Assembly: GCA_938743325.2 (NCBI GenBank)
Contig: OW568880.1
Span: 649,275 to 713,274, forward strand
Direction: 5' to 3'
DNA: 64,000 nucleotides
Source of the DNA: Pycnococcus provasolii
Taxonomy: Eukaryota > Chlorophyta > Pseudoscourfieldiophyceae > Pseudoscourfieldiales > Pycnococcaceae
Shown here: one piece after another, positions 1 to 64,000 of the stretch
Numbering within the stretch: the first letter of the stretch is position 1
How the letters are laid out: the number at the start of each line of letters is the position of its first letter
The notes under the pieces: generated by a model
Database searches by the model: none
What the model saw: the letters and a program-made list of their open reading frames with translations, nothing else
What the model was told of the DNA's origin: nothing
Made by a program: the position numbers and the translations under genes

Positions 1-2471
1 GGAATTGGCGATCTTGGCTCGTCTAGAATGACGATGACGCTGCTACTCGCGTTTGGATTCTCGTCCTCATTAGCAGCACCACCCTCCTTCTTCTTCTCGT
101 CGCTGTGGCCCACACGGCCAAGTCCGGGAACACGAGATAAAATGCCTACGGCTAACAGCCTCCACCATCGTCGCCTCGCCAGGTTGCTTGAGTTCTGTGC
201 ATCGTCACTCTTCTCCATAAACTCAAACGCATTCATCTCCGCTTCTCCGCGCGCCGCCGTTGTCTCCTGTTTCGCCTTGCGCTCCGCGACAGATCTACGC
301 CGAATCGTCTGAACCTTCCGTGCAGCATCGTCGAGCTCCTGCTCCTTCTTCACGACATCGTCGGACACTTCCTGCGCATCATGTTCCAACTTCGAGATTC
401 TCCAAGCCCCCTGAATCTTCCGTGCAGCAGCATCCTGTACTGCCGAATCATCTAGCGTGTGGTATTCCCTGTCAACATGTTTGACATCCTTTTCAGCACG
501 ACTTTCCTCGCTTTGTGAGTTGGCACCTACACACATGCATTCGGTGAACACGTGCCACCACTCCTTCTTCCTCTTCTTTTCATTCCTTCTCTCATACCTT
601 TCAGGTGACCAATGCTCAAATGCAATAGGCGAAGGCACCGGTGACAATGTTGGCGCTGGTGATGACGTGTGCACCTCCTGGACCAGCTTTGTGTTCTGCT
701 CGCGTATCCGCTTGATCTCATCATGTCTCACCTTGCGATCTGAGACATATCTTCGCCGAATCGCCTGAACTTTCTGTGCAGCTTTATCCAACTCGTCCAA
801 TTCACTCGTAAGCTTCGTAATCTCGATCTCTATTCTCTGTTGCTCCTCAAATGAAATAGGCGAAGGCACCGGTGACAATGTTGGCGCTGGTGATGACGTG
901 TGCACCTCCTGGACCAGCTTTGTGTTCTGCTCGCGTATCCTCTTGATCTCATCATGTCTCACCTTGCGATCTGAGACATATCTTCGCCGAATCGCCTGAA
1001 CTTTCTGTGCAGCTTTATCCAACTCGTCCAATTCACTCGTAAGCTTCGTAATCTCGATCTCTATTCTCTGTTGCTCCTGCACTATCTGAGCGGCTTCGAG
1101 TTCTGCTTCGCGATCCACAACATCTTCTTTCTCCATGGAAATCCGTTCCTCTCGAGGCATTGACAATCTTCGGTGAAGTGCTTCAGGGACATGCTTTGAT
1201 GCCGGCGTGCGGTCATCATATACAAACTGACTACTAGCTTGCTGCCACTGCGGCGAGTTGTCCATGGATGGTGGTGGTGATGGTAGGTGCTGCGGCAGCG
1301 CCGGTGGTGGCGACGGCTGCGGCGATTCAATCTGCGCGGCGATAGCGTCGACGGCAACATGAGATTCTTGAGCAAATGAAGCTTCGAATTCTTCATCTTT
1401 GCTGGTGCCAGGACTGCGTGCTGCAGAGTTGCCGGATTTAGTTGGCGGAGTCGTAGTTGTGCGAGCAGCACTGGTCGAAGTCTTCCTTGAAAGCGCTACT
1501 CCATTTCCAAGCCCGTTGCGCACGACTTTCTGGTTTGTCGCAGCCCCTCCTCCTCGCGCTCCTGCTCCGACACGAGGAGACTTCGCTTTCGTTGTTGCCG
1601 TGGCAGCTGTTGCTGTGGTCGCCACCACTCTTCGCGATGGAGTCGTTATCGCTTTGGGTGTACTGCTGTTACCAGGACTGCGTGCTGCAGAGTTGCCGGG
1701 TTTAGTTGGCGGAGTCGTAGTTGTGCGAGCAACACCAGCACCAGCACCAGCACCAGCACCTGTGGTCGAAGTCTTCCTTGAAAGCGCTACTCCATTTCCA
1801 AGTCCGTTGCGCACGACTTTCTGGTTTGTCGCAGCCCCTCCTCCTCGCGCTCCTGCTCCGACACGAGGAGACTTCGCCTTCGTTGTTGCCGTGGCAGCTG
1901 TTGCTGTGGTCGCCACCACTCTTAGCGATGGAGTCTTTTTCGCTTTGGGTGTATTGCTGTTACCAGGACTGCGTGCTGCAGAGTTGCCGGGTTTAGTTGG
2001 CGGAGCACCTGTGGTCGAAGTCTTCCTTGAAAGCGCTACTCCATTTCCAAGTCCGTTGCGCACGACTTTCTGGTTTGTCGCAGCCCCTCCTCCTCGCGCT
2101 CCTGCTCCGACACGAGGAGACTTCGCTTTCGTTGTGGCCGTGGCAGCTGTTGCTGTGGTCGCCACCACTCTTGGTGAGCTCAGTGGTGATTTCGCGTTTT
2201 GTGCCGGAGCCGGAGGCTTAACGGCCGGCGAGTCGCGCAGCGACTTCTGCCGTTCTAGTTGCACATGCGTAGGTTCTTGCACTTTTCCACCACCACCTCC
2301 CCCCTTTCCCACCAGAGGTTGTGTGCGCGGCCGAGCTTGCGGCCACGCCGAGAACGACGCGTCCGGCATGCCCAACACCAAGAGGAGAGTGACAAGCGAA
2401 CAAGAAGGCACGGACGGGACAGGGACGAGGGGGAGGGGGTCCAGCAGCCATGTGCAAGGACGGTTCCCCAT
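1..2471 (-). CDS. 3'-truncated repeat protein with IQ-like motifs (runs off the left edge)
   Basis: A frame with no stop runs on the minus strand from an ATG at 2471 to base 1, so about 823 residues are visible and the C-terminus is missing. The first 35 residues are proline- and leucine-rich. They may instead be a pyrimidine-rich leader, with the true start at the ATG at 2369 (MPDASFSAWP). Next comes a basic Ala/Thr/Pro/Ser/Lys region made of three near-identical blocks of 88 to 97 residues, then a Pro/Gln-rich stretch. After that is a charged coiled-coil region with a 77-residue tandem duplication. Each copy holds an IQ-like motif (KVQAIRRRYVSDRK), and later IQ-like segments are RKIQGAWRIS and RKVQTIRRRS, which suggests calmodulin binding. 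The duplicated codons keep the frame. I do not recognise the family; a cytoskeletal or scaffold role is only a guess. Confidence 0.7.
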   Translation of the reverse strand, partial: MGNRPCTWLLDPLPLVPVPSVPSCSLVTLLLVLGMPDASFSAWPQARPRTQPLVGKGGGGGGKVQEPTHVQLERQKSLRDSPAVKPPAPAQNAKSPLSSPRVVATTATAATATTKAKSPRVGAGARGGGAATNQKVVRNGLGNGVALSRKTSTTGAPPTKPGNSAARSPGNSNTPKAKKTPSLRVVATTATAATATTKAKSPRVGAGARGGGAATNQKVVRNGLGNGVALSRKTSTTGAGAGAGAGVARTTTTPPTKPGNSAARSPGNSSTPKAITTPSRRVVATTATAATATTKAKSPRVGAGARGGGAATNQKVVRNGLGNGVALSRKTSTSAARTTTTPPTKSGNSAARSPGTSKDEEFEASFAQESHVAVDAIAAQIESPQPSPPPALPQHLPSPPPSMDNSPQWQQASSQFVYDDRTPASKHVPEALHRRLSMPREERISMEKEDVVDREAELEAAQIVQEQQRIEIEITKLTSELDELDKAAQKVQAIRRRYVSDRKVRHDEIKRIREQNTKLVQEVHTSSPAPTLSPVPSPISFEEQQRIEIEITKLTSELDELDKAAQKVQAIRRRYVSDRKVRHDEIKRIREQNTKLVQEVHTSSPAPTLSPVPSPIAFEHWSPERYERRNEKKRKKEWWHVFTECMCVGANSQSEESRAEKDVKHVDREYHTLDDSAVQDAAARKIQGAWRISKLEHDAQEVSDDVVKKEQELDDAARKVQTIRRRSVAERKAKQETTAARGEAEMNAFEFMEKSDDAQNSSNLARRRWWRLLAVGILSRVPGLGRVGHSDEKKKEGGAANEDENPNASSSVIVILDEPRSPI
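625..1078. repeat. 231-bp in-frame tandem duplication (two copies)
   Basis: Two almost identical copies follow each other with a 231-bp offset (ATAGGCGAAGGCACCGG occurs at 625 and again at 856). Only a handful of bases differ. On the minus strand this duplicates 77 residues containing an IQ-like motif and a coiled-coil stretch. Confidence 0.9.
1407..2172. repeat. Three-copy in-frame array with 264- and 291-bp periods
   Basis: Units begin at about 1407, 1671 and 1962 and are nearly identical. The middle unit carries extra GCTGGT (minus strand) triplet-pair copies that lengthen an Ala-Gly run. All lengths are multiples of three, so the minus-strand frame stays open through the array. Confidence 0.85.
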
Positions 2472-3936
2472 CAGCAGGCCGAACAATGGGTTTTACCCGA
2501 CCTCGAACTTCCAGATGACAATGACAAACAGGGCCTGAAAAAACGAGAAGTACGTGACGTCAACGACAATGCTTCCCACCAATGTGATCGAGGCAAAACA
2601 ACATTATTATTTGCCTGATTTGCGCTTTGAAAAAAAAATAATAAAATATCCCATAAAGGCCCATTCCTCCATTCTTTTGGCTTCTTCGTTTTGTTGATTC
2701 GCAGCCCTAGGATGGATGGTACCGGGTAGAAGTACCGGGTAGGAAGTTAAGGTAGGAAGGCCTAAGGTAGGAACCCCCCGTCTGCTTGTGGTTGGAAAAT
2801 TTCCTCCCGGACCTTTGCCAACCTCAACCTCAACCTCAGGCCAACATCTGGCGGCCGGCCTAGGTACAGTAGTACTACTGTCCTCCAGCGGTCCCCCCCC
2901 ATCTACTCTAGCTAGAAGAGAGAGGCTCAACTCCTCCCCTCCTGATGAGGCTCAAGGACTTGCAAGAGGAGGGGAAGGAGGACCATTTGAAGGCAGAAAG
3001 GCCGCGGAGGAAGGGAGGCGCGGACTGGCGGAGGGAGGAGAGGAGGAGATGCGCTGAGGAGCCGCGAGGAGCCGCGAGGAGGGAGGAGGGGTCGGCGAGG
3101 AGGGGCCAGAAAGCCACGGCCACTGGCCACTGGAGTTGGAGGACCGCCACAAAAAAGCGTCCCCCCCCCCGAAGCGTACGGGTCCCCTTCAGGGAAGGAG
3201 CCGCCCCACCCCTGACCCCAGGCTCCTAAAGGTAGCTAGGGTGGGTTTCCAGAAGCCTTTCCGTTTCCCGCTTCTCTTTTCGGTTGGCTGGTTGGGGAAG
3301 AAGGTTCCCTCACCGCCTGCTTTGCATTGTCTGGGGTGGGGCCCCCTGTTCTCCTTTTTGTTTTGTAGCCGCCGCCTCCCCGCACCTTTGGAACTTCCCC
3401 CACCCGGCACCCGGGCGCGGCGGCCTGCTCTGCTCTACGGCAGCTGGTTCGTCTCCCCCCCCCCCTCCCTGTCCTCCCCTCCGCTTCATCCATCCCGATC
3501 ATTCTTCCCTTTTAGTTGAGGTATGTCAAATGCTTGCTTGTGCTTGTGCTTGTGGTGCTTGTGCTTGTGCTTGTGCTTGTGCTTGTGCTTGTGCTTGTGG
3601 TGGCTCACTTCTCCTCTTCTCCTCTTGGAGGACTTGTGCTGCTTTTATTTTCTTGTTTTGTTTTTTGGTGTTGGTTTGGATCTCTCCCTTGAGATGTTAG
3701 CAGCTTTTTTGTTGACATTCATTCATTGGGAGAGGAGAATTCTTTTTGTCTTTTTTTGAGATGGTGTTTGGGTTTTTGGTCAACCAAACGACAAACTTTG
3801 TCAACGCGCACTCGCACACCACGTTTACTTTTTTTTTTTTTCACAACGGCAGATTTCACTAACATCTTTCTTTTTTCACACAACAACATCTTTCAGAAAC
3901 TTCTTTTCTTTTTAACAACAAGCAAACAAACAAATC
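2472..3936. other. Intergenic region between two divergent genes
   Basis: No coding region is supported here. The region serves as 5' flank for the minus-strand gene ending at 2471 and for HSP70 at 3937. It holds imprecise GGTAGGAAGG-type repeats (2710-2780), long C and G runs, and T-rich tracts just before HSP70. A GAAACTTC pair (3896-3903) fits a minimal heat-shock-element half pair, but it is too close to the ATG and too short to call. Confidence 0.6.
3531..3599. repeat. TGCTTG hexamer microsatellite
   Basis: An almost perfect TGCTTG/TGCTTGTG array of about 70 bp lies 340 bp upstream of the HSP70 start codon. Confidence 0.9.
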
Positions 3937-5889
3937 ATGAGCGGAAAAGGACCCGCGATCGGTATCGACCTCGGTACCACGTACTCGTGCGTGGGCGTGT
4001 GGCAGCACGACCGCGTGGAGATCATCGCCAACGACCAGGGCAACCGCACGACGCCGTCGTACGTCGCCTTCACGGACAGCGAGCGTCTTATCGGAGATGC
4101 CGCGAAGAACCAGGTTGCGATGAACCCGACGAACACCGTCTTCGACGCCAAGCGTCTCATCGGACGCAAGTTCCAGGACCCCACCGTGCAGAGCGACATC
4201 AAGCTGTGGCCGTACACCGTTACCTCCGGTGACGGAGACAAGCCGATGATCCAGGTGGATTACAAGGGCGAGAAGAAGATCTTCTCCTCGGAGGAGATCT
4301 CCTCCATGATTCTCATCAAGATGAAGGAGACTGCCGAAGCCTTCCTCGGCAAGGAGGTGAAGGATGCCGTCGTCACCGTCCCCGCGTACTTCAACGACTC
4401 CCAGCGCCAGGCAACCAAGGATGCCGGTGCCATCTCCGGACTCAACGTTCTTCGCATCATCAACGAGCCCACCGCCGCCGCCATCGCCTACGGACTTGAC
4501 AAGAAGTCCACGTCGACGGCTGAGCGCAACGTGCTCATCTTCGACCTCGGCGGAGGCACGTTCGACGTGTCGCTGCTGACGATCGAGGAGGGCATCTTCG
4601 AGGTGAAGTCCACCGCCGGAGACACGCACTTGGGTGGCGAGGATTTCGACAACCGCCTCGTCAACCACTTCCAGCAGGAGTTCAAGCGCAAGTTCAAGAA
4701 GGACATCACGTCGAACCCGCGTGCCCTGCGCCGCCTGCGCACGGCGTGCGAGCGCGCGAAGCGCACGCTCTCGTCCACCGCCCAGACGTCCATCGAGATT
4801 GACTCGCTGTACGAGGGCATCGACTTCTACAGCTCCATCACGCGCGCGCGCTTCGAGGAGCTCAACATGGACATGTTCCGCAAGTGCATGGAGCCCGTGG
4901 AGAAGTGCATGCGCGACGCCAAGATGGACAAGTCGCAGGTGCACGAGGTTGTGCTCGTCGGCGGATCGACGCGTATCCCCAAGGTGCAGCAGCTGCTGCA
5001 GGACTTCTTCAACGGCAAGGAGCTGTGCAAGAGCATCAACCCCGACGAGGCTGTCGCGTACGGTGCCGCCGTGCAGGCTGCCATTCTCAGCGGAGAGGGC
5101 AGCGAGAAGGTGCAGGACCTGCTCCTGCTCGACGTCACGCCGCTCAGCCTTGGCCTCGAGACGGCCGGAGGCGTGATGACCAGCCTCATCCCGCGCAACA
5201 CCACCATCCCCACGAAGAAGGAGCAGGTGTTCTCGACGTACTCCGACAACCAGCCCGGTGTGCTCATCCAGGTGTACGAGGGCGAGCGCAGCCGCACGCG
5301 CGACAACAACCTGCTCGGCAAGTTCGAGCTCAGCGGAATTCCCCCGGCGCCGCGCGGCGTGCCGCAGATCTCCGTGTGCTTCGACATTGACGCAAACGGC
5401 ATCCTCAACGTGTCCGCCGAGGACAAGACGACGGGCAACAAGAACAAGATCACCATCACGAACGACAAGGGCCGCCTGTCGAAGGAGGACATCGAGCGCA
5501 TGGTGCAGGAGGCTGAGAAGTACAAGGCGGAGGATGAGGAGCACAGCAAGAAGATTGAGGCGAAGAACAACCTCGAGAACTACGCGTACAACATGCGCAA
5601 CACGATCAGCGACAGCAAGATGACGCTCGACCCCGCCGACAAGGAGACGATCGAGAAGGCTGTCAACGAGACGATCGAGTGGCTCGACGGCAACCAGCTC
5701 GCGGAGATTGACGAGTTCAATGACAAGCTCAAGGAGCTCGAGGGCGTCTGCAGCCCGATCATCTCCAAGGCGTACCAGGGCGGAGGCGCGCCTGGTGCCG
5801 CGCCCGACATGGGCGGAGGCATGCCCGACATGGGCGGTGCGAGCGCCGAGGGTGGCGCCGGTGGCCCGAAGATTGAGGAGGTTGATTAA
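3937..5889 (+). CDS. HSP70: Cytosolic heat shock protein 70
   Basis: A 650-residue ATP-dependent chaperone of the cytosolic HSP70 family, full length. The three family signatures are present: [13 protein letters not shown] near residue 9, [18 protein letters not shown] near 200, and [13 protein letters not shown] near 337. The substrate-binding domain follows and the C-terminus has GGMPDMGG repeats ending in EEVD, the tail that binds TPR co-chaperones such as Hop. There is no signal or transit peptide and no KDEL, so it acts in cytosol and nucleus. The ATG follows an A-rich leader. Codons strongly favour G/C in third position, as expected for high expression. A long antisense frame across the gene is a by-product of this bias. 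The HSP70 gene converges on the minus-strand gene at 6178. Confidence 0.98.
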
Positions 5890-6136
5890 ATAACAAAACA
5901 AGCCTCTTGAAATCACACCCAATATTTTTTAAAGAAAGTAATCAGTTGATTTTTTCTTTTCCTCTCTTCAAAGATATATATATGTATAAAAGGAACCTAC
6001 TCACTTTTCCGACTTTTCCACAAAAGCGCCCTGATAGAGTGATCCAACCTTCTAAATCACCTGCGCCATGAACAAAAACGCGTAGTGTATGGCACCTGTG
6101 AATGAGCTGAATGGTGTGAAAGGATGGATGACCGTT

Positions 6137-6174
6137 GGACAAGGTAAAGTATACACTCCATTACTGAACGAGCG
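6137..6174. repeat. Relic related to the inverted repeat at 56386-56677
   Basis: GGACAAGGTAAAGTATACAC and the following CATTACTGAACGAGCGG closely match the right arm of the hairpin element at 56614-56677 (GGACAAAGTAAAGTACAGTA then CATTACTGAATGAGC). It lies directly beside the stop codon of the next minus-strand gene, as the other copy does. No opposite arm was seen nearby. Confidence 0.6.
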
Positions 6175-6177
6175 GCC

Positions 6178-7209
6178 TTAGCCATTTAGGAGTGTGAGAA
6201 GCGCCGTGCCAGCCTCGGCGAGCTCCGCGCCGGCGCGTCTCAGGCTTCTCCGAATGGAACGACGCTCAAACCAAAGCGCTGCCAAGCCACCTGCGGCTAA
6301 CGCGGCGACTGCGACGCAGGTATCGCGCTGACGTGCGTCTAGAGACTTCCACGAATCAGCGGTGGAAGACCACCAAGGTTGTGGTGACTCTGCCGCAGTC
6401 GCCGCCGCCGGTGATGACGACGCACTTGCTATTTCTCGTGCGACCTTCGGTGCCTGCACCCTGCTGTCTTCGCCGCTGTCTTCCACGCCGATTTCGTCGT
6501 CCACGTCATTGTCGTCGTCGTCGTCGTCGTCGTCGTCGTTCGCGGTGGACGGTGCGGGTGCGGCGGCGTTGTTTGCGCTGTCCTTCGCACTTCTGCTTCG
6601 TAGGTCAGCGACGAGAGCGAGGTACCCTTGCGCCGAAGGCGGCGGACAAGCCTTGGAGTCCACGTACGCGAGCGCACGCGCAGCGGCATTTTCACCCGTG
6701 GCAGCGGCAAATGCGAGAACGTACGTGCGCACGAGCATGTCTCGTTCTCTCGTGGTTAACGAGGGGTTTGTCCGCCACGCGCACGGCGCCTTCTTTTCGA
6801 GGTTTGTCTTCTTGTGCTGGTCAGACCCAGCCTCTGCAGCGTCGTACGGCACGAAGCTCGACGTGCAAAGCGAGATGACGTGTTCGACACGTCGTTTCGC
6901 GAGGGCAGTTCTTTGCGTGTTTTGGGATGTTGCGTCGAAGGAAGCCCATACTGCGAGTGCGCAGATGGGCGGCGTAGAACCACCGGCGGCGAGGACGGCG
7001 AGCACACGCGCGACTTCGCTCTCCGAGGGGAGCGTTTGCAGGAGCACAGCCGTCGCGCGGCAGAGCGCGCATCCCGCGCCGTCGCACGAGCGGGACCCTG
7101 CTGAGGAGGAGCCTCCGACGGCCGCCGCGAGCGCGTTCTTCGCCTGCGAGCACGCGCCGTCGGCGTCGCCGACGACGAGCGCGCGCTCCGCGGACGCCAC
7201 CAGCGACAT
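6178..7209 (-). CDS. Putative tail-anchored membrane protein with acidic linker
   Basis: A 343-residue protein of unknown family. Residues 1 to about 210 are Ala-rich and look helical, with a Cys cluster near 43-50. Residues about 222-250 form an Asp-rich acidic linker. A single hydrophobic segment (VAVAALAAGGLAALWF) near residue 300 is followed by a basic stretch (ERRSIRRSLRR) and a short tail. That layout, a soluble helical-repeat domain plus a C-terminal membrane anchor with basic flank, is what tail-anchored proteins such as peroxisomal PEX26/APEM9 look like. I cannot confirm that family by eye. The ATG at 7209 opens the only long frame with this composition. It converges on HSP70, with 288 bp between the stop codons. 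Confidence 0.7.
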   Translation of the reverse strand: MSLVASAERALVVGDADGACSQAKNALAAAVGGSSSAGSRSCDGAGCALCRATAVLLQTLPSESEVARVLAVLAAGGSTPPICALAVWASFDATSQNTQRTALAKRRVEHVISLCTSSFVPYDAAEAGSDQHKKTNLEKKAPCAWRTNPSLTTRERDMLVRTYVLAFAAATGENAAARALAYVDSKACPPPSAQGYLALVADLRSRSAKDSANNAAAPAPSTANDDDDDDDDDNDVDDEIGVEDSGEDSRVQAPKVAREIASASSSPAAATAAESPQPWWSSTADSWKSLDARQRDTCVAVAALAAGGLAALWFERRSIRRSLRRAGAELAEAGTALLTLLNG

Positions 7210-7554
7210 GAGCGACGGGGGGGAGGGGAAAGAACGACGGGGTGAACGAGGGGGGAGACCAGGGGAGAATGATGGTCATTCTGCTAGCTGATAACCGCGA
7301 GCTCCAGCGTGTAATCTTCTGTGAGGCTTCACTTGGCCTTTCCTCCCCGGTCAACTGCTCACCCGTGCTGTTTGGTGTCGGGCTTGCCATTTTGATCTCC
7401 TCCTCTCTGTGCACCGTGACCAATTCTTGTGTGACCCCCGGTACTCCTTGTGCCGCTGTGGCACCTGCTCCTGTCTCTTGTAGCCCGGTCCTTTCGCGCC
7501 TGCTCAGTCTGCCTCCTGGACTTCTGCCCCAGTCCATGCACCCGTACGTGCACC

Positions 7555-8164
7555 TTACCACGAGCTGCTGATGCGAGCCGTACCCTTTACCGCGAGCTCC
7601 TGATGCGAGCCGTGTGCGGTGTGCCTTACCGCGAGCTCCTGATGCGAGCCGTACACCTTACCGCAAGCTCCTGATGCGAGCTGCTCACCTAACAGACCGC
7701 CACTTCCGACCCACGCAAGAGCGTTGGGATGGAGTGCACGGAGCCGCTGATGCGAGCTGCTCACCTTGCCTTGAGCTGCTGATGCGAGCTGCTCACCTTG
7801 CCTTGAGCTGCTGATGCGAGCTGCTCACCTTGCCTTGAGCTGCTGATGCGAGCTGCTCACCTTGCCTTGAGCTGCTGATGCGAGCTGCTCACCTTGCCTT
7901 GAGCTGCTGATGCGAGCTGCTCACCTTGCCTTGAGCTGCTGATGCGAGCTGCTCACCTTGCCTTGAGCTGCTGATGCGAGCTGCTCACCTTGCCTTGAGC
8001 TGCTGATGCGAGCTGCTCACCTTGCCTTGAGCTGCTGATGCGAGCTGCTCACCTTGCCTTGAGCTGCTGATGCGAGCTGCTCACCTTGCCTTGAGCTGCT
8101 GATGCGAGCTGCTCACCTTGCCTTGAGCTGCTGATGCGAGCTGCTCACCTTACCTTGTTTGCGC
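7555..8164. repeat. 32-bp minisatellite with degenerate leading units
   Basis: GATGCGAGCTGCTCACCTTG followed by CCTTGAGCTGCT is repeated every 32 bp, with unit starts from 7749 to 8133 (13 units) and almost no differences between them. Upstream (7555-7748) about six diverged units keep GATGCGAGC but vary around it. There are no unique spacers, so this is not CRISPR. The flanks 7210-7554 and 8165-8298 contain nothing I can support. Confidence 0.95.
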
Positions 8165-8298
8165 CGCTACGGTCGGCGCTGTAACTCAGTTAATTTTGTT
8201 GGGGGTTTTGGCAGTTCGGCGTATCCCGTTTAGGGGTTCACCTCACACTGGTCGTGGTCCGATATAGTCGGTCCGATAGTCGTTTTGTACTTACTCGT

Positions 8299-8604
8299 CT
8301 AGGATAGGCAAGTACTATATCCGAACCTGGACGCTTTCGTATCGTAATTGTACGTCAGGGGCTTCTTTAGCATGTTGTACTTGGGATCGTCCATCACCTT
8401 AGGAAAGCCTTCAGAGAGCGTCGCACGCAGCGCTTCAGCCGTTTGGGGAATGAATGGCGCGTGAATGGGTATTGTAGCGGCCACCGCGTCGTGAATGGTG
8501 AATGCTAACTCGCGGCGATACCATAACCGATAGACTAACATCGTTATTGGACCTCTAGAACCCACCCACACAAAGCAAACGTCGGGGTCTTCGCACGACG
8601 CCAT
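8299..8604 (-). CDS. Small hypothetical protein, 101 aa
   Basis: The ATG at 8604 opens a 101-residue frame. The longer frame from 8841 has a low-quality, promoter-like N-terminus, so the shorter start is preferred. The product has a hydrophobic/aromatic N-terminal third (GPITMLVYRLWYRRELAF) and a polar C-terminal third (KPLTYNYDTKASRFGY). No family is recognised. It could also be a remnant of something larger, since the repeat array lies just downstream. It shares a 244-bp divergent promoter gap with PIG-M. Confidence that it is translated is low. Confidence 0.35.
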   Translation of the reverse strand: MASCEDPDVCFVWVGSRGPITMLVYRLWYRRELAFTIHDAVAATIPIHAPFIPQTAEALRATLSEGFPKVMDDPKYNMLKKPLTYNYDTKASRFGYSTCLS

Positions 8605-8848
8605 TGAAGTTTTGTGCAAACGGGGTGGGCCCGATTTTCCGGGCCCACGGCATGATTCACCGACTACCGTGAGGGACCAACGAGGTATCCCGGGCAGGTT
8701 CGCCCGACCGGGATCAACAAACTCCCTCCAAACTCCCCCCGACCAAAAATCACCTCCCCCTGCACAGTGCACTGCCTCTTCGCGTCGTTTCTTTCTCTCA
8801 TGTCTCGTGAATGAATGAATGAGCACTTGTGGAGGAAACACTTGATAA

Positions 8849-10132
8849 ATGGCGTCTATCTATCGTGATGTCTTTGTCTCCTTAAGTCTCAGGTTGATTG
8901 TTGTCGCGTACAGTGTATACCACGACGCCTCGTACGACGTGCCGTACACCGATGTCGACATGTACGTCTACCTCGACGCAGCGTCGCGCGTCGACGCCGC
9001 AGACGCAATCGCTACCATGCACCGCGCATTCGACGCGCCCACGTACCGCTACACGCCCCTGCTCGCGCTCACTCTAAGCACGCTCGGAGCGCACGTCGTC
9101 ACGTCCAAGGTTATTTTCTGCATCGCAGACGTGCTCGTGGGAGTACTCATACACGCAGTCGCCCGCGAGATCACGACGCCTGCCAACGCCGTGAAGTGCG
9201 CCACGCTGTGGCTGTACAACCCGCTCGCTATAAACATCGCCACGAGAGGGTCTTGCGACGCCATGATGGCACTCGTTCCCGTCACCGCAGCACTTGCCGC
9301 CTTTGCGCGCCTAGACAAGTCTTCGTTCGCGCACTCGCTTGATCGAAGACGGCTGGGTCTGCCGCTACTATCTGGGCTATGCCTCGGAGTCGCCGCACAC
9401 GCGCGCATATACCCCGTGCTGTACGGGCCGTGCACGCTAGTCGCGGTCTACCACGCCGCGGGACTCGCCGCCGCCGCCGCCTTTGCGTGCGGGTGTGCGC
9501 TCGGAGGAGGGGTGCCAACTGCCATCTGCCTCTGGACTGACACGTTCGCCGAAGCGGGCGACATGCCATACCTCAGCCATGCTCTCCTGTACCATACGAA
9601 GCGCGTCGACTTTCGCCACAACTTCGCGCCACACTGGCTACCAGCTTACCTGTCACGCTTTCGTGGAGGCGACGACGACGACAGCAACGGCACCACTTAC
9701 GCCGAGCACATCGTCGCGGGGCCGAATTATCCACAGCTCGCCGCCGTCGCGGCAACGATGTGGGCTACTATCCCTTCGCAACATGCGCCAGGTGCCAAAA
9801 CGCGACAGCTTGTCGTTTGTTATCTGTGCTCGACAATGGCGTTCGTTGCGCTCAACAAGGTGATCACCGCACAGTATTTTGTCTGGTGGATCGTGTTTCT
9901 GTCATTTCTGCCAATCTACTGCTCGCGGTGGCGCGGCGTACTGCTCAGCTGTGCCGTGTGGGTGGTTGCGCACGGTGCATGGCTTGCATGCGCCTACCAG
10001 CTAGAATTCACGAGCCCACCACCTACCGGGGCGGCTGCTTGGACGCATGCAGCTTCATGCGCGTTTGTGACCATGAAATGCCTGCTAGTCTGTGTGACAC
10101 TACAACTTGCTCGCAAGGAGAATGTCATGTAA
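8849..10132 (+). CDS. PIGM: GPI mannosyltransferase 1 (PIG-M/GPI14)
   Basis: A 427-residue, multi-pass ER membrane enzyme that adds the first alpha-1,4-mannose from dolichol-phosphate-mannose to the GPI anchor precursor (family GT50). The luminal DXD-type motif lies in YTDVDMYVYLDAA near residue 31. Family segments follow in order: RYTPLLA, LWLYNPLAINIATRGS, ARIYPVLYGP, the hallmark RVDFRHNFAPHW near 252, and FVALNKVITAQYFVWW near 330. The length equals that of human PIG-M (423 residues). The start is ATG after a short AT-containing leader. A TGTAAA lies 8 nt after the stop. The protein implies GPI-anchored surface proteins in this organism. Its PIG-X-type partner is not in the window. Confidence 0.93.
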   Translation: MASIYRDVFVSLSLRLIVVAYSVYHDASYDVPYTDVDMYVYLDAASRVDAADAIATMHRAFDAPTYRYTPLLALTLSTLGAHVVTSKVIFCIADVLVGVLIHAVAREITTPANAVKCATLWLYNPLAINIATRGSCDAMMALVPVTAALAAFARLDKSSFAHSLDRRRLGLPLLSGLCLGVAAHARIYPVLYGPCTLVAVYHAAGLAAAAAFACGCALGGGVPTAICLWTDTFAEAGDMPYLSHALLYHTKRVDFRHNFAPHWLPAYLSRFRGGDDDDSNGTTYAEHIVAGPNYPQLAAVAATMWATIPSQHAPGAKTRQLVVCYLCSTMAFVALNKVITAQYFVWWIVFLSFLPIYCSRWRGVLLSCAVWVVAHGAWLACAYQLEFTSPPPTGAAAWTHAASCAFVTMKCLLVCVTLQLARKENVM

Positions 10133-10274
10133 ATTGTGCTGTAAATGTGATATTTGGTCAAATGAGCGTGGGGACCCATTCAAACCGTTCACATTCACCG
10201 TCAAGCCCATTCATCGGCGTCATTCACCGTACAGTTACGACAAAGGACTGTTACAAATAGGAGATACTTAAGAT

Positions 10275-10817
10275 TTAAGAGAGCAGAGACGTGTATTTCT
10301 GCAGTCCCAGTGCCTGCTGAACCTGCTGAATCAGCGACATGTTGTTGTTCGTCGTAGGCAGCCGATTAGCGGTAGCGGCATTGAGCATGGGAAAATTGTT
10401 GATGTTGTTGGCTAGATGTTGCATCAACATCATGGGCGTCGATGGCTGCGGTGGTGGCGGTGGCGGCGGCGGTGGCGGCGGCGGTGGTGGCAGCGCCGCC
10501 ACAGGTCCCGTGGGTGCCGAATGCAAGATTAGAATTCGCTCCGCACGGAAGCGAAATCCGTTGGCAATCTGCACAGGCATCCTCAGCCATACCTGCCACG
10601 TCAATGCATTTGTCAGGTCATTGTTTGTCTCTGCACAGAAGAGCGCGTACGCAATCAATTCGCTCGAAGAGGCAGTGTCTGCGTGCGAGACGACGGTATT
10701 TGTGTTTGCAGCGACGTTGACGGCAGGATACGAATTTCCTACCACTGGTAGGACACCTGCGATGTTGCCGTTGATGGCATGATTGACGTTGTTGATGTTG
10801 TTTTGGTTGTTCATCTG

Positions 10818-10848
<31 letters not shown>

Positions 10849-12617
10849 ATGATGTTGGTGGTGGATTGGAGGAGATTCTTCAGCAACGCCGACGGCGACT
10901 GCGCTCCCGTGGGTTTGCCTCCATCATCGATCGCGACATTCTTCGTCACGGTCGCTGCCGTGTCGTCCCCTCCAAAGCTCGGGCCGTCTCGCGTCGCGTC
11001 CATCGAATTGGATATCGAGCGGGGCATTGTTCGCCGCTGGCGCTTGCCATGACTTTCCCAACGCTCAGGTGGATGCGGCGATCGTGCCGCTCGCTTGCCG
11101 AGTGCCTTTGCTGTGGCTGTATTTGTCGCCGACACAATCTTGGGTTCTGGCTGTCCAGGAGCAGCGGCGGCTGCAGAAGCGTCTGCTGTTGCAGCCGTCG
11201 CGGCGGCAGCGACTGGCGAAGAATCGGTAGGCTTTCGAGCCAACTGCTTCTTCTTCACGGGCGACTTTTCCTTCAGTGACACCTTCAAAGCCGGCGCTGT
11301 GTGAGATTTGTACACCCACTCTCCCGTGACAATTGAGCGCCTTCCGAGGAGCTTCGTGCGATTGCTCATGCCAGGCGCGAAGTGTGCGTTGCTGGCGAGC
11401 GCCTTGTTGCGCCTCGCGGCGGCGAAGAACCGGCGATCATGTGCCGACGCTATGGGCCGCGTTTCGTCAACATTGCGACGTCCAGCAGCTGAGGCTGCAC
11501 CACGAATTTCTTCCGCATGTTTGTCGCTGGCGCTTTCAGCGCTACTCAGCCGCAGAGTCTTAATCTTGGACGCGTCGGGATTCATCCACTCGTCGGATCC
11601 GTTTTTCGGCGTCTTGCCTTCGTAGGCAAGGTCAAGGCGTATGCCGTGCACGTCGAAGACAAACGCCTTGTTGATCGGCGCTCCCTTTCCGTCCATCGCG
11701 ATGCCCCAGATGCGGCGTATCGTCAGCGATGACGTTCGACGCTCCGCGCGGTACTGCTCCGCCACCAGAGTTCCAGCCTCCTCGTAGCCTCGCAACGTGC
11801 GTGCAAAGGCGCGAGACGTCTGATCTTCAACGCCCAGCCTCCAGAGCGGGCGCGTTCCCTGTTGCGTGTGCGTTCGTCGCGGACAGCGCACCACTTCGTA
11901 CGCCGGGCGCTTTCGCCGTCTTGCTGTTGTGCCGGCGGTCGTTGGGAGCGGCACCGCCTCACCACCCCCTCTTGCGCCTGCTGTAGAAGCAGCAGGAGCA
12001 GAGCGAGTTGCACCCTGCTTGTCTTCGTCGTTTTTGTCGCCACCTTCGTGGGAGGCGGCAGCAGCAGCGGCCGCGGCAGCAGACGAGCTTCTCCTTGTGT
12101 TGCGCATCGCGAGTGCCAGTTGCACGTCGAAAGTGCGTGGCTTTAGGTCGTCGCCTTCGACGTAGTGTCTTACGATGCTTAGGTTGAAGTTCATTGTGCT
12201 CGCCTCCTGCGAGCTTGCGCGTGTGTTTGTTGCCGTTTCTTCACAAGGCGCGAGCGCGTGCATGCCCGTCTTAGGGTCGTAGTCGACAACTTTGCGCGCG
12301 ATCCACAGGTTCTGCGCGTCGACGTATATGCGTACGGTCCTTCCGACGAGCGCCTTTGGGCTCCTCGGCGCGTGCGGCCTGTGCAATACCCCGGCAATTC
12401 GACCGAGTTCGAGGTTCCCGTTGTTGTCGAGCGGGAGAGATGGTGCATTCTGATTGCTATTTGGCAAAACGGAACTTCCAGCAGCACCAGCAGCAGCAGC
12501 AGCAGGCCCAGAGAGTGGAGGAGGCCGTGCTGCTTCTGCGGAAGGCCCAGAGTTGGCGGCCAAGGCCAAGCTGCCCCTAACCCTACCAACCACAGAAGGC
12601 ACACAAGACGAGGCCAT
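10275..12617 (-). CDS. Low-complexity protein with a Tudor-like segment
   Basis: A 780-residue protein with no family I can name. After an Ala/Pro/Ser-rich N-terminus, residues about 88-120 (GRTVRIYVDAQNLW, then VVDYDPKTG) resemble the opening strands of Tudor/PWWP-type chromatin-reader folds, as in 'modifies or moves along a curved strand then DYDPxTG'. A second ordered patch near 300-360 (TIRRIWGIAMDGKG, FVFDVHGIRLDLAYEG) is well formed. The rest is basic and low-complexity: an Ala run near 185, basic clusters such as KRAARS and KRQRR, an Asn run near 590 and a run of about 14 Pro near 705. A nuclear, DNA- or chromatin-associated role is inferred only. The ATG at 12617 is the first in frame. 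Confidence 0.7.
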
Positions 12618-12704
12618 ACTCTGGTTCCGAGAGAGATGCAGAGCAGAGGGAGATGAAATGAAATGGCCGACAGAGAGCGATGATGGGGGAAATAAATGTC
12701 CCTA

Positions 12705-13707
12705 CCCTATAATATCGCGTATGGACCACCCCCGAGATAATGGACCACTTTCGTACATTGGGGATACACGTCTTGACCGTTTGCCCAACTCCTTCGACTT
12801 TCTGCAGGGCATTTTCCCAGCACCGTGGGAACCAGAAACAACCCACCGTTGAAAACTACCCCCTGAAAATACGTCACAGCAAAAGATCGGATTCCCGTCA
12901 TTCGAAAAAACTTCGAAATTGGTTCGTACAATTTTTACGATGTCGACGACACGATTTCACGCGAGTCAGACGAAGACGTGAGTGATGCAGACGACGACGC
13001 CGACGACGGTGGCCAGCCGAAGAAGCGACGACGAACTGGAATCAGCGCGAAGGACGCGTGGGCGCTGCCAGGCGGCTTGAATGGCGATCAAGCGCTCAAC
13101 GTGCTGCGAGACAGAGACGCCAAAAAGCGAGCGGCTGAGCAAGAAGCTGAGGATAAGAGGAAGAAAAGAGAAGACGCAAAGGCGGCACGAGCAGAAGAAA
13201 TGCGACAGTCTGCACGCGAACTCGAAGAGCAAGTGAACTCGTCAGAGAATCCGTCGAAGACAATCGACAAAGCTCGTGCAGAGTATGTCCGTGAGCTGCT
13301 TTTCTTGCGGACTGGTGATGAGTCGAAGCGAAATCTGTCTGCGAAAGACGCGAAGGGGGCTTTGAAGGCACAAATGGATGTGTAAAAGAATGTAACAAAA
13401 TACTATGAAGTGATAAGAAGTTGTGTCGCTCACCTGCTACTCTCCTCGTCCCCACAGACCACATGACGTACAATTGTACGAAAGTGGTCCATTATCCCCA
13501 TTTTCGTACAATTTTGAGGGTGGTGTCGACATCGATGCGCTGGCGACGTGCATGACGGTGAAATGAGCTGTCGAGCGAGGTCAGTGTCCGCCAACACCTA
13601 AGGAATGTGCTGCTGCAAAAAGGTTGACGAAAACCCCAACCCACTCCACCCGGCCAGAGCGGAAGCAGAAAATTGTACGAAAGTGGTCCATACGCGATAT
13701 TAAGGGG
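12705..13707. mobile_element. Decayed Tc1/mariner (pogo-like) DNA transposon, 1003 bp
   Basis: The left end CCCTATAATATCGCG and TATGGACCAC matches the inverted right end (reverse complement CCCCTTAATATCGCG and TATGGACCAC). Both ends abut a TA dinucleotide (12703-12704 and 13708-13709), the target site of Tc1/mariner elements. Further inside, TGGACCACTTTCGTACA recurs as subterminal repeats at about 12746-12757, 13475-13491 (inverted) and 13671-13690 (inverted). Between them is an open frame resembling the C-terminal tail of pogo/Fot1-type transposases. At this size and with no DDE domain it is non-autonomous. Confidence 0.6.
12867..13385 (+). pseudogene. Transposase C-terminal remnant (pogo/Fot1-like), no start codon
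   Basis: An open frame runs from just after a stop at 12864 to 13385 with no ATG in its first half. It encodes about 172 residues. An aromatic/acidic stretch (NFYDVDDTISRESDED) is followed by a basic patch (PKKRRRTG), then LNGDQALNVLRDRDAKKRA and a long Lys/Arg/Glu/Ala helix. This 'LT-x-E-x-ALxxLRExE-KK' pattern followed by a charged helix is typical of the tail of pogo/Fot1 DDE transposases. A start by splicing from an upstream exon cannot be excluded, and then it would be a small nuclear protein. A TGTAA lies 5 nt after the stop. Confidence 0.45.
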
Positions 13708-15339
13708 TACGATAATGGGGGAAAGAAAGAAAAATAATAAATGAGAATAAGAAATGGAGAACTGGGAGGGGTGCCGAGAACAGGCTCTCCCCTAGGTGAG
13801 GGCTCTGCCGGTAATGCGTATGCGTCGTGCATTGCTTTGCATTGCATTGCTTTGCATGGGTGGGTCCCCTTGTAGCCTCGGGTTATGGAAAACCGGGTAC
13901 CTGTATGTACCTGTCCTTCCCTCCTTCCTAAGCCTTACTGTAGCTACTGTAGCTACCCTACCGTACCTACCGTACCTAGGGGTTACATACTCGCGTCTGT
14001 CTCTTCTTGCGCAAGTGTTGTTCTGAAGCCAGTGCAGTGCAGTTTCCTCGCGTTCTCGGGGTCGTCATTGGCCGAACTCGTCGTCAGCGGCGTCGTCGTC
14101 GTCCTGTCGTCGGCCCCACCTCCTAGGGCTTCCTCAGCTCCTTCTGCTCTGATTGGTACTGGACTCCTTCTTCTACCTATTCGGTTGCATCTACGATAGG
14201 CGTGATATCACGCATGATCGCTGTTCCTAACCTTATTAGCTACCTACCTTATTATGCATCCGTCAGGGAGGGTGGGTTTGGGAGCCATCGGGAACTTTCC
14301 TTTTGTCCTTGTCCTCTCCAAAGTTGCCATGGGGACAACCTCCTGTGCTCTTTCCACCGTGGGAAGGCGTTCCTTGGAAGAAGGAAGGCCTTCCTAAAAC
14401 CTTTACCTTCCCTGGTAAGAAATTGGACTGTGAGTGTGAGGTCGTTTCCTTCGACTAGACTATCAGTAGGAGGAGAGGTTGCAATGGCCACCTATCATAT
14501 GGAGATGGAGGCGCCGCCAGCCTTGGCCTTGGCCCCTTGGCCCCTTGGAGTTTGGCCTTGGCCGAAGATCCCGAATAACCTTAATCGAGAACAGGAACTG
14601 GAACGAGGTCGGTCAAGGAGCAAGGAGGGGCGTGCTCCCGTTCGAAGAGAGATGTGTGTCCAAACCCGCCGTTGTCTCTCGTCGTCTTCTCGGGCAGCCG
14701 GCCAAAGGTTGGGCGGAGGGGCCAGCGGAGGAGAGGGCTCCGGGTCGTCGTCTGCTGTCTCTCAGTGCGAATTGAGCCTCCCTCCTTTCCTCCTTTGCGA
14801 CAATTCTCCTCTGCCATCGGAGTGTTTGAGGCCGCGCGCCCTCCCCTCGGCCCCTGGAACTCGCAGTTCTCCTGCAACCGTCGGTCGGTAAAGTTTTACT
14901 CGGTCGGTGTGGGTTGCGTGCCCTGTGCCAACCTCCAGCCAAAGCCCTCCCCTTCCCTTCCCTTCCCCCTTATTCCGCCATCGGGACGAGGCCTTCTTGG
15001 GAGCATCTCTCGCAGATTGCACTCGCCTCCATCCATCCATCGCAGATTGCCCTGCATCTCGTATTTATTTAAGATACCTTATATTTTCTGATACCTATAT
15101 TTAGTCTTCGAAGCTAAGACTTTACCTTGCAAGGCCTCACATAACTGATTTCACTCTTAACCACAGTAGTGAGTGACCTGCGATCGTACCTATTTATTTT
15201 ATTTCCTCCTCAATAAATAAATAAAGAAAGAAAGAAATCAATAAGAGCTTTTCCTTCTCGTTGACGTTGACGTTGGTGGCCATACCTTAAATATCACACA
15301 GCACACCTCATTTCTTTTTCTCTCTCTCGCAACTTGTTC
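13708..15339. other. Intergenic region without supported genes
   Basis: About 1.6 kb with no convincing coding region. Frames such as 14202-14891 have low-complexity, non-domain translations. The DNA holds runs of GTACC/CTACC variants (13890-13985), CCTTGG repeats near 14515-14565, and an AT-rich, TAAATAAATA-containing stretch (15180-15235) shortly before the glycosyltransferase gene. Confidence 0.55.
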
Positions 15340-17049
15340 ATGAACTCCACAGAGCAGAAGGCCTCGTCCATGTCGGATGCGCACACGCGCATACTCGTCG
15401 ACTCGCCGTTGAGCGGCGGGCTTCACGGGGAAACCGCCAAGAGAAAATACGATACGCCTCTCTCCTCGTCGCTGCCGCGCTCGCCGTTCCCGCTCGCTTC
15501 CACGTACGCGGAAAGGCACAGAAAGGCGCTCAGCAACAAGCTCAGCAAGAACGCGCACACGACCATGTACACAATATACTGCCTGTTCTTCACGGCGGGC
15601 ATGCCCACGTGCGTCTACTGGGGACTCGTCAAGCCTGGATACGTCAGCTTACCCATCGTGCACTTCGCAGGACTGATGTGGGCCGCCATGATCGTGTGGT
15701 ACTACCTCGAGATGTCCGTCGTGCTTGTCAAGCACTTCATCTCCGCAGACAAAAAGCTTGGCGCGAGCGACGAAGGCAGCGTGCCATTCAGCGTCATCGT
15801 CGTCGCGTACCTGCCAAACGAGGCTGACATCATCATCGAGACGCTCGAGCATCTGCGCAGCAACTTTGAGGAGGACAACCTCGAGGTGGTGCTCGCGTAC
15901 AACACGCCGGAGCCCATGGAGGTTGAGTACGACCTTCGCGAGCTGCAGAGCACGTGGAAAAACTTTCGATCCATCAAGGTGCCTAACTCGTCGTCAAAGT
16001 GCGACAACATCAACCACGTCTTGCCTATGCTGTCTCACGAGTACGTTGCGCTGTTCGACTCGGACCACCTTCCCGAGCCAGACGCGTTCAAGCGCGCGGC
16101 GCACCACCTGCGCAAGCGAGGGTACGACATCGTGCAAGGCCGAACCGTGATCAACTCCAAGTTCTGCTCAGGCCTGCTCGGCAACCTCATCCGCACCGAG
16201 TTCGAGCTGCGCCACGGCATCGAGCACGAGGTGCGCAACACGGTTTACAACTACGCCATTTTCGGCGGCTCGAACGGCTACTGGCGAACGCGCGTTCTGC
16301 AGGACGTTGGCATGGACCCGGAGATGCTCACCGAAGATGTCGACAGCGCGATTCGCGCGCTCAGCCATGGCTACAAGGTGTGGTACGACCACCACCTCGT
16401 CGCGCTCGAGCAGCCGCCGCCGTCGTTCCACGCTCTGCTCAAGCAGCGCCTTCGCTGGTCGCAGGGATGGTTCCAGGTGGCTCGTCGCTCGATCCTGCCC
16501 ATGTACACCTCCGAACGCTTCGCCCTGTGGACGAAGGTTGGCATGTGGTGGATGCTGAAGATGCTGATTGGCGTTCAGATGCTGTACTCGCTCGTGCTCT
16601 GCTTCATCCTCGTGAATGTGTCAACGACGTACGGGCTGTCAACCACGCTCAAGGTCTCCGTCGCCAACGCGATTCCCACCTGGATCATGCTGTTCGGTTT
16701 CATCGAACTTCCATTTACCAACAAGCTGCTGTACGCCGTGCTCACGCCCTTCACGGCATTCGCATTCCAGCTCATTGACCTCATGGCGCAGGTGCGTCTG
16801 CTATTGGGATACAGCCAGTGGAACGTCACCCCACGCTTCACTAAGCAGCAGATGAACTTCAGTGTCGCCGCCTCGGGCGTTGGCGCCGTGAGCGGCGCTC
16901 CCGCGCCATCGGGACACGGATACCAAGCGGTGGCAGACTCGCACAACACGGTGCCAACTGGCACGGTTCCGTCGCCAACCTTCCGCTACTCGCCAAGCTT
17001 CGTTCGCGTCGCAGACGCAAGATCGCATATGGGTGCATCCGCCGTGTAA
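15340..17049 (+). CDS. Processive GT2 beta-glycosyltransferase (cellulose/hyaluronan synthase superfamily)
   Basis: A 569-residue integral membrane glycosyltransferase. Two N-terminal membrane segments (residues about 70-130) precede a family 2 catalytic domain that starts at FSVIVVAYLPNEAD. The catalytic motifs are present in order: DSDH (the metal- and UDP-sugar-binding DXD) near 240, TEDVD (catalytic base) near 330 and QRLRWSQGW (the QxxRW product-binding motif) near 368. Three or four C-terminal membrane segments follow, then a Ser/Pro-rich tail. This set defines processive beta-glycan synthases such as cellulose, mannan, hyaluronan or chitin synthases. The sugar cannot be told from sequence alone. 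The first true ATG is at 15340; a second Met follows 12 residues later. Confidence 0.88.
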   Translation: MNSTEQKASSMSDAHTRILVDSPLSGGLHGETAKRKYDTPLSSSLPRSPFPLASTYAERHRKALSNKLSKNAHTTMYTIYCLFFTAGMPTCVYWGLVKPGYVSLPIVHFAGLMWAAMIVWYYLEMSVVLVKHFISADKKLGASDEGSVPFSVIVVAYLPNEADIIIETLEHLRSNFEEDNLEVVLAYNTPEPMEVEYDLRELQSTWKNFRSIKVPNSSSKCDNINHVLPMLSHEYVALFDSDHLPEPDAFKRAAHHLRKRGYDIVQGRTVINSKFCSGLLGNLIRTEFELRHGIEHEVRNTVYNYAIFGGSNGYWRTRVLQDVGMDPEMLTEDVDSAIRALSHGYKVWYDHHLVALEQPPPSFHALLKQRLRWSQGWFQVARRSILPMYTSERFALWTKVGMWWMLKMLIGVQMLYSLVLCFILVNVSTTYGLSTTLKVSVANAIPTWIMLFGFIELPFTNKLLYAVLTPFTAFAFQLIDLMAQVRLLLGYSQWNVTPRFTKQQMNFSVAASGVGAVSGAPAPSGHGYQAVADSHNTVPTGTVPSPTFRYSPSFVRVADARSHMGASAV

Positions 17050-17140
17050 TGAAAGAGGTGTACTCTCTCTTTATCTATTCTTCTTCTTTTCCCGATGAAA
17101 CATCTAACCCTGGAAAATTTACACACTTTTCACACACTTT

Positions 17141-20100
17141 TCAAGCGCGCACCGCCGCCTGCGCCTTCATCAGGATGTCCGCCTTGATTTTGGGATATTT
17201 AGGAAAGGCATGCAAGACTTTCTTGCACGTCTCAATCGCCTCGACGTAACGCTTCGCTTTCAAGTAGTTGAATGCCAGCTTGTATCCCACCGTGGGACTC
17301 AGCTCGTGCTCAAACTTGAATGCACGCTCGTAGTGGTCTGCGGCATCTCGGTAAGCCTGTTCTCGCTCCATGATGCTTCCCATTAGCTCCCACGCTCTCG
17401 CGCAGCTCTTGTTGTACTTCAGGCATCTGCGGCAAAGGTCCTGCGCAAGATCAAACTTGCCACCGGCAATGTGAATGTCCGCCAGCAAGAGCCAGCTGCG
17501 CTCGTACGACTCCCCCTCATCCGCGTTGTACGGCATCTTGTGAACCCGCTTGAGGTAGTTCCTTGCCTTGGCAGTATTCTTCTGAATGGTGAACGCGGTG
17601 GCGAGAGCGAGCAGCACCGGAACGCTGTCTCGCTCGTTCGACGCCATGTCAATCAGCTGCTTGACGGCTTCATCCACGTCATCCTTTACGCCAGACGCCA
17701 TCAGCGTGTATGCCTTCAAAACACGATGCCGCTGCGATCGCGGTTCTTTCACCTCGCCCAGCAGCTTATTGCACGCGTAGATGGCGTCGGACATCTCCAC
17801 CGAAGGCTGGGAGCGGCTGGATGACACGCCCTCGACGTCCTCGTCGCTCGCCCATATGGCATCCGTTCCCGGACGCAAGAACACCTCAACCATCTCGTAA
17901 ACGGCAGCATTTCCCCACTCGCTGTCCTTGCGTGCATAGTTGAGAAATCGAAGCGCCTCGTGCGGATCATTCTTCAGGCGTGCGTACATGCCACGGCAAA
18001 ACTTCATGCCAGGCTCATGAACAGCGCGCGGGTTCGCAGTCTCGGCGGAGCGTAGATAGCGTTCCGCCTCGTCGAGCCGGCCCGCACGGCGGAGGAGCTG
18101 CACGAGCTGGCTAAGCGCGGAGAAGTTTGCCGGATTCTTCTGCAGAAGCTGCTGAAAGTGGTAGATGGCCGTCTCGTTGTGCTCCCGCTGCGCCATGAGC
18201 TCGGCGAGGATCATGCTCGCCTCCTCGTTGTCCGGCTCCGTGCGCAGCAGGCTCACGCACATCTGCTGGCATTCGTCCGCCTTGCCATTCGCAAGATGCA
18301 GCTTCGCGAGATTCAGCGTGGCGAGCGTGTGACCAGGCAGATGGACCAGAGCCTTCTCGTAGTAATTCTGCGCGCTGGTGTGCTCACGCGTCTGCAGACA
18401 TTCGTCTGCCACTTCGCAGCAGAGGTCCGCCGCCTTGCTGCGCTGCAGCGACAGCTCCGCCGCGCTGTCGCTGAGCATGCGCGATATGAGCTGTTCCTGC
18501 GCCTCAAGGGCGCGCATCTTCCACCGAAGAGCGTCGTCGCGGCTTCTACCAGACGTGACAAACATCTTTGCCATCAGCAGCAGCGCTGAAATTTTGTTCT
18601 TCAGCCCTTCGAGGTCTGTCTCCGTACCGTCTTGCTCGAGGATGTGGTTGACAGCCTGCTGTGCACGATCGTAGCGCCGCAGGCGATGGTACAACTCCGC
18701 GAGCTCGAGCGCCATCAGATCCGCGGAGTCCTTGTCCTGCATCAGGGCGCGCTCATAGTAGTCGACAGCCTTCTGATAGTCGTGCGTCATGACGAGCGCC
18801 TTTCCCATCTTCGATGCGAGCAAGCGATCCCTTGGATTCTGCTTGAGTGCACTCTCAAACGCTTTGACTGCACGCTCCGGCTCCTGGATCGACATCAGCG
18901 CCTCGCCCAACATGCAGAGCGTCTGCACATCAGGGTACTTTGCCACGAGGTCCTCGTAGCACTGCGCATACGCATGTCTATCGTGCTTGTGCTTAAGGTA
19001 AATGTCCGCCATGGCCATGCGCGCCTTGAGGTAGTGCGGGCTATCCGCGGGGATATCGCGCAGCTTGCGCAGCGCGCGCGATGTGTCTCCCTTGGCCAAG
19101 GACAGATCGCAGTTGGCCACAATCACGCGAACCTCCTGCGGCGTTCCGGAAAACTGCTCCAGCGCCTCGTGCACTAGCTTCGACGCCTCGGGAAATGCCT
19201 TGAGCTTCATGTGAGCCTCGGCAAGCAGGAGGAAGATGGATGCTCTGTCGAACGTGCCGACGACATCGCCCGCGTGACGAGCAGGATCCTTGATGGGTCG
19301 AGCAACGCCGGGGATCTTCATTGCCATGTCAAGGCATTGCACAGCCTCCTCGTACTTCTCGTCGTGCATGAGTACGCGGGCATTCGCAATGACGAACGTC
19401 GGCGAGTCGCGCACGGCAAAGTTGTAGCTCAGCGCCTGCTCCAGCTCGACGCCAGCCTGCTTAATGCGTCCGAGGTGAAGGTAAATCTGCGAGAGAAGAA
19501 TGTGCGCCTCCGTGTCGGACGGGGAGGACTGCAGTACGGCGCGGGCGGCGCTGATGGCAGCCTCGTACTGCGCGTCAAGGAAGTGGCACTTCGCCATCAG
19601 CAAGCTCGCGGAGTTCAGACCAGGTGCGACACGCGTGGTTGACTCTACGCAGTACTGGCACTTAGAGAGAACCCTCGAGCTCGCCTCGTTGGCGCCTCGC
19701 GGCTCCTGCGGCGCGAGAGCGAGATAGAGTCGCGCGACGTCGAGCATAAGATGCGGCTCGAGGACTGCGAAGAAGTCGTAACCAAACGGCTTGTTGACCA
19801 GACCGTTTATGTGTTCGCGCACCGCCTGGTCGAGGACGTCGGAGCACGCGTTAGCATCCATGTCGCGGTAGTATGCCAGAGTTGCTTTGAGCAAGGCGAG
19901 TTCGAGGCTCGCATTGATCGTTGAGCCCATGGACGACAGCATTTCCACCGAGCTCGCAGCATCGTCGTACATGCCGAGCAGTGCCTGGCACCGAATGGAT
20001 CCGAGCATGGCGCCGAGGTCGAGACCGTCGAGGTTGCTTGCACGATTGAACATCTCCATCGCTCCTTTGATGTTCGAGCCCATGAGCATCTGGTTCGCGT

Positions 20101-21145
20101 GCTCCGTGAAGGCGGCGGCGTCATGGGGGAGAATCTTCTGCGCTCGCTCGCACATGGCAGTCGTCAGCTGCAAGATTGAGCTGTCGCCTGCGCAGATGCG
20201 CGCGATTGGCCTCGCGGTTTCGAGATATAAGGTTGCGGCCATCGGCTCGGTGCGGTCGAGAGCAGACAGCAGCTCGGAGACGTGCCTCGTCGCCTCAGCC
20301 GAGTTCGTGTCGATAGCGAGATGATACAGTGCCTTGACGCGAAGCGCCTCGATGTTCGAGCTGTCGCGCTGCAGCAGCGCGTCGCAGTACTCGATCGCGC
20401 CGTCCCAATCCCCACAGCTGAGCAGGACTCGGACTTGGTCCTCGAGCACCGGCTCGAACCACGGGAACCGCGCTTGGACGTCGTTGAGCACCTTAAGAGC
20501 CTGCTTGGGCAGGCGCTGCAGCTCATAGCACTTGGCCATGCCAAGAGCCGCCTCCAGCTCGCACTTGACGGCGGCGCCACCATCCTGCACAGCGGCGAGC
20601 ACCTGCTGGAACCTGCGTCTTGCATCCTCGATGTTGCTGATGTCGTTCCCGTCAATGTCGTCCTCGGGGTCCATGGCAAGTTCGCACCATCCCTGCAGCA
20701 CGGTGGCTGCGGGATAGTCCTTTTGAACGCGCAGCACCCTCTGCGCGAGCGTGTGCGCCTTTTCGTACCGTCCGGTGTGCCAGTAGAGGTACGCGGCTTG
20801 CATGAGTCCTCGTTCCGAGGCGCTCCTTTCGAGTTCGTCGAGTCTCATCTGCAGGTCGCTGACAGCGTCCTCGTCGACGACACGCGCGCCCTTGTGCGCG
20901 AGAATCATGGCGCACGTGGCGGCCACCTCCGTTTCCAGGTGGTTAACGAGCGGCGATAGGTCTCTGAGTGCCTCGACGTGCTGTCCTTCGAGCAGCGCCG
21001 CGACGGCCCTCCATAGGTGCAGGACTGGTTCGGCGTCCGCTCCGACGTTTTTCCTGAGCACTTCCGTGCATAGCGTGGCTGCGTGCCTGTACAGCCTTGA
21101 GCGGAGGTAGTAGTTGAGCAGCGGCTGCGCGTCGAGCTGCGCCAT
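17141..21145 (-). CDS. IFT139: Intraflagellar transport protein IFT139 (TTC21B/THM1)
   Basis: A 1334-residue protein made almost wholly of TPR helices, matching the length of animal TTC21B (about 1316). Family-typical segments include the N-terminal LNYYLRSRLYRHAATLC and YLYWHTGRYEKAHTLAQRVL, and the C-terminal SPTVGYKLAFNYLKAKRYVE. IFT139 is a peripheral subunit of IFT complex A, which drives retrograde transport in cilia and helps membrane-protein entry. Its presence shows that this organism builds a flagellum at some life stage. The ATG at 21145 follows a GC-rich leader. The gene is one uninterrupted 4-kb frame, and converges on the GT2 gene with 91 bp between stops. A TGTAA (read on the minus strand) lies at 17119-17123. 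Confidence 0.95.
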   Translation of the reverse strand: MAQLDAQPLLNYYLRSRLYRHAATLCTEVLRKNVGADAEPVLHLWRAVAALLEGQHVEALRDLSPLVNHLETEVAATCAMILAHKGARVVDEDAVSDLQMRLDELERSASERGLMQAAYLYWHTGRYEKAHTLAQRVLRVQKDYPAATVLQGWCELAMDPEDDIDGNDISNIEDARRRFQQVLAAVQDGGAAVKCELEAALGMAKCYELQRLPKQALKVLNDVQARFPWFEPVLEDQVRVLLSCGDWDGAIEYCDALLQRDSSNIEALRVKALYHLAIDTNSAEATRHVSELLSALDRTEPMAATLYLETARPIARICAGDSSILQLTTAMCERAQKILPHDAAAFTEHANQMLMGSNIKGAMEMFNRASNLDGLDLGAMLGSIRCQALLGMYDDAASSVEMLSSMGSTINASLELALLKATLAYYRDMDANACSDVLDQAVREHINGLVNKPFGYDFFAVLEPHLMLDVARLYLALAPQEPRGANEASSRVLSKCQYCVESTTRVAPGLNSASLLMAKCHFLDAQYEAAISAARAVLQSSPSDTEAHILLSQIYLHLGRIKQAGVELEQALSYNFAVRDSPTFVIANARVLMHDEKYEEAVQCLDMAMKIPGVARPIKDPARHAGDVVGTFDRASIFLLLAEAHMKLKAFPEASKLVHEALEQFSGTPQEVRVIVANCDLSLAKGDTSRALRKLRDIPADSPHYLKARMAMADIYLKHKHDRHAYAQCYEDLVAKYPDVQTLCMLGEALMSIQEPERAVKAFESALKQNPRDRLLASKMGKALVMTHDYQKAVDYYERALMQDKDSADLMALELAELYHRLRRYDRAQQAVNHILEQDGTETDLEGLKNKISALLLMAKMFVTSGRSRDDALRWKMRALEAQEQLISRMLSDSAAELSLQRSKAADLCCEVADECLQTREHTSAQNYYEKALVHLPGHTLATLNLAKLHLANGKADECQQMCVSLLRTEPDNEEASMILAELMAQREHNETAIYHFQQLLQKNPANFSALSQLVQLLRRAGRLDEAERYLRSAETANPRAVHEPGMKFCRGMYARLKNDPHEALRFLNYARKDSEWGNAAVYEMVEVFLRPGTDAIWASDEDVEGVSSSRSQPSVEMSDAIYACNKLLGEVKEPRSQRHRVLKAYTLMASGVKDDVDEAVKQLIDMASNERDSVPVLLALATAFTIQKNTAKARNYLKRVHKMPYNADEGESYERSWLLLADIHIAGGKFDLAQDLCRRCLKYNKSCARAWELMGSIMEREQAYRDAADHYERAFKFEHELSPTVGYKLAFNYLKAKRYVEAIETCKKVLHAFPKYPKIKADILMKAQAAVRA

Positions 21146-22025
21146 GAGCCTGCTGCGTGCCGAGGGTGAGACGAGACGTGTGCACGTGCACGTGCGCCGG
21201 ACTGCCGGAGGGTTAAGGGGGGGAAATACGAAAGAGGGAGGGACCGACCCTATTTCCTAACCCGCGGCCTGGCCTGCCCCAAGCAAGGTGTTCTCTTCCT
21301 CCTCATCAGCAAGTCTCAGCATGACAGCATGCAGAGAACAAACAAGGGGGGTCCCGAATCCTTCCAAGTTCCAAGGCTTCGGCTGTCCGGACAAAGCAAA
21401 AGCAAAAGCAAGAACCACCCCCGGAGTCCGGACCGGGTCACCTCCCCGTTCTCGTCGGGACCCGTCTGCCCGTCCCTTGCCACACTCGCCTCTCCAAACC
21501 TCCTCTCCAACGGCATTAATTCTCCGTTTATGACTCGCACCTCCCTCCATTGGCCCTCATCAGACCTTTGGCCCAGAAGACTTTTCCTCTTGGGGGAACA
21601 ACTCTTAGACAACAACTCTTGGGTTCATTACAGTAGTTCGGGTTTAAGTTTACCGTGGGTTCCAACCCACGGTTTCAATTGCCTAGTTCTTACCTTTCTT
21701 GCCAGGTTTTCTTGCCTGGTATTTTCTATTTTTCTTTCCCTCAGGCACCCCGACCAACCTCCCACTACCTTTAGCGGAGTAGCGGGTGCAAGGCAACCCC
21801 AGGGCCAGGGGCCGGGGTGTGGCCTCCCCCTCCGGGCGGGCGCCTCGGCCGGGTTCCCACTCCGGGGTCCCCCGTGTTTTCTCCGATTATTCTCCCGATC
21901 CTCCTCTTCTCGCAAGATTCGCGCACACCTGCACGCTCCCTCACCTAGCTTGCGTGTTATTAGCTTGCGTGTTGTTTTAGCTTGCGTGTTATTTTAGCTT
22001 GCGTGTTATTGTTAGTAGCCTTGCG
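21146..22025. other. Divergent promoter region with short tandem repeats
   Basis: 880 bp between IFT139 (minus) and the GT29 gene (plus). No gene is supported. TAGCTTGCGTGTT occurs four times at 21946, 21961, 21978 and 21995, spaced 15 to 17 bp and ending just before the GT29 start. That places it in the leader or core promoter. Confidence 0.6.
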
Positions 22026-24077
22026 ATGAAGCGGGACGCCACGAGCACCAGCCCTGCGGGTGTCCTCGCGCGCTACCAGCTCGCTTTGCTGGCTTTGTTG
22101 TCAGCCTCAGTGCTTGCTTCCGTGTGGTCAAGACGCGAGAAAGTGAACCTCCTTAACAAGTCCGCCGTGTTCAACGCGGAAGTCGCGTCGATGAAGTCGG
22201 AAACTGCACTGCGATCTTCAAGCTTAGAAACCTCGTCAACGGAACTTAAGACGCTTTTGAACAGAATATCCGTCATGAAGGAGGGAACCGCGCGACGCGC
22301 TCAGGACAGAAAAAGACGCATCGACTCCGACTGCGACGTGCCGCGCATATTCGCATCCATCGACCACGACGTCGATGTGGCGAAAACACAGGCGCTCGAC
22401 GAAGCGAGGCCGAAGCAGGAGAACGTCAAGCGGCGAGCGATGACGAAGCTCAGGGCGGCGGAGTACAAACGAACGCACGCCGCGCGATCCATAACGCTGC
22501 TTGAACACACGAACAGCCTGCTGCGCACTATAATCAGCGAGAAGCGCTCGGAGGTGCTCGTCGGACAGGCTCTGCGCGACAACGACGCAGCGTACGTCAG
22601 GGCGTACTTAGGCCGACTCGCACACGCGCCAGACTCGTACGGAGGAAGCTTCCTCTACAACGCAGAGGACAGCGCGGACGTGGGCATGCCGCTGTTCCTC
22701 CCAAAAATTGGAGGTGTGTACGAGAAGATCGCCGTGGTGACAGACGACCTGCTTCGCCTCATCCCAAAGTTGGACCCGTTTCTGAAGCCGTCGCGCGTGC
22801 TATACAAGACTTGCGCGGTGGTGGGAAACTCAGGGCTTAGTCTCTTCTACAAGCAGGGTGCGGAGATCGACGCGCACGAGGCGGTGATCCGCTTCAACGC
22901 CGGCCCGACCAAAGGATTCGAGGACTTTGTTGGACGGCGTACGACGGTCCGCTTCGTCAACCGCCTCCACTTTGGCTTCCAGGAGAGTCCCAAGGAGATT
23001 GTGCTGCAGCAGGTCACGACGCCGGAGTCGTTCGACAAGTTTCTGGAGCTTAAGCGAGAGCTTCCGTCAAGCCGCGTGTTCATGGTCAGCCCCGACTTCC
23101 ACGCACACGTCGTCTCCGAGCTTAAGAAGCCGCCAACAAACGGCTTCTACGGCGCACTCTTCGCGCTGCAGAGATGCAAGAACGTGACATTGTACGGATT
23201 CTTCCGTGCGGAGGAAAAGCATGTGCCGTATCACTACTTTGATACCGATGAGCCGGTGGAGAACCAGCGATCGCGCGACATCCTCGAGACGCCGCTTCTG
23301 ATGGAGCTTGTGCGGCACTCGGGAGGACGCATGCGCGTGGCGGAGCCATGCCTGATGCCCGAAGACTTTGGGTCTCTTGAGAACGGACTTATCATGAGCG
23401 ACATTGAACGTATCCTCGGCATGAAGAACGCGACGCGGTCATCCGTTGTTGACGACGAGGACGAAAACGAGGGCGAGCGCATGGAAAACCTTCCCTGGTC
23501 TGAGCAGGAAGTTCTGTACGCGAAGTCGAGGTTCTGCCGCACGTGCCCATCTGGCAGTTACTGTTCTATTGGAAGCTCGTTTCCGCGCTCTCTGCCGTCG
23601 ATGTGCCGTGACGCGGGAAGCTACCATGAATTTTTTCCGTGCACCGAGAAAGCTGCACGAACGTCGACGACGACGACGACGACCACCACCACTACCACCA
23701 CCACTACCACCGCTACTGAGGCGGAGGACGAGGAGGAGACTGCGGGAGCAGATAGTGAGGTGGAAGAGGATAAGGAAAAAGAGGAGAATGAGGAGAACCA
23801 GGAGGAGGAGGAGGATCATGCGGAGGCAGCGGAGGAGGAGGAGAAGGAAAAAGAGGAGGAGGAGGAGGAAGAAGAGGAGGAGGAGGAGGAGAAAAAGGAT
23901 ACTGACGAGGAGGATCCTGTTGAGGAGACCGCCGCCGAGGATTCTAAGGACACCGACGCCGATTCGGACGAAGCGGACACCGACGCCGATTCGGACGAAG
24001 CGGACACCGACGCCGATTCGGACGAAGCGGACACCGACGCCGATTCGGACGAAGCGGAAGACACGCCCGACAGATGA
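22026..24077 (+). CDS. GT29 sialyltransferase-like type II Golgi protein with acidic tail
   Basis: A 683-residue protein. A membrane anchor near residues 14-38 (LALLALLSASVLASVW) gives the type II topology of Golgi glycosyltransferases. A coiled, basic stem of about 200 residues follows. The CMP-sialic-acid-transferase (GT29) motifs are clear. Motif L begins at TCAVVGNSGLS (about 262) and runs to EAVIRFNAGPTKGFEDFVG. Motif S is GFYGALFALQRCKNVTLYGF (about 372). The short motif VS contains HYFDTDEP (about 406). After a Cys-containing segment comes a Thr run, then a Glu-rich tail ending in four DTDADSDEA repeats. That tail is unusual for the family. GT29 homologues in algae may use CMP-KDO or sialic acid; the substrate is not known here. 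The ATG at 22026 is preferred over an upstream non-ATG frame. Confidence 0.9.
   Translation: MKRDATSTSPAGVLARYQLALLALLSASVLASVWSRREKVNLLNKSAVFNAEVASMKSETALRSSSLETSSTELKTLLNRISVMKEGTARRAQDRKRRIDSDCDVPRIFASIDHDVDVAKTQALDEARPKQENVKRRAMTKLRAAEYKRTHAARSITLLEHTNSLLRTIISEKRSEVLVGQALRDNDAAYVRAYLGRLAHAPDSYGGSFLYNAEDSADVGMPLFLPKIGGVYEKIAVVTDDLLRLIPKLDPFLKPSRVLYKTCAVVGNSGLSLFYKQGAEIDAHEAVIRFNAGPTKGFEDFVGRRTTVRFVNRLHFGFQESPKEIVLQQVTTPESFDKFLELKRELPSSRVFMVSPDFHAHVVSELKKPPTNGFYGALFALQRCKNVTLYGFFRAEEKHVPYHYFDTDEPVENQRSRDILETPLLMELVRHSGGRMRVAEPCLMPEDFGSLENGLIMSDIERILGMKNATRSSVVDDEDENEGERMENLPWSEQEVLYAKSRFCRTCPSGSYCSIGSSFPRSLPSMCRDAGSYHEFFPCTEKAARTSTTTTTTTTTTTTTTTATEAEDEEETAGADSEVEEDKEKEENEENQEEEEDHAEAAEEEEKEKEEEEEEEEEEEEEKKDTDEEDPVEETAAEDSKDTDADSDEADTDADSDEADTDADSDEADTDADSDEAEDTPDR
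23949..24056 (+). repeat. 27-bp minisatellite encoding DTDADSDEA x4
   Basis: Four perfect 27-bp units (starts 23949, 23976, 24003, 24030) lie at the 3' end of the GT29 gene and encode nine residues each. Confidence 0.95.
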
Positions 24078-24125
24078 CTTAATATACCACCACCATATAT
24101 ATTTTTAACAACGATTCACGATACA

Positions 24126-25115
24126 TTACTTATTAATTAACATGTTCTTATGCAGCCAATTGCACGCTTCGCGCATGACTTCGGCGCCACCACAATACGT
24201 CGTCGTCCATCGAATGACCTCAGCCGCCGACTCCGAGGCACCCACCTCTGCATTTTGGAGATTGACTGGCAATGGCTTGGCAGAAGTTCCGAACGTGTAC
24301 GCACCATCAGCTCGCCCAGCGCCCAGCGCGGCAGAATCGGCAGACACGAGCAGTCCCAAGTTGCGAAGCGCAATGCGGTGTGCCATACGCAGTGCCGTAG
24401 GCCACTCGGACGTAAGGCGCGTATCCACGGCGCCAGGGTCATGGCACACATGCACCGCGCCATCGTCGCGCGCACGGAGAGCAAGCGCACACATCAGCGC
24501 GCGCCTCTTGGAGTCTGCGTACCTCCTCGCCGCGCACGTGTATGTGACGCCCTGCTTCTGTACCTCCGCGGCGCGGTGCGTGAACGACGTGATCCACAGA
24601 ACGCGTTGTGCACGCACGAGCGCCGTCAGCAGCAGAGGACCAAGCTCATTGACGCGGCGCACGTAGATATCCGCCTCGTCACCTGCCTCTGTGCAGAATG
24701 ACGCCGCGTTGTTGACGAGCGAAGTCACGCGGTAATCTCGCGTGACGGCGCATGCAAAAGAAATGATACCTTCAATCTTTGCGAGGTCGAGCAAGTATGG
24801 CTTCACCTGAACATGCTTTGGCACAGTTTTCCGCATATGGGCCACCGCCTGAAGGGCGTCAGTCTCGTTGGGCGCCGTAACGATCACGACATCCGCGGTG
24901 AAGGCAAGACGCGACGCGATGGCGAATCCGAGCCCGCCGACTGACGCTCCCGTGACCACGACGCACTTGCCGTGCCGCTGGCGTCTTTGCTCGTCGTCGT
25001 CAGCGCATGCTACACGTTTGGCGAGGTAGGCGCGCACGTGCGAGACGACGAGGTGTATTGTCCACGCGAGGAAGGCGAGCAGCGAACGTGGGCGCCACAG
25101 CGAAAGCCTTCGCAT
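24126..25115 (-). CDS. Short-chain dehydrogenase/reductase, membrane-anchored
   Basis: A 329-residue NAD(P)-dependent oxidoreductase of the SDR superfamily. An N-terminal hydrophobic segment (LLAFLAWTIHLVV) suggests attachment to ER, lipid droplet or another membrane. The Rossmann motif TGASVGGLG lies near residue 55, the NNAAS structural motif (NNAG equivalent) near 130, the catalytic Ser in WITSFTH near 175, and the catalytic YADSK (YxxxK) near 200. The later HDPGAVDTRL matches the PG motif of classical or retinol-dehydrogenase-like SDRs. The substrate cannot be told. The gene converges on the GT29 gene (48 bp between stops). Confidence 0.88.
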   Translation of the reverse strand: MRRLSLWRPRSLLAFLAWTIHLVVSHVRAYLAKRVACADDDEQRRQRHGKCVVVTGASVGGLGFAIASRLAFTADVVIVTAPNETDALQAVAHMRKTVPKHVQVKPYLLDLAKIEGIISFACAVTRDYRVTSLVNNAASFCTEAGDEADIYVRRVNELGPLLLTALVRAQRVLWITSFTHRAAEVQKQGVTYTCAARRYADSKRRALMCALALRARDDGAVHVCHDPGAVDTRLTSEWPTALRMAHRIALRNLGLLVSADSAALGAGRADGAYTFGTSAKPLPVNLQNAEVGASESAAEVIRWTTTYCGGAEVMREACNWLHKNMLINK

Positions 25116-25234
25116 GCATGTGGGGGACCCTCTGTGCCCCGGGGTGTTGTGCCCAGTTCCACCAACCGCTCCGATCCGGGTTTGAAAAAAACGAGTTCGG
25201 GGACCTAGTTCGGGGTTTCAGAACAGGGAATATT

Positions 25235-25981
25235 TCACAACGGCTCGCCGACTTGCGCGCTGAGCGTCTCGAGCTCCTTGAGCATGTCGAGCGGATTCGC
25301 GCGGCCGCTCGTGCTCTCGTCGAAGCGGTCGAGGCGTTTGCGTGTCTCCGTGACACGACTGCGGAGCGAGTCGTTGTCGCGCTTGAGCTTCGCCTGGGCA
25401 GACGCCGCTTGCTCAAGCACGCCGCGCGCCTCCGTGCAGGTGTGGTCCTCTCCGCCACCAGCCTCGTTGTCGTCAAGAATAGCGCGCAGGCGCTGCGCCT
25501 CGGCGTCGATCATCGCTTCGAGTTGCTCGATTTTGGCCTCGCTGTCACCGTTCGCGCGCTCGTTCTCCTCCTGCACCTCCGCTAGTGCGCTTCCGTCTTC
25601 CCACGCCTGTTTTCTCCGCTCGAGGTGCTCCGCCTCGTTCTCCAAGTCAATGCGTTGCCTGAGTTGACTTAAGATGTCGGGTTCCTTATTATTATTATTA
25701 TTATTTTCTCCTTGCAAGTTTCTGCCACCGTCGTATTCTTCGTCTGATGAGTGGTAGGGCGACGGCGAAGCTTGGAGTTCGCCCCCCTCGTCGTCGTCGT
25801 CGTCGTCTTCGTCGTCCCTGGCCGCCTGTAAGATTCGGTCTGTGAGCGGCGTGCGCGCGTGCGCGCCGTTGTTGTTTGTTGTTTTGCGCGCCGAGCGTTG
25901 CGAGAGCTGCGACGCGAGCCCATGTTTTGACCTGGCCGCGTCGTGCTTGGCGACCAGCAGCGGCAAGGAGGTTGCGGGCAT
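25235..25981 (-). CDS. Coiled-coil protein of unknown function
   Basis: A 248-residue protein. The first ATG in frame is at 25981 (MPATSLPLLV); a longer frame begins only at a TTG. Residues about 60-105 are acidic with Asp and Asn runs. Residues about 110-240 form a predicted coiled coil (QLRQRIDLENEAEHLERRK; MIDAEAQRLRAIL). The coiled coil is interrupted by a Gly/Glu linker near 180. There is no catalytic motif. The gene lies 120 bp from the SDR gene start in the same orientation. A homologue search is needed to tell whether it belongs to a ciliary or a spindle family. Confidence 0.65.
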   Translation of the reverse strand: MPATSLPLLVAKHDAARSKHGLASQLSQRSARKTTNNNGAHARTPLTDRILQAARDDEDDDDDDEGGELQASPSPYHSSDEEYDGGRNLQGENNNNNNKEPDILSQLRQRIDLENEAEHLERRKQAWEDGSALAEVQEENERANGDSEAKIEQLEAMIDAEAQRLRAILDDNEAGGGEDHTCTEARGVLEQAASAQAKLKRDNDSLRSRVTETRKRLDRFDESTSGRANPLDMLKELETLSAQVGEPL

Positions 25982-26544
25982 AATAAGGTAGCAAGAAGCC
26001 AAGAAGTACGACTATAAGTGAATAATCAATAATGTGCCGCTCCCAATGGAGACCAAGACCCAACGGAAAGGAAGGGCAGGAAGGGAGCAAGGGAGCAAAG
26101 TTCTCCGGACTCCTCCTCCTTCTGAGTTTCTGACCTGGTCAAGGGCCAAACAAGATGGTCAACAAGATGACCAGAGTCCAGAGGAAGGGAAGGGAAGGGA
26201 CGGGCGAGGACGAAACGAAACCCATGCGCAGGAATGTGACCCATGCAGCCATGCGTAAGTGCTTTTGTCGAGGAGGAGGAGGAGAATTCAGAAGAATTCA
26301 GAAGGAGAGGGAGAAGAGGGGCCTACTTTTCAGGAAGAGATGGACAACTGCACCCCGGGGGCCTCCCGTTTCCCTTCCCCTTTACATGGGGTACGTAGGT
26401 TGGGGATCCGCCATCGCATGGGAAAATGCCCTCCCCCTCCCCCTTTGTATTTGTATTTTTTGAACCCCCTCCCCTCTCCGGTCACGTCGTTGTCGTTCCC
26501 GCCCCCCCTCTCCTCTCCTCGTTGTGTGCGTGCGTGTCTTCGGC
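25982..26544. other. Divergent intergenic region
   Basis: 563 bp between the coiled-coil gene and GINS1. It is purine-rich on the plus strand up to about 26350 and pyrimidine-rich afterwards, the usual leader composition in this window. No gene is supported. Confidence 0.5.
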
Positions 26545-27210
26545 ATGGCTGCGGACGTGCGCGCGTTCGCTCGCACAGCCACAGAGCTCTACCGCGACGT
26601 CGCGCTCGCGGAGAAACACCACCTGCCGCCGCACGACCACGACCGCCTGAAGCGAGCCATCGAGGAAGTCAAGTACCACAGCGAAGAGGCGCAGAACCTG
26701 CTGAAAGCGCAGGAGCAGGAGCAGGATGACGCGAACGGAGAACTCGGCTCGCAGGACTGGACGTCGAACCCCGCCTCGGCAGCCGCGGTGCTCGTGCACT
26801 ACGAAAGCATACTGCGCAACAAAAGGCTCATGCTCGCGTACGTGCACGAAAGGTGTCAGAAGATTAAAGCGTTCCGGTGGAGACTGGGGAACGCCGTGCC
26901 GAAGGAAATTGTCGACCGCATGGCGCCGGAGGAGGTGCACTTCGCGACGCAGTACAACCGAATACTCAGCGAGTACATGACCGGGGCGGGCGTTGACGAC
27001 AGACTCGGCAACATCGACCTCACGCTCGACGCAACGCTGCCTCCCAAGGAACCGTATGTGAAGGTTCTCGTGAAGCGAGACATTGGAGAGTTCGTCACAG
27101 AGGAGGGAAAGACGGTGCACCTCATACCAGGTTCCATGCACCTTCTGCGCCGATGCGACGCCGAGCCGCTTATTGTGCAAGGCGTGCTCGAACACGAAGG
27201 GTACGCTTGA
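26545..27210 (+). CDS. GINS1: GINS complex subunit PSF1
   Basis: A 221-residue subunit of the GINS tetramer, which joins Cdc45 and MCM2-7 to form the replicative CMG helicase. The helical A domain contains the family segment ILRNKRLMLAYVHERCQKIK and then AFRWRLG near residue 100. FATQYNRILSEYM follows near 135. The small B domain at the C-terminus has PYVKVLVKRDIGEFVTEEG and ends in the typical LIVQGVLEHEGY. PSF1 is usually about 200 residues, so this is complete. The ATG at 26545 is chosen; seven extra codons upstream depend on a GTG. A TGTAA lies at 27225-27229. Confidence 0.93.
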   Translation: MAADVRAFARTATELYRDVALAEKHHLPPHDHDRLKRAIEEVKYHSEEAQNLLKAQEQEQDDANGELGSQDWTSNPASAAAVLVHYESILRNKRLMLAYVHERCQKIKAFRWRLGNAVPKEIVDRMAPEEVHFATQYNRILSEYMTGAGVDDRLGNIDLTLDATLPPKEPYVKVLVKRDIGEFVTEEGKTVHLIPGSMHLLRRCDAEPLIVQGVLEHEGYA

Positions 27211-27270
27211 GTAGTGGTTGTTGTTGTAAAATTTGACTGATAGACTTCGTACAACATTACAATAATAGTG

Positions 27271-27271
<1 letters not shown>

Positions 27272-27314
<43 letters not shown>

Positions 27315-27326
27315 TACACATACACA
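27272..27326. repeat. CA-dinucleotide microsatellite
   Basis: About 55 bp of nearly pure CA repeats with a few CATACA variants, between the convergent GINS1 and TPR-protein genes. Confidence 0.95.
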
Positions 27327-27350
27327 GACCTGTGCTTAGGACTGCACACC

Positions 27351-28859
27351 CTAAGCTGTCTTTTCACTGGACGTCTTGTACGCCTCGCGTCGTCGACGCT
27401 GCTGCTCTTCCTTCGCCTTCCGCTCGTCAAGCTGTGCGCGCAGCTTGCGATACGCACGAAGCTCCGCGTCGTCAAGTCCCATCTCGTCGTCCTTTGCTTC
27501 GAGGCGCGCCGCCTCACGCTCCATCGTCCTGTGCATCTCCAGGCGCTCGTAGAACGTGATGCGCTCTCCTCGCTTCGACTTCTCGACGAGTGCGTCGACG
27601 CGCTCGAGTTGCTTCTGCGCGTCGCTCTCCTGCCTCGCCTCGTAGCTCTTGCGTTCCTTGAGCTTGTTCAGCGTCATCACCTCCTCGTGCGACATCGACT
27701 CGCCGGACGCGCTCTTCTTCTCGAGACGAGCAATCTCCTCGTCGCGGTACCTCGTGAGTACACGCACCTCCTCGTCGTCGAGGTGGTCGCCTCGCCGCGT
27801 CTTCTCCGCGATGCGTGCAACCTCCGCAAGATACTGCTGTTCTCGAAATTTGTCAAGCGCCGACCCTTCTAGCAGTACGGTTTCCTCCTTAGGCCCGGAA
27901 TCAAAGTCCGTTAGGTAGTCGGGGTGCTTCCTCTGGAACGCCAGCTTGTACTCGCGTACGGCATCACGCATGCCGTGCCTGTCCAAGGCATCGCGCACCG
28001 CGTGCGATATCGTCATCGACGCCTTACCCTGGCTGTTGCCGTCGTCCTCGCGCGATACGACGCGCAGCAAGGCGGCGGTGACGTGAGCAATTGCGGCGGC
28101 GTCTGCAGAATTTTCTTCCCCCGCCAGCCATCGTCTGAGCGGCTCGGGCGAGGAGTCTTGTTGTTGTTGTTGTTGTTGATCTTCTTCTTCGTCGTCGTGC
28201 GCATAGCTTGCAATGGCGCGCCACGCGCCGCCACGCTCGTCAGCCGCCAGGCGTCTCTCTTCCTCGGCACGCGCGTGCACGTTGCTCTGGTACTTCTCCG
28301 AAGTAAACATGCCGCCAAACCTTCCTCTTTGCCTTTTCAGCGCCTCTGCGATTTCTGCCTCCACTTCGCGAAGCGCCTTAACTATATCCACCGAATCTGG
28401 CGCGAGCTTGCGTGCCTGACGCAGTGCCTCACGCGCCTCATCGCTCTCGCCCAGTCCCCGCCGCGCCTGAGCGAGCCTGAAGAGGATTTTGGCGTTGCCG
28501 TCGCCACGCTTGACTGCGCGTTCTGCGGCGCGAACCGCCTCACCATACCTCTTTTCGCGCAGGAGAGCTTGCGCGAGGTTCCCGTCTGCCGTCTGCCGCA
28601 GCAAGCTTGCGCGCTTCGCGAGGTCTGCAAAGTCGGGTCGCTTGAGTGCGTCAGGTGCCGTGACAGCAAGTTCGTCGAGCAGTTCCACGGTTTCGATGTA
28701 TCGGTGCTGCGCGAGCTCCGCGTCGCCTCGCTTCAGGGCGTCGTTGCCCTCCTCTTTCAGCGCGGCGGCTTCGTCGAGTTGCGTGACCGCGAGTCGTCTG
28801 AACTCTGGGAGCGTGAGGCTGAAGCGCCCGAGGTCGTCGGGCATGGGCGGCGCGGACAT
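27351..28859 (-). CDS. TPR-domain protein with charged C-terminal coiled coil
   Basis: A 502-residue protein starting at MSAPPMPDDLGRFSL. The open frame extends upstream to 29960, but the extra part reads the promoter and part of the next gene out of frame, so it is rejected. Residues about 30-170 form three TPR units (EEGNDALKRGDAELAQHRY; LLREKRYGEAVRAAERAV; ILFRLAQARRGLGESDEA). The arrangement is like the co-chaperone-type TPR domain of FKBP immunophilins or UNC45, which binds the EEVD tail of HSP70/HSP90. No PPIase domain is present. A Gln run lies near 255. The C-terminal 200 residues are highly charged and helical. The function is probably as a chaperone adaptor, but this is inferred from the TPR alone. 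Confidence 0.7.
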   Translation of the reverse strand: MSAPPMPDDLGRFSLTLPEFRRLAVTQLDEAAALKEEGNDALKRGDAELAQHRYIETVELLDELAVTAPDALKRPDFADLAKRASLLRQTADGNLAQALLREKRYGEAVRAAERAVKRGDGNAKILFRLAQARRGLGESDEAREALRQARKLAPDSVDIVKALREVEAEIAEALKRQRGRFGGMFTSEKYQSNVHARAEEERRLAADERGGAWRAIASYAHDDEEEDQQQQQQQDSSPEPLRRWLAGEENSADAAAIAHVTAALLRVVSREDDGNSQGKASMTISHAVRDALDRHGMRDAVREYKLAFQRKHPDYLTDFDSGPKEETVLLEGSALDKFREQQYLAEVARIAEKTRRGDHLDDEEVRVLTRYRDEEIARLEKKSASGESMSHEEVMTLNKLKERKSYEARQESDAQKQLERVDALVEKSKRGERITFYERLEMHRTMEREAARLEAKDDEMGLDDAELRAYRKLRAQLDERKAKEEQQRRRREAYKTSSEKTA

Positions 28860-29055
28860 GTTTTTGATGGGATTGATTCTAGATTCTAGAAGGCGGGAGT
28901 TCAGACGAAGATCTTTGGGGGTTGGGCGGCGATTATGGGAATGGTTCGGGTTTGGCGTCGGTCTGCGCTGGATGGGTGTGGATGATACGGTGTGTGCGAC
29001 ATGGCTACGATTTTGACCTTTTACTAAATGTTTTTCAGGTTCTTTACGACTCAAT

Positions 29056-29658
29056 TTAAGTGTTGCTGAAGTCAGGCATAGCTGGCGGTGTTGTGTCCTC
29101 CTCCTTGGACCCTCCCCCGAACAGCCCGCCGAAGAATCCGCCGCCGCCGCCGCCGCCACCGCCACCACCCTGGGCGCTGTCAGGAGGCGAAGGAGCAGGG
29201 GCGACGTCCACTGGCGCGACATCCGCGATGGGAGGTGCGGCGTTCGGCGCGGCGACACGCGTGACCACGATCCCGATCCCCTCGATGAGCGCAAGCAGCA
29301 CTCCCCCGAACGCCGCGGACTTGGCCGCCGCGCGCGCTCCCTGGCGCAGCTGCAGCACGCCACCGGTGAGTGCGCCTGCGGCGATGGAGTTCCACGGGTC
29401 TTCCTTTTTCCGAAGTGCGACGAGCGTGCAGTCGAAGGTACTGAAGAGCCCACCCCAGACGGCGAACGAGCCGCCCGTTCGCGGCGCACCCGTCCGCACA
29501 GCTTCCAAGCCGCCACGCAGTCGAAAGTTTGCTGGCGCGTTGTAGCACCCCTTCCCGAACAGCCACATTCCTCCTCCGAACGCGCCCATGCCGAACGCGC
29601 CGCCGACGTCGTCGATGATGCGGTGCGGGCACGGCTCGCGCTGGTGATCGACGGACAT
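29056..29658 (-). CDS. TIM17: Mitochondrial import inner membrane translocase TIM17
   Basis: A 200-residue subunit of the TIM23 presequence translocase in the inner mitochondrial membrane. Family hallmarks are dense: [22 protein letters not shown] at the start, then [51 protein letters not shown] and [14 protein letters not shown]. Four membrane segments with GxxxG patterns are visible. After residue about 140 comes a Pro/Ala-rich tail with about a dozen consecutive glycines and a [11 protein letters not shown] stretch. TIM17 proteins vary in this tail. The start at [11 protein letters not shown] fits the family; the frame extends upstream through promoter DNA. The TPR gene lies 196 bp downstream on the same strand. 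Confidence 0.95.
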
Positions 29659-30515
29659 CCCTGCCTGCTGTGAGGAGTTCGTTGGACGAGTGGTTGGGGG
29701 AAGGAGGGGGCGACGAGAGCGAGAGGAGAGCGAGGGGAAGGGAAGGACGGAGGGAGGGAGGAGGGAGGAGAGGAGCCGAAGGGAGAGAAGAAGCCGAAGG
29801 GAGAGAAGAACGAAGGGGAACAACCCAGACCCCCCCCGGCTGCCCGGCAGCCCGGGGGAACGTCCTTTGGCCAAGAATGGTCTAAGAATACAACATTGGG
29901 GCTGAGGAAAGGAGGAAGGTCCGCCTTTCCATCGCCCATCGCCCGTCTGCACGGGGGCAAATCTACCGGGTAATAACCTTCACATCGATCGATCTTAGAC
30001 TACCTGGTAGGGTTTTCACTTAGGGTTTTCCCGCACTGCACTGGGGCCAGCTTCGTCGCAGTCGAGATGAGCGACCTGGTCCTGGTCACACTGGGGACCC
30101 GGTCGGTGTCGTCGTCGAGCGAGCGTTCCCCCTTGTGCCAAGAAAGATGGGTGACACGTCGTTGTTCGTTCAAGAAAGAAACAGGCGTTTCCAAACGTTG
30201 TTTACAAAAAACACTGTAGAAAACACCAATCTCTCCCTCTTTTTTTCTTTTCTTTTTCTTTTTTTCGATATCTTATTCAAAATACAATACAAGATATGGT
30301 ACAGAATGTGTGGCCAAAACACGCAAGGGAGTTTTGGCAGAAGGAGTATGGAGGAGAATGATGGTAGGATGGTTGTGTGTAGGAATGGTTGTGGAATGCG
30401 CACTCGTGGCGTTGCCACCCAAGATTCGATCGCGCCAAAAAAAGGCGGTCGCGATCAATCTGGTTGATTCATGAAAGATGGCGCACACCGACGCTCCCGA
30501 AGCACGCACTCTGCT
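29659..30515. other. Intergenic region upstream of TIM17
   Basis: 857 bp between the TIM17 start and the DDX6 stop, both on the minus strand. It is purine-rich near TIM17. It contains TTAGGGTTT (30020-30028), the reverse of the plant telo-box, about 360 bp upstream of TIM17. T-rich DNA near 30240-30270 may belong to the DDX6 3' flank. No gene is supported. Confidence 0.5.
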
Positions 30516-31850
30516 TTACTTCGTGTAGAGCGCCGGGTCAATCTCCGGCGGAATGGGCAAGATCTCCGTTCCAAGCTCCTGCTCGGTCTTGTACAGGTTG
30601 TAGCGGTCGTCGTACGTGATCAGGTTCACAGCCAGACCCAGATGTCCGAAGCGACCAGATCGGCCAACGCGGTGCAGGTACGTCTCGCTGTTCTTGGGGA
30701 AGTCGAAGTTGATGACGACGTTCACAGCCTGGATATCGATTCCGCGTGTGAAGAGGTCGCTCGATACGAGGTTACGGCACTTGCCGCTGCGGAAGTCCTG
30801 GAACACGCGGTTGCGGTGGTGCTGCGGCATCTTGGCATGAATGAAAAAGCAGCTGTATCCGAGCTCCGTCACCTTGCGCGCGAGAAGCTCGACGCGGTTC
30901 GTGCTGTTGGCAAAAATGATGCTCTGGTTCACCTGAAGCTTGGAGAAGAGCGTGTGGAGGCACGAGATCTTTTGCCTCTCGTCGACGTACGCGTAGTACT
31001 GCGTGACACCCTTCAGAGTGAGGTTGTCCATGAGGTTGATGATGTACGGCTTCCTGAGAAACTTGTCCTTGAACTCGCGCACCGTGACGGGGAATGTTGC
31101 CGAATAGCACAGAACCTGCCTATCGTTCGGAAGGTGTGCCATGAGGCGACCGAGCGTGTCGGAGAACTCTGGGCTGAGCAGCTTGTCCGCCTCGTCGAGG
31201 CAGAACATCTTGCACTCGCCGAGCTTGGCCACGCCCTTGTCTGCGAGGTCAAGGATGCGCCCGGGTGTCGCGACGATGAGGTGAACCGTGTTGTAGAGTC
31301 GCATGATATCATCTTTGAGGCTGGTTCCTCCGGTGGTGACCATCACCTGCAGCTCGAGGTGCTTTCCGAGTTCCTTGCACACCTGTGCTGTTTGCAGCGC
31401 GAGCTCGCGCGTTGGCACGAGCACGAGTGCCTGCACATTCTCTTTGGCTGTGTCGATCTTCTCGATGCACGGGATGCAGAACGCCGCGGTTTTTCCCGTT
31501 CCGTTCTTGGCACGCGCGAGGATGTCTCTTCCTGTCAACGCGATGGGTATGGATTCCTCCTGGATCGGGCTGGGTCGTTCGAAACCCTTTTCGTAGATGC
31601 CCATGAGAAGTTCTCGCTTGAGGAAGTAGTCCTCGAACTCGTTCCCCTTGGTGGCGGTGACATCCTCCGTTTTGTGTCGCGTGTCTACGGGCGGCATGTT
31701 GAGCTGTGCCTTGAAGTCGCCTCCAGGTGCGAGTGCCCCCGCTCCCGCTCCCGCGGGAGGAGGTTGTTGAGGTTGTTGAGGTTGTTGAAGTTGCTGCTGC
31801 TGGGCCATTTGCTGCGCCATGGCCATGACTGCGGACGGTGCGGCAGCCAT
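30516..31850 (-). CDS. DHH1: DEAD-box RNA helicase DDX6/Dhh1
   Basis: A 444-residue cytoplasmic RNA helicase of the DDX6/Dhh1/CGH-1 group, which represses translation and promotes decapping in P-bodies. After a Gln/Pro-rich N-terminus (about residues 13-45), all helicase motifs are present. They include the family-specific [24 protein letters not shown] region with the Q motif, [11 protein letters not shown] (motif I), [27 protein letters not shown] (motif II), [15 protein letters not shown] and [13 protein letters not shown] (motif VI). The linker [19 protein letters not shown] matches the DDX6 group. Yeast Dhh1 and human DDX6 are slightly longer at their termini. The ATG at 31850 is followed by a low-complexity start. 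Confidence 0.97.
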
Positions 31851-32358
31851 GTGGGAGACGGCTTGTGAAGTAAGTTGGATAGGTAGAAGTGTAGGGTACA
31901 GTGCGTGGTTGTATCTGAGGTGGTGAGTGAGCAGGTGACACAGCGGTCGCCTCGAGTGTTCGTGGGAATGAAGACGGGAAGGGGAAGGGAGGGGAAGGGA
32001 GGAGGGTTCGACCGGAAGTCCGGAGAGGGAGAGGAAGCGAAGCAGGCCACGGGGCCCTGACCTTCGCCCAGCAGACCAAAAGTCGGCTCGGCGATAATCC
32101 CCGTAGATGTACCAGAGTTAGGGTTTGGGAAATCGGAGAGTTTTCGGGGTTCCGGTCAGGTGTTCCGGTCAAAGAAAATATCGGACCCGAGCAGTTGACC
32201 CGAATCTCTTCTTCTTCAACATAAACTTCTCCACAGACTAAGAAAACCGCATACCGGTCCAAGAGTGTATCCCCCGATTGCGGGAGTACAAGGGGACCCG
32301 GGGAAGCACCCACCGCGTGTGCTCTGTTGTGCTCTGCTGTGTTCCCTCTTTCTTTTTT
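31851..32358. other. DDX6 upstream region up to the MULE element
   Basis: 508 bp with no gene. It includes a TTAGGGTTT telo-box-like site at 32118-32126, about 270 bp upstream of DDX6, and ends in the 9-bp target duplication TTCTTTTTT (32350-32358) of the adjacent transposon. Confidence 0.5.
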
Positions 32359-32484
32359 GGGAAAATCGCAGTTCTACCCCGACTGAAAAGTCGAAATCCC
32401 AGTTCTACCCTTTTTTGTCCCAGTTCTACCCTAACTGAAAAAGAAATACCCAGTTTTACCATGATTTGCCCCAGTTCTACCCCG
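32359..32484 (+). repeat. Left 126-bp terminal inverted repeat of the MULE
   Basis: It is identical to the inverse of 34910-35035. Within it CAGTTCTACC recurs four times, with one CAGTTTTACC variant, so each arm holds about five tandem copies of a candidate transposase-binding motif. Confidence 0.95.
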
Positions 32485-32525
32485 ACTGGAACTTGAAAAA
32501 GCGCGCGAAATTCATCATTAGTTAG

Positions 32526-34874
32526 ATGCCCATCCTACGCTCCGAAGCAGCGAGGGCGTCATATGGCGCTGGCGCTGCTGCCGGCGCACTCATGGCGCTA
32601 CAAGATAGAGTTCAAGGTCGCGTCAAGGTTGTCCGCCGTGGCCATGACGGACCTAGGGTCGTACTACGCCGAAGCGCACGCACTGGCACGGTGCCCGTGT
32701 CAGATGCGCCGGGTCACTCCGCGAGTGTCGAGGCCTCCGCGAACGATGTTGTGATGGATGGTGAAGAGCAGCCTGTGAAAAAGATAGGAAGGCCACGGAA
32801 TGCTCAAGAAGACGCGCTGTCTACCCCAGAGAGGAAGAAGAAGCGGCGGGACGCGGAAAAATCACGGCGGGAACACGCAGTTGAGCTAATGGAGGCAGCG
32901 TCGCCTTTTATGCCGAGGACCATTGCAGAAGTCAAAGAACACACGTTCGAGGAGGGCATGGTGTACGCGTCGAGGGCGAAGGCCGAGGCAGACATCAAAG
33001 CAGTCGCGGAAAGAGATGTTAAGCTCGTAGAGATGTCAAAGAAGGATGCCACGATGCTCAGAGCGAAGTGTTCCTGTACACCGTGTCACTTCAACATATC
33101 TCTCAGAGTCCAAAACAATGGCACATGGAAGGTTTCCTCGTGTTCGGCACACACGTGTACGGCTTTCCCGGCTCGAAAGACACGAGAAAAGAGACACAAC
33201 TATAAGGCTCGCGATCTCATGCCCGTCCTGAAGGCGGCGGTCACCAACAATCCCAACCTCCAGCCAAAGCATGCCGTGGCGCACATCGCGCCCTATGTCA
33301 GCAAGACGGTGACCGCTAAGTTTGCTGGGAAGGTGCTCTCGGAGGCAAAAACCGCACAATTCTCGCCGGGAGACAACATGTCAAAGGTACTTCCGTACGC
33401 GGATCTCGTGAACAAGTCAGGTGTGGGATTCATGGAGGTGAACACCACAGATGCGAAAGGCATGAAAAAAATATACGTTGAAAGGGCGAAAGCCGATCAC
33501 GTCTACAAGTATTCGAAAGCTGACGTGATACCGCCGTTCACCGAACCGGACACCTCATCGATCACGGATGCTGGCGGTCCATACTTCGTCGGCTTCACGT
33601 ACGTGCCGCAGGCAATGGTGAAGATAATGGAGGCGGGCATGCTCGAATCCACGCCATCGTTTAGCGACGGATGCCATTGCGACGGTGCTGTCAAAGGTAC
33701 TCTCCTAAGCACGTCGACGGTTGATGCGAATCGAGGCATTCTCAATCTGGCGACCACGTTCACCATCAAGAATGAGTCGAAAGAATCCTGGACAGAGCAC
33801 TTCAAGCACGTGAGCCACTTTTACGGCCCACACATGAACACGCCGGAACACTCGAACGTAGCCGATGCCGATAAAGGCTTGGTGCCATCTCGCAAGGATG
33901 TCTTTCCGAGCATGCACAAGTTCATGTGCAAGAATCACAGAGTGCCGAACTGCCAACACCAAGCTGGCGTGGGAGCTGCAGGGGCCAAGCTATATGAGGA
34001 AGCGGTTTACGGGTACAGTGCGATCAAGTTCAGGCATGCGATGGAGAACATAAACGAAGCAACAAAGACGTACCTTTCGAAAGCTCCTGCCGAAGAGCAA
34101 TTCTTGCGATCTGCGTACCTGGGTGGTCATCACCTGCGCGGTTGGGCGACCCAAAACCCAGCAGAGAGTTGGAACAACAAGCTGCGTGTGGTGGGTATCC
34201 GCACAGCCGATCCACTCAACATGATGGTCAAGCTCGTGTCCACGATTGAAAAAGACATCGAAGAACACGGACGTGATGCCTATAAGTGCACTGATGTCGC
34301 GCCCCCTCGGATTCGCAAGTTCCTGCTCAGTGGCGGTGAAACTGGAAAAGACGTGAGTGACTTCTTGGTTAGTTGGCAAGGTGAATCTCAAAGAGTTGCG
34401 CACGTCATGCACAAGAACTACCCGAACGCTTACCTCATCGTCAACTTGAACGAAGCAAGCTGTACGTGCTGCCGTCCAGAGGTCGTCGAAGGACCCTTCT
34501 GTGTACACCTTGCGGCTGCTGCGAAAGCCGCGGGCATCGACCTGAGTCACCATCTCAAGGACTTCGATACCACTGTGCGTTGGCGGCAGCAGTATGACAA
34601 GGCAAACGACGGTAGGAAGACAGCACCGGGTACGGCTGACCTTGAGCTTGTTGCGAAGCGTGCATTGCAAGCTCCCACCGCAGCTCCAAGGCGCGCCGGA
34701 CGTCCAGCCAAACCCACCAGACAATTAAGCAGTCTCGAGATGGCGACGAAGAAGATGACGTGCAGGGTTTGCAAGCAGAAAGGGCATAGAGCTGGCTCTA
34801 AGAAGTGCCCTGGTTTCGTCCTTGCTGATTCAGTGGAAACAGGTGCCGCAGCACAAAACCACATAGATGCCTGA
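32526..34874 (+). CDS. MULE transposase with SWIM zinc finger and zinc knuckle
   Basis: A 782-residue transposase. The N-terminus is basic (KKIGRPRNAQED resembles an AT-hook; KKKRRDAEKSRR), then a Cys/His-containing DNA-binding region (CSCTPCHF ... CSAHTC) near residues 180-215. The RNase-H-like DDE core follows. Probable catalytic acids are Asp in SDGCHCDGAVKG near 380, Asp in VADADKGL near 446, and Glu in NPAESWNNKL near 545, matching the MULE pattern. A SWIM finger (CTCCRPEVVEGPFCVH) lies near 645 and a CCHC zinc knuckle (CRVCKQKGHRAGSKKC) near 746. The start is the first ATG, 41 bp inside the left inverted repeat. No frameshift or stop interrupts it. Confidence 0.93.
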   Translation: MPILRSEAARASYGAGAAAGALMALQDRVQGRVKVVRRGHDGPRVVLRRSARTGTVPVSDAPGHSASVEASANDVVMDGEEQPVKKIGRPRNAQEDALSTPERKKKRRDAEKSRREHAVELMEAASPFMPRTIAEVKEHTFEEGMVYASRAKAEADIKAVAERDVKLVEMSKKDATMLRAKCSCTPCHFNISLRVQNNGTWKVSSCSAHTCTAFPARKTREKRHNYKARDLMPVLKAAVTNNPNLQPKHAVAHIAPYVSKTVTAKFAGKVLSEAKTAQFSPGDNMSKVLPYADLVNKSGVGFMEVNTTDAKGMKKIYVERAKADHVYKYSKADVIPPFTEPDTSSITDAGGPYFVGFTYVPQAMVKIMEAGMLESTPSFSDGCHCDGAVKGTLLSTSTVDANRGILNLATTFTIKNESKESWTEHFKHVSHFYGPHMNTPEHSNVADADKGLVPSRKDVFPSMHKFMCKNHRVPNCQHQAGVGAAGAKLYEEAVYGYSAIKFRHAMENINEATKTYLSKAPAEEQFLRSAYLGGHHLRGWATQNPAESWNNKLRVVGIRTADPLNMMVKLVSTIEKDIEEHGRDAYKCTDVAPPRIRKFLLSGGETGKDVSDFLVSWQGESQRVAHVMHKNYPNAYLIVNLNEASCTCCRPEVVEGPFCVHLAAAAKAAGIDLSHHLKDFDTTVRWRQQYDKANDGRKTAPGTADLELVAKRALQAPTAAPRRAGRPAKPTRQLSSLEMATKKMTCRVCKQKGHRAGSKKCPGFVLADSVETGAAAQNHIDA

Positions 34875-34909
34875 AATGGGAAGAGGAAGAGTGTCGTCTG
34901 AGGCGAGGC

Positions 34910-35035
34910 CGGGGTAGAACTGGGGCAAATCATGGTAAAACTGGGTATTTCTTTTTCAGTTAGGGTAGAACTGGGACAAAAAAGGGTAGAACTGGGATTT
35001 CGACTTTTCAGTCGGGGTAGAACTGCGATTTTCCC
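34910..35035 (-). repeat. Right 126-bp terminal inverted repeat of the MULE
   Basis: It is the exact inverse complement of 32359-32484. It is followed directly by the second copy of the 9-bp target duplication at 35036-35044. Confidence 0.95.
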
Positions 35036-35184
35036 TTCTTTTTTTGTGCCCCATTCCATCCGTCGTTGTTGCCTCCCGCCATTCTCATTCCCCCTCGCCC
35101 TCGCCCTCTCCTTCTCATTCTCCCCCTGCCCGTCGGCGTCCTCCTCCTCCTCGGCGTCGTCGGTGTCGGTGTCGTTCTTGTCCC

Positions 35185-35838
35185 ATGGGACCTTGTGTGT
35201 TCTCGACCTCTTGCCTTCTCATGTCACGCTCCTGTTCTGGTACAACTCCTCCTTCTCCTCTTAGGAGACTCGCTCTGCACTCTCGTTCACCTCGGTTTAC
35301 TCCGCCTCCTAAGATGTTTCAACTTTCGTGTACGCCGGCCTTGTGTCGTCGGCGCAGCTGCTCGGAACCACATTTCGCTTCACGTCGACTCAGAAGCTCT
35401 TCTTCCAGCACTTCCAGCACCTCAGGAGGATCAGCTCCGTCGCAAAGAAAGAAACCCAAGACGTTCTTTGAACGACTGCATGCCGCATTTCGAACGTTCT
35501 TTCCAGCCAAACCAACCGCAAACTCGGCGCGAGTCGCGGCGAAAAATAGACTGCGCATGATTCTTGTCGCTGACAGGTGCGCACTTGCGCCGGAGTCTAT
35601 CGTGGAGATGAGGCAGTCGATCGTTAACGCACTCAGTGACTACGTCGAAATCGAAGACGAGGAGGGAACACTAGGCGTCGACGTGTCCGTCACAACAGAC
35701 GAGGAACTTGGAACCGTTTACAGCGTCAGCGTGCCGGTGAAGCGCGTGCGTGCGGAATTCCGCGATTCTGACGTCGAAGAAATGTCGTCGAGGGTCGAGG
35801 GTGGTGGATACCGCGACATTGACATCAAGTGGGAGTGA
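35185..35838 (+). CDS. MINE1: Plastid division-site determinant MinE, nuclear-encoded
   Basis: A 217-residue protein. The first 100 or so residues are rich in Ser, Arg and Thr and poor in acidic residues, as expected of a chloroplast transit peptide. The MinE domain follows, with RVAAKNRLRMILVADRCALAP (anti-MinCD and membrane-sensing part), then IVEMRQSIVNALSDYVEIED and LGTVYSVSVPVKRVRAEF (topological specificity domain). MinE activates the MinD ATPase and keeps FtsZ ring assembly at mid-plastid. The ATG at 35185 is chosen; another at 35221 is possible, and the frame upstream reads non-ATG promoter sequence. The gene starts 150 bp downstream of the MULE end. A TGTAA lies at 35874-35878. It indicates a plastid-bearing organism that kept the Min system. 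Confidence 0.92.
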   Translation: MGPCVFSTSCLLMSRSCSGTTPPSPLRRLALHSRSPRFTPPPKMFQLSCTPALCRRRSCSEPHFASRRLRSSSSSTSSTSGGSAPSQRKKPKTFFERLHAAFRTFFPAKPTANSARVAAKNRLRMILVADRCALAPESIVEMRQSIVNALSDYVEIEDEEGTLGVDVSVTTDEELGTVYSVSVPVKRVRAEFRDSDVEEMSSRVEGGGYRDIDIKWE

Positions 35839-36008
35839 AGTATTGTTTTTCTTTCTATTTTTCTCGTCGTCGTTGTAAACAGCAAAACGCAATCACCAAC
35901 TCCTCCTTTTTTTTTGTTTCACCTCTTTCCCCGCGCGTTGTTGATGATGTTTATATAGTCTATATCAAAAAAGTAGTTTTTTCTTTCTCACAAATTGGAA
36001 TTAAAATA

Positions 36009-39000
36009 TTAATGGGCCGAGAGCACAACGTGCTGCTGCTGTTGTTGCTGCTGCTGCCGTCGATGCTGGTGCTGCTGCTTCTCAAGCTCGCCAGCCATAG
36101 CCAAGATCCCATCCAACTCCGCCCGAAAGCTTTCTAGCTCACGCTTGTTGCCCACAAGCTCAGCCTCCATGCGACGCTCGCGAGCCGTGCGCGAACCGTC
36201 TCGAGGCATGGCACTTCCAGGAGCGGCTCCTCCTGTCTTAGCAACCTCGCGTGCACGCGCACTCATCTCACGCAGCTGCTCACCTCGCTCATCGCTCAGC
36301 TCGCTGAGTTCGCGCACCTTCGAACGCAAATGTGCAACCTCGCCGGTAGGATGGTCGACGCGATCCTGCAGACGATGTACCGTCGCCTCCGCATCTGCTC
36401 GACCACGCTCTGCCGCGTGCAGGCGATCGCGCAGACTTCCCGCAATCGCCTCCGCACTTTCGCACCGCGCTTCCAAACGCGCCGCTTCCTCGCACCGAGC
36501 CTGCAGCGACTTGACGCGCTCCTCGAAGCCTGCGACGCGATCTCTGTGCTCCTCCTCCGTCGATTTCAGCTCGCGACGGTGCGCATGCCTCTCCTCCGCG
36601 CTGCGCTCAACCTCCTGCACGAGAGCCGCCTGCTGACGCTCATACGCCGACTGCAACGCCGAAAGGCGCAGCGACACTTCCGCATCGTCTGCGGGAAGCA
36701 TGGCGGACGGCAGATAGTGTGGTGCTGGTGGCAGCACCTCGTTGTTTTCCGTCTGAATCGCGGTGCTACAGCATGGTGGCCGTGCTCGCTGCTGCGCCGC
36801 CGCCGCCGTCGCTGACGGCCGGGGCGCCGTCTGTGGCCGCGTCGGTGGTACGGCGGAAGCTGCCGCATCTGCCGTCATCGATCGCAGCTGATCCTGCAGC
36901 GTGCGCACTTTCTTGCCGTAGAACGTCCTCAGCTCCGCAACCTGCGCCTCAAGCTCCTTCACGCGATATGGTCGACTCTCCGACTTAGCGCGGCTCGTCT
37001 CCCAGGCACCCTTAAGGCGCAAATGCTCCTGACGCAGCGCACGCAGCTGCTTCTCGTGCTCCTGTTCAGCCGACAGAAGTCTCGATTCGAGTTCCTCATT
37101 GTCAGCCCTGAGGCGTCGCATCTCCTCACGCTCCTCTGGGGAAGGTGCCGCCGCGGCGACCATCGCGGAGATGGAATTCGGATGACGCCTTCGAAGTGCC
37201 TCGGTGAGGTCAGCCACCTGCCTCTCAAGCTCGCGAACGCGTGCGGATGTCACGAGTCGAGCCGTCTTGGACGTCTGCCGAGGCGGTGACGGCGTCGCTG
37301 GCGGAGCCGTCGCCGCTTCCGCGTCATCCACCTTGACCACCGCATCCTCCTTAGCTGTGCCGGCCGGCACGGGCTGCTGCTGCCCGCGTGCCGCGCCGCG
37401 ATTCTTCTCCGCGCCCATGCGAGCGTCGAAGTACGCGCAGCGGCGCTCCAGCCGCACGATCGTCTCAGCCTGCTCGCGCAACTTCGTGTCGCTTTCTGTG
37501 ACAAGCGCCTGATTTTCAGCGTACCAGGCAACCTTTTTCTTAAGTTCCGCCACCTCGGTAAGCAGGTTGCCGTGCTCCATCTTCAGAGCCGCAACATCTG
37601 CCGCATCGTCCGCAGGCAGAGATGCGGATTCTGGAGAGATGGATGCTAAGTCGACGCCGTTCAGGCGTGCCTCCATCTCCCTGCGCGCGGCGCGAGACGC
37701 CTGCAGCTCACTCTGCATTTCCTCCTCGCGCGATGCGTGCTGGCGACGCACGTGCGCGAGCTCCTCCTCGAGCTCGTGCACGCGCCGCGACGCCGCACCT
37801 TCATCCATGCGACGCTCCTCGCGCCCAGTGTGCTGCGAGTGCAGAGCAGCAATCTCCTCGAGGTGGCGCTCTGCCGTGGCCTTGGCCGCGCTCTGCGCCT
37901 GCTTAAGTGCCTTGGCAGCCGCCTCGTTCTCTGCCTGGTATCCTTTGAGGAGCGTCTCCTGCTCGAGCATCTCGCGCTTGAGCTCAGCGAGCTCTTCGCC
38001 ACGCAGCTCCACCACGTCGTCCGCGCCCGCCGCGCGAATGCGGCCTTTTGCCGACTCGCCTTCAACTTCCGATAAGCGCTGCGACAGCACCGCACGCTCC
38101 TTCGACACAAGAGCTACGCGGCGCTCGTTCTCGTCTCGCATCCGCGCCTTCTCGCGTTCGTGGAACTTGCGCTGCTCCGCCGCCTGCGATCTAGCGTCGC
38201 GCAGCTGACCCTCAACTTCGCTTCGCCTCGAGCGTTCCTGGTCGAGCAGCCTGCGCAGCTCCGCCTCACGCGTCTGGCTTGCGCGTAGTTCTCGCGCGGC
38301 AGCCTTTTCTGGACTGCTCACTCCCGCGTGCTGCACCTGGAGAGCCTCAAACTTAGCGGCCAACATCTCGTGACTCAGGTCCTCAGGCTCAGGCGCAGGC
38401 GCGTGCACCGAAGCTGCACCGCCGCCGATTGCCGCCGCCGCCCCCCCCGAACTGCTGCCCGCGGTTCGTGGACGCGGCGGGGAACTACCCAATCTCGCGC
38501 TCGCCTGACCGAGCGCAGTTGCAGATTGTGCAAGCCCACCACGTCCAAGCGCGTTCAGCCCGCGTGGTGCTGGGCCGACATTTCCCGTCGACCGGCTGGT
38601 GGGCCCGCTATCGCGGGCAGCGCTCTTTGATGTTTTCGCGGGTGAAACGCTCTGCTTCGGGTGCTGTGCCGACGGAGCCGACGTCGGCCGCGTGGGCCCT
38701 GTTCGTGGCCTAGCAGCACTGGAAGCGGCGCCCACACCTGGCGCGGGTGGCGGTGCACCCGGTGGTGGACGAACACCTGGCGGCGCAGGTGTCGGTCCCT
38801 TCGGTCTGCCGAGGGCAGAGAGCACGGCAGACTTCGTCACCCCGCCTGTTGGCGGCGACGTGTCGTCGTTTTCGTCGTCAGCATTGAGCGACGCGACGAC
38901 GTCGTCAGTTCGGCTGAGCAGAGAATAGTTCACGGCGGCTCCCACGGCGTCCTGTGCGAGCGCGTGCGTCGTCGTCCCCTCGCCGCTCGCGTCGTCGTCA

Positions 39001-39377
39001 GCGTGCCATTCACGCTCGAGTTTCGCAAAGAACCGCGCCTTGGACGTCTCCTCCGACTCGCTGTCCGTGCACAGGTCCACCGACTCTCTGATATCGCTAA
39101 TCTGTGAAATGACGCTCGCTCGTACGTGCTGCTGCGCGTGTTCTTCGTCGTGCTTTCCTGCGTGTGCAAGGCTCGCCATGACGGGCGTCGGCGGTTCTTG
39201 CGAGGTGGTGACGTCGAAGTCGAGGTTTCTCTTCGCCTTGCTTCCCGCCTGTTCTTCCCCGACGTCGGCGTCGCTTCTCTCTGGCACTGCAAGTTTCGCG
39301 AGCGACGGCGCCACCTTGGGCGAGACGGAGGGCGCGGGTTCCGCAGGCGCGCCGCTGCTGTTATCTGCCGGCGCCAT
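36009..39377 (-). CDS. CEP162-like coiled-coil protein
   Basis: An 1122-residue protein. Residues 1-320 are low-complexity with acidic and Pro/Ala-rich patches. Residues about 340-1115 are almost continuous coiled coil. The segment ARVRELERQVADLTEAL followed by RRRHPNSISAMVAAAA, near residue 720, strongly resembles the conserved region of CEP162/KIAA1009 (RRRHPNSLPAL in animals). The downstream helix ending in LRTFYGKKVRTLQDQLR also fits. CEP162 tethers the ciliary transition zone to axonemal microtubules at the centriole distal end. The C-terminus ends in Gln/His runs. Human CEP162 is about 1400 residues. The assignment rests on one motif region plus architecture. The gene is divergent from the EML-like gene with 425 bp between start codons. 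Confidence 0.65.
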   Translation of the reverse strand: MAPADNSSGAPAEPAPSVSPKVAPSLAKLAVPERSDADVGEEQAGSKAKRNLDFDVTTSQEPPTPVMASLAHAGKHDEEHAQQHVRASVISQISDIRESVDLCTDSESEETSKARFFAKLEREWHADDDASGEGTTTHALAQDAVGAAVNYSLLSRTDDVVASLNADDENDDTSPPTGGVTKSAVLSALGRPKGPTPAPPGVRPPPGAPPPAPGVGAASSAARPRTGPTRPTSAPSAQHPKQSVSPAKTSKSAARDSGPTSRSTGNVGPAPRGLNALGRGGLAQSATALGQASARLGSSPPRPRTAGSSSGGAAAAIGGGAASVHAPAPEPEDLSHEMLAAKFEALQVQHAGVSSPEKAAARELRASQTREAELRRLLDQERSRRSEVEGQLRDARSQAAEQRKFHEREKARMRDENERRVALVSKERAVLSQRLSEVEGESAKGRIRAAGADDVVELRGEELAELKREMLEQETLLKGYQAENEAAAKALKQAQSAAKATAERHLEEIAALHSQHTGREERRMDEGAASRRVHELEEELAHVRRQHASREEEMQSELQASRAARREMEARLNGVDLASISPESASLPADDAADVAALKMEHGNLLTEVAELKKKVAWYAENQALVTESDTKLREQAETIVRLERRCAYFDARMGAEKNRGAARGQQQPVPAGTAKEDAVVKVDDAEAATAPPATPSPPRQTSKTARLVTSARVRELERQVADLTEALRRRHPNSISAMVAAAAPSPEEREEMRRLRADNEELESRLLSAEQEHEKQLRALRQEHLRLKGAWETSRAKSESRPYRVKELEAQVAELRTFYGKKVRTLQDQLRSMTADAAASAVPPTRPQTAPRPSATAAAAQQRARPPCCSTAIQTENNEVLPPAPHYLPSAMLPADDAEVSLRLSALQSAYERQQAALVQEVERSAEERHAHRRELKSTEEEHRDRVAGFEERVKSLQARCEEAARLEARCESAEAIAGSLRDRLHAAERGRADAEATVHRLQDRVDHPTGEVAHLRSKVRELSELSDERGEQLREMSARAREVAKTGGAAPGSAMPRDGSRTARERRMEAELVGNKRELESFRAELDGILAMAGELEKQQHQHRRQQQQQQQQHVVLSAH

Positions 39378-39802
39378 GACAGCGGCGCCGTAAGGGGCTG
39401 GTGAGAAGGGGGGAGAGGGGGAAGGAAGGGAAGGGGGTGGACCTCGGAAAGGGTGCGCGGGAAATCGATGATGGCCAGCAACGCATCGAGCAACGATCAG
39501 AGAGGCATCAGTAGTACTACTCGCCCATCAGTTCCTCTCCCATGATCCCCATCCGCCCTTGCAAGAGGTGCTTGCAAGGGTTTGCGCGTCTGCGAACCCC
39601 GCAAATTGGCGTTTGGAAAAGCATACCCAACGAGGATTAAGCCCGCAGGTTACATGTGGGCCGCGGGCGGAGGAGGGCGGAGGGAAAGGGAAAGGCAAGG
39701 GAACGGGACGGGACGGAGGGGGGCGCGGAAAAGGGGCGTTCAAACCCGGCGCTTTGACCTCAATCTTTCACCACGCACCCACGTCTCAGCTATCCCTCCT
39801 TC
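39378..39802. other. Shared divergent promoter of CEP162-like and EML-like genes
   Basis: 425 bp lie between the two start codons, so the two cytoskeletal genes probably share a bidirectional promoter. It contains CTTGCAAGAGGTGCTTGCAAG (an inverted repeat with arms CTTGCAAG at 39560-39580). It is purine-rich near each ATG on the relevant strand. Confidence 0.5.
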
Positions 39803-42800
39803 ATGGCGACGTTTGGAGAGACGACGTCGCGAAGGCTGGGGGGCGTCATTGCCAAGGCGAACGCAGGAGGGGCAGGGCCAGGTGACGGGGGCAAGAGACG
39901 CGTGGGGGCAGGCGGCGGCGGCGGCGGCGCATTTCTTGGAGGCGCCACCTTCGGCAAGGCCGCCACGGGCAGGCTGGCAGCCGTGCCGGAGACAAACGCG
40001 AACAAGGCGGCCGCGGCGTACGGGCCGGGAAACGCGAGCGGGGCGCCTACCAAGCGTGCACTCAGCGCAAAGCGCAACTTTGGCGCGCCGGGACTGGGGG
40101 GCGCGAAGTTCTCGCAGGCGAACCGATTCGGAGGAGGTCACGCGGGAAGCCCGTCGAAGCCAAACGCAACGCGGCCAGGTTCGGCAAAGCTCAATGCCAC
40201 CACGGCAGGTGCCACACGCCCTGCGTCGCGCGGCGGTGCAGCAGCGTCGCTCTGGCCGGAGGAAAAGCCCGTGCGCAGGTTCATCGAGGCGCCGCAGCCG
40301 AGGCGTGCGGCGCTCGCGTCGTCCAGCCGGCCTGCAAGCGCTCGTCCGGACAACAGGTACACTGCGCCCGCCGCCACGTCACGCCCTCCACGAACTCTTT
40401 CGGCACACGCAACCACTCGGCGTGCAGGTGCCACGACGGCACCTCAGCAGCACCCTGGCGAGGTTGCCAGCACGGTGCCACACGAAGCTCCCGACGACGC
40501 CAGCTCCGTCGGCGGCGACGAAGGCCAAGTCGTGACGCAGGCGCACATCTTTCAGCTGGAGGAGGAGCTGCGGGGCGCTCTGAAGGAGCACCGCTCGATC
40601 CACGAGCTGGAGCGCGACATGCTGATGAGGATATTCCGAGACGTCGACGACGGCAGCGGCGAGGTGGACGAGAACGAGTTCCGCAAGATTTGCAAACGAT
40701 CGCCGCCGCGCGGTCTCGGGATTCCGGTGAGCCGCCAGGAGGTGAGTGCAATTTTCGCCAAGCTTGGGTACGCGGGTCGGAGCATGCCCTACGACGTCTT
40801 CGCGATGCACCTGCTTGCAAGGCAGAGCCGGCAGCTCGCGAGCGACGCACCCGTGCGCAAGGGAACCTTCGTCATCGGCGAAAGTACAAACTTTCATGGC
40901 AAGGTGCTCTATCCACAGTGCCGTAAGCCCGTGTACACGCCCAGCGACTGGAATCCGAGCTTGGCGGAGCGCAGCGGGCAGGTGCCGGATGCCGAGCTCC
41001 ACTTGGAGTTCGTGTACGGCTACGGTGGCCTATCTAACGGCATGAACAACCTGCACCACATTGCCGGCGACGGCAGCGAGGTGGTATACTACGCCGCAGG
41101 CGTCGGGATCGTGTACAACAAGAACACGCACCAGCAGCGTTTTTTCCTCGGCCACACGAACGACATTCACTGCCTTGATGTGTGCAAGGCGGCAATCACC
41201 TACCAAGACGAGGAGTTTCCCGCGCGATCGCTTGTCGCGACTGGGCAGGCATGTACGCCAGACGACGATCCGAGCGTGAGCATATGGGACGCGCGCAAGG
41301 GAAGCCAGACACACCCCGACTCTATTGAAGTTGCGCGCCTCGCGCTTGATCGCGCGTGCCGAAGCGTGAATGTGTGCCAGTTCAGCCCAGACGGCAAGTA
41401 TCTTGTTGCTGTGGGCACAGACAACAGCCACACCGTGCATGTATTCGACTGGCGGCGCGGCGAGCTCCTCGCGACGGGTAATGGGTACCAAGCAGATCCG
41501 TGCAAAGTTTATGGGTGCGTATGGAACCCGTACAACGCCACGCGCGGCGAGTTTGTGACATATGGGCACGATCACGCGAAGCTGTGGTGCGAGGGTGACG
41601 GCGGGAAGTGGTCGGGCACGAAGATGCGCTTTGGTGGCAAGGTTGGCCTGCAGTCGATTACGAGTGCGTGCTTCCTCCCGCCAGTGGACTACGAGGAATC
41701 AAATGCCGTTGCGACTGGAACAGCCAAGGGGCAAATTTACGTTTGGCGCGACGGAAACGCCATCCGCTCCATTAACGCACACCGCACCGGCGCGCCAGTC
41801 ATACTTCCCGACGGCGTGCAATCATTTGGAGGCGTGCGCGCCCTGCAGCTCACCGCAGACGGCAAGGCTATGCTGAGCGGCGGTGCAGACGGCATGGTGC
41901 ACAGATGGGACGTGACGCGCGAGTTGACTGAAAAGTGCCGCATGGACACGACAGTGCACTCGGTGCTTCTCGAGTCTCCGTACAAGAACGAGACACCACC
42001 GTCGATTCGCGCATTGGATATGCTCCCCGGTGGCGACGGCTTCGTGATTGGAACGAACCGATGCGATGTGTGGGAGGTTTCGAAGGGTGACGACAGCGCA
42101 TGGGCAATGGAGGTGCTCATCTACGGCCACACCGCGGACCTGTACGGCCTTTGCTGGCACCCTGCACTGCCCACGGTCTTTGCCACCGCCGCGGAGAGCT
42201 CTCGCGTGTTCATCTGGGACGCGGAAGATCGTGTCGTGCTCGCGACGTGCGGCGTCGGCTTCGCCTGCCGCTCGGTGGCATTCTCGCCGAATCGCATCGA
42301 TGCCGGCGATGGCTCGCCCACCCATCACCTTGCCGTAGGAGGCAAGGCTGGACGACTTCGCGTGCTCGCCGTTCAGCTTGGAGAGCAGACGACTGTGAAA
42401 CCCATGTTCGATGCTAAGGACTGCACGCAGGCGATTGACGATATCAAGTACAGCCCAACGTCGAAGTACCTCGCCGTCGCAAGTCACGATACCTGCATCG
42501 ATATCTACAGCGTTCGACGCGGGTACCAGCACATGCACCGGTGCAACGGCCACTCGGCGACGGTTAGCCACCTGGACTGGAGCGCGGATGGATCGATTTT
42601 GCAGTCAAATTGCAACGCGCACGAGATTCTCTACTGGGACCCGAAAACGGGCAAGCAGATCGCCGCGAATCAGCGCGACCAGGAGTGGAACAGCTGGACG
42701 CTCACGCTCGGCTTCGGCGTCATGGGTATCTGGCCTGACTATTCCGACGGTTCGGACATAAATGCGTTGCATCGCAACCACGGTAAGGATTTGGTCGCAA

Positions 42801-43177
42801 CGGCGGACGATTTTGGGCTCGTCAAACTGTTCAATTATCCGTGCGTATGTGAAGATTCTCCCTATCGAGGATACCGTGGTCACTCGAGCCACGTGATGAA
42901 TGTGAGGTGGTCGCCGACGGACAGATGGGTGACTTCTGTTGGTGGGTACGACAGATGCGTGTTTCAGTTCACGTTTTCGCGTCTTGAGCCTCCGCCACCT
43001 CCTCCCGTGGTCAAGACGGTGTGGTCTGCCATTGACGACTCTGGGAAGTACATGGGCTTCACAGATGTTGTCGAGGGCGAGGAAGATCAGGTTGGTCAGG
43101 TTGGCCATCTTCCTTCCGTCGCTGAGAGTATTTCGATAGACGACGACGGCGACGACGACGGCGAAGATATCTTTTAG
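39803..43177 (+). CDS. EML-type microtubule-associated WD40 protein with EF-hand
   Basis: An 1124-residue protein. Residues 1-235 are Gly/Ala-rich and basic, probably disordered and microtubule-binding. An EF-hand loop (DVDDGSGEVDENEF) lies near residue 280 in a helix-loop-helix context. The HELP motif (LEFVYGYGGLSNGMNNLHHI, then VVYYAAGVGIVYN) lies near 400-435. About a dozen WD40 repeats follow, including RFFLGHTNDIHCL, GRADGMVHRWDVT-like and YRGHSSHVMNVRWSPTD blades, as in the two-propeller TAPE domain of EML proteins. EML proteins bind tubulin and occur on axonemes and spindles. An N-terminal EF-hand suggests calcium control and is not part of animal EML1-4. The C-terminus is acidic. The gene converges on tektin with 77 bp between stops. 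Confidence 0.92.
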   Translation: MATFGETTSRRLGGVIAKANAGGAGPGDGGKRRVGAGGGGGGAFLGGATFGKAATGRLAAVPETNANKAAAAYGPGNASGAPTKRALSAKRNFGAPGLGGAKFSQANRFGGGHAGSPSKPNATRPGSAKLNATTAGATRPASRGGAAASLWPEEKPVRRFIEAPQPRRAALASSSRPASARPDNRYTAPAATSRPPRTLSAHATTRRAGATTAPQQHPGEVASTVPHEAPDDASSVGGDEGQVVTQAHIFQLEEELRGALKEHRSIHELERDMLMRIFRDVDDGSGEVDENEFRKICKRSPPRGLGIPVSRQEVSAIFAKLGYAGRSMPYDVFAMHLLARQSRQLASDAPVRKGTFVIGESTNFHGKVLYPQCRKPVYTPSDWNPSLAERSGQVPDAELHLEFVYGYGGLSNGMNNLHHIAGDGSEVVYYAAGVGIVYNKNTHQQRFFLGHTNDIHCLDVCKAAITYQDEEFPARSLVATGQACTPDDDPSVSIWDARKGSQTHPDSIEVARLALDRACRSVNVCQFSPDGKYLVAVGTDNSHTVHVFDWRRGELLATGNGYQADPCKVYGCVWNPYNATRGEFVTYGHDHAKLWCEGDGGKWSGTKMRFGGKVGLQSITSACFLPPVDYEESNAVATGTAKGQIYVWRDGNAIRSINAHRTGAPVILPDGVQSFGGVRALQLTADGKAMLSGGADGMVHRWDVTRELTEKCRMDTTVHSVLLESPYKNETPPSIRALDMLPGGDGFVIGTNRCDVWEVSKGDDSAWAMEVLIYGHTADLYGLCWHPALPTVFATAAESSRVFIWDAEDRVVLATCGVGFACRSVAFSPNRIDAGDGSPTHHLAVGGKAGRLRVLAVQLGEQTTVKPMFDAKDCTQAIDDIKYSPTSKYLAVASHDTCIDIYSVRRGYQHMHRCNGHSATVSHLDWSADGSILQSNCNAHEILYWDPKTGKQIAANQRDQEWNSWTLTLGFGVMGIWPDYSDGSDINALHRNHGKDLVATADDFGLVKLFNYPCVCEDSPYRGYRGHSSHVMNVRWSPTDRWVTSVGGYDRCVFQFTFSRLEPPPPPPVVKTVWSAIDDSGKYMGFTDVVEGEEDQVGQVGHLPSVAESISIDDDGDDDGEDIF

Positions 43178-43254
43178 TAACCTTTACTCTTGAAAAAGGA
43201 ATCGACCAAGTTTTTACACCTCCTTTTTTTTTGAAATTTAAAAGAGACGCTCTT

Positions 43255-44824
43255 TCACAGGTTGATGTCATTCCCCCTTGTGAGCGATGCCTTGAGAGAA
43301 TGGACGGTGCTCTCCATCGCCTGACGCGAGTTCCGTGCCGCCTCGAGCTCCTCCTCGAGCTCCTCGATGCGCGCCATCGTGTTCGACTGCTGCGTTCCCG
43401 CGGCTGTTGTCGCCATCAGGGTGGTCGCCACCGTCGCCGGCGGCACGGCACTGAGCGTGGGTCTTCCGTCCAGCATCAGGCATCGGGCATCCATGTCATA
43501 ACTGCGGTTTTTGTCCGCTATGTTCGCCACCAGCTGCGCCTCGCTTGCCCTGAGCGCGGACGTCTCGCGTCCGACAAGTCGGATTTTTTCATTCAAATTC
43601 TTAATGATATACTTGAGCTCCTGCACCTCCTGGCTGAGCGCATCTTCCACCTCGTCGTGCACGAGCTCGCGTCCCGGGCGCTCCTTTCGCATCATGTACC
43701 GCTGCTGTGCGAGCATGAGAGGTTCGCGCTTGTCTGCTAGCGCCGCCTCGAGTTCAGCCTTGCGCGCGTCAGCAGCCGCGATCTCGGCTTGCACCTCCGC
43801 GAGCTTAGCACGAAGCTCCATTCGCACGGCGTCCGTTGAAGCGAGTTTCTCCTTGAGCGCTGCGCAGAGGCGCTCTTCGCCAGCCTTCTCCGCAGACCTC
43901 GACTGGTCTACAACGCTGCCAATGGTGCTGCGCAGGCGCGTTGCCTCGACGTGCTTCTTACCGGCAGCCTCCACCTCGTATTCCGTGTTCGCCTGCCAGT
44001 TGTGCGGGTGCGTAAGATTCTTACGCTGCAGATTGGCATCTTGCGCCGCGAGCTCCGGCTTATCGAGGCCAAGAACACGCATGTCAAGATCGATAGCTGC
44101 GGACTTGTCAAGGTAGTCTGCGTTAAGCCGTCCATGGATTCCGTTCAGGCTCTTGATATCCTCATCCGTGTTCTCGATGCACGTTTGAAGTTTGTCGATG
44201 GAGATGGACAGTAGCTTGTTCTGCGAACGCAGGTTCGACTGCACGTCGTCGTTTGTCATCTCTCGCTCCGGCCTCTCCGCGCGCACGTCCATGCGCCTCT
44301 CGTTCACATCAAGGAGCTGTTGCTTGCGCGCCTTGAGCCTGAGAAGCTTGGTTCGTGTGTTGACGAGCGACTTGAGCTCGGCGTCCGTGTTTTCCATCGT
44401 GCTTCCGACAAGGTTTTTCAACGCCGTCGTCTTCGAGAGCTTTGAGCGCAGTGCATTTTCCACAGCCTCCTGCGCCTTGGTTGTCTGCACGGCGTAGTTG
44501 TCCTGCATGACTGTGCTCTGTCCGCGCACGACGGTGGACACGTTCTGGATGCCTGTTGCGATCTTGACCTGTGTGTCGGACTCCGACCTCCAGTCGAACG
44601 GCGGGCGGTACCCTCCCATGCCCGGCCGCTTGAGCGTGTTGCCCTGGGATATGCGCAGGTTCTGCGTGTTGTTTTGTTGCGTTTTGTTTTGTTTTGTTTT
44701 GTTGTGTGAAAGGGATTGTGAGTGTACGTTGTTGCGAGCTACTGCAGTTGTGTGTGACGTGTCCAGCAAGGCGAGCACGTACAGCGAGGTTGACGCCGTT
44801 GGTGTCGTGTCCGTATCCCGGCAT
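43255..44824 (-). CDS. Tektin, probably with one 5' intron
   Basis: A filament protein of ciliary doublet microtubules. The tektin pattern is visible: long coiled-coil segments with DVNERRMDVRAERPEREMTND near the middle and RPGRELVHDEVEDALSQEV (the RPNVELCRD-like tektin signature) near the C-terminus. It ends ARCLMLDGRP and a short helix. The unspliced frame extends to 44907 with a non-tektin start. A better model is exon 1 44824-44783 (MPGYGHDTNGVNLA), a 121-bp intron 44782-44662 (GTACGT ... ACGCAG, both sites in phase 0) and exon 2 44661-43255. This gives 482 residues, the usual tektin length. An alternative start is the internal MGGYRPPFDW. Confidence 0.85.
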
Positions 44825-45399
44825 GGTGAGCGTCGAGCGAGGTTGGGACTGTGGTAGTAAGGGTGCCCGAGGGGGAGGGGGAGGTTGAGGGAGGGGGGAG
44901 AGGGCAAGGTTGAGGGAGAGGCGCCCCTTCTCCTCTTCTCTTCTCTCTCCTCTTCCCTTGGAGGAGAAAGAAAGAACGAGCCCCATGTGGTAGGCTACGT
45001 CCTTCGAGAGCCCACGGGCAGGGGGTGGCCGGCGGGAACCATCCACCTAGGCGAAGGAGGAAGGCTGCAGGGACCCGACCAGGAACGGGGGACCCGCACG
45101 AACAGCGACAATAATTGGGTCTACTGCTCCCGACTTCCGACCTCGCTCGTCGTGGTTTTAACTGTGTTTCTAACGGCTCCTCTGATGCTCCTGCCATCCC
45201 TCGATCGTTAGGGTAATAAACCGGGATAGGGCTATGGCCGGAGCCCGAACGGCCATAACCCTATTCCCAGCCCTAACCCGAACGACCAAACGACCGCCTT
45301 GACGGTTGTGAGATTTTCAGATTAGGGTTAGGGTTATGGTTGGATCCTCCTCTCCTCTCCTCTCCTCTCCTCTCCTCTCCTCTCCTTCCACAGCAACGC
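44825..45399. other. Divergent region with hairpin and telomere-like motif
   Basis: 575 bp between tektin and the hydrolase gene. It includes an imperfect inverted repeat with about 19-bp arms (about 45222-45239 and 45253-45271: GGGATAGGGCTATGGCCG against CGGCCATAACCCTATTCCC), and ATTAGGGTTAGGGTTATGG at 45320-45338. A TCTCC pentamer microsatellite follows at 45349-45385. No gene is supported. Confidence 0.6.
45349..45385. repeat. TCTCC pentamer microsatellite
   Basis: Seven or more tandem TCTCC units end 14 bp before the hydrolase ATG, so they lie in its 5' leader. Confidence 0.9.
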
Positions 45400-46347
45400 A
45401 TGCACGCTTGGCGCACGACGACGCACGAGGTATGCGGTGGGTGCCGTCTTGCCGTTCACGAGTACGCAAACGACGACACCGCACCGCACGTCACTGTACT
45501 GCTGCTTCACGCAACTGGATTTCACGCGAGGGCGTACGAGGTTATCGCGGCGAAGCTCGTAAGAGAGTGTCGTGCGAGAGTCGTCGCGCCGGACCTGCCG
45601 TTCCATGGCGAGACTGCGGTGTTGAACGACGGCGTTGAACAAGCGGACGCGCTGTACTCTTGGCAGAATATTGCCGACCGTGTCGTTGCGCCGCTCTGCG
45701 ACGCCCTAAGGCTCGACGAACGTGGAGTCGTCGTATTTGGACACTCCATGGGGGGGGCCGTTGGGCATAGACTCGCGGAGATAAGGCCACGCGTCGTGCG
45801 CTCGCTGGTGGCGTTCGAGCCAATCATACGCCAAGACGTAGAGGTCGAGACCGTGGAGCTCAGGGTAGCCTTTGAGGCACAGCGCGACATCCTCTCGTCT
45901 ACGGCCCAGAGGCGCAAGAATAGCCCGCACGAAACTGTCCAAGGGGCATTCGAGGCACACCGCGGGCGAGCAATCTTCGCGGCGTGGCACGATGATTGTC
46001 TGCTAGCTTATGTCAAGTACGGTTTTCATTGGGAAACTGCCGTCCAAAGTCTTCGAGGAACGCTGCTCTGCGAACCAGCGAACGAGGCGCGTATGTATCA
46101 GGGCGGTCCTATCCACGTGCATCCCACTAACGTACATTGTCCCGTAATGATGTTGATTGGAGGCTTGCGCAGAGCGCAGCGACCAGAGTGCATCTCGGCG
46201 GAAAAATACTGCGTGCGTACAGAAAGCTCTCTCGTGATCATGCCAAATGCTTCACACTTTGGGCCATTCGAGGATCCCAACGCCATTTGCGAGTGTGTGA
46301 GGAGATCGGCTATGCAATCTTATCAAATGTGTAATTCTAAGCTTTAA
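45400..46347 (+). CDS. Alpha/beta-hydrolase
   Basis: A 315-residue serine hydrolase. The oxyanion-hole region is LLLHATGFHARAY near residue 32. PDLPFHGET follows near 65. The nucleophile elbow GHSMGG is near 117, with Ser as nucleophile. The acid is probably in the strand VMMLIGG and the loop after it. The catalytic His is in NASHFGPFEDP near 290. It looks most like the broad esterase/epoxide-hydrolase-type group, and the substrate is unknown. No signal peptide is seen. The ATG at 45400 is used; the frame upstream of it reads the TCTCC microsatellite without an ATG. It converges on the G-patch gene. Confidence 0.87.
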   Translation: MHAWRTTTHEVCGGCRLAVHEYANDDTAPHVTVLLLHATGFHARAYEVIAAKLVRECRARVVAPDLPFHGETAVLNDGVEQADALYSWQNIADRVVAPLCDALRLDERGVVVFGHSMGGAVGHRLAEIRPRVVRSLVAFEPIIRQDVEVETVELRVAFEAQRDILSSTAQRRKNSPHETVQGAFEAHRGRAIFAAWHDDCLLAYVKYGFHWETAVQSLRGTLLCEPANEARMYQGGPIHVHPTNVHCPVMMLIGGLRRAQRPECISAEKYCVRTESSLVIMPNASHFGPFEDPNAICECVRRSAMQSYQMCNSKL

Positions 46348-46403
46348 AAAACAAGCACAATGTACTTTACAAGTCTCAAGTGGACCTTCCACACGCCACT
46401 ATA

Positions 46404-47531
46404 TCATCTTTTTTTTTCGCCTATACGCACGCGAACAACGCCATCTGCGCCGTCCATCACGTCGAAGCTTTTGCTTTTGCGCATCTTCTTCGCAAGTTTC
46501 TCTCCGGACGCCGCACTTGGAGTCGCCTTGAGGAGGCGCGACTCAAGCCAGTCAAGACGCACACCCTTTCCGGATGTATGACCCTTCTTGCTTGATGTCA
46601 GTATCTCTAGCGCCGCGTGGCGCCACTTCTCCTTTGCATTGACGCCGCCGACATCGTCAGCGTCGCCGCCGTCGGCAACTTCGTCATCGAAACGCATTCT
46701 CTTCCCCACAAACTCTCTCGCCTTGAGCTCACCCGTTCCACTCTCGTTGTTGCCGCGACCCAGCCCTCCTCTACCTGCACCTCGCCCACGCGCGTGCGCG
46801 GCGGTGGCCTCTGCAAGCCGCTCCTGATCCGCCTCGGTGAACGCTCCGCCGTGCCATTTCGACCCGCGCTCCGCGTTGTCCTTCTGCTCATCCTCAGGAA
46901 CACGCCCGGAGCCCGCGCCGGAGTTATCACCCTCGCGAACAAAGCCTTGACGAAAGCCCCACCAGTCCTTGGGCAGAGGCGTGAGCTCAAACGTCCGAGG
47001 CTGGAAGCACGGCTTTTGGTTTTCAGTAGTAGTAGCGGCTGCATCGTTTAACTTCGTCGACTGTGCCAAGCCTGTACCAGACGTCCCGGGCATAACGCCG
47101 CAGAGGATAGCGGAGAGGTCTTCGTGCGAATAACCCTTCACGTCCTTCTGTGTTTCGCGCCGCTTGTAGCGTCCAACGTGCCGTGGTCGTTTTGCCTCAG
47201 GTTGCCGCGTCTCGTCTTGGCTTGGTGAGGGTGCTGGCGCGGGCGAAGGAGCAGGTGCATTTCCCGTTCGCTTGTTAAGTTTAGCGAGCACGGCGTCGAA
47301 CGCCGCGTGGTTCGCCGTGTAGTCGAACGCCGCGCTCTTGTCCTTTCGGTCCGCGCCAATTCCGGATGCGTCGAGTCGCTTTGACACGGCGATGTGCTTT
47401 TGTATTCCCTGCGCCTTGGCGCCGAGTCCTTCGCCCTCGCTCCATCCCTGGGACAGCAGCAGCTTGAACCCGACGCCGTTCCTGTCTATGCCCTGGTACC
47501 GGTCGCCAGCCTGAACCTGTGCGGACGCCAT
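46404..47531 (-). CDS. G-patch protein, GPATCH4-like
   Basis: A 375-residue protein. The G-patch lies near residues 18-60 (GVGFKLLLSQGWSEGEGLG, then KAQGIQKHIAVSKRLDASGIG). This domain binds and activates DEAH-box RNA helicases. Later come a basic patch (KRPRHVGRYKRRE), a WWGFRQGFVREGD segment near 215 similar to one seen in plant GPATCH4-type proteins, a Gly/Arg-rich stretch (RGRGAGRGGLGRG) and a Lys-rich C-terminus (KLAKKMRKSKSF), all consistent with a nucleolar RNA-processing factor. PINX1-type proteins are the main alternative. The first ATG at 47531 is followed directly by the G-patch. A TGTAA (minus strand) lies at 46367-46371. Confidence 0.72.
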   Translation of the reverse strand: MASAQVQAGDRYQGIDRNGVGFKLLLSQGWSEGEGLGAKAQGIQKHIAVSKRLDASGIGADRKDKSAAFDYTANHAAFDAVLAKLNKRTGNAPAPSPAPAPSPSQDETRQPEAKRPRHVGRYKRRETQKDVKGYSHEDLSAILCGVMPGTSGTGLAQSTKLNDAAATTTENQKPCFQPRTFELTPLPKDWWGFRQGFVREGDNSGAGSGRVPEDEQKDNAERGSKWHGGAFTEADQERLAEATAAHARGRGAGRGGLGRGNNESGTGELKAREFVGKRMRFDDEVADGGDADDVGGVNAKEKWRHAALEILTSSKKGHTSGKGVRLDWLESRLLKATPSAASGEKLAKKMRKSKSFDVMDGADGVVRVRIGEKKR

Positions 47532-47858
47532 CGCTTCTGTCGCTCGGTCGCTCGGGCTGTGGTGGGCCGATGACAGTTGGCCGATGAGGATGGCGGCGCA
47601 CGGGGCACGAATCAGGGGCGGAGAGGGCTGGGCAGGGAGGGGGGTATCTGAGGGGGGGAGGGGAGGGGAGGGGATGAATTGGGGATCCCCAGTAGGTCAG
47701 GCCGGCGTGTGCTAAGGTTTAGTTGTAAGGTTTAGGCTCCTTGGCTGGTCCGCGGAAGAGCCGCGGAGAGAGGAGGGGAGGCGAAGGAGCGGTTTTGTCG
47801 CCCTCGAACCTCAACCTCGCCCAAACCACCCAACCACGCGCACTGCCACGCGTGCCGG

Positions 47859-47892
<34 letters not shown>
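47532..47892. other. Divergent promoter with GA microsatellite
   Basis: 361 bp between the G-patch gene and the kinase gene. A GA dinucleotide tract of about 30 bp (47862-47892) abuts the kinase ATG and therefore forms the end of its leader. A run of G-rich pentamers lies near 47637-47675. No gene is supported. Confidence 0.6.
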
Positions 47893-47895
<3 letters not shown>

Positions 47896-49780
47896 GCGAC
47901 GCGCCGCTCGCCGGCCGCCGCAACCACGATGGTGTCAGGGGCTAATACGCACGGCGGTCAGGCCAACGCACAAGCCTTGTCCTCTGTGGGCGTTCGCGTC
48001 ATGGGGCGAGGCGCGAACAACGCGGCCACGCACGCCAACAACACCGCGGTCGGCGCTATGCTCTATGCAAACACCAACTTGCCAGGCGTGCCAAGGGCCG
48101 TCGTCAACCCGCACGTGACTCTATCGCCGGCAAGAGCGCGTGGCAGCCCAAGCAAGCTTGCAGCGTCGCCGAGCAGAATGATGGCTAGGCAAATGCCGAA
48201 GGACGTCGTGGCGCAGGCAAAGGCGGAGCTCGCCGCCGCGGGTTCTCAAGCGCGTGCATCTGGGGCAATCCCAAGCCCGACACGTCCTCTTGCTATCGGC
48301 ACGGCGCGGCCTAAGGGACTCGGCCTAAGGTTGCTGCGCAACTTAAACCAGGACGAAAGGTCGCCCATGGGCAGCCCACAGTCCATGCCCGCGCAGAGCC
48401 CGCAAGGCTCTCTCAGCGGCTCACCACAGAAGGGGCGGCAGGGACAGAGTCCCGTGGCGCGGCGGAGGCTTGCGCTCGGTGCTCAAGGTGCAACGTTTGG
48501 CGGCGGAGCGACTTCGCCAGCCTCGCCCCAGGCAACTACCGCAAGGTCGCCTGCACACCTTGGGCGACTGACGCAAAGCCGATTCGCGCACGAGCGTATC
48601 GTCTCCCACGCCGCCGCGGCGGAGAACGCGAACGCCGCGCGTAGTGCGGCGGCACGTGACGCCGCCGCGCAGCGCAGTGCGGCGCTGCGAAAGGTGATGA
48701 GCGCGCCTGATGGGCAGCTGCAGGGGCCGACGCACGGCGCCTCGACGCGACGAGGGCTAGGCTTGAGAAAACCACTACCACTTCCGCCTGCCATGCTTGG
48801 CAGCCCGGTGGCTGGCAGCGTCGTTGCAAGCCCGCAGAAAGTTCGCGGCCATAACGTCAGCTTTAACAATCGATATGGCGCACCGGGTGACCCAAGTGCA
48901 CGTGACACACCATCTCCGAACCTTGCAAGGACAACGACGGAGCACGCAATGGCGGAGAGTGACCGGCAGCTGACGAGCTTACTGACATCCACGTCGGAGT
49001 TAACGACGATGGCCCTCGCCAGGGCTCAACCGCAGCAGTCCACACCCCATCCTCCACAGCAGCCGAGAGGCATTCGTCCATCGCCACTGTCGCAACCGCG
49101 GCTTGCGATGCCAACGAGTGAGAGCTCGAAGGCTCTTCGCGACGAGGAATCATTGCACCCATTCGCGGAAGTCGACGACTCAGCGCCGTCATCATCATAT
49201 GCAGCCGATCTCCCTGACAAGCAGCTTGTGCTTTTCAGCAAGCTCAAGTCTTGCATTGTTCGCTCCGATGTCGATGCATTCGAGGCTCTGCTAGCGAAAG
49301 ACGTCGATGTGAACGCAGTTCACTCTCCAGGAGAGGAGACTCTGCTGCATGAAGCTGCGCGAGTGGGCAATACTGAAATATGCACTCTGCTCGTGACGAA
49401 GTACAACATGGACCCCAATTCTCGCGATCGACTGCTCTACACGCCGCTGCACCACGCATGCCAATACAGCCATCGTGGCGCAGTGCGTGCCTTGCTTAAT
49501 GCCGGTGCGAGTATACGCGCGAGAACCGTCAGTGGCGAGACGCCGTTGCAGCTAGCTACTTCAGATCGCGTTCGACGTCTGTTTGGTCATAAGATTGGCG
49601 GCACGAGCCCAGACACGCCCGCTCAGCCAACTCGCCCTGAATTTGATCACCAAGACCCATTTTCTGGGCTCGTTTCACCACCCGAGATTGGATACAACGT
49701 CCCCGTGTACGACGGGGCTACCAGTGGCGCCGTTGCCATCTCCAGACACGCGCGCGAAGGCAACAACAGCGAGGACGACG

Positions 49781-49817
<37 letters not shown>

Positions 49818-51375
49818 CGTAAACATTGGACTTGACATCCCGGAGCGAACTCAGACACCACCTCTACTTCGTTCACCACCAAAGCACAAATTTCACGCTT
49901 CACCTGCTTCGCACGCGACGAAATCTCTCGAGACGACAACACCACGCGTTGGTGTCGCAACTACAGTCGGCGACTCGGCAGACAGCGAGCCACCACCAGT
50001 TCCTGAGCAGGTGGTGTCTCCATCGCCAACACCGGCAACACCGCCATTACAGCAACCGCGTGTGCAGCAGCTGCAAGCACAGCCCATGGTTGATATTGGC
50101 TTACCACCGTCGGCGGCATATCCAAATGCCGGCTTGCATCCGCGCGAAGGCATCTTTGCCATAGGCGGCGGCGACCAAAATGCGGCCATGGACGCGATCG
50201 ACACATCGCTTTACCCTGCGCCGTCGGCGAGCGGCGATCTGGTGGCGGAGCTAGCGGCGCGTATGACGGCCCGTGCTGCTGGGGACCCGGTTGACGCGGT
50301 GGGTCCCAAAGGTGCCATGACTGCCATCGAGGCACAAACCAACATGTTCCAGCGCTCGGTGCACATGCAGACCGGAGGCATGCACTGGGCTCGCGGCGAG
50401 CTCATTGGCGAGGGAGCGTACGGAAAGGTATATGCGGGACTCTGTCAGAAGACCGGAGAACTCATGGCTGTTAAGCAGATGAATCTCGTGTGTGCGGGCG
50501 AGGTGACCGATGCCGTTGCGAATGCGGTGAGACGCAAGGCGAGCAGCCTCGAGCGCGAGATTGAAATGTACAAGGCGCTCTGCCACAAGCACGTGGTGCG
50601 CTACATCGCTTGCGAGACGGTTGACGAGATTTGCTACGTGTTCTTGGAGTTCGTGCCTGGTGGCTCGATAGCCTCAATGCTCCGGCGCTTCGGCGCCTTC
50701 TCTGAGACACTCACCGCTCGTTACGCTCGTCAAATCTTGCTTGGCCTCGAGTACATGCACAACAGCGGTGTCGCTCATCGCGACGTCAAGGGTGCAAACA
50801 TTCTTGTGGCACGCGACGGCGTGATCAAGCTAGCAGACTTTGGCGCGAGTCGCCTGACGAAAAAGCGAAGCACGCCAAGGCAGGGTGATGACGAAAGGGG
50901 AGAGGAGGACGCCGCAGAGGGAGCGGCGGCGGCAGTGGAGACAAAGGATGAAATGTCCACGCCAACCGCGGCATCTGGCGACGAGGATGAGCGTTCGAAT
51001 ACGAACGGCATGAAGAGCATTCACGGAAGCATATTCTGGATGGCACCAGAGACTGTCCGAGGGCAGGGCTATGGCCGACGTGCGGACATCTGGAGCGCGG
51101 GTGCGACTGTGGTAGAAATGCTAACCGCGAAGCGCCCCTGGCCAGATTTGGAGAATCACTGGAGCGCGATGTTCGCCATCGCGCGCGCGACGGGCGGCCC
51201 TCCCCTTCCCAAGAATCTCACCGCACCTTGCGCGAAGTTTCTCTCGAGGTGCTTCATGTATGACCCGAAGGACCGCCCTGTGGCTTCGGAGCTCCTCGGA
51301 GATGCATTCTTGGTGAGCTCCGAGTCTGCTGTTCGCGAAGCCACCCAGGCGGTGGAGTTGAAGCACTCCTTATAA
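47893..51375 (+). CDS. Ankyrin-repeat MAP3K-like (STE11-type) protein kinase
   Basis: An 1160-residue protein. Residues 1-430 are Ser/Pro/Ala-rich and disordered with many SP sites. Residues about 440-556 hold three ankyrin repeats (TLLHEAARVGNTEICTLLV; TPLHHACQYSHRGAVRALL; TPLQLAT). An acidic Asp/Ser run lies near 635. The kinase domain runs from about 831 to 1142. It has GEGAYGKVY (P-loop), VKQM (ATP Lys), HRDVKGANIL (catalytic loop), DFGASR, and SIFWMAPETVRGQGYGRRADIWSAG. The KGANIL and GSIFWMAPE forms place it with STE11/MEKK/NPK1 MAP3Ks. An insert of about 45 acidic residues sits in the activation segment between DFGASR and the APE motif, which is unusual. The ATG follows the GA tract directly. 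A TGTAA lies at 51386-51390. Confidence 0.92.
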
Positions 51376-51599
51376 GTTTATATGTTGTAAAATATATTTG
51401 TGTGTTTTTTTCAAGGCCAGGGTTTGGGGCAAACCACCCGAGGGATTTTTTTCCAGTTCGTCGTGGCCTCCTAGTCCAAGATTGATACTCGCCTTCCCTT
51501 CCCAGTTCGGGGGGATGTGTCAAGAGCAGCTTCGTCCCCACTCGTCACGGCGGTTATATATAGGTAATCACCACACACACGCACAGTCACACATACTCG

Positions 51600-53015
51600 A
51601 TGGCACGCATATTCGTGCTGCTCGCGGTGGTGGTGGGAGCCTACTACCACTACACTGTGACACACTTGACCACGACGACCGCGAATGCTCAACGACGAAT
51701 CTCACCGTCTCGTCGTGTAGTAGAGAGTCAGCAGAAAAACAACGACAACCCATACCGAGGCGTGACCGACATGGATGAACTCTTCAGTCTACTGCCTGGC
51801 GACAGCACGGGGACCGCGGCGGAGGAATGCATGTCAATCTTGTTCTGTCGGGTTCAGATGGCCACCATTGAGTCTGGGGAAGCGCAGCGTCAGGAGGAGC
51901 TCAAAGAACAAAAGGAAAAAGAGAAAAATGTCCGCAACCCATACAGCTCAACCACTTCACTTTACATATATCTTCACGTCTTGTACGACGATGAGAGATG
52001 CAGTCCGTTCTTTGGTAAAGCTCAGCAACAGAGAGCTGCACGCAAAGATGTTGATGAGATGTACAAAAAGCTTGAAAAAACCATACCGAAGGAGAGCACC
52101 TGGCGATCAAGCTTGGATGCGTCAAATGTGACGGAAAAGCAGTGCAAGTATGCCAAAGCGTGGAGCAATCAACTAGAAGGCATCGATGGGGCGGTGTCGA
52201 CGAAGAAAAACTCCGATCGTTATGAAGGTGTCGAGAAGTCCAGATCGCCGTACGTGTACTACAGAACGTGCATCCTAGACAGCGAAATTCCTGATAATGA
52301 CCAGAAGAGTTGGCGCGCGGCTTCCATGCGTGCGTTGAATCCACCGTTCACGGCAACCGAAAAAACGTCACTGAGCTCACCATCACCTCCGGCTGATTTT
52401 CTGCAGAAGTTTGGCAACGCCACGAAGGGAACGTGGTACTTTTACCGCCTCACCGCCTCGTGCAGAGAATCGAGTACGCGTCAATATCAGGAGCAGGCGC
52501 AGTGGTTCTTTGGACGAGGATCGTACATACGGCGCGGTGGAACCGGCTGGTTTGGGGACAGCACGACTGACTTCAAGCCATTGACAGGTACAAGCAATTG
52601 CCCAAAGTGTGTCTTCTTGCACAGCGACACAAAGGAGTTCAACAATAATAACGACGATCTCCTATACTTCTGGGACTGGGACGAGTCATCTACCACCCGA
52701 TCTAAAATCCTCTCTCCAACTCCAGTGAAGCCGTGGCGCGCGAGCAATCCAAGCGAGCTTGGTAAGGTGTATGCCTACAAAGTCGGGATGCGTGGCGGAG
52801 GGCAGAGCACGTGGAACAACAAGAAGCTTGGCGGCGGAGCGAGATCGCTCAGTGCCCCCAAGGACTGCACGAGGGATAATTGCAGCAGCGTTGGCACGGT
52901 GCGCACCTCGGGAACGCCGTTGGGCCGGTCGGCTGTGCTGAGCAGCACGGTGCGCGGGCGCGGTGAGGGGCGCGGTGCTAGTAGTAGTGTGCCGGGGGCG
53001 CAGTGGTCGTTTTAA
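51600..53015 (+). CDS. Unknown secreted or type II membrane protein
   Basis: A 471-residue protein with a clear N-terminal hydrophobic segment (IFVLLAVVVGAYYHY, residues 4-18), either a signal peptide or a membrane anchor. The mature part has about ten scattered Cys, several N-glycosylation-type sequons, many aromatic residues (SLYIYLHVLYDDERCS; LLYFWDWDESS) and a Ser/Gly/Arg-rich C-terminus. No known fold or catalytic motif is recognised. It may be a surface or extracellular-matrix protein, or a lineage-specific family. Its base composition is less GC-rich than its neighbours'. The ATG at 51600 is preceded by an ACAC-rich leader. Confidence 0.65.
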   Translation: MARIFVLLAVVVGAYYHYTVTHLTTTTANAQRRISPSRRVVESQQKNNDNPYRGVTDMDELFSLLPGDSTGTAAEECMSILFCRVQMATIESGEAQRQEELKEQKEKEKNVRNPYSSTTSLYIYLHVLYDDERCSPFFGKAQQQRAARKDVDEMYKKLEKTIPKESTWRSSLDASNVTEKQCKYAKAWSNQLEGIDGAVSTKKNSDRYEGVEKSRSPYVYYRTCILDSEIPDNDQKSWRAASMRALNPPFTATEKTSLSSPSPPADFLQKFGNATKGTWYFYRLTASCRESSTRQYQEQAQWFFGRGSYIRRGGTGWFGDSTTDFKPLTGTSNCPKCVFLHSDTKEFNNNNDDLLYFWDWDESSTTRSKILSPTPVKPWRASNPSELGKVYAYKVGMRGGGQSTWNNKKLGGGARSLSAPKDCTRDNCSSVGTVRTSGTPLGRSAVLSSTVRGRGEGRGASSSVPGAQWSF

Positions 53016-53228
53016 TAGGAAACGCTTATCCTCTTTGCCTCTGGCGGCTTCATGGCCGTGCTGAGCGGTTCGGGCACGGGCGGCGGCAAGTCAAGCAGGC
53101 TTTCGAGCGCCTTGCACGCCCACTGCGTTACCGTCGCGGACATGGCGGAAGGCGGAACGGTGCTGAAAATGGGTTGAGGCGAAAGATGCGTTACAGCACA
53201 GGTCTGGGGTCCCACCTCTGGGGTCCCT

Positions 53229-53436
53229 TGTCGAGATTATACCTTATATGCCTTGTGGGGAACCGTTGTTGAGGACTCGGGATCCCAGAGGGAAAGGGGA
53301 CGCAATAGGTCGATTGGTCAAGATAGGCATCCTGACCAACCGACCTAAACCCCCCCCTAGGGATAAGGGGGCGCGGCCCCTGGTTGTCTAAGTTGTAAGA
53401 CCACTCTTTTCTTTTCTTTTCTACTTATTCTCTTCA
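53229..53436 (+). repeat. 5' LTR
   Basis: 208 bp, TGTCGAGATTATACC to TTATTCTCTTCA, with a CT-rich end. It is identical to 54738-54945 as read. Confidence 0.95.
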
Positions 53437-53449
53437 GGTTATGAGCCTC
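53437..53449 (+). promoter_or_regulatory. Primer-binding site matching the tRNA-iMet anticodon loop
   Basis: GGTTATGAGCC follows the LTR directly. It is complementary to GGCUCAUAACC, the anticodon stem-loop of initiator tRNA-Met, not to a tRNA 3' end. Half-tRNA priming of this kind is established for Drosophila copia and yeast Ty5. Confidence 0.7.
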
Positions 53450-53986
53450 AAGTTGTGAAACAGCTACGCTACCTTAAGTCAGCCTACGAAACTTCACAGT
53501 CTTTGAGTACACTTACTTGGCCGCCGAATACACTTTACAGCTCACAAATATATTGACTACAGAAAAAACGCGAAAAGAAACTGCGTAGTGAAAAACAGCT
53601 TTCGACCTATTTTCCCGTTGTGGAAGGTGGTCAGACCACTTCGAGAAACCTTATCCTGGCAAGATACGGTTATCCAAACTGAACATCTTGAAGTGCTGAA
53701 CATAAAAAAGTTATTCTGCGCAGTTTCCAACCGTTTTTGACTTGGTCAACCTTGATACTATTTTCAGCCGTCTACTTACGCCTCGCAAGACGCCATACTT
53801 GAACTGGCGGCGCCGACGGGGACTTTTCTACGAATTCGGGGTTCACACATCGCGAGTTTAGGGGTTTGGATTCTCTACTTTTGGAAAAAACACAAACCCG
53901 ATTCCTCGAGCTCTCCTCATTAGGGTTCCCAGAAACATAACCCTAGTTAGCAACTTCTGGATCACCTTTGGACAAGTTGTGACGTC

Positions 53987-54445
53987 ATGCCTGAACTGGA
54001 CAACTCAAAACCACCGCTATTTGTACCGTCTAAACGCTCTTACAACGATTTCGTTCTGGCTTGGCGCGGTCACTCGCGAAAGCGAAACTACTCGCAGTTG
54101 TTGGAGTGGGCAGAAAATCCGGACAACGCACCGGAAGCACTCACTCAACAGCAGCAGACGTGGAACTCACGATTTTTCTCTGACTTGGTTGACTCCCTGT
54201 ATAACGGAGAAACTGATGACGCTGCCACCGCAGCTCTTGCAGCCATGGATGCAGCGGCCGACGACGGAATGCAGCTTTGGACAGCTCTGAAGCGCGAAAT
54301 CGACATCACGCTGCCCTCAGCACGATCTCACGCAGAAGACCAGCTCAAGAACAAGACTAAACAAAAGCATGACGAAGCCTCTGAGGCAAGACATCCACAA
54401 TTACCTCGTGCAAATGATTCTGCACGGTTAAACGGCCTCCAGTGA
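53987..54445 (+). CDS. Gag-like protein of the LTR element
   Basis: A 152-residue frame, the only one of size inside the element, starting at MPELDNSKPPLF. It has a helical, Trp-containing composition (SYNDFVLAWRGHSRKRNY; LLEWAENPDN) as in the capsid part of copia-group Gag, and ends with a basic/acidic tail. No CCHC zinc knuckle and no protease motif follow. The AT-rich 290 bp between its stop and the polypurine tract is non-coding. The gag identity is inferred mainly from position between primer site and 3' LTR. Confidence 0.55.
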   Translation: MPELDNSKPPLFVPSKRSYNDFVLAWRGHSRKRNYSQLLEWAENPDNAPEALTQQQQTWNSRFFSDLVDSLYNGETDDAATAALAAMDAAADDGMQLWTALKREIDITLPSARSHAEDQLKNKTKQKHDEASEARHPQLPRANDSARLNGLQ

Positions 54446-54727
54446 ACCGACTGGTTGAGGTAACAGGCCACCTCACAATAACACAGACATCTCAGAAGAT
54501 AAGGTCAATACACATACCAAAAGAAACAAAAATCAAAACATCACAAAATCAAATACAAATCGAAACATCACGAAAACGAATACAAATTCAAAACATTACA
54601 AAAACGAATAAAAAATTAATCAACCATACAAGACCTTGACAAACCAAATAAGAAGAACGAAGAAATGAAGATACGAACTAAACAACTAAACAACGCTACT
54701 TGCCAGCTTTCATACCAGGCATAGCAG

Positions 54728-54737
54728 CGAGGGGAAG
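54728..54737 (+). promoter_or_regulatory. Polypurine tract
   Basis: GCGAGGGGAAG lies directly before the 3' LTR, the expected place for plus-strand primer formation. Confidence 0.75.
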
Positions 54738-54945
54738 TGTCGAGATTATACCTTATATGCCTTGTGGGGAACCGTTGTTGAGGACTCGGGATCCCAGAGG
54801 GAAAGGGGACGCAATAGGTCGATTGGTCAAGATAGGCATCCTGACCAACCGACCTAAACCCCCCCCTAGGGATAAGGGGGCGCGGCCCCTGGTTGTCTAA
54901 GTTGTAAGACCACTCTTTTCTTTTCTTTTCTACTTATTCTCTTCA
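54738..54945 (+). repeat. 3' LTR
   Basis: It is identical to the 5' LTR at 53229-53436, and is followed by the second TCCCT target duplication at 54946-54950. It ends 105 bp before the ARP6 start codon. Confidence 0.95.
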
Positions 54946-55050
54946 TCCCTCCTGCTGCCTGGACCCAAACCCCGAAAGTTCTGCCCAAAAGCTTTTACTT
55001 TTTCGCACCCCCAGCCGCCACGGCATCCTCCGCCCATTTCCGAGCAGCCC

Positions 55051-56370
55051 ATGGCGGAACTCGCGCTCACAACGTCGGCTCTAGTCGTGGACAACGGCGG
55101 AGGTGCCGTCAAACACGCGCTCGCCACAGCCAAGAGCCCGGACGTCACACTCAACTGCACCGCGCGTCCTTCCAAAGATCGCACCGCCACGCAGCTCGTG
55201 GGAAACGACGTGCGCAGCTCGACGCACGTCGCTGGACTCCTAACATCGCGACCGTTCGAGCGCGGGTACCTCGTGCGCTGGGATGTCGAATCAGAAGTGT
55301 GGGCGTCGAGTGTGCTGAAAGGCAGATCGCCAAAAGATCACGTGCTCTTGCTCACAGAGCCGCCACTGAACTTTCCCGAGCTGTCAGCTCAGCAGGCGGA
55401 GGTTGTGTTCGAGCACTACGGATTTCCTGGATACCGCTCCGTGCCCAGCGCAGCTCTTAGCATGCACGGTTCCCTCTGCAGCACATCCTCCGGAAGCGGC
55501 GTGCCATCGCCCACACTCGAAGCCGCACGAGCGTGTGGCGCTGGCATCGTCGTCGACAGCGGCTTTTCGTACACGCACAGCCTTCCCGTGTTTCAGCGGC
55601 GTGTCGTGGGACAGGCTGTGAAGCGCCTCGACGCGGGAGGCAAGGTTCTCACAAACTACCTCAAGGAGCTCGTGTCTTACCGCAGCGTGAATGTGTCTGA
55701 TATGTTCCACGTCGTTGACGCGTGCAAGGAGGAGGTGTGTCGCGTTTGCAAGGAAGGCGCGGTGTCCGCGCTGCAAGCTTGTGCCCAGAAGGGTGGCGGC
55801 AGCCAGGTTGTGCAGTACGTCCTTCCCGACGGCGTCGACCGCAAGGTTGGTCGTGTGAAAGCACAAGACAGCGAAGACAGTCACGTCAACGCTGTCGCGA
55901 AAGAAGGTGAGCAGCCGTCTCCCGCAGAGATGAAACGGCGGCGGCAAGAGGAGGAGGCGACCATCGAGCTGCGCAGCGAGCCGTTCATGGTACCTGAGGT
56001 TCTATTTCGTCCCATGGATATTGGCCTGAACCAGCTCGGCGTAGCTGAGCTCGTAGCAAGCAGCGTGGCGTCACTCCCTTTGGAAATGCGTGAGGCATGT
56101 CTATCCAACGTGGTTGTGTGTGGAGGAAATGCTGCCATCTCAGGTTTTAAGGAACGTCTGGAGCTGGAGCTCGCGCCATTTGTACCTTCGGGCCAGGAGT
56201 GCCACGTGCGTCTTGCGCCACCCGATCCCGTCACAAGTGCATGGCACGGCGGCGCTGCGATGGCGCGTGACAAGGGCACATTCTACCCCACAATCATCAC
56301 GAAGCGACTGTACGAGGAGGAGGGAAGTATGCGCGTGCTAGAGCGCATGAAAGCGGCGTCGTCGTGGTGA
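55051..56370 (+). CDS. ARP6: Actin-related protein ARP6
   Basis: A 439-residue actin-fold protein of the ARP6 group, a subunit of the SWR1/SRCAP complex that deposits histone H2A.Z. The nucleotide-fold segments are LVVDNGGGAVKHAL near residue 12 and GIVVDSGFSYTHSLPVF near 170. ARP6-typical stretches are FERGYLVRWDVESEVW near 70, TEPPLNF near 110, GGKVLTNYLKELVSYRSV near 205 and IGLNQLGVAELVASSVASLP near 330. NVVVCGGNAAISGFKERLE closes the fold. It is longer than animal ARP6 (about 396) because of a charged insert near 270-310 (EMKRRRQEEE). The start codon lies 105 bp downstream of the retrotransposon, so the insertion replaced or displaced its upstream promoter. Confidence 0.92.
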   Translation: MAELALTTSALVVDNGGGAVKHALATAKSPDVTLNCTARPSKDRTATQLVGNDVRSSTHVAGLLTSRPFERGYLVRWDVESEVWASSVLKGRSPKDHVLLLTEPPLNFPELSAQQAEVVFEHYGFPGYRSVPSAALSMHGSLCSTSSGSGVPSPTLEAARACGAGIVVDSGFSYTHSLPVFQRRVVGQAVKRLDAGGKVLTNYLKELVSYRSVNVSDMFHVVDACKEEVCRVCKEGAVSALQACAQKGGGSQVVQYVLPDGVDRKVGRVKAQDSEDSHVNAVAKEGEQPSPAEMKRRRQEEEATIELRSEPFMVPEVLFRPMDIGLNQLGVAELVASSVASLPLEMREACLSNVVVCGGNAAISGFKERLELELAPFVPSGQECHVRLAPPDPVTSAWHGGAAMARDKGTFYPTIITKRLYEEEGSMRVLERMKAASSW

Positions 56371-56385
56371 TGAGAACAGCCTAAA

Positions 56386-56677
56386 GATTGCTCATTCAGT
56401 AATGTACTGTACTTTACTTTGTCCAATAGGGCGTCGTCCATTGACACAACTAAAAAAAAAAATCATTTCATTCACATTGACACCCATTCACAGCGCGTTT
56501 GTGTGACGTCGAATGTTCAATGCGGGCGCTTTTCGCTGGCGTCGTGAGAGCCTCCAATCACGGGGGGGGGTAAGGGGGGGGGGGGGGGGATGGTTGGTGA
56601 AGTTTATTTTAAATTGTGTCAATGGACGACGCCTTATTGGACAAAGTAAAGTACAGTACATTACTGAATGAGCAATC
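56386..56677. mobile_element. MITE-like inverted-repeat element, 292 bp
   Basis: The left arm 56386-56450 (starting GATTGCTCATTCAGTAATGT) and the inverse of the right arm 56614-56677 agree over about 64 bp with two or three differences. The loop holds an A run, CATTCACATTGACACCCATT and long G runs (56563-56590). No flanking target duplication is evident, so its age or class is unclear. The right arm overlaps the stop codon (56676-56678) of the minus-strand gene, so the element or its relic sits exactly at that gene's 3' end. Confidence 0.75.
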
Positions 56678-58001
56678 ACGACAAGCCGGTTCTCAGGTCG
56701 AGCGAATCAGTTGTGCTATGAGACCTGCCACGCGTCTTGCCGCGTGTGCGCAAGGCGGCGACGATACGATGAGCCTCCTGCAAGGAGGCCTGATCGTTGA
56801 TGTCACCCACGTCCGATCCCATGCCAATCGCCTCGACAAGCGTGCGCTCTGCATCCTCGTATCGCCCGAGCTTGGCGAGCGTGCGGCCGTGCTCGACGCG
56901 GTGAACGATGCGGCGCGGATTAATGTCCACAGCCTTTGCGTACGCCTCCTCCGCCTTGGCGTGACTTCCAGGTTCAGGAAAGGACTCGCCGTATAGTACG
57001 CGTATGGCCAACTTCACAGGCCAGCCAATACTTGCCATCTCATTTTGCCAACGGCCGTACGCGTGCCAGGCGTAGTCCACCTCCACCTCCTTTCCGTTCG
57101 CCGCGCCATCTTGGCTATGACGCTCTATGGCTGCAAGCGCGTAAGCACGCACGTCTTTCGCGAGGCGTGCCTTTGCTTGGTTGTCGGCGAATATCGCGAG
57201 GCGGCCGAGGTTGATGGAGTGTCCGAGCAGTACGGACACGTCGTACGGCGACGAAATGGGAACAGTCGTGGCTATGCCGTGAACAGAGCCAGGTTCCGCT
57301 GCTGGTGGCGTGCCAAGTCCCGCAGCTTGCCAGGCACTCGAAGCCTGCTTTCGACGCTTTCTGCCAATTCTCCTCCCATCATTCTCCCCACCTCCATCTC
57401 CTCCTCCTCCTCCTCCTCCTCCTCCTCCGAGAGCGCGCAGGCGAAGCGAACCCAGCCCGAGTCCCTTGGGCGCCGCTTTTCGTGAGCTCGAAGAGGCTGA
57501 GGAAGTAGCCACGTCACCGCAAGCGAGGTTGTTGTTGTCAACCAGCGCAGCAGTGATTGCAACCGCCCGTGCCGCTGCAGCATGGCTCTCCGTCGTGGTT
57601 AGCCCCGGCGCGAAGGAGGCGTCGCTGTACTGTTTTGCAAGCGCAAGCAGAAGCTGCACAGCCCGAATGTCGCCATCTGCGCGTCCCGCAACTGCGAGAG
57701 CAGCCTCGAACTCCGCCGCTGCATCGTACGGCTGACATGACGTTTCGAGCGCCTCGCCGCTCTTGACGTGGGAATCAACGACGCGCGCTTGCTTTCGCGT
57801 GAGTCGCTGCGCCCGCTCCGCGGCGCGCTCTCGCCGCGACTGAATCAGGTGTGATAGCCATCCGCCAGGCGCACGGTGCATCCCGCCGTGGTTCCTCGCG
57901 GAAGAGGAGGTGAGGTTGATAGCGACCGCCGCGGTGCCCGCGACACCAACGCCACTCGCGGCGGATATCAGCACCGCCGTGCGCAGCGAGTACGGTCCCA
58001 T
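56676..58001 (-). CDS. RMDN-like TPR protein with N-terminal membrane anchor
   Basis: A 441-residue protein. The N-terminus has a hydrophobic segment (TAVLISAASGVGVAGTAAVA), probably a membrane anchor. A variable Gly/Ser-rich linker with about ten glycines lies near 190-205. The conserved part, residues about 270-420, contains HSINLGRLAIFADNQAKARL, AWHAYGRWQNEMASIGWPVK and YAKAVDINPRRIVHRVEHGR, then TLAKLGRYEDAERTL. The FGRWxxEVAxIGW plus INPxRIVHRVELGRT pattern belongs to the regulator-of-microtubule-dynamics (RMDN/FAM82) TPR family found in animals and plants. Its molecular role in algae is not established. The start is the ATG at 58001, divergent from SMC6. Its last codons adjoin the inverted-repeat element. 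Confidence 0.72.
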   Translation of the reverse strand: MGPYSLRTAVLISAASGVGVAGTAAVAINLTSSSARNHGGMHRAPGGWLSHLIQSRRERAAERAQRLTRKQARVVDSHVKSGEALETSCQPYDAAAEFEAALAVAGRADGDIRAVQLLLALAKQYSDASFAPGLTTTESHAAAARAVAITAALVDNNNLACGDVATSSASSSSRKAAPKGLGLGSLRLRALGGGGGGGGGGDGGGENDGRRIGRKRRKQASSAWQAAGLGTPPAAEPGSVHGIATTVPISSPYDVSVLLGHSINLGRLAIFADNQAKARLAKDVRAYALAAIERHSQDGAANGKEVEVDYAWHAYGRWQNEMASIGWPVKLAIRVLYGESFPEPGSHAKAEEAYAKAVDINPRRIVHRVEHGRTLAKLGRYEDAERTLVEAIGMGSDVGDINDQASLQEAHRIVAALRTRGKTRGRSHSTTDSLDLRTGLS

Positions 58002-58321
58002 CAGATCCTGTGTGCTAGGGTGTGCGTGGTCGATGGGAGTGATTTGGGAGAAACTGCGATGATCCTCTTATTGGCGGCGGATGGTGGGGAATCGCTCAAG
58101 TGTGGTACCCCGAAAACGGTTGGAAGATTGCAAAACACCCGGCAGGCTGGTGCGCGCGATTCGAATTCGAGAATGACCTTTTTGAGGGGAGGCGAAAGCA
58201 GACAGAGCAGGCCCTCCTCCTCTTCCCTCCCCGCCTTTCCTTTCCTCTCTTCGCACCAAACCGCACAGCGCACACGCGCGTTGGGTTCTCTTCCGTGCCA
58301 TCCACCACCGCCCTGGACTGT
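58002..58321. other. Divergent promoter of the RMDN-like gene and SMC6
   Basis: 320 bp between the two ATGs. The SMC6 frame stays open upstream to 58100 but only with a GTG start and a non-conserved translation. CT-rich leader DNA lies at 58205-58260. No other feature is supported. Confidence 0.5.
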
Positions 58322-61300
58322 ATGGCACCGCCTCCTCCGACAAAGGCGGCGCTTGCGAGCCACAACTTCAACCGAACCGCAGCCATGGACGTGGGCACTA
58401 CGCACGACGCCGCAGCTGCATCCGCGCAGGAGGTGAAGGCGAGCGTTCCCTCCGCGTCAAAGAAGAGAAAGGCGCCCGCGCAGCTCTCGGGTGACGCAGG
58501 CTCGGTGCACAAAATCAGGCTAGTTGACTTCATGTGCCACCACCACCTCGAGATCGAGCTAGACCCGAACATCAACTTCATCACCGGGCAAAACGGCTCT
58601 GGCAAGTCTACCATCCTGACCGCGCTCTGCGTGGGTCTTGGTGCCACCGCGAAGAGTACGCGGCGCGGCGGCAGCATCGCCGAGCTCATCCGCAACGGAG
58701 CGTCGTCCGCCACCGTTGAGGTATGGCTCAACAACGGTGGTCCTGATGCGTACAAGCCGGAGCAGTTCGGTTCGCACATCGTGATTGAGCGGCGCATCGC
58801 CGAGAGCGGCGCGTCGCGTTGGGTATTCAAGGATGGCACGGGGCGCAAGGTGTGCGACGGCAGGGCGAGCGAGCTCGAGGCTATCACCGACCTATTCAAC
58901 ATCGACGTTTCAAATCCCGTGACTATCATGTCGCAGGACTCTTCTCGCGAATTTCTTCACAGCGGCAGTGCGCATGCCAAGTATCGGTTTTTTACCAAAG
59001 CGACGCTGATTGACAGCGTCAGCGACGCGCTCGGTGCGGCGTCGGTGCAGATCGACACGATGGACAGCATGTTTGACGATAAGGTTCAGGAGCTTGCGCC
59101 TCTGAAGGAAAGGTACAAGGAGCTGAAGCAACAGCACAAGGATGCGTTGGTGCTGCGCGAGCTCGCCGAACGCCTCGATGCGCTTCAGAAGATTCTCGCG
59201 TGGAGCTACGTGCGCAAGCTCGCGAACGACGTGGCACGCGACAAGAGCAAGGCGGCGAAGCTCAACGACAAAAATCTGCCCAAGGAGCGTGACCTCATAG
59301 CCAACGTTGAGAAGGCTATAGCACAAGCTCAGGAGAATCTTGACCAGAAGGAAAGTGTCATCAACGAGTACAGCTCGGTGATGCAAGAGCACCAGGCGAA
59401 GTTGACGAGCGCGTCGGCTGACCACCGCGTGGCGAAGAAAGATTTGCAGCAAGCAAAGACGCACCACCTGGCTGCGAAGAAAAAGGCGACGGATCACAAG
59501 CAGCGCATTCAGCAGATGCGCGAGAAGGCGAATCAAACACGACGGAGTGCGGAGGATTCTGGCGGCGCGATTGCACAGCTGCAGTCGGAAATCGCGCAAC
59601 TGAGTGCGGATGTCGAAAAGCAGCGTGGGGATGTCAAGGCGGCGAATGATACAAACAAGGCTGCGCAGAAGGAGTCGGACGATGCGAAAAAGAATGCAGA
59701 GCAGGCGAAGACAAGATATCAAGATGCGCAACGCGAAACGAATCACAGCCGTAAGTTGCTCGTGAATGCCGAAGCTGAGGCGAAAGGCGGGGCAAAGGGT
59801 GCTGGTTCGGGAACGCAAACGCTGAGACGCTGGGCACACGCGCAGACAGGCATCGACCCTGGATCCGTCTGGGCAGCCATCTTTCACCGCAGGACGCAGT
59901 TCCACAGGTTGCCTGTGGGCCCAATCGGTGGCGCGATTGCTCTGACGGAGAGCCGGTACGGAAAGGCGGCGGAGGAGGCGATGAGCCAATTCCTGAGCTC
60001 GTACGTCGTGCATGATCAGCACGACGCAAAGCTTCTGCAGACGTGTTTTGCGCAAGCGGCTGGTGCCGGCTCGAGCCGGGCGGGGGGGCAGAGACCAGAG
60101 CACCCATCATACCTCGTGATGAACTTCGACACGCCTGAGCACCGCATTGATGCGTCCAGGCTGCCACCTTCTGAGGTGACGACCCTGATGAGTGTTCTGA
60201 CGTTTGGCGAAGTGCCGTCGAAAGAGCTGGCTCACTTCAAGGACAACGCGAAGGTTGTGAAGAATCTTCTGATTGACCACTGCCAGATTGAGCGAACTGC
60301 TATTGCTCGCACGTCGCAGGACGCGACTCGCGTCGCCTGTGGAGATGGGAGCAGGAGGCCGTTGCCTAATATCGTCGCCGCGTATGCCGAGAATGATGGC
60401 ACGAAGTCGTTCCTTCGCGGTAGGACACAGGCAACCATCAGATCGCAGAAAGACTGGGCGAGACAGGTTCCCCGCCTAGCGGTGGCGAAGCAGGACATGT
60501 CAAAGTATATCGAGCAGCAGATTGCCCAGCTTCGAACGAGCGTCACGTCGGCTGCCGAGGAGGAGAGCTTTTGCAAGAACAAAAGCTCGCAGGCTGATGG
60601 TGGCGCCCACCAAGCGTTGCAGAGATGCAAACACGCGGCTGATGCGGTGAAAAAGGCGCAGCAGAGTTTGAGCCGTGCTGAAGGTCGTCTCAGCAACGCG
60701 AACGATAGTCTGAATTCTGCCACTGCTCAGGATCAAGGCATGAACGAGTGCGACGCACTGCTCAGCACGGTTGCACAAATGGAGGTGGAGCTGCTGCAGT
60801 ACACCGGTCAGCTGGAGGAGATGAATAACAGGCTCCAGCATGCCGAAGAGCGAGAGAAGGGTGCAAACGATGTTGTGCAAAAGATCACGCTTGACAGTCA
60901 GGGCTTGTTTCAGAAGAACGAATCGACGCAGAAGGCGATCTCGGAGGCGTCGGCGGCGGTTGAGAAGCATCAGAAAGAGTTGAGTCAGCGAAGAGAACAT
61001 GTCGAAGGCCTCGAGAAGAAGAGCCAAGATTTTGCAGAATCTATTGAACAACTCGAAAAGGCTCTCGTGGAGGATCGCGCCAAGGCTTCTTTGGTGTGCC
61101 CCGAGAGTGATGCCGACAAGGCTTGGGACGACTTTTCTAACGCAATCAAGTGTGGACCCGACGAAACCGATGCTTTGGCGAAAGAGCTGCAACGGACGCA
61201 GCTTCGCGTGGGGCAGGAGGAGGAAAATCTTGGAATGACCTTTGAGGAGCTCACCGACGCGATGCAGCACGCGAAGATGCAGTTTGATACTGCAAAGGAG

Positions 61301-61810
61301 AAATTTAAGGCTGTTTCCAAGATGCTCGAGAGCCTGAAGGAGTCCAGCTCTAAGAGGCAGAAGCGGTTCGAGGAAATGCGCACGCTCCAGAGGCAGCAAG
61401 TGTCCCACCGCTTTAACGGATACATGGGCCGCAAGGGGCACAGTGGAAAGCTCGACGTCGACTACGACAACAAGACGGTGGACGTGAGCGTCGCGCTAGC
61501 ACATCACGGCGGCAACGGCAAGAAGGCGACGGCGACCACGGATACGCGCGCACTCAGCGGGGGTGAGCGCAGCTTCGCGACGATGGCGTTTACCCTTGCA
61601 CTTGGAGATTCCACGGAGTCGCCTCTGCGCGCGATGGACGAGTTTGACGTTTTCATGGATGCGGTGAACCGTCGCATTTCCATGGAAGCGCTTCTCGAGT
61701 TTGCTCGCGCCAACGCACGTCAATTCATCTTCCTGACCCCGCACGACGTCTCGAACGCCGTTGGCGGACCAGGTGTGAAGGTCCAGACGCTCCAGGCGGC
61801 GAGGCCATGA
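58322..61810 (+). CDS. SMC6: Structural maintenance of chromosomes protein 6
   Basis: A 1162-residue ATPase of the SMC5/6 complex, which acts in recombinational repair and replication-fork stability. The N-terminal half-ATPase begins KIRLVDFMCHHHLEIEL with Walker A GQNGSGKSTILTAL near residue 88. The SMC6-specific segments TIMSQDSSREFLHSG and KYRFFTKATLID lie near 200-225. Two long coiled coils flank a hinge near 500-660. The C-terminal half-ATPase has the signature LSGGERSFATMAF near 1078, and Walker B with AMDEFDVFMDAVNRRIS near 1103, the SMC6 form, then FIFLTPHDVS. Human SMC6 is 1091 residues. The start is MAPPPPTKAAL at 58322. The frame is uninterrupted. Confidence 0.97.
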   Translation: MAPPPPTKAALASHNFNRTAAMDVGTTHDAAAASAQEVKASVPSASKKRKAPAQLSGDAGSVHKIRLVDFMCHHHLEIELDPNINFITGQNGSGKSTILTALCVGLGATAKSTRRGGSIAELIRNGASSATVEVWLNNGGPDAYKPEQFGSHIVIERRIAESGASRWVFKDGTGRKVCDGRASELEAITDLFNIDVSNPVTIMSQDSSREFLHSGSAHAKYRFFTKATLIDSVSDALGAASVQIDTMDSMFDDKVQELAPLKERYKELKQQHKDALVLRELAERLDALQKILAWSYVRKLANDVARDKSKAAKLNDKNLPKERDLIANVEKAIAQAQENLDQKESVINEYSSVMQEHQAKLTSASADHRVAKKDLQQAKTHHLAAKKKATDHKQRIQQMREKANQTRRSAEDSGGAIAQLQSEIAQLSADVEKQRGDVKAANDTNKAAQKESDDAKKNAEQAKTRYQDAQRETNHSRKLLVNAEAEAKGGAKGAGSGTQTLRRWAHAQTGIDPGSVWAAIFHRRTQFHRLPVGPIGGAIALTESRYGKAAEEAMSQFLSSYVVHDQHDAKLLQTCFAQAAGAGSSRAGGQRPEHPSYLVMNFDTPEHRIDASRLPPSEVTTLMSVLTFGEVPSKELAHFKDNAKVVKNLLIDHCQIERTAIARTSQDATRVACGDGSRRPLPNIVAAYAENDGTKSFLRGRTQATIRSQKDWARQVPRLAVAKQDMSKYIEQQIAQLRTSVTSAAEEESFCKNKSSQADGGAHQALQRCKHAADAVKKAQQSLSRAEGRLSNANDSLNSATAQDQGMNECDALLSTVAQMEVELLQYTGQLEEMNNRLQHAEEREKGANDVVQKITLDSQGLFQKNESTQKAISEASAAVEKHQKELSQRREHVEGLEKKSQDFAESIEQLEKALVEDRAKASLVCPESDADKAWDDFSNAIKCGPDETDALAKELQRTQLRVGQEEENLGMTFEELTDAMQHAKMQFDTAKEKFKAVSKMLESLKESSSKRQKRFEEMRTLQRQQVSHRFNGYMGRKGHSGKLDVDYDNKTVDVSVALAHHGGNGKKATATTDTRALSGGERSFATMAFTLALGDSTESPLRAMDEFDVFMDAVNRRISMEALLEFARANARQFIFLTPHDVSNAVGGPGVKVQTLQAARP

Positions 61811-61959
61811 ATGAAGATTTACTGTCCAGAAAATTTCAAAGTAAATTACAGATCTTCTTCTCGGACCGGATCTTCTTCTTTCTACCATGCCCCCTTGCCC
61901 AAGTCCCCACGGAAAATGAATTAATGAAATACTTAAAGAAAAGTACTGAACTATTATAA

Positions 61960-62148
61960 ATGCCCCAAACGAGTAAAAAACATAGATATTCATATGCATA
62001 TATAAAGCGAGAACAGCCAGAGAAATATGCGAAACTTAAAAAAATATATGATAAAGAACAGAAAGAGGAAAGAAAGAATAGTGAATATATTGAATGTGGA
62101 TGTGGTAGTCGTATCAAGTCAGTGTACTATGCTGAACATTGTAAATAG
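61960..62148 (+). CDS. AT-rich small ORF with CxC..HC end
   Basis: A 62-residue Lys/Tyr/Glu-rich frame (MPQTSKKHRYSYAYIKREQ) ending ECGCGSRIKSVYYAEHCK. The combination of a Lys/Glu-rich helix and a short Cys-Gly-Cys ... His-Cys end resembles short zinc-binding tails in proteins of algal giant viruses and AT-rich mobile DNA. The base composition is far more AT-rich than the rest of the window, so a transferred fragment is possible. The evidence for expression is nil. Confidence 0.3.
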   Translation: MPQTSKKHRYSYAYIKREQPEKYAKLKKIYDKEQKEERKNSEYIECGCGSRIKSVYYAEHCK

Positions 62149-62163
62149 GCAAAACGACAGGCG

Positions 62164-62352
62164 GTCGTGGGTCGATAAAATAACAAATACCTTCCGCTAA
62201 GAGTATAAACAATTTGACCAACCTCGTGCCGCGAGTGAGTGCTTCGAATCAAACCTAACTGCCTAAAAAATGGCTGTTGTTATTGGCTTCGTTCTGCACG
62301 ACACTGGCCGACGGTCGGCCGCATACCGGAGGCAAATTTTTTTTTTCAACAT
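62164..62352. repeat. Subtelomeric direct repeat, copy 1
   Basis: It matches 63434-63622 at about 95% or better, including CAAATACCTTCCGCTAAGAG and ATGGCTGTTGTTATTGGC, and ends in a T run and CAACATG. A weaker third match (GATCAACCTCCTGCCGCGA) lies near 62717-62748. Confidence 0.9.
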
Positions 62353-62742
62353 GGAGAATTTTTTTTTTTTGTTAAAAAAAAAAATAGTTGAAGCAACTTT
62401 TTTACAAGCGAAAGTTTCTTGTTTGTGGAAGAGGAAAAGATAGGGTTCATTTCCAATGGCGAGCGCGCCGCTGCCCGCGCTAAAGCTGCTCGAGTGCACG
62501 AAGTGAAGCGGCGTCTTCGAGCTTGGCCAGCATCATCCTCGCTATCATCAATCGCGATTCCAATGTGGTGCGCCAGAAGGATGGCACATGCCCGACCAAC
62601 AAACACCTAAATATATAGTTATGAGACAATTTAAGATGGCCCAAGACATGAGAGATTTCGTCATGATTTCAGCGAACGGGTATTATTCGCTAGGGCTCCG
62701 ACGAATAAAGCATTTTGATCAACCTCCTGCCGCGACTCGCGA

Positions 62743-63090
62743 GTGCTTGCAGACAATTGCAGCACCATCAGTGTCGTCCGTCGCGTGCTTGGTGAGCTGG
62801 GCCTGTTGGCGGCGGGACCGACTACGATCATGGAGGACAACATGTCGGCCATCACCATCATCCGCGACATCGTCTACAATGGGCGGACGAAGCACATCGA
62901 CGTGCGCCTCAAGAATCTGCGCGACCACGTCAAACGCAAAGCTCTAGAATTGCAGCACATCGACACGAAGGAGCAAATTGCCGACATCTTCACGAAAGGC
63001 CTGGGACGTGAAGCATTCGACCGGCTCAGTGAGCGGCTCATGGGCGAGCCGCACCTGCACTCCCTGCAGACGGTCGCTCGGGAGGAGTGA
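62743..63090 (+). pseudogene. Ty1/copia RNase H C-terminal fragment
   Basis: A frame of about 115 residues, open only from a stop at 62716 and without its own ATG start. The translation contains RVLGELG, PTTIMEDNMSAITI, RTKHIDVRLKNLRDHV, IDTKEQIADIFTKGLG and FDRLSERLMG. These are the consecutive hallmarks of the end of a copia-group polyprotein (RNase H and its tail). The reverse transcriptase and all upstream domains are missing, so this is a 5'-truncated relic. The natural stop at 63088-63090 is kept. Confidence 0.85.
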
Positions 63091-63127
63091 GCGAGGGTGG
63101 ACGGAGCTCGCGACCGTTCCCGGGGCA

Positions 63128-63252
63128 TGTTGCAGATCTGTGGGGACTTAAGGGATCTATGTCCCCCGAGGGGAAAAGGGAAATTAGCTTTTATTCTTGT
63201 TGTTTTGTTCTTGTAACGAAGCAACGAGCCTTCACCTTAAGCGTTTCTTTCA
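63128..63252 (+). repeat. Possible 3' LTR of the copia relic
   Basis: The segment starts TGTTGCAGATCTG and ends TTTCTTTCA, 37 bp after the RNase H stop, so it has TG...CA ends in the right place. It is followed directly by GGGTTAGGGTTATGAC, telomere-like DNA. It does not match the LTR at 53229. Without a second copy this stays tentative. Confidence 0.35.
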
Positions 63253-63433
63253 GGGTTAGGGTTATGACACGAAAGATTGAGAAAAACGGAAAGCACAAAT
63301 TCGACACAACGGCAAGACACAGAAAGGAGTCGCCGACAAGTTCATCGCGGAACTTCCTCTCAGCGCATGAGAAGGTCATGAAGTTCTTGGAGCGGCAGCG
63401 CGAGAGGGAGCGCGACTTGGGCGGCGTGGAGAA

Positions 63434-63622
63434 GGTCGTGGGGCGATCGATTAGCAAATACCTTCCGCTAAGAGTATAAACAATTTGACCAACCTCGTGC
63501 CGCGAGTGAGTGCTTCGAATCAAACCTAACTTCCAAAAAAATGGCTGTTGTTATTGGCTTCGTTCTGCACGACACTGGCCGACGGTCGGGCGCATACCGG
63601 AGGCAAAATTTTTTTTTCAACA
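63434..63622. repeat. Subtelomeric direct repeat, copy 2
   Basis: It is offset by 1270 bp from copy 1. It differs at a few bases (for example ACTTCCAAAAAAATGG against ACTGCCTAAAAAATGG) and ends in the same T run and CAACATG, 25 bp before the telomere-like array. Confidence 0.9.
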
Positions 63623-63648
63623 TGTGCGTCAAACTGCCAGCCTGGGAA

Positions 63649-63768
63649 TTAGGGTTACAATTAGGGTTACAATTAGGGTTACAATTAGGGTTACAATTAG
63701 GGTTACAATTAGGGTTACAATTAGGGTTACAATTAGGGTTACAATTAGGGTTACAATTAGGGTTACAA
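63649..63768 (+). repeat. Variant telomere array, (TTAGGGTTACAA)10
   Basis: Ten perfect 12-bp units in which TTAGGG alternates with TTACAA. They lead without a break into the pure hexamer tract. Confidence 0.97.
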
Positions 63769-63918
63769 TTAGGGTTAGGGTTAGGGTTAGGGTTAGGGTT
63801 AGGGTTAGGGTTAGGGTTAGGGTTAGGGTTAGGGTTAGGGTTAGGGTTAGGGTTAGGGTTAGGGTTAGGGTTAGGGTTAGGGTTAGGGTTAGGGTTAGGG
63901 TTAGGGTTTGGGTTAGGG
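63769..63918 (+). repeat. TTAGGG telomeric tract
   Basis: 23 perfect TTAGGG units to 63906, then one TTTGGG variant and one TTAGGG. The G-rich strand runs 5' to 3' to the right, so a chromosome end would lie to the right. Confidence 0.97.
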
Positions 63919-64000
63919 TTCTTTATTTAGAGATTTTCTTTTTTTAGTCTTTATTTTTTTTCTTTTTCTTCTCTTTTTTCTTTCCTTTTTTTTTCTCTTT
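63919..64000. other. T-rich DNA beyond the telomeric tract
   Basis: About 80 bp of T/C-rich sequence follow the telomeric repeats and contain no repeat unit. The tract is therefore interstitial, or the end is an assembly or read artefact. Confidence 0.6.

Follow-up and report, generated by a model that had tools for sequence, protein, structure and literature searches.

The last 64 kb of contig C20, in an assembly of 32.3 Mb and 46 contigs, form the stretch of DNA analysed here (64,000 nucleotides, hereafter the window). It contains a short element with two long terminal repeats (LTRs) and a single short open reading frame (ORF), and the question it raises is whether this is a gag-only design moved in trans, as the original prediction held, or what is left of a longer element. 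We think it likely, with good confidence, that the element derives by deletion from a full-length copia family of a green alga and inserted recently, as judged by comparing its sequence with those of its relatives.

The window element and its family

The element is bounded by direct repeats of 208 bp at 53229–53436 and 54738–54945, which are 100% identical, have TG...CA ends and constitute its 5′ and 3′ LTRs. It is flanked by TCCCT on both sides, at 53224–53228 before and 54946–54950 after, forming a 5-bp target duplication; these two sites carry no strand assignment, and all of the internal features and LTRs lie on the forward strand. GGTTATGAGCC follows the 5′ LTR directly from 53437, and a purine run, GAGGGGAAG (54729–54737), abuts the 3′ LTR as the polypurine tract (PPT). 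The identical LTRs, the duplication, the PPT and GGTTATGAGCC had been described in the original prediction, and inspection of the sequence bears them out. An untranslated leader (53437–53986) precedes an ORF of 152 codons from ATG (53987–54445), for which a Pfam search returned no match, even at E 10. The 3′ untranslated part contains AT-rich imperfect repeats at a spacing of 27–28 bp (54519–54614).

A search of the 32.3-Mb assembly with the LTR gave at least 52 matches. Among the matches listed are ten two-LTR elements and three one-LTR fragments (on contigs C12, C35 and C7), the fragments still with inner sequence; others listed are weak partial matches on C29, C5 and C26, and some are to the hairpin region alone. 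The window element is more than a chance arrangement, the same LTR being found in ten two-LTR elements of which nine have a perfect 5-bp target duplication. The first 106 nt of the leader are present in all ten, with 104 of the 106 columns invariant. The LTRs fall into two length classes, one of about 208 bp and the other of about 139 bp. Those of the longer class include a 45-bp hairpin (53306–53350 and 54815–54859 in the window; RNA fold of 53300–53365, z −4.9), a dispersed palindrome also seen on C2, C3, C4, C16, C22, C29 and C31 and missing from the 139-bp type.

One of the ten elements, L032 on C13, is 5,648 bp in length with an unbroken gag-pol frame of 1,469 codons, and is the sole full-length copy among the two-LTR elements found. 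It shares its LTRs, leader, primer site and PPT with the window element. Its polyprotein matches Pfam domains in the order gag_pre-integrase, rve, SH3_retrovirus, RVT_2, which is the order of copia elements; the first two matches are weak and under the curated cut-off (gag_pre-integrs, E 0.002; rve, E 0.001), while SH3_retrovirus scores 38 bits and RVT_2 204 bits (2.5e-60). The integrase therefore precedes an RVT_2-type reverse transcriptase (RT) in the C13 relative, and the window copy itself has neither RT nor integrase. The search for copies and a complete relative that the original prediction had proposed was in this way productive, and its assignment of the window copy to the copia group as a non-autonomous member agrees with the outcome: the C13 element carries the same LTR in copia order, and the window copy lacks pol. 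The gypsy-type integrase order, named beforehand as the finding that would tell against this assignment, did not appear in the LTR-bearing relative, and for this family it is ruled out by the domain order of the C13 copy. No match was obtained for the RT part of the family in a PDB search, and no relative for an RT piece in a scan of viral_contigs. The protease region of pol reads IVDNASPY both in L032 and in a second element, L036; copia protease bears D(S/T)G at this stretch.

Across the ten LTR pairs, 1,874 bases were aligned, and the only differences are a substitution in the C13 pair and an indel in the C14 pair. Between elements, the larger blocks shared with the C13 copy are 95.6–99.8% identical. 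Because the LTR pairs are near-identical and identity between elements is lower, the insertions are recent and their source copies had already diverged. The description of the window element as very young is upheld by these LTR pairs and by the perfect 5-bp duplications of nine of the ten elements, with no clock applied. TG...CA LTRs are found along with the duplication in those nine; the C13 copy lacks both at its 3′ side, where its LTR ends in G rather than A and there is no target duplication, as if that end were rearranged. The C13 copy may thus be rearranged itself, or may not be the parent.

The primer site and its candidate primer

The sequence that follows the 5′ LTR extends to 14 bases, GGTTATGAGCCTCA (53437–53450), a putative primer-binding site that we take to be complementary to the anticodon arm of tRNA-Met(CAU) and that is common to other LTR families of the assembly. 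Its complement, GGCTCATAACC, is found at 24 sites in the assembly, 11 of them in the window element's family (family A). The longer TGAGGCTCATAACC is matched at 22 of the 24 sites, divided equally between family A (11) and other repeats (11); by our calculation, chance would give about 0.2. The 11 sites outside family A were grouped by eye, from the fetched flanks, into families B (4), C (2), D (4) and E (1). An LTR pair lies directly beside the primer site in B and C (L109 and L108, respectively; the start of the first repeat of L109 falls at the edge of the fetched stretch), and none was found for D or E within the 6.5 kb fetched, one copy of each.

Two further observations bear on how the site would be used. 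TGG does not occur directly after the LTR of the window element, and complementarity between the LTR and the first 30 bases of the leader extends over no more than 6 nt, too short for Tf1-like self-priming, which we reject. Together with the distribution of the site, this favours a functional primer site of 14 bases, used for neither 3′-end (TGG) priming nor self-priming, and half-tRNA priming of the family is plausible.

It is nevertheless conceivable, though unlikely, that another primer is used and that the match to tRNA-Met arises by coincidence or shared ancestry. The families that carry the site are not all independent, since the LTRs of B and C match at 82% over 73 bases and their Gags show some similarity, and one D copy (L070) has the family A leader beside a D-type left side. 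In B and C the site overlaps the gag start (ATGAGCCTC), so that coding constraint could help to conserve it, and the searches described below did not find a tRNA-Met gene with the matching arm. Against this reading stand the 22 genome sites. The 14 bases are found beside the LTRs of B and C, although a comparison at E 0.1 of the LTR, A's leader and the B and C interiors gave no match between family A and either of these; in family A they are non-coding leader. The 6-nt self-complementarity and the lack of TGG likewise tell against another primer.

If half a tRNA-Met is the primer, the 14-base site of families A, B and C predicts an anticodon arm UGAGG-CUCAUAA-CC, with A at position 29. The prediction of the primer RNA would then be precise, a tRNA with UGAGGCUCAUAACC. 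Eukaryotic initiator tRNAs have three G–C pairs, with G at position 29. The shared TGA would place A at this position, where initiators have G. This underlies a bolder and, in our view, doubtful reading in which an elongator or atypical tRNA-Met is the primer; the A at position 29 would also set the family apart from the Osser lineage and the genus Hemivirus.

The assembly was searched for such a tRNA in several ways. GGGCTCATAACCC has 0 sites in the assembly, and ARAGORN calls no tRNA at the 13 GGCTCATAACC sites outside family A. The 31 sites of TGAGGCTCATA include 22 at the same places, and the other nine are not tRNAs by ARAGORN or Rfam; no TGAGGCTCATA site fetched resembles the 5′ half of a tRNA gene. 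Patterns for the elongator and initiator 5′ halves each gave 0 sites in the assembly; for the elongator pattern, as for the TGAGGCTCATA sites, this outcome tells against the bolder reading of the primer. Of the 12 sites with the initiator T-arm string GGATCGAAACC none is a tRNA by ARAGORN or Rfam. A plant initiator tRNA query found no candidates, which by itself shows nothing. The Rfam tRNA search gave at least 27 matches (63 of 587 candidates scored), 24 of them on two organelle contigs and three nuclear. Two of the three nuclear genes were fetched, for tRNA-Tyr (L082) and tRNA-Trp (L083), and both are split by introns near the anticodon, of 42 and 64 bases according to ARAGORN; in the Rfam alignments the inserts measure 61 and 68. 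The tRNA-Met gene may be split, permuted or unassembled in this assembly. Permuted tRNA genes are described from other prasinophytes in the accessible part of PMC3978253. The prediction of the primer RNA concerns a green alga in which both nuclear tRNA genes examined are intron-split.

The algal host assumed in the original prediction is borne out by petA, which lies on contig C46 (80,243 bp). The best match to a solved structure is chain 7qrm_C, followed by 1q90_A, presumably the spinach and Chlamydomonas proteins. Contig C45 (24,277 bp) carries tRNA genes. C46 is likely to be the plastid and C45 the mitochondrial genome, and the host a green alga.

Priming of this kind has precedents. In the accessible text of PMC1181622, half-tRNA priming defines the hemiviruses (Ty5, Osser, 1731 and copia), whose primer site pairs with the tRNA-Met anticodon arm and whose cDNA starts at nucleotide 40. 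The Volvox carteri Osser virus is tabulated as an algal Hemivirus in the part of PMC3820453 available, and the corresponding part of PMC6317226 records a 1/2 tRNA-Met primer site for Osser, Bryco and part of Gymco-II. Family A resembles the Osser lineage, and the genus Hemivirus of the Pseudoviridae (Osser, Ty5, copia), in its copia order and in a putative primer site that would be complementary to the tRNA-Met arm; it shares with Volvox carteri Osser a green algal host. Because of the Osser precedent, an algal copia element with a half-tRNA site is expected rather than new, and the novelty claimed for half-tRNA priming in an alga does not stand, such priming being in print for the green algal Osser copia in the accessible portions of these three papers (PMC6317226, PMC1181622, PMC3820453). 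Within the accessible literature on copia elements primed by half-tRNAs, in algae or elsewhere, which excludes most subscription papers, no title or opening of an abstract listed names elements of this host. One paper that mentions Pycnococcus provasolii along with genome and retrotransposon deals, by its title, with chloroplast genomes.

Deletion junctions and the origin of the window copy

In length the window element falls 3,931 bp short of the C13 element. The two are 99.8% identical over the first 1,148 bases and 99.5% over the last ∼577, and the blocks join at a 9-bp repeat, CATGACGAA (54368–54376), which is present at both break ends; the window copy skips from reference base ∼1149 to ∼5070 across it. 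The ORF is in frame as Gag up to this repeat. Its first 130 codons (53987–54376) are those of the family Gag, the last of them inside the junction repeat and the first 123 residues equal to the C13 Gag. Its last 22 residues (54377–54445) represent the end of pol in another frame, with the family's own pol stop, TAA, at 54429–54431. We conclude that the "short gag-like ORF" is a deletion product. The ORF of the original prediction does exist; it is a truncated Gag with an out-of-frame tail, and not a Gag gene.

Nine of the ten two-LTR elements, the window's included, are internal-deletion derivatives, in which the ends are kept and the middle is lost. The window copy has the LTRs, primer site and PPT of the C13 copy and is collinear with it save for the missing middle, with one junction. 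Block alignment to the C13 element revealed nine different junctions in the nine derivatives. The break pairs, in C13 coordinates, are 1149/5070 (window), 761/4857, 667/4115, 445/4926, 685/4691, 1061/1998, 588/4599, 888/4526 and 315/4734. Overlaps are present in five of the eight junctions printed (9, 3, 2, 1 and ∼4 bases) and are not clear in the other three; the ninth junction, that of L039, contains foreign sequence. With the gag ATG at reference base 760, gag codons past the start are kept in three derivatives only, the window copy, L036 and L038.

The window copy is thus best read as a recently inserted deletion product of a copia family of hemivirus-like type, and was probably mobilised by a complete relative elsewhere in the genome. 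The simplest account, we infer from the sequences, would be a jump of RT between two CATGACGAA repeats, after which a full-length copy would have supplied the proteins for integration. RNA of the full-length copy, or of one very similar, would enter a particle together with its Gag and RT, and a fragment of tRNA-Met would probably prime synthesis at GGTTATGAGCCTCA. During minus-strand synthesis RT would jump from the downstream to the upstream CATGACGAA, skipping 3.9 kb; strand transfers would restore two identical LTRs, and the integrase of the family would insert the short cDNA, producing the 5-bp duplication. The truncated Gag would be a by-product of where the jump landed. If the jump takes place in the particle, after packaging, the derivative need encode nothing and would need no packaging signal of its own.

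The choice between an RT jump and DNA repair in the parent copy as the deletion step is one that we infer only from the position of the breaks and their overlaps. That the middle was lost from chromosomal DNA through replication slippage or microhomology-mediated repair, whether in the parent before transposition or in place later, seems to us quite improbable. Overlaps of 0–9 bp are equally typical of end-joining repair, and with one assembly an earlier full-length state of these insertions is conceivable. However, all nine derivatives have their breaks between two intact, near-identical LTRs, and each retains a target duplication of its own, whereas random deletions in place should hit LTRs and flanks too; three truncated single-LTR fragments do exist.

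A jump of RT remains the account we favour. Internal-deletion derivatives are familiar from the IAP and ETn types in mice and from copia deletion copies. The elements described here resemble these in that LTRs, primer site and PPT are kept, the middle is lost and the proteins come from a full-length relative; they differ in that there are nine different junctions, with no derivative seen to have multiplied as a lineage. Overall, the element looks like a product of common retrotransposon behaviour and not like a dedicated gag-only design.

The extended claim, that the primer is half of a tRNA-Met other than the usual initiator and that RT jumps so readily that one-off deletions account for most new insertions, is doubtful. 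Deletion products are shown for nine of ten family A copies, and are suggested by eye for the short copies of B and C. The latter seem to join the gag start to an RNase H-like end, again as read by eye, for which Pfam gave no match. Of the two C copies fetched, the second diverges from the first ∼440 bases into the interior. A different copia family in this genome presents the opposite picture, with 12 RT-bearing copies of near-equal RVT_2 score, seven with a frame of 1,363 codons and one with a frame of 1,433 codons, a count from an RT search that is blind to RT-deleted copies.

The Gag part of the C13 copy gave no match in a Pfam search, and profile comparison of the family A Gag with those of B and C gave nothing significant, so that the label "Gag" comes from position at the start of the polyprotein. 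Structure prediction for the first 230 residues has a mean pLDDT of 45.6. The profile search of the gag ORF advised in the original prediction likewise yielded no Pfam match.

The likeness to the TR-GAG elements of plants lies in shortness, two LTRs, the lack of pol and, probably, mobilisation by a relative. It ends at Gag, which is truncated in the window copy and is not common to the copies. According to the accessible part of PMC8704663, TR-GAG elements are able to transpose and retain a complete GAG frame, of 562 aa in the copy mobilised in Arabidopsis. That the window element is a non-autonomous design of this type, kept for making Gag and supplied with pol in trans, is very improbable: it does retain the ATG and 130 Gag codons, the short copies of families B and C (L109, L108) likewise open with a gag start, and the gag frame of ∼250 codons in the C copy matches Retrotrans_gag above the cut-off and the copia-type Retrotran_gag_2 just under it, but the window copy carries no intact GAG frame as its sole coding sequence, its N-terminal Gag segment was cut by a one-off deletion whose junction recurs in none of the other eight derivatives, and in six of the nine no gag codon follows the start.

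A simpler story than a gag-only design mobilised in trans is that of a young copia family in which most of the two-LTR insertions that survive arose by deletions found once each. We regard the swarm of one-off deletions as the most interesting part of these findings. With near-identical LTR pairs and distinct junctions, it offers a record, left by natural insertions, of the points at which a copia RT may jump.

Inserts in other derivatives and neighbours of the window element

Several derivatives contain sequence from outside the family. L033 (C31:32400–40800) harbours a nested element of about 5.1 kb (a 5,134-bp insert, element bases 990–6123) with identical terminal repeats of 374 bp, a likely 5-bp duplication, AGATG, and longest closed frames of 177 codons on the same strand and 326 codons on the other. 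Foreign stretches are present in the three derivatives with the 139-bp LTR: 313 bp in L037 (C20), 677 bp in L038 (C28) and 1,394 bp in L039 (C1). The inserts of L037 and L038 share a stretch of 189 bp in opposite orientations, which occurs at nine places in the genome, these two counted. For the other 488 bp of the L038 insert and most of the L039 insert, no second place in the genome was found; the L039 insert includes an antisense piece of another copia pol.

On one side of the window element is an open frame of 483 codons that matched nothing in Pfam, and on the other, on the same strand, an actin-related gene (PF00022, 3e-62). The first ATG in the frame of this gene (MAELALTT) comes 105 bases after the element, which is thus some 100 bp upstream of the gene (54945–55051). 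Its LTR could have an effect on the promoter of the actin-related gene.
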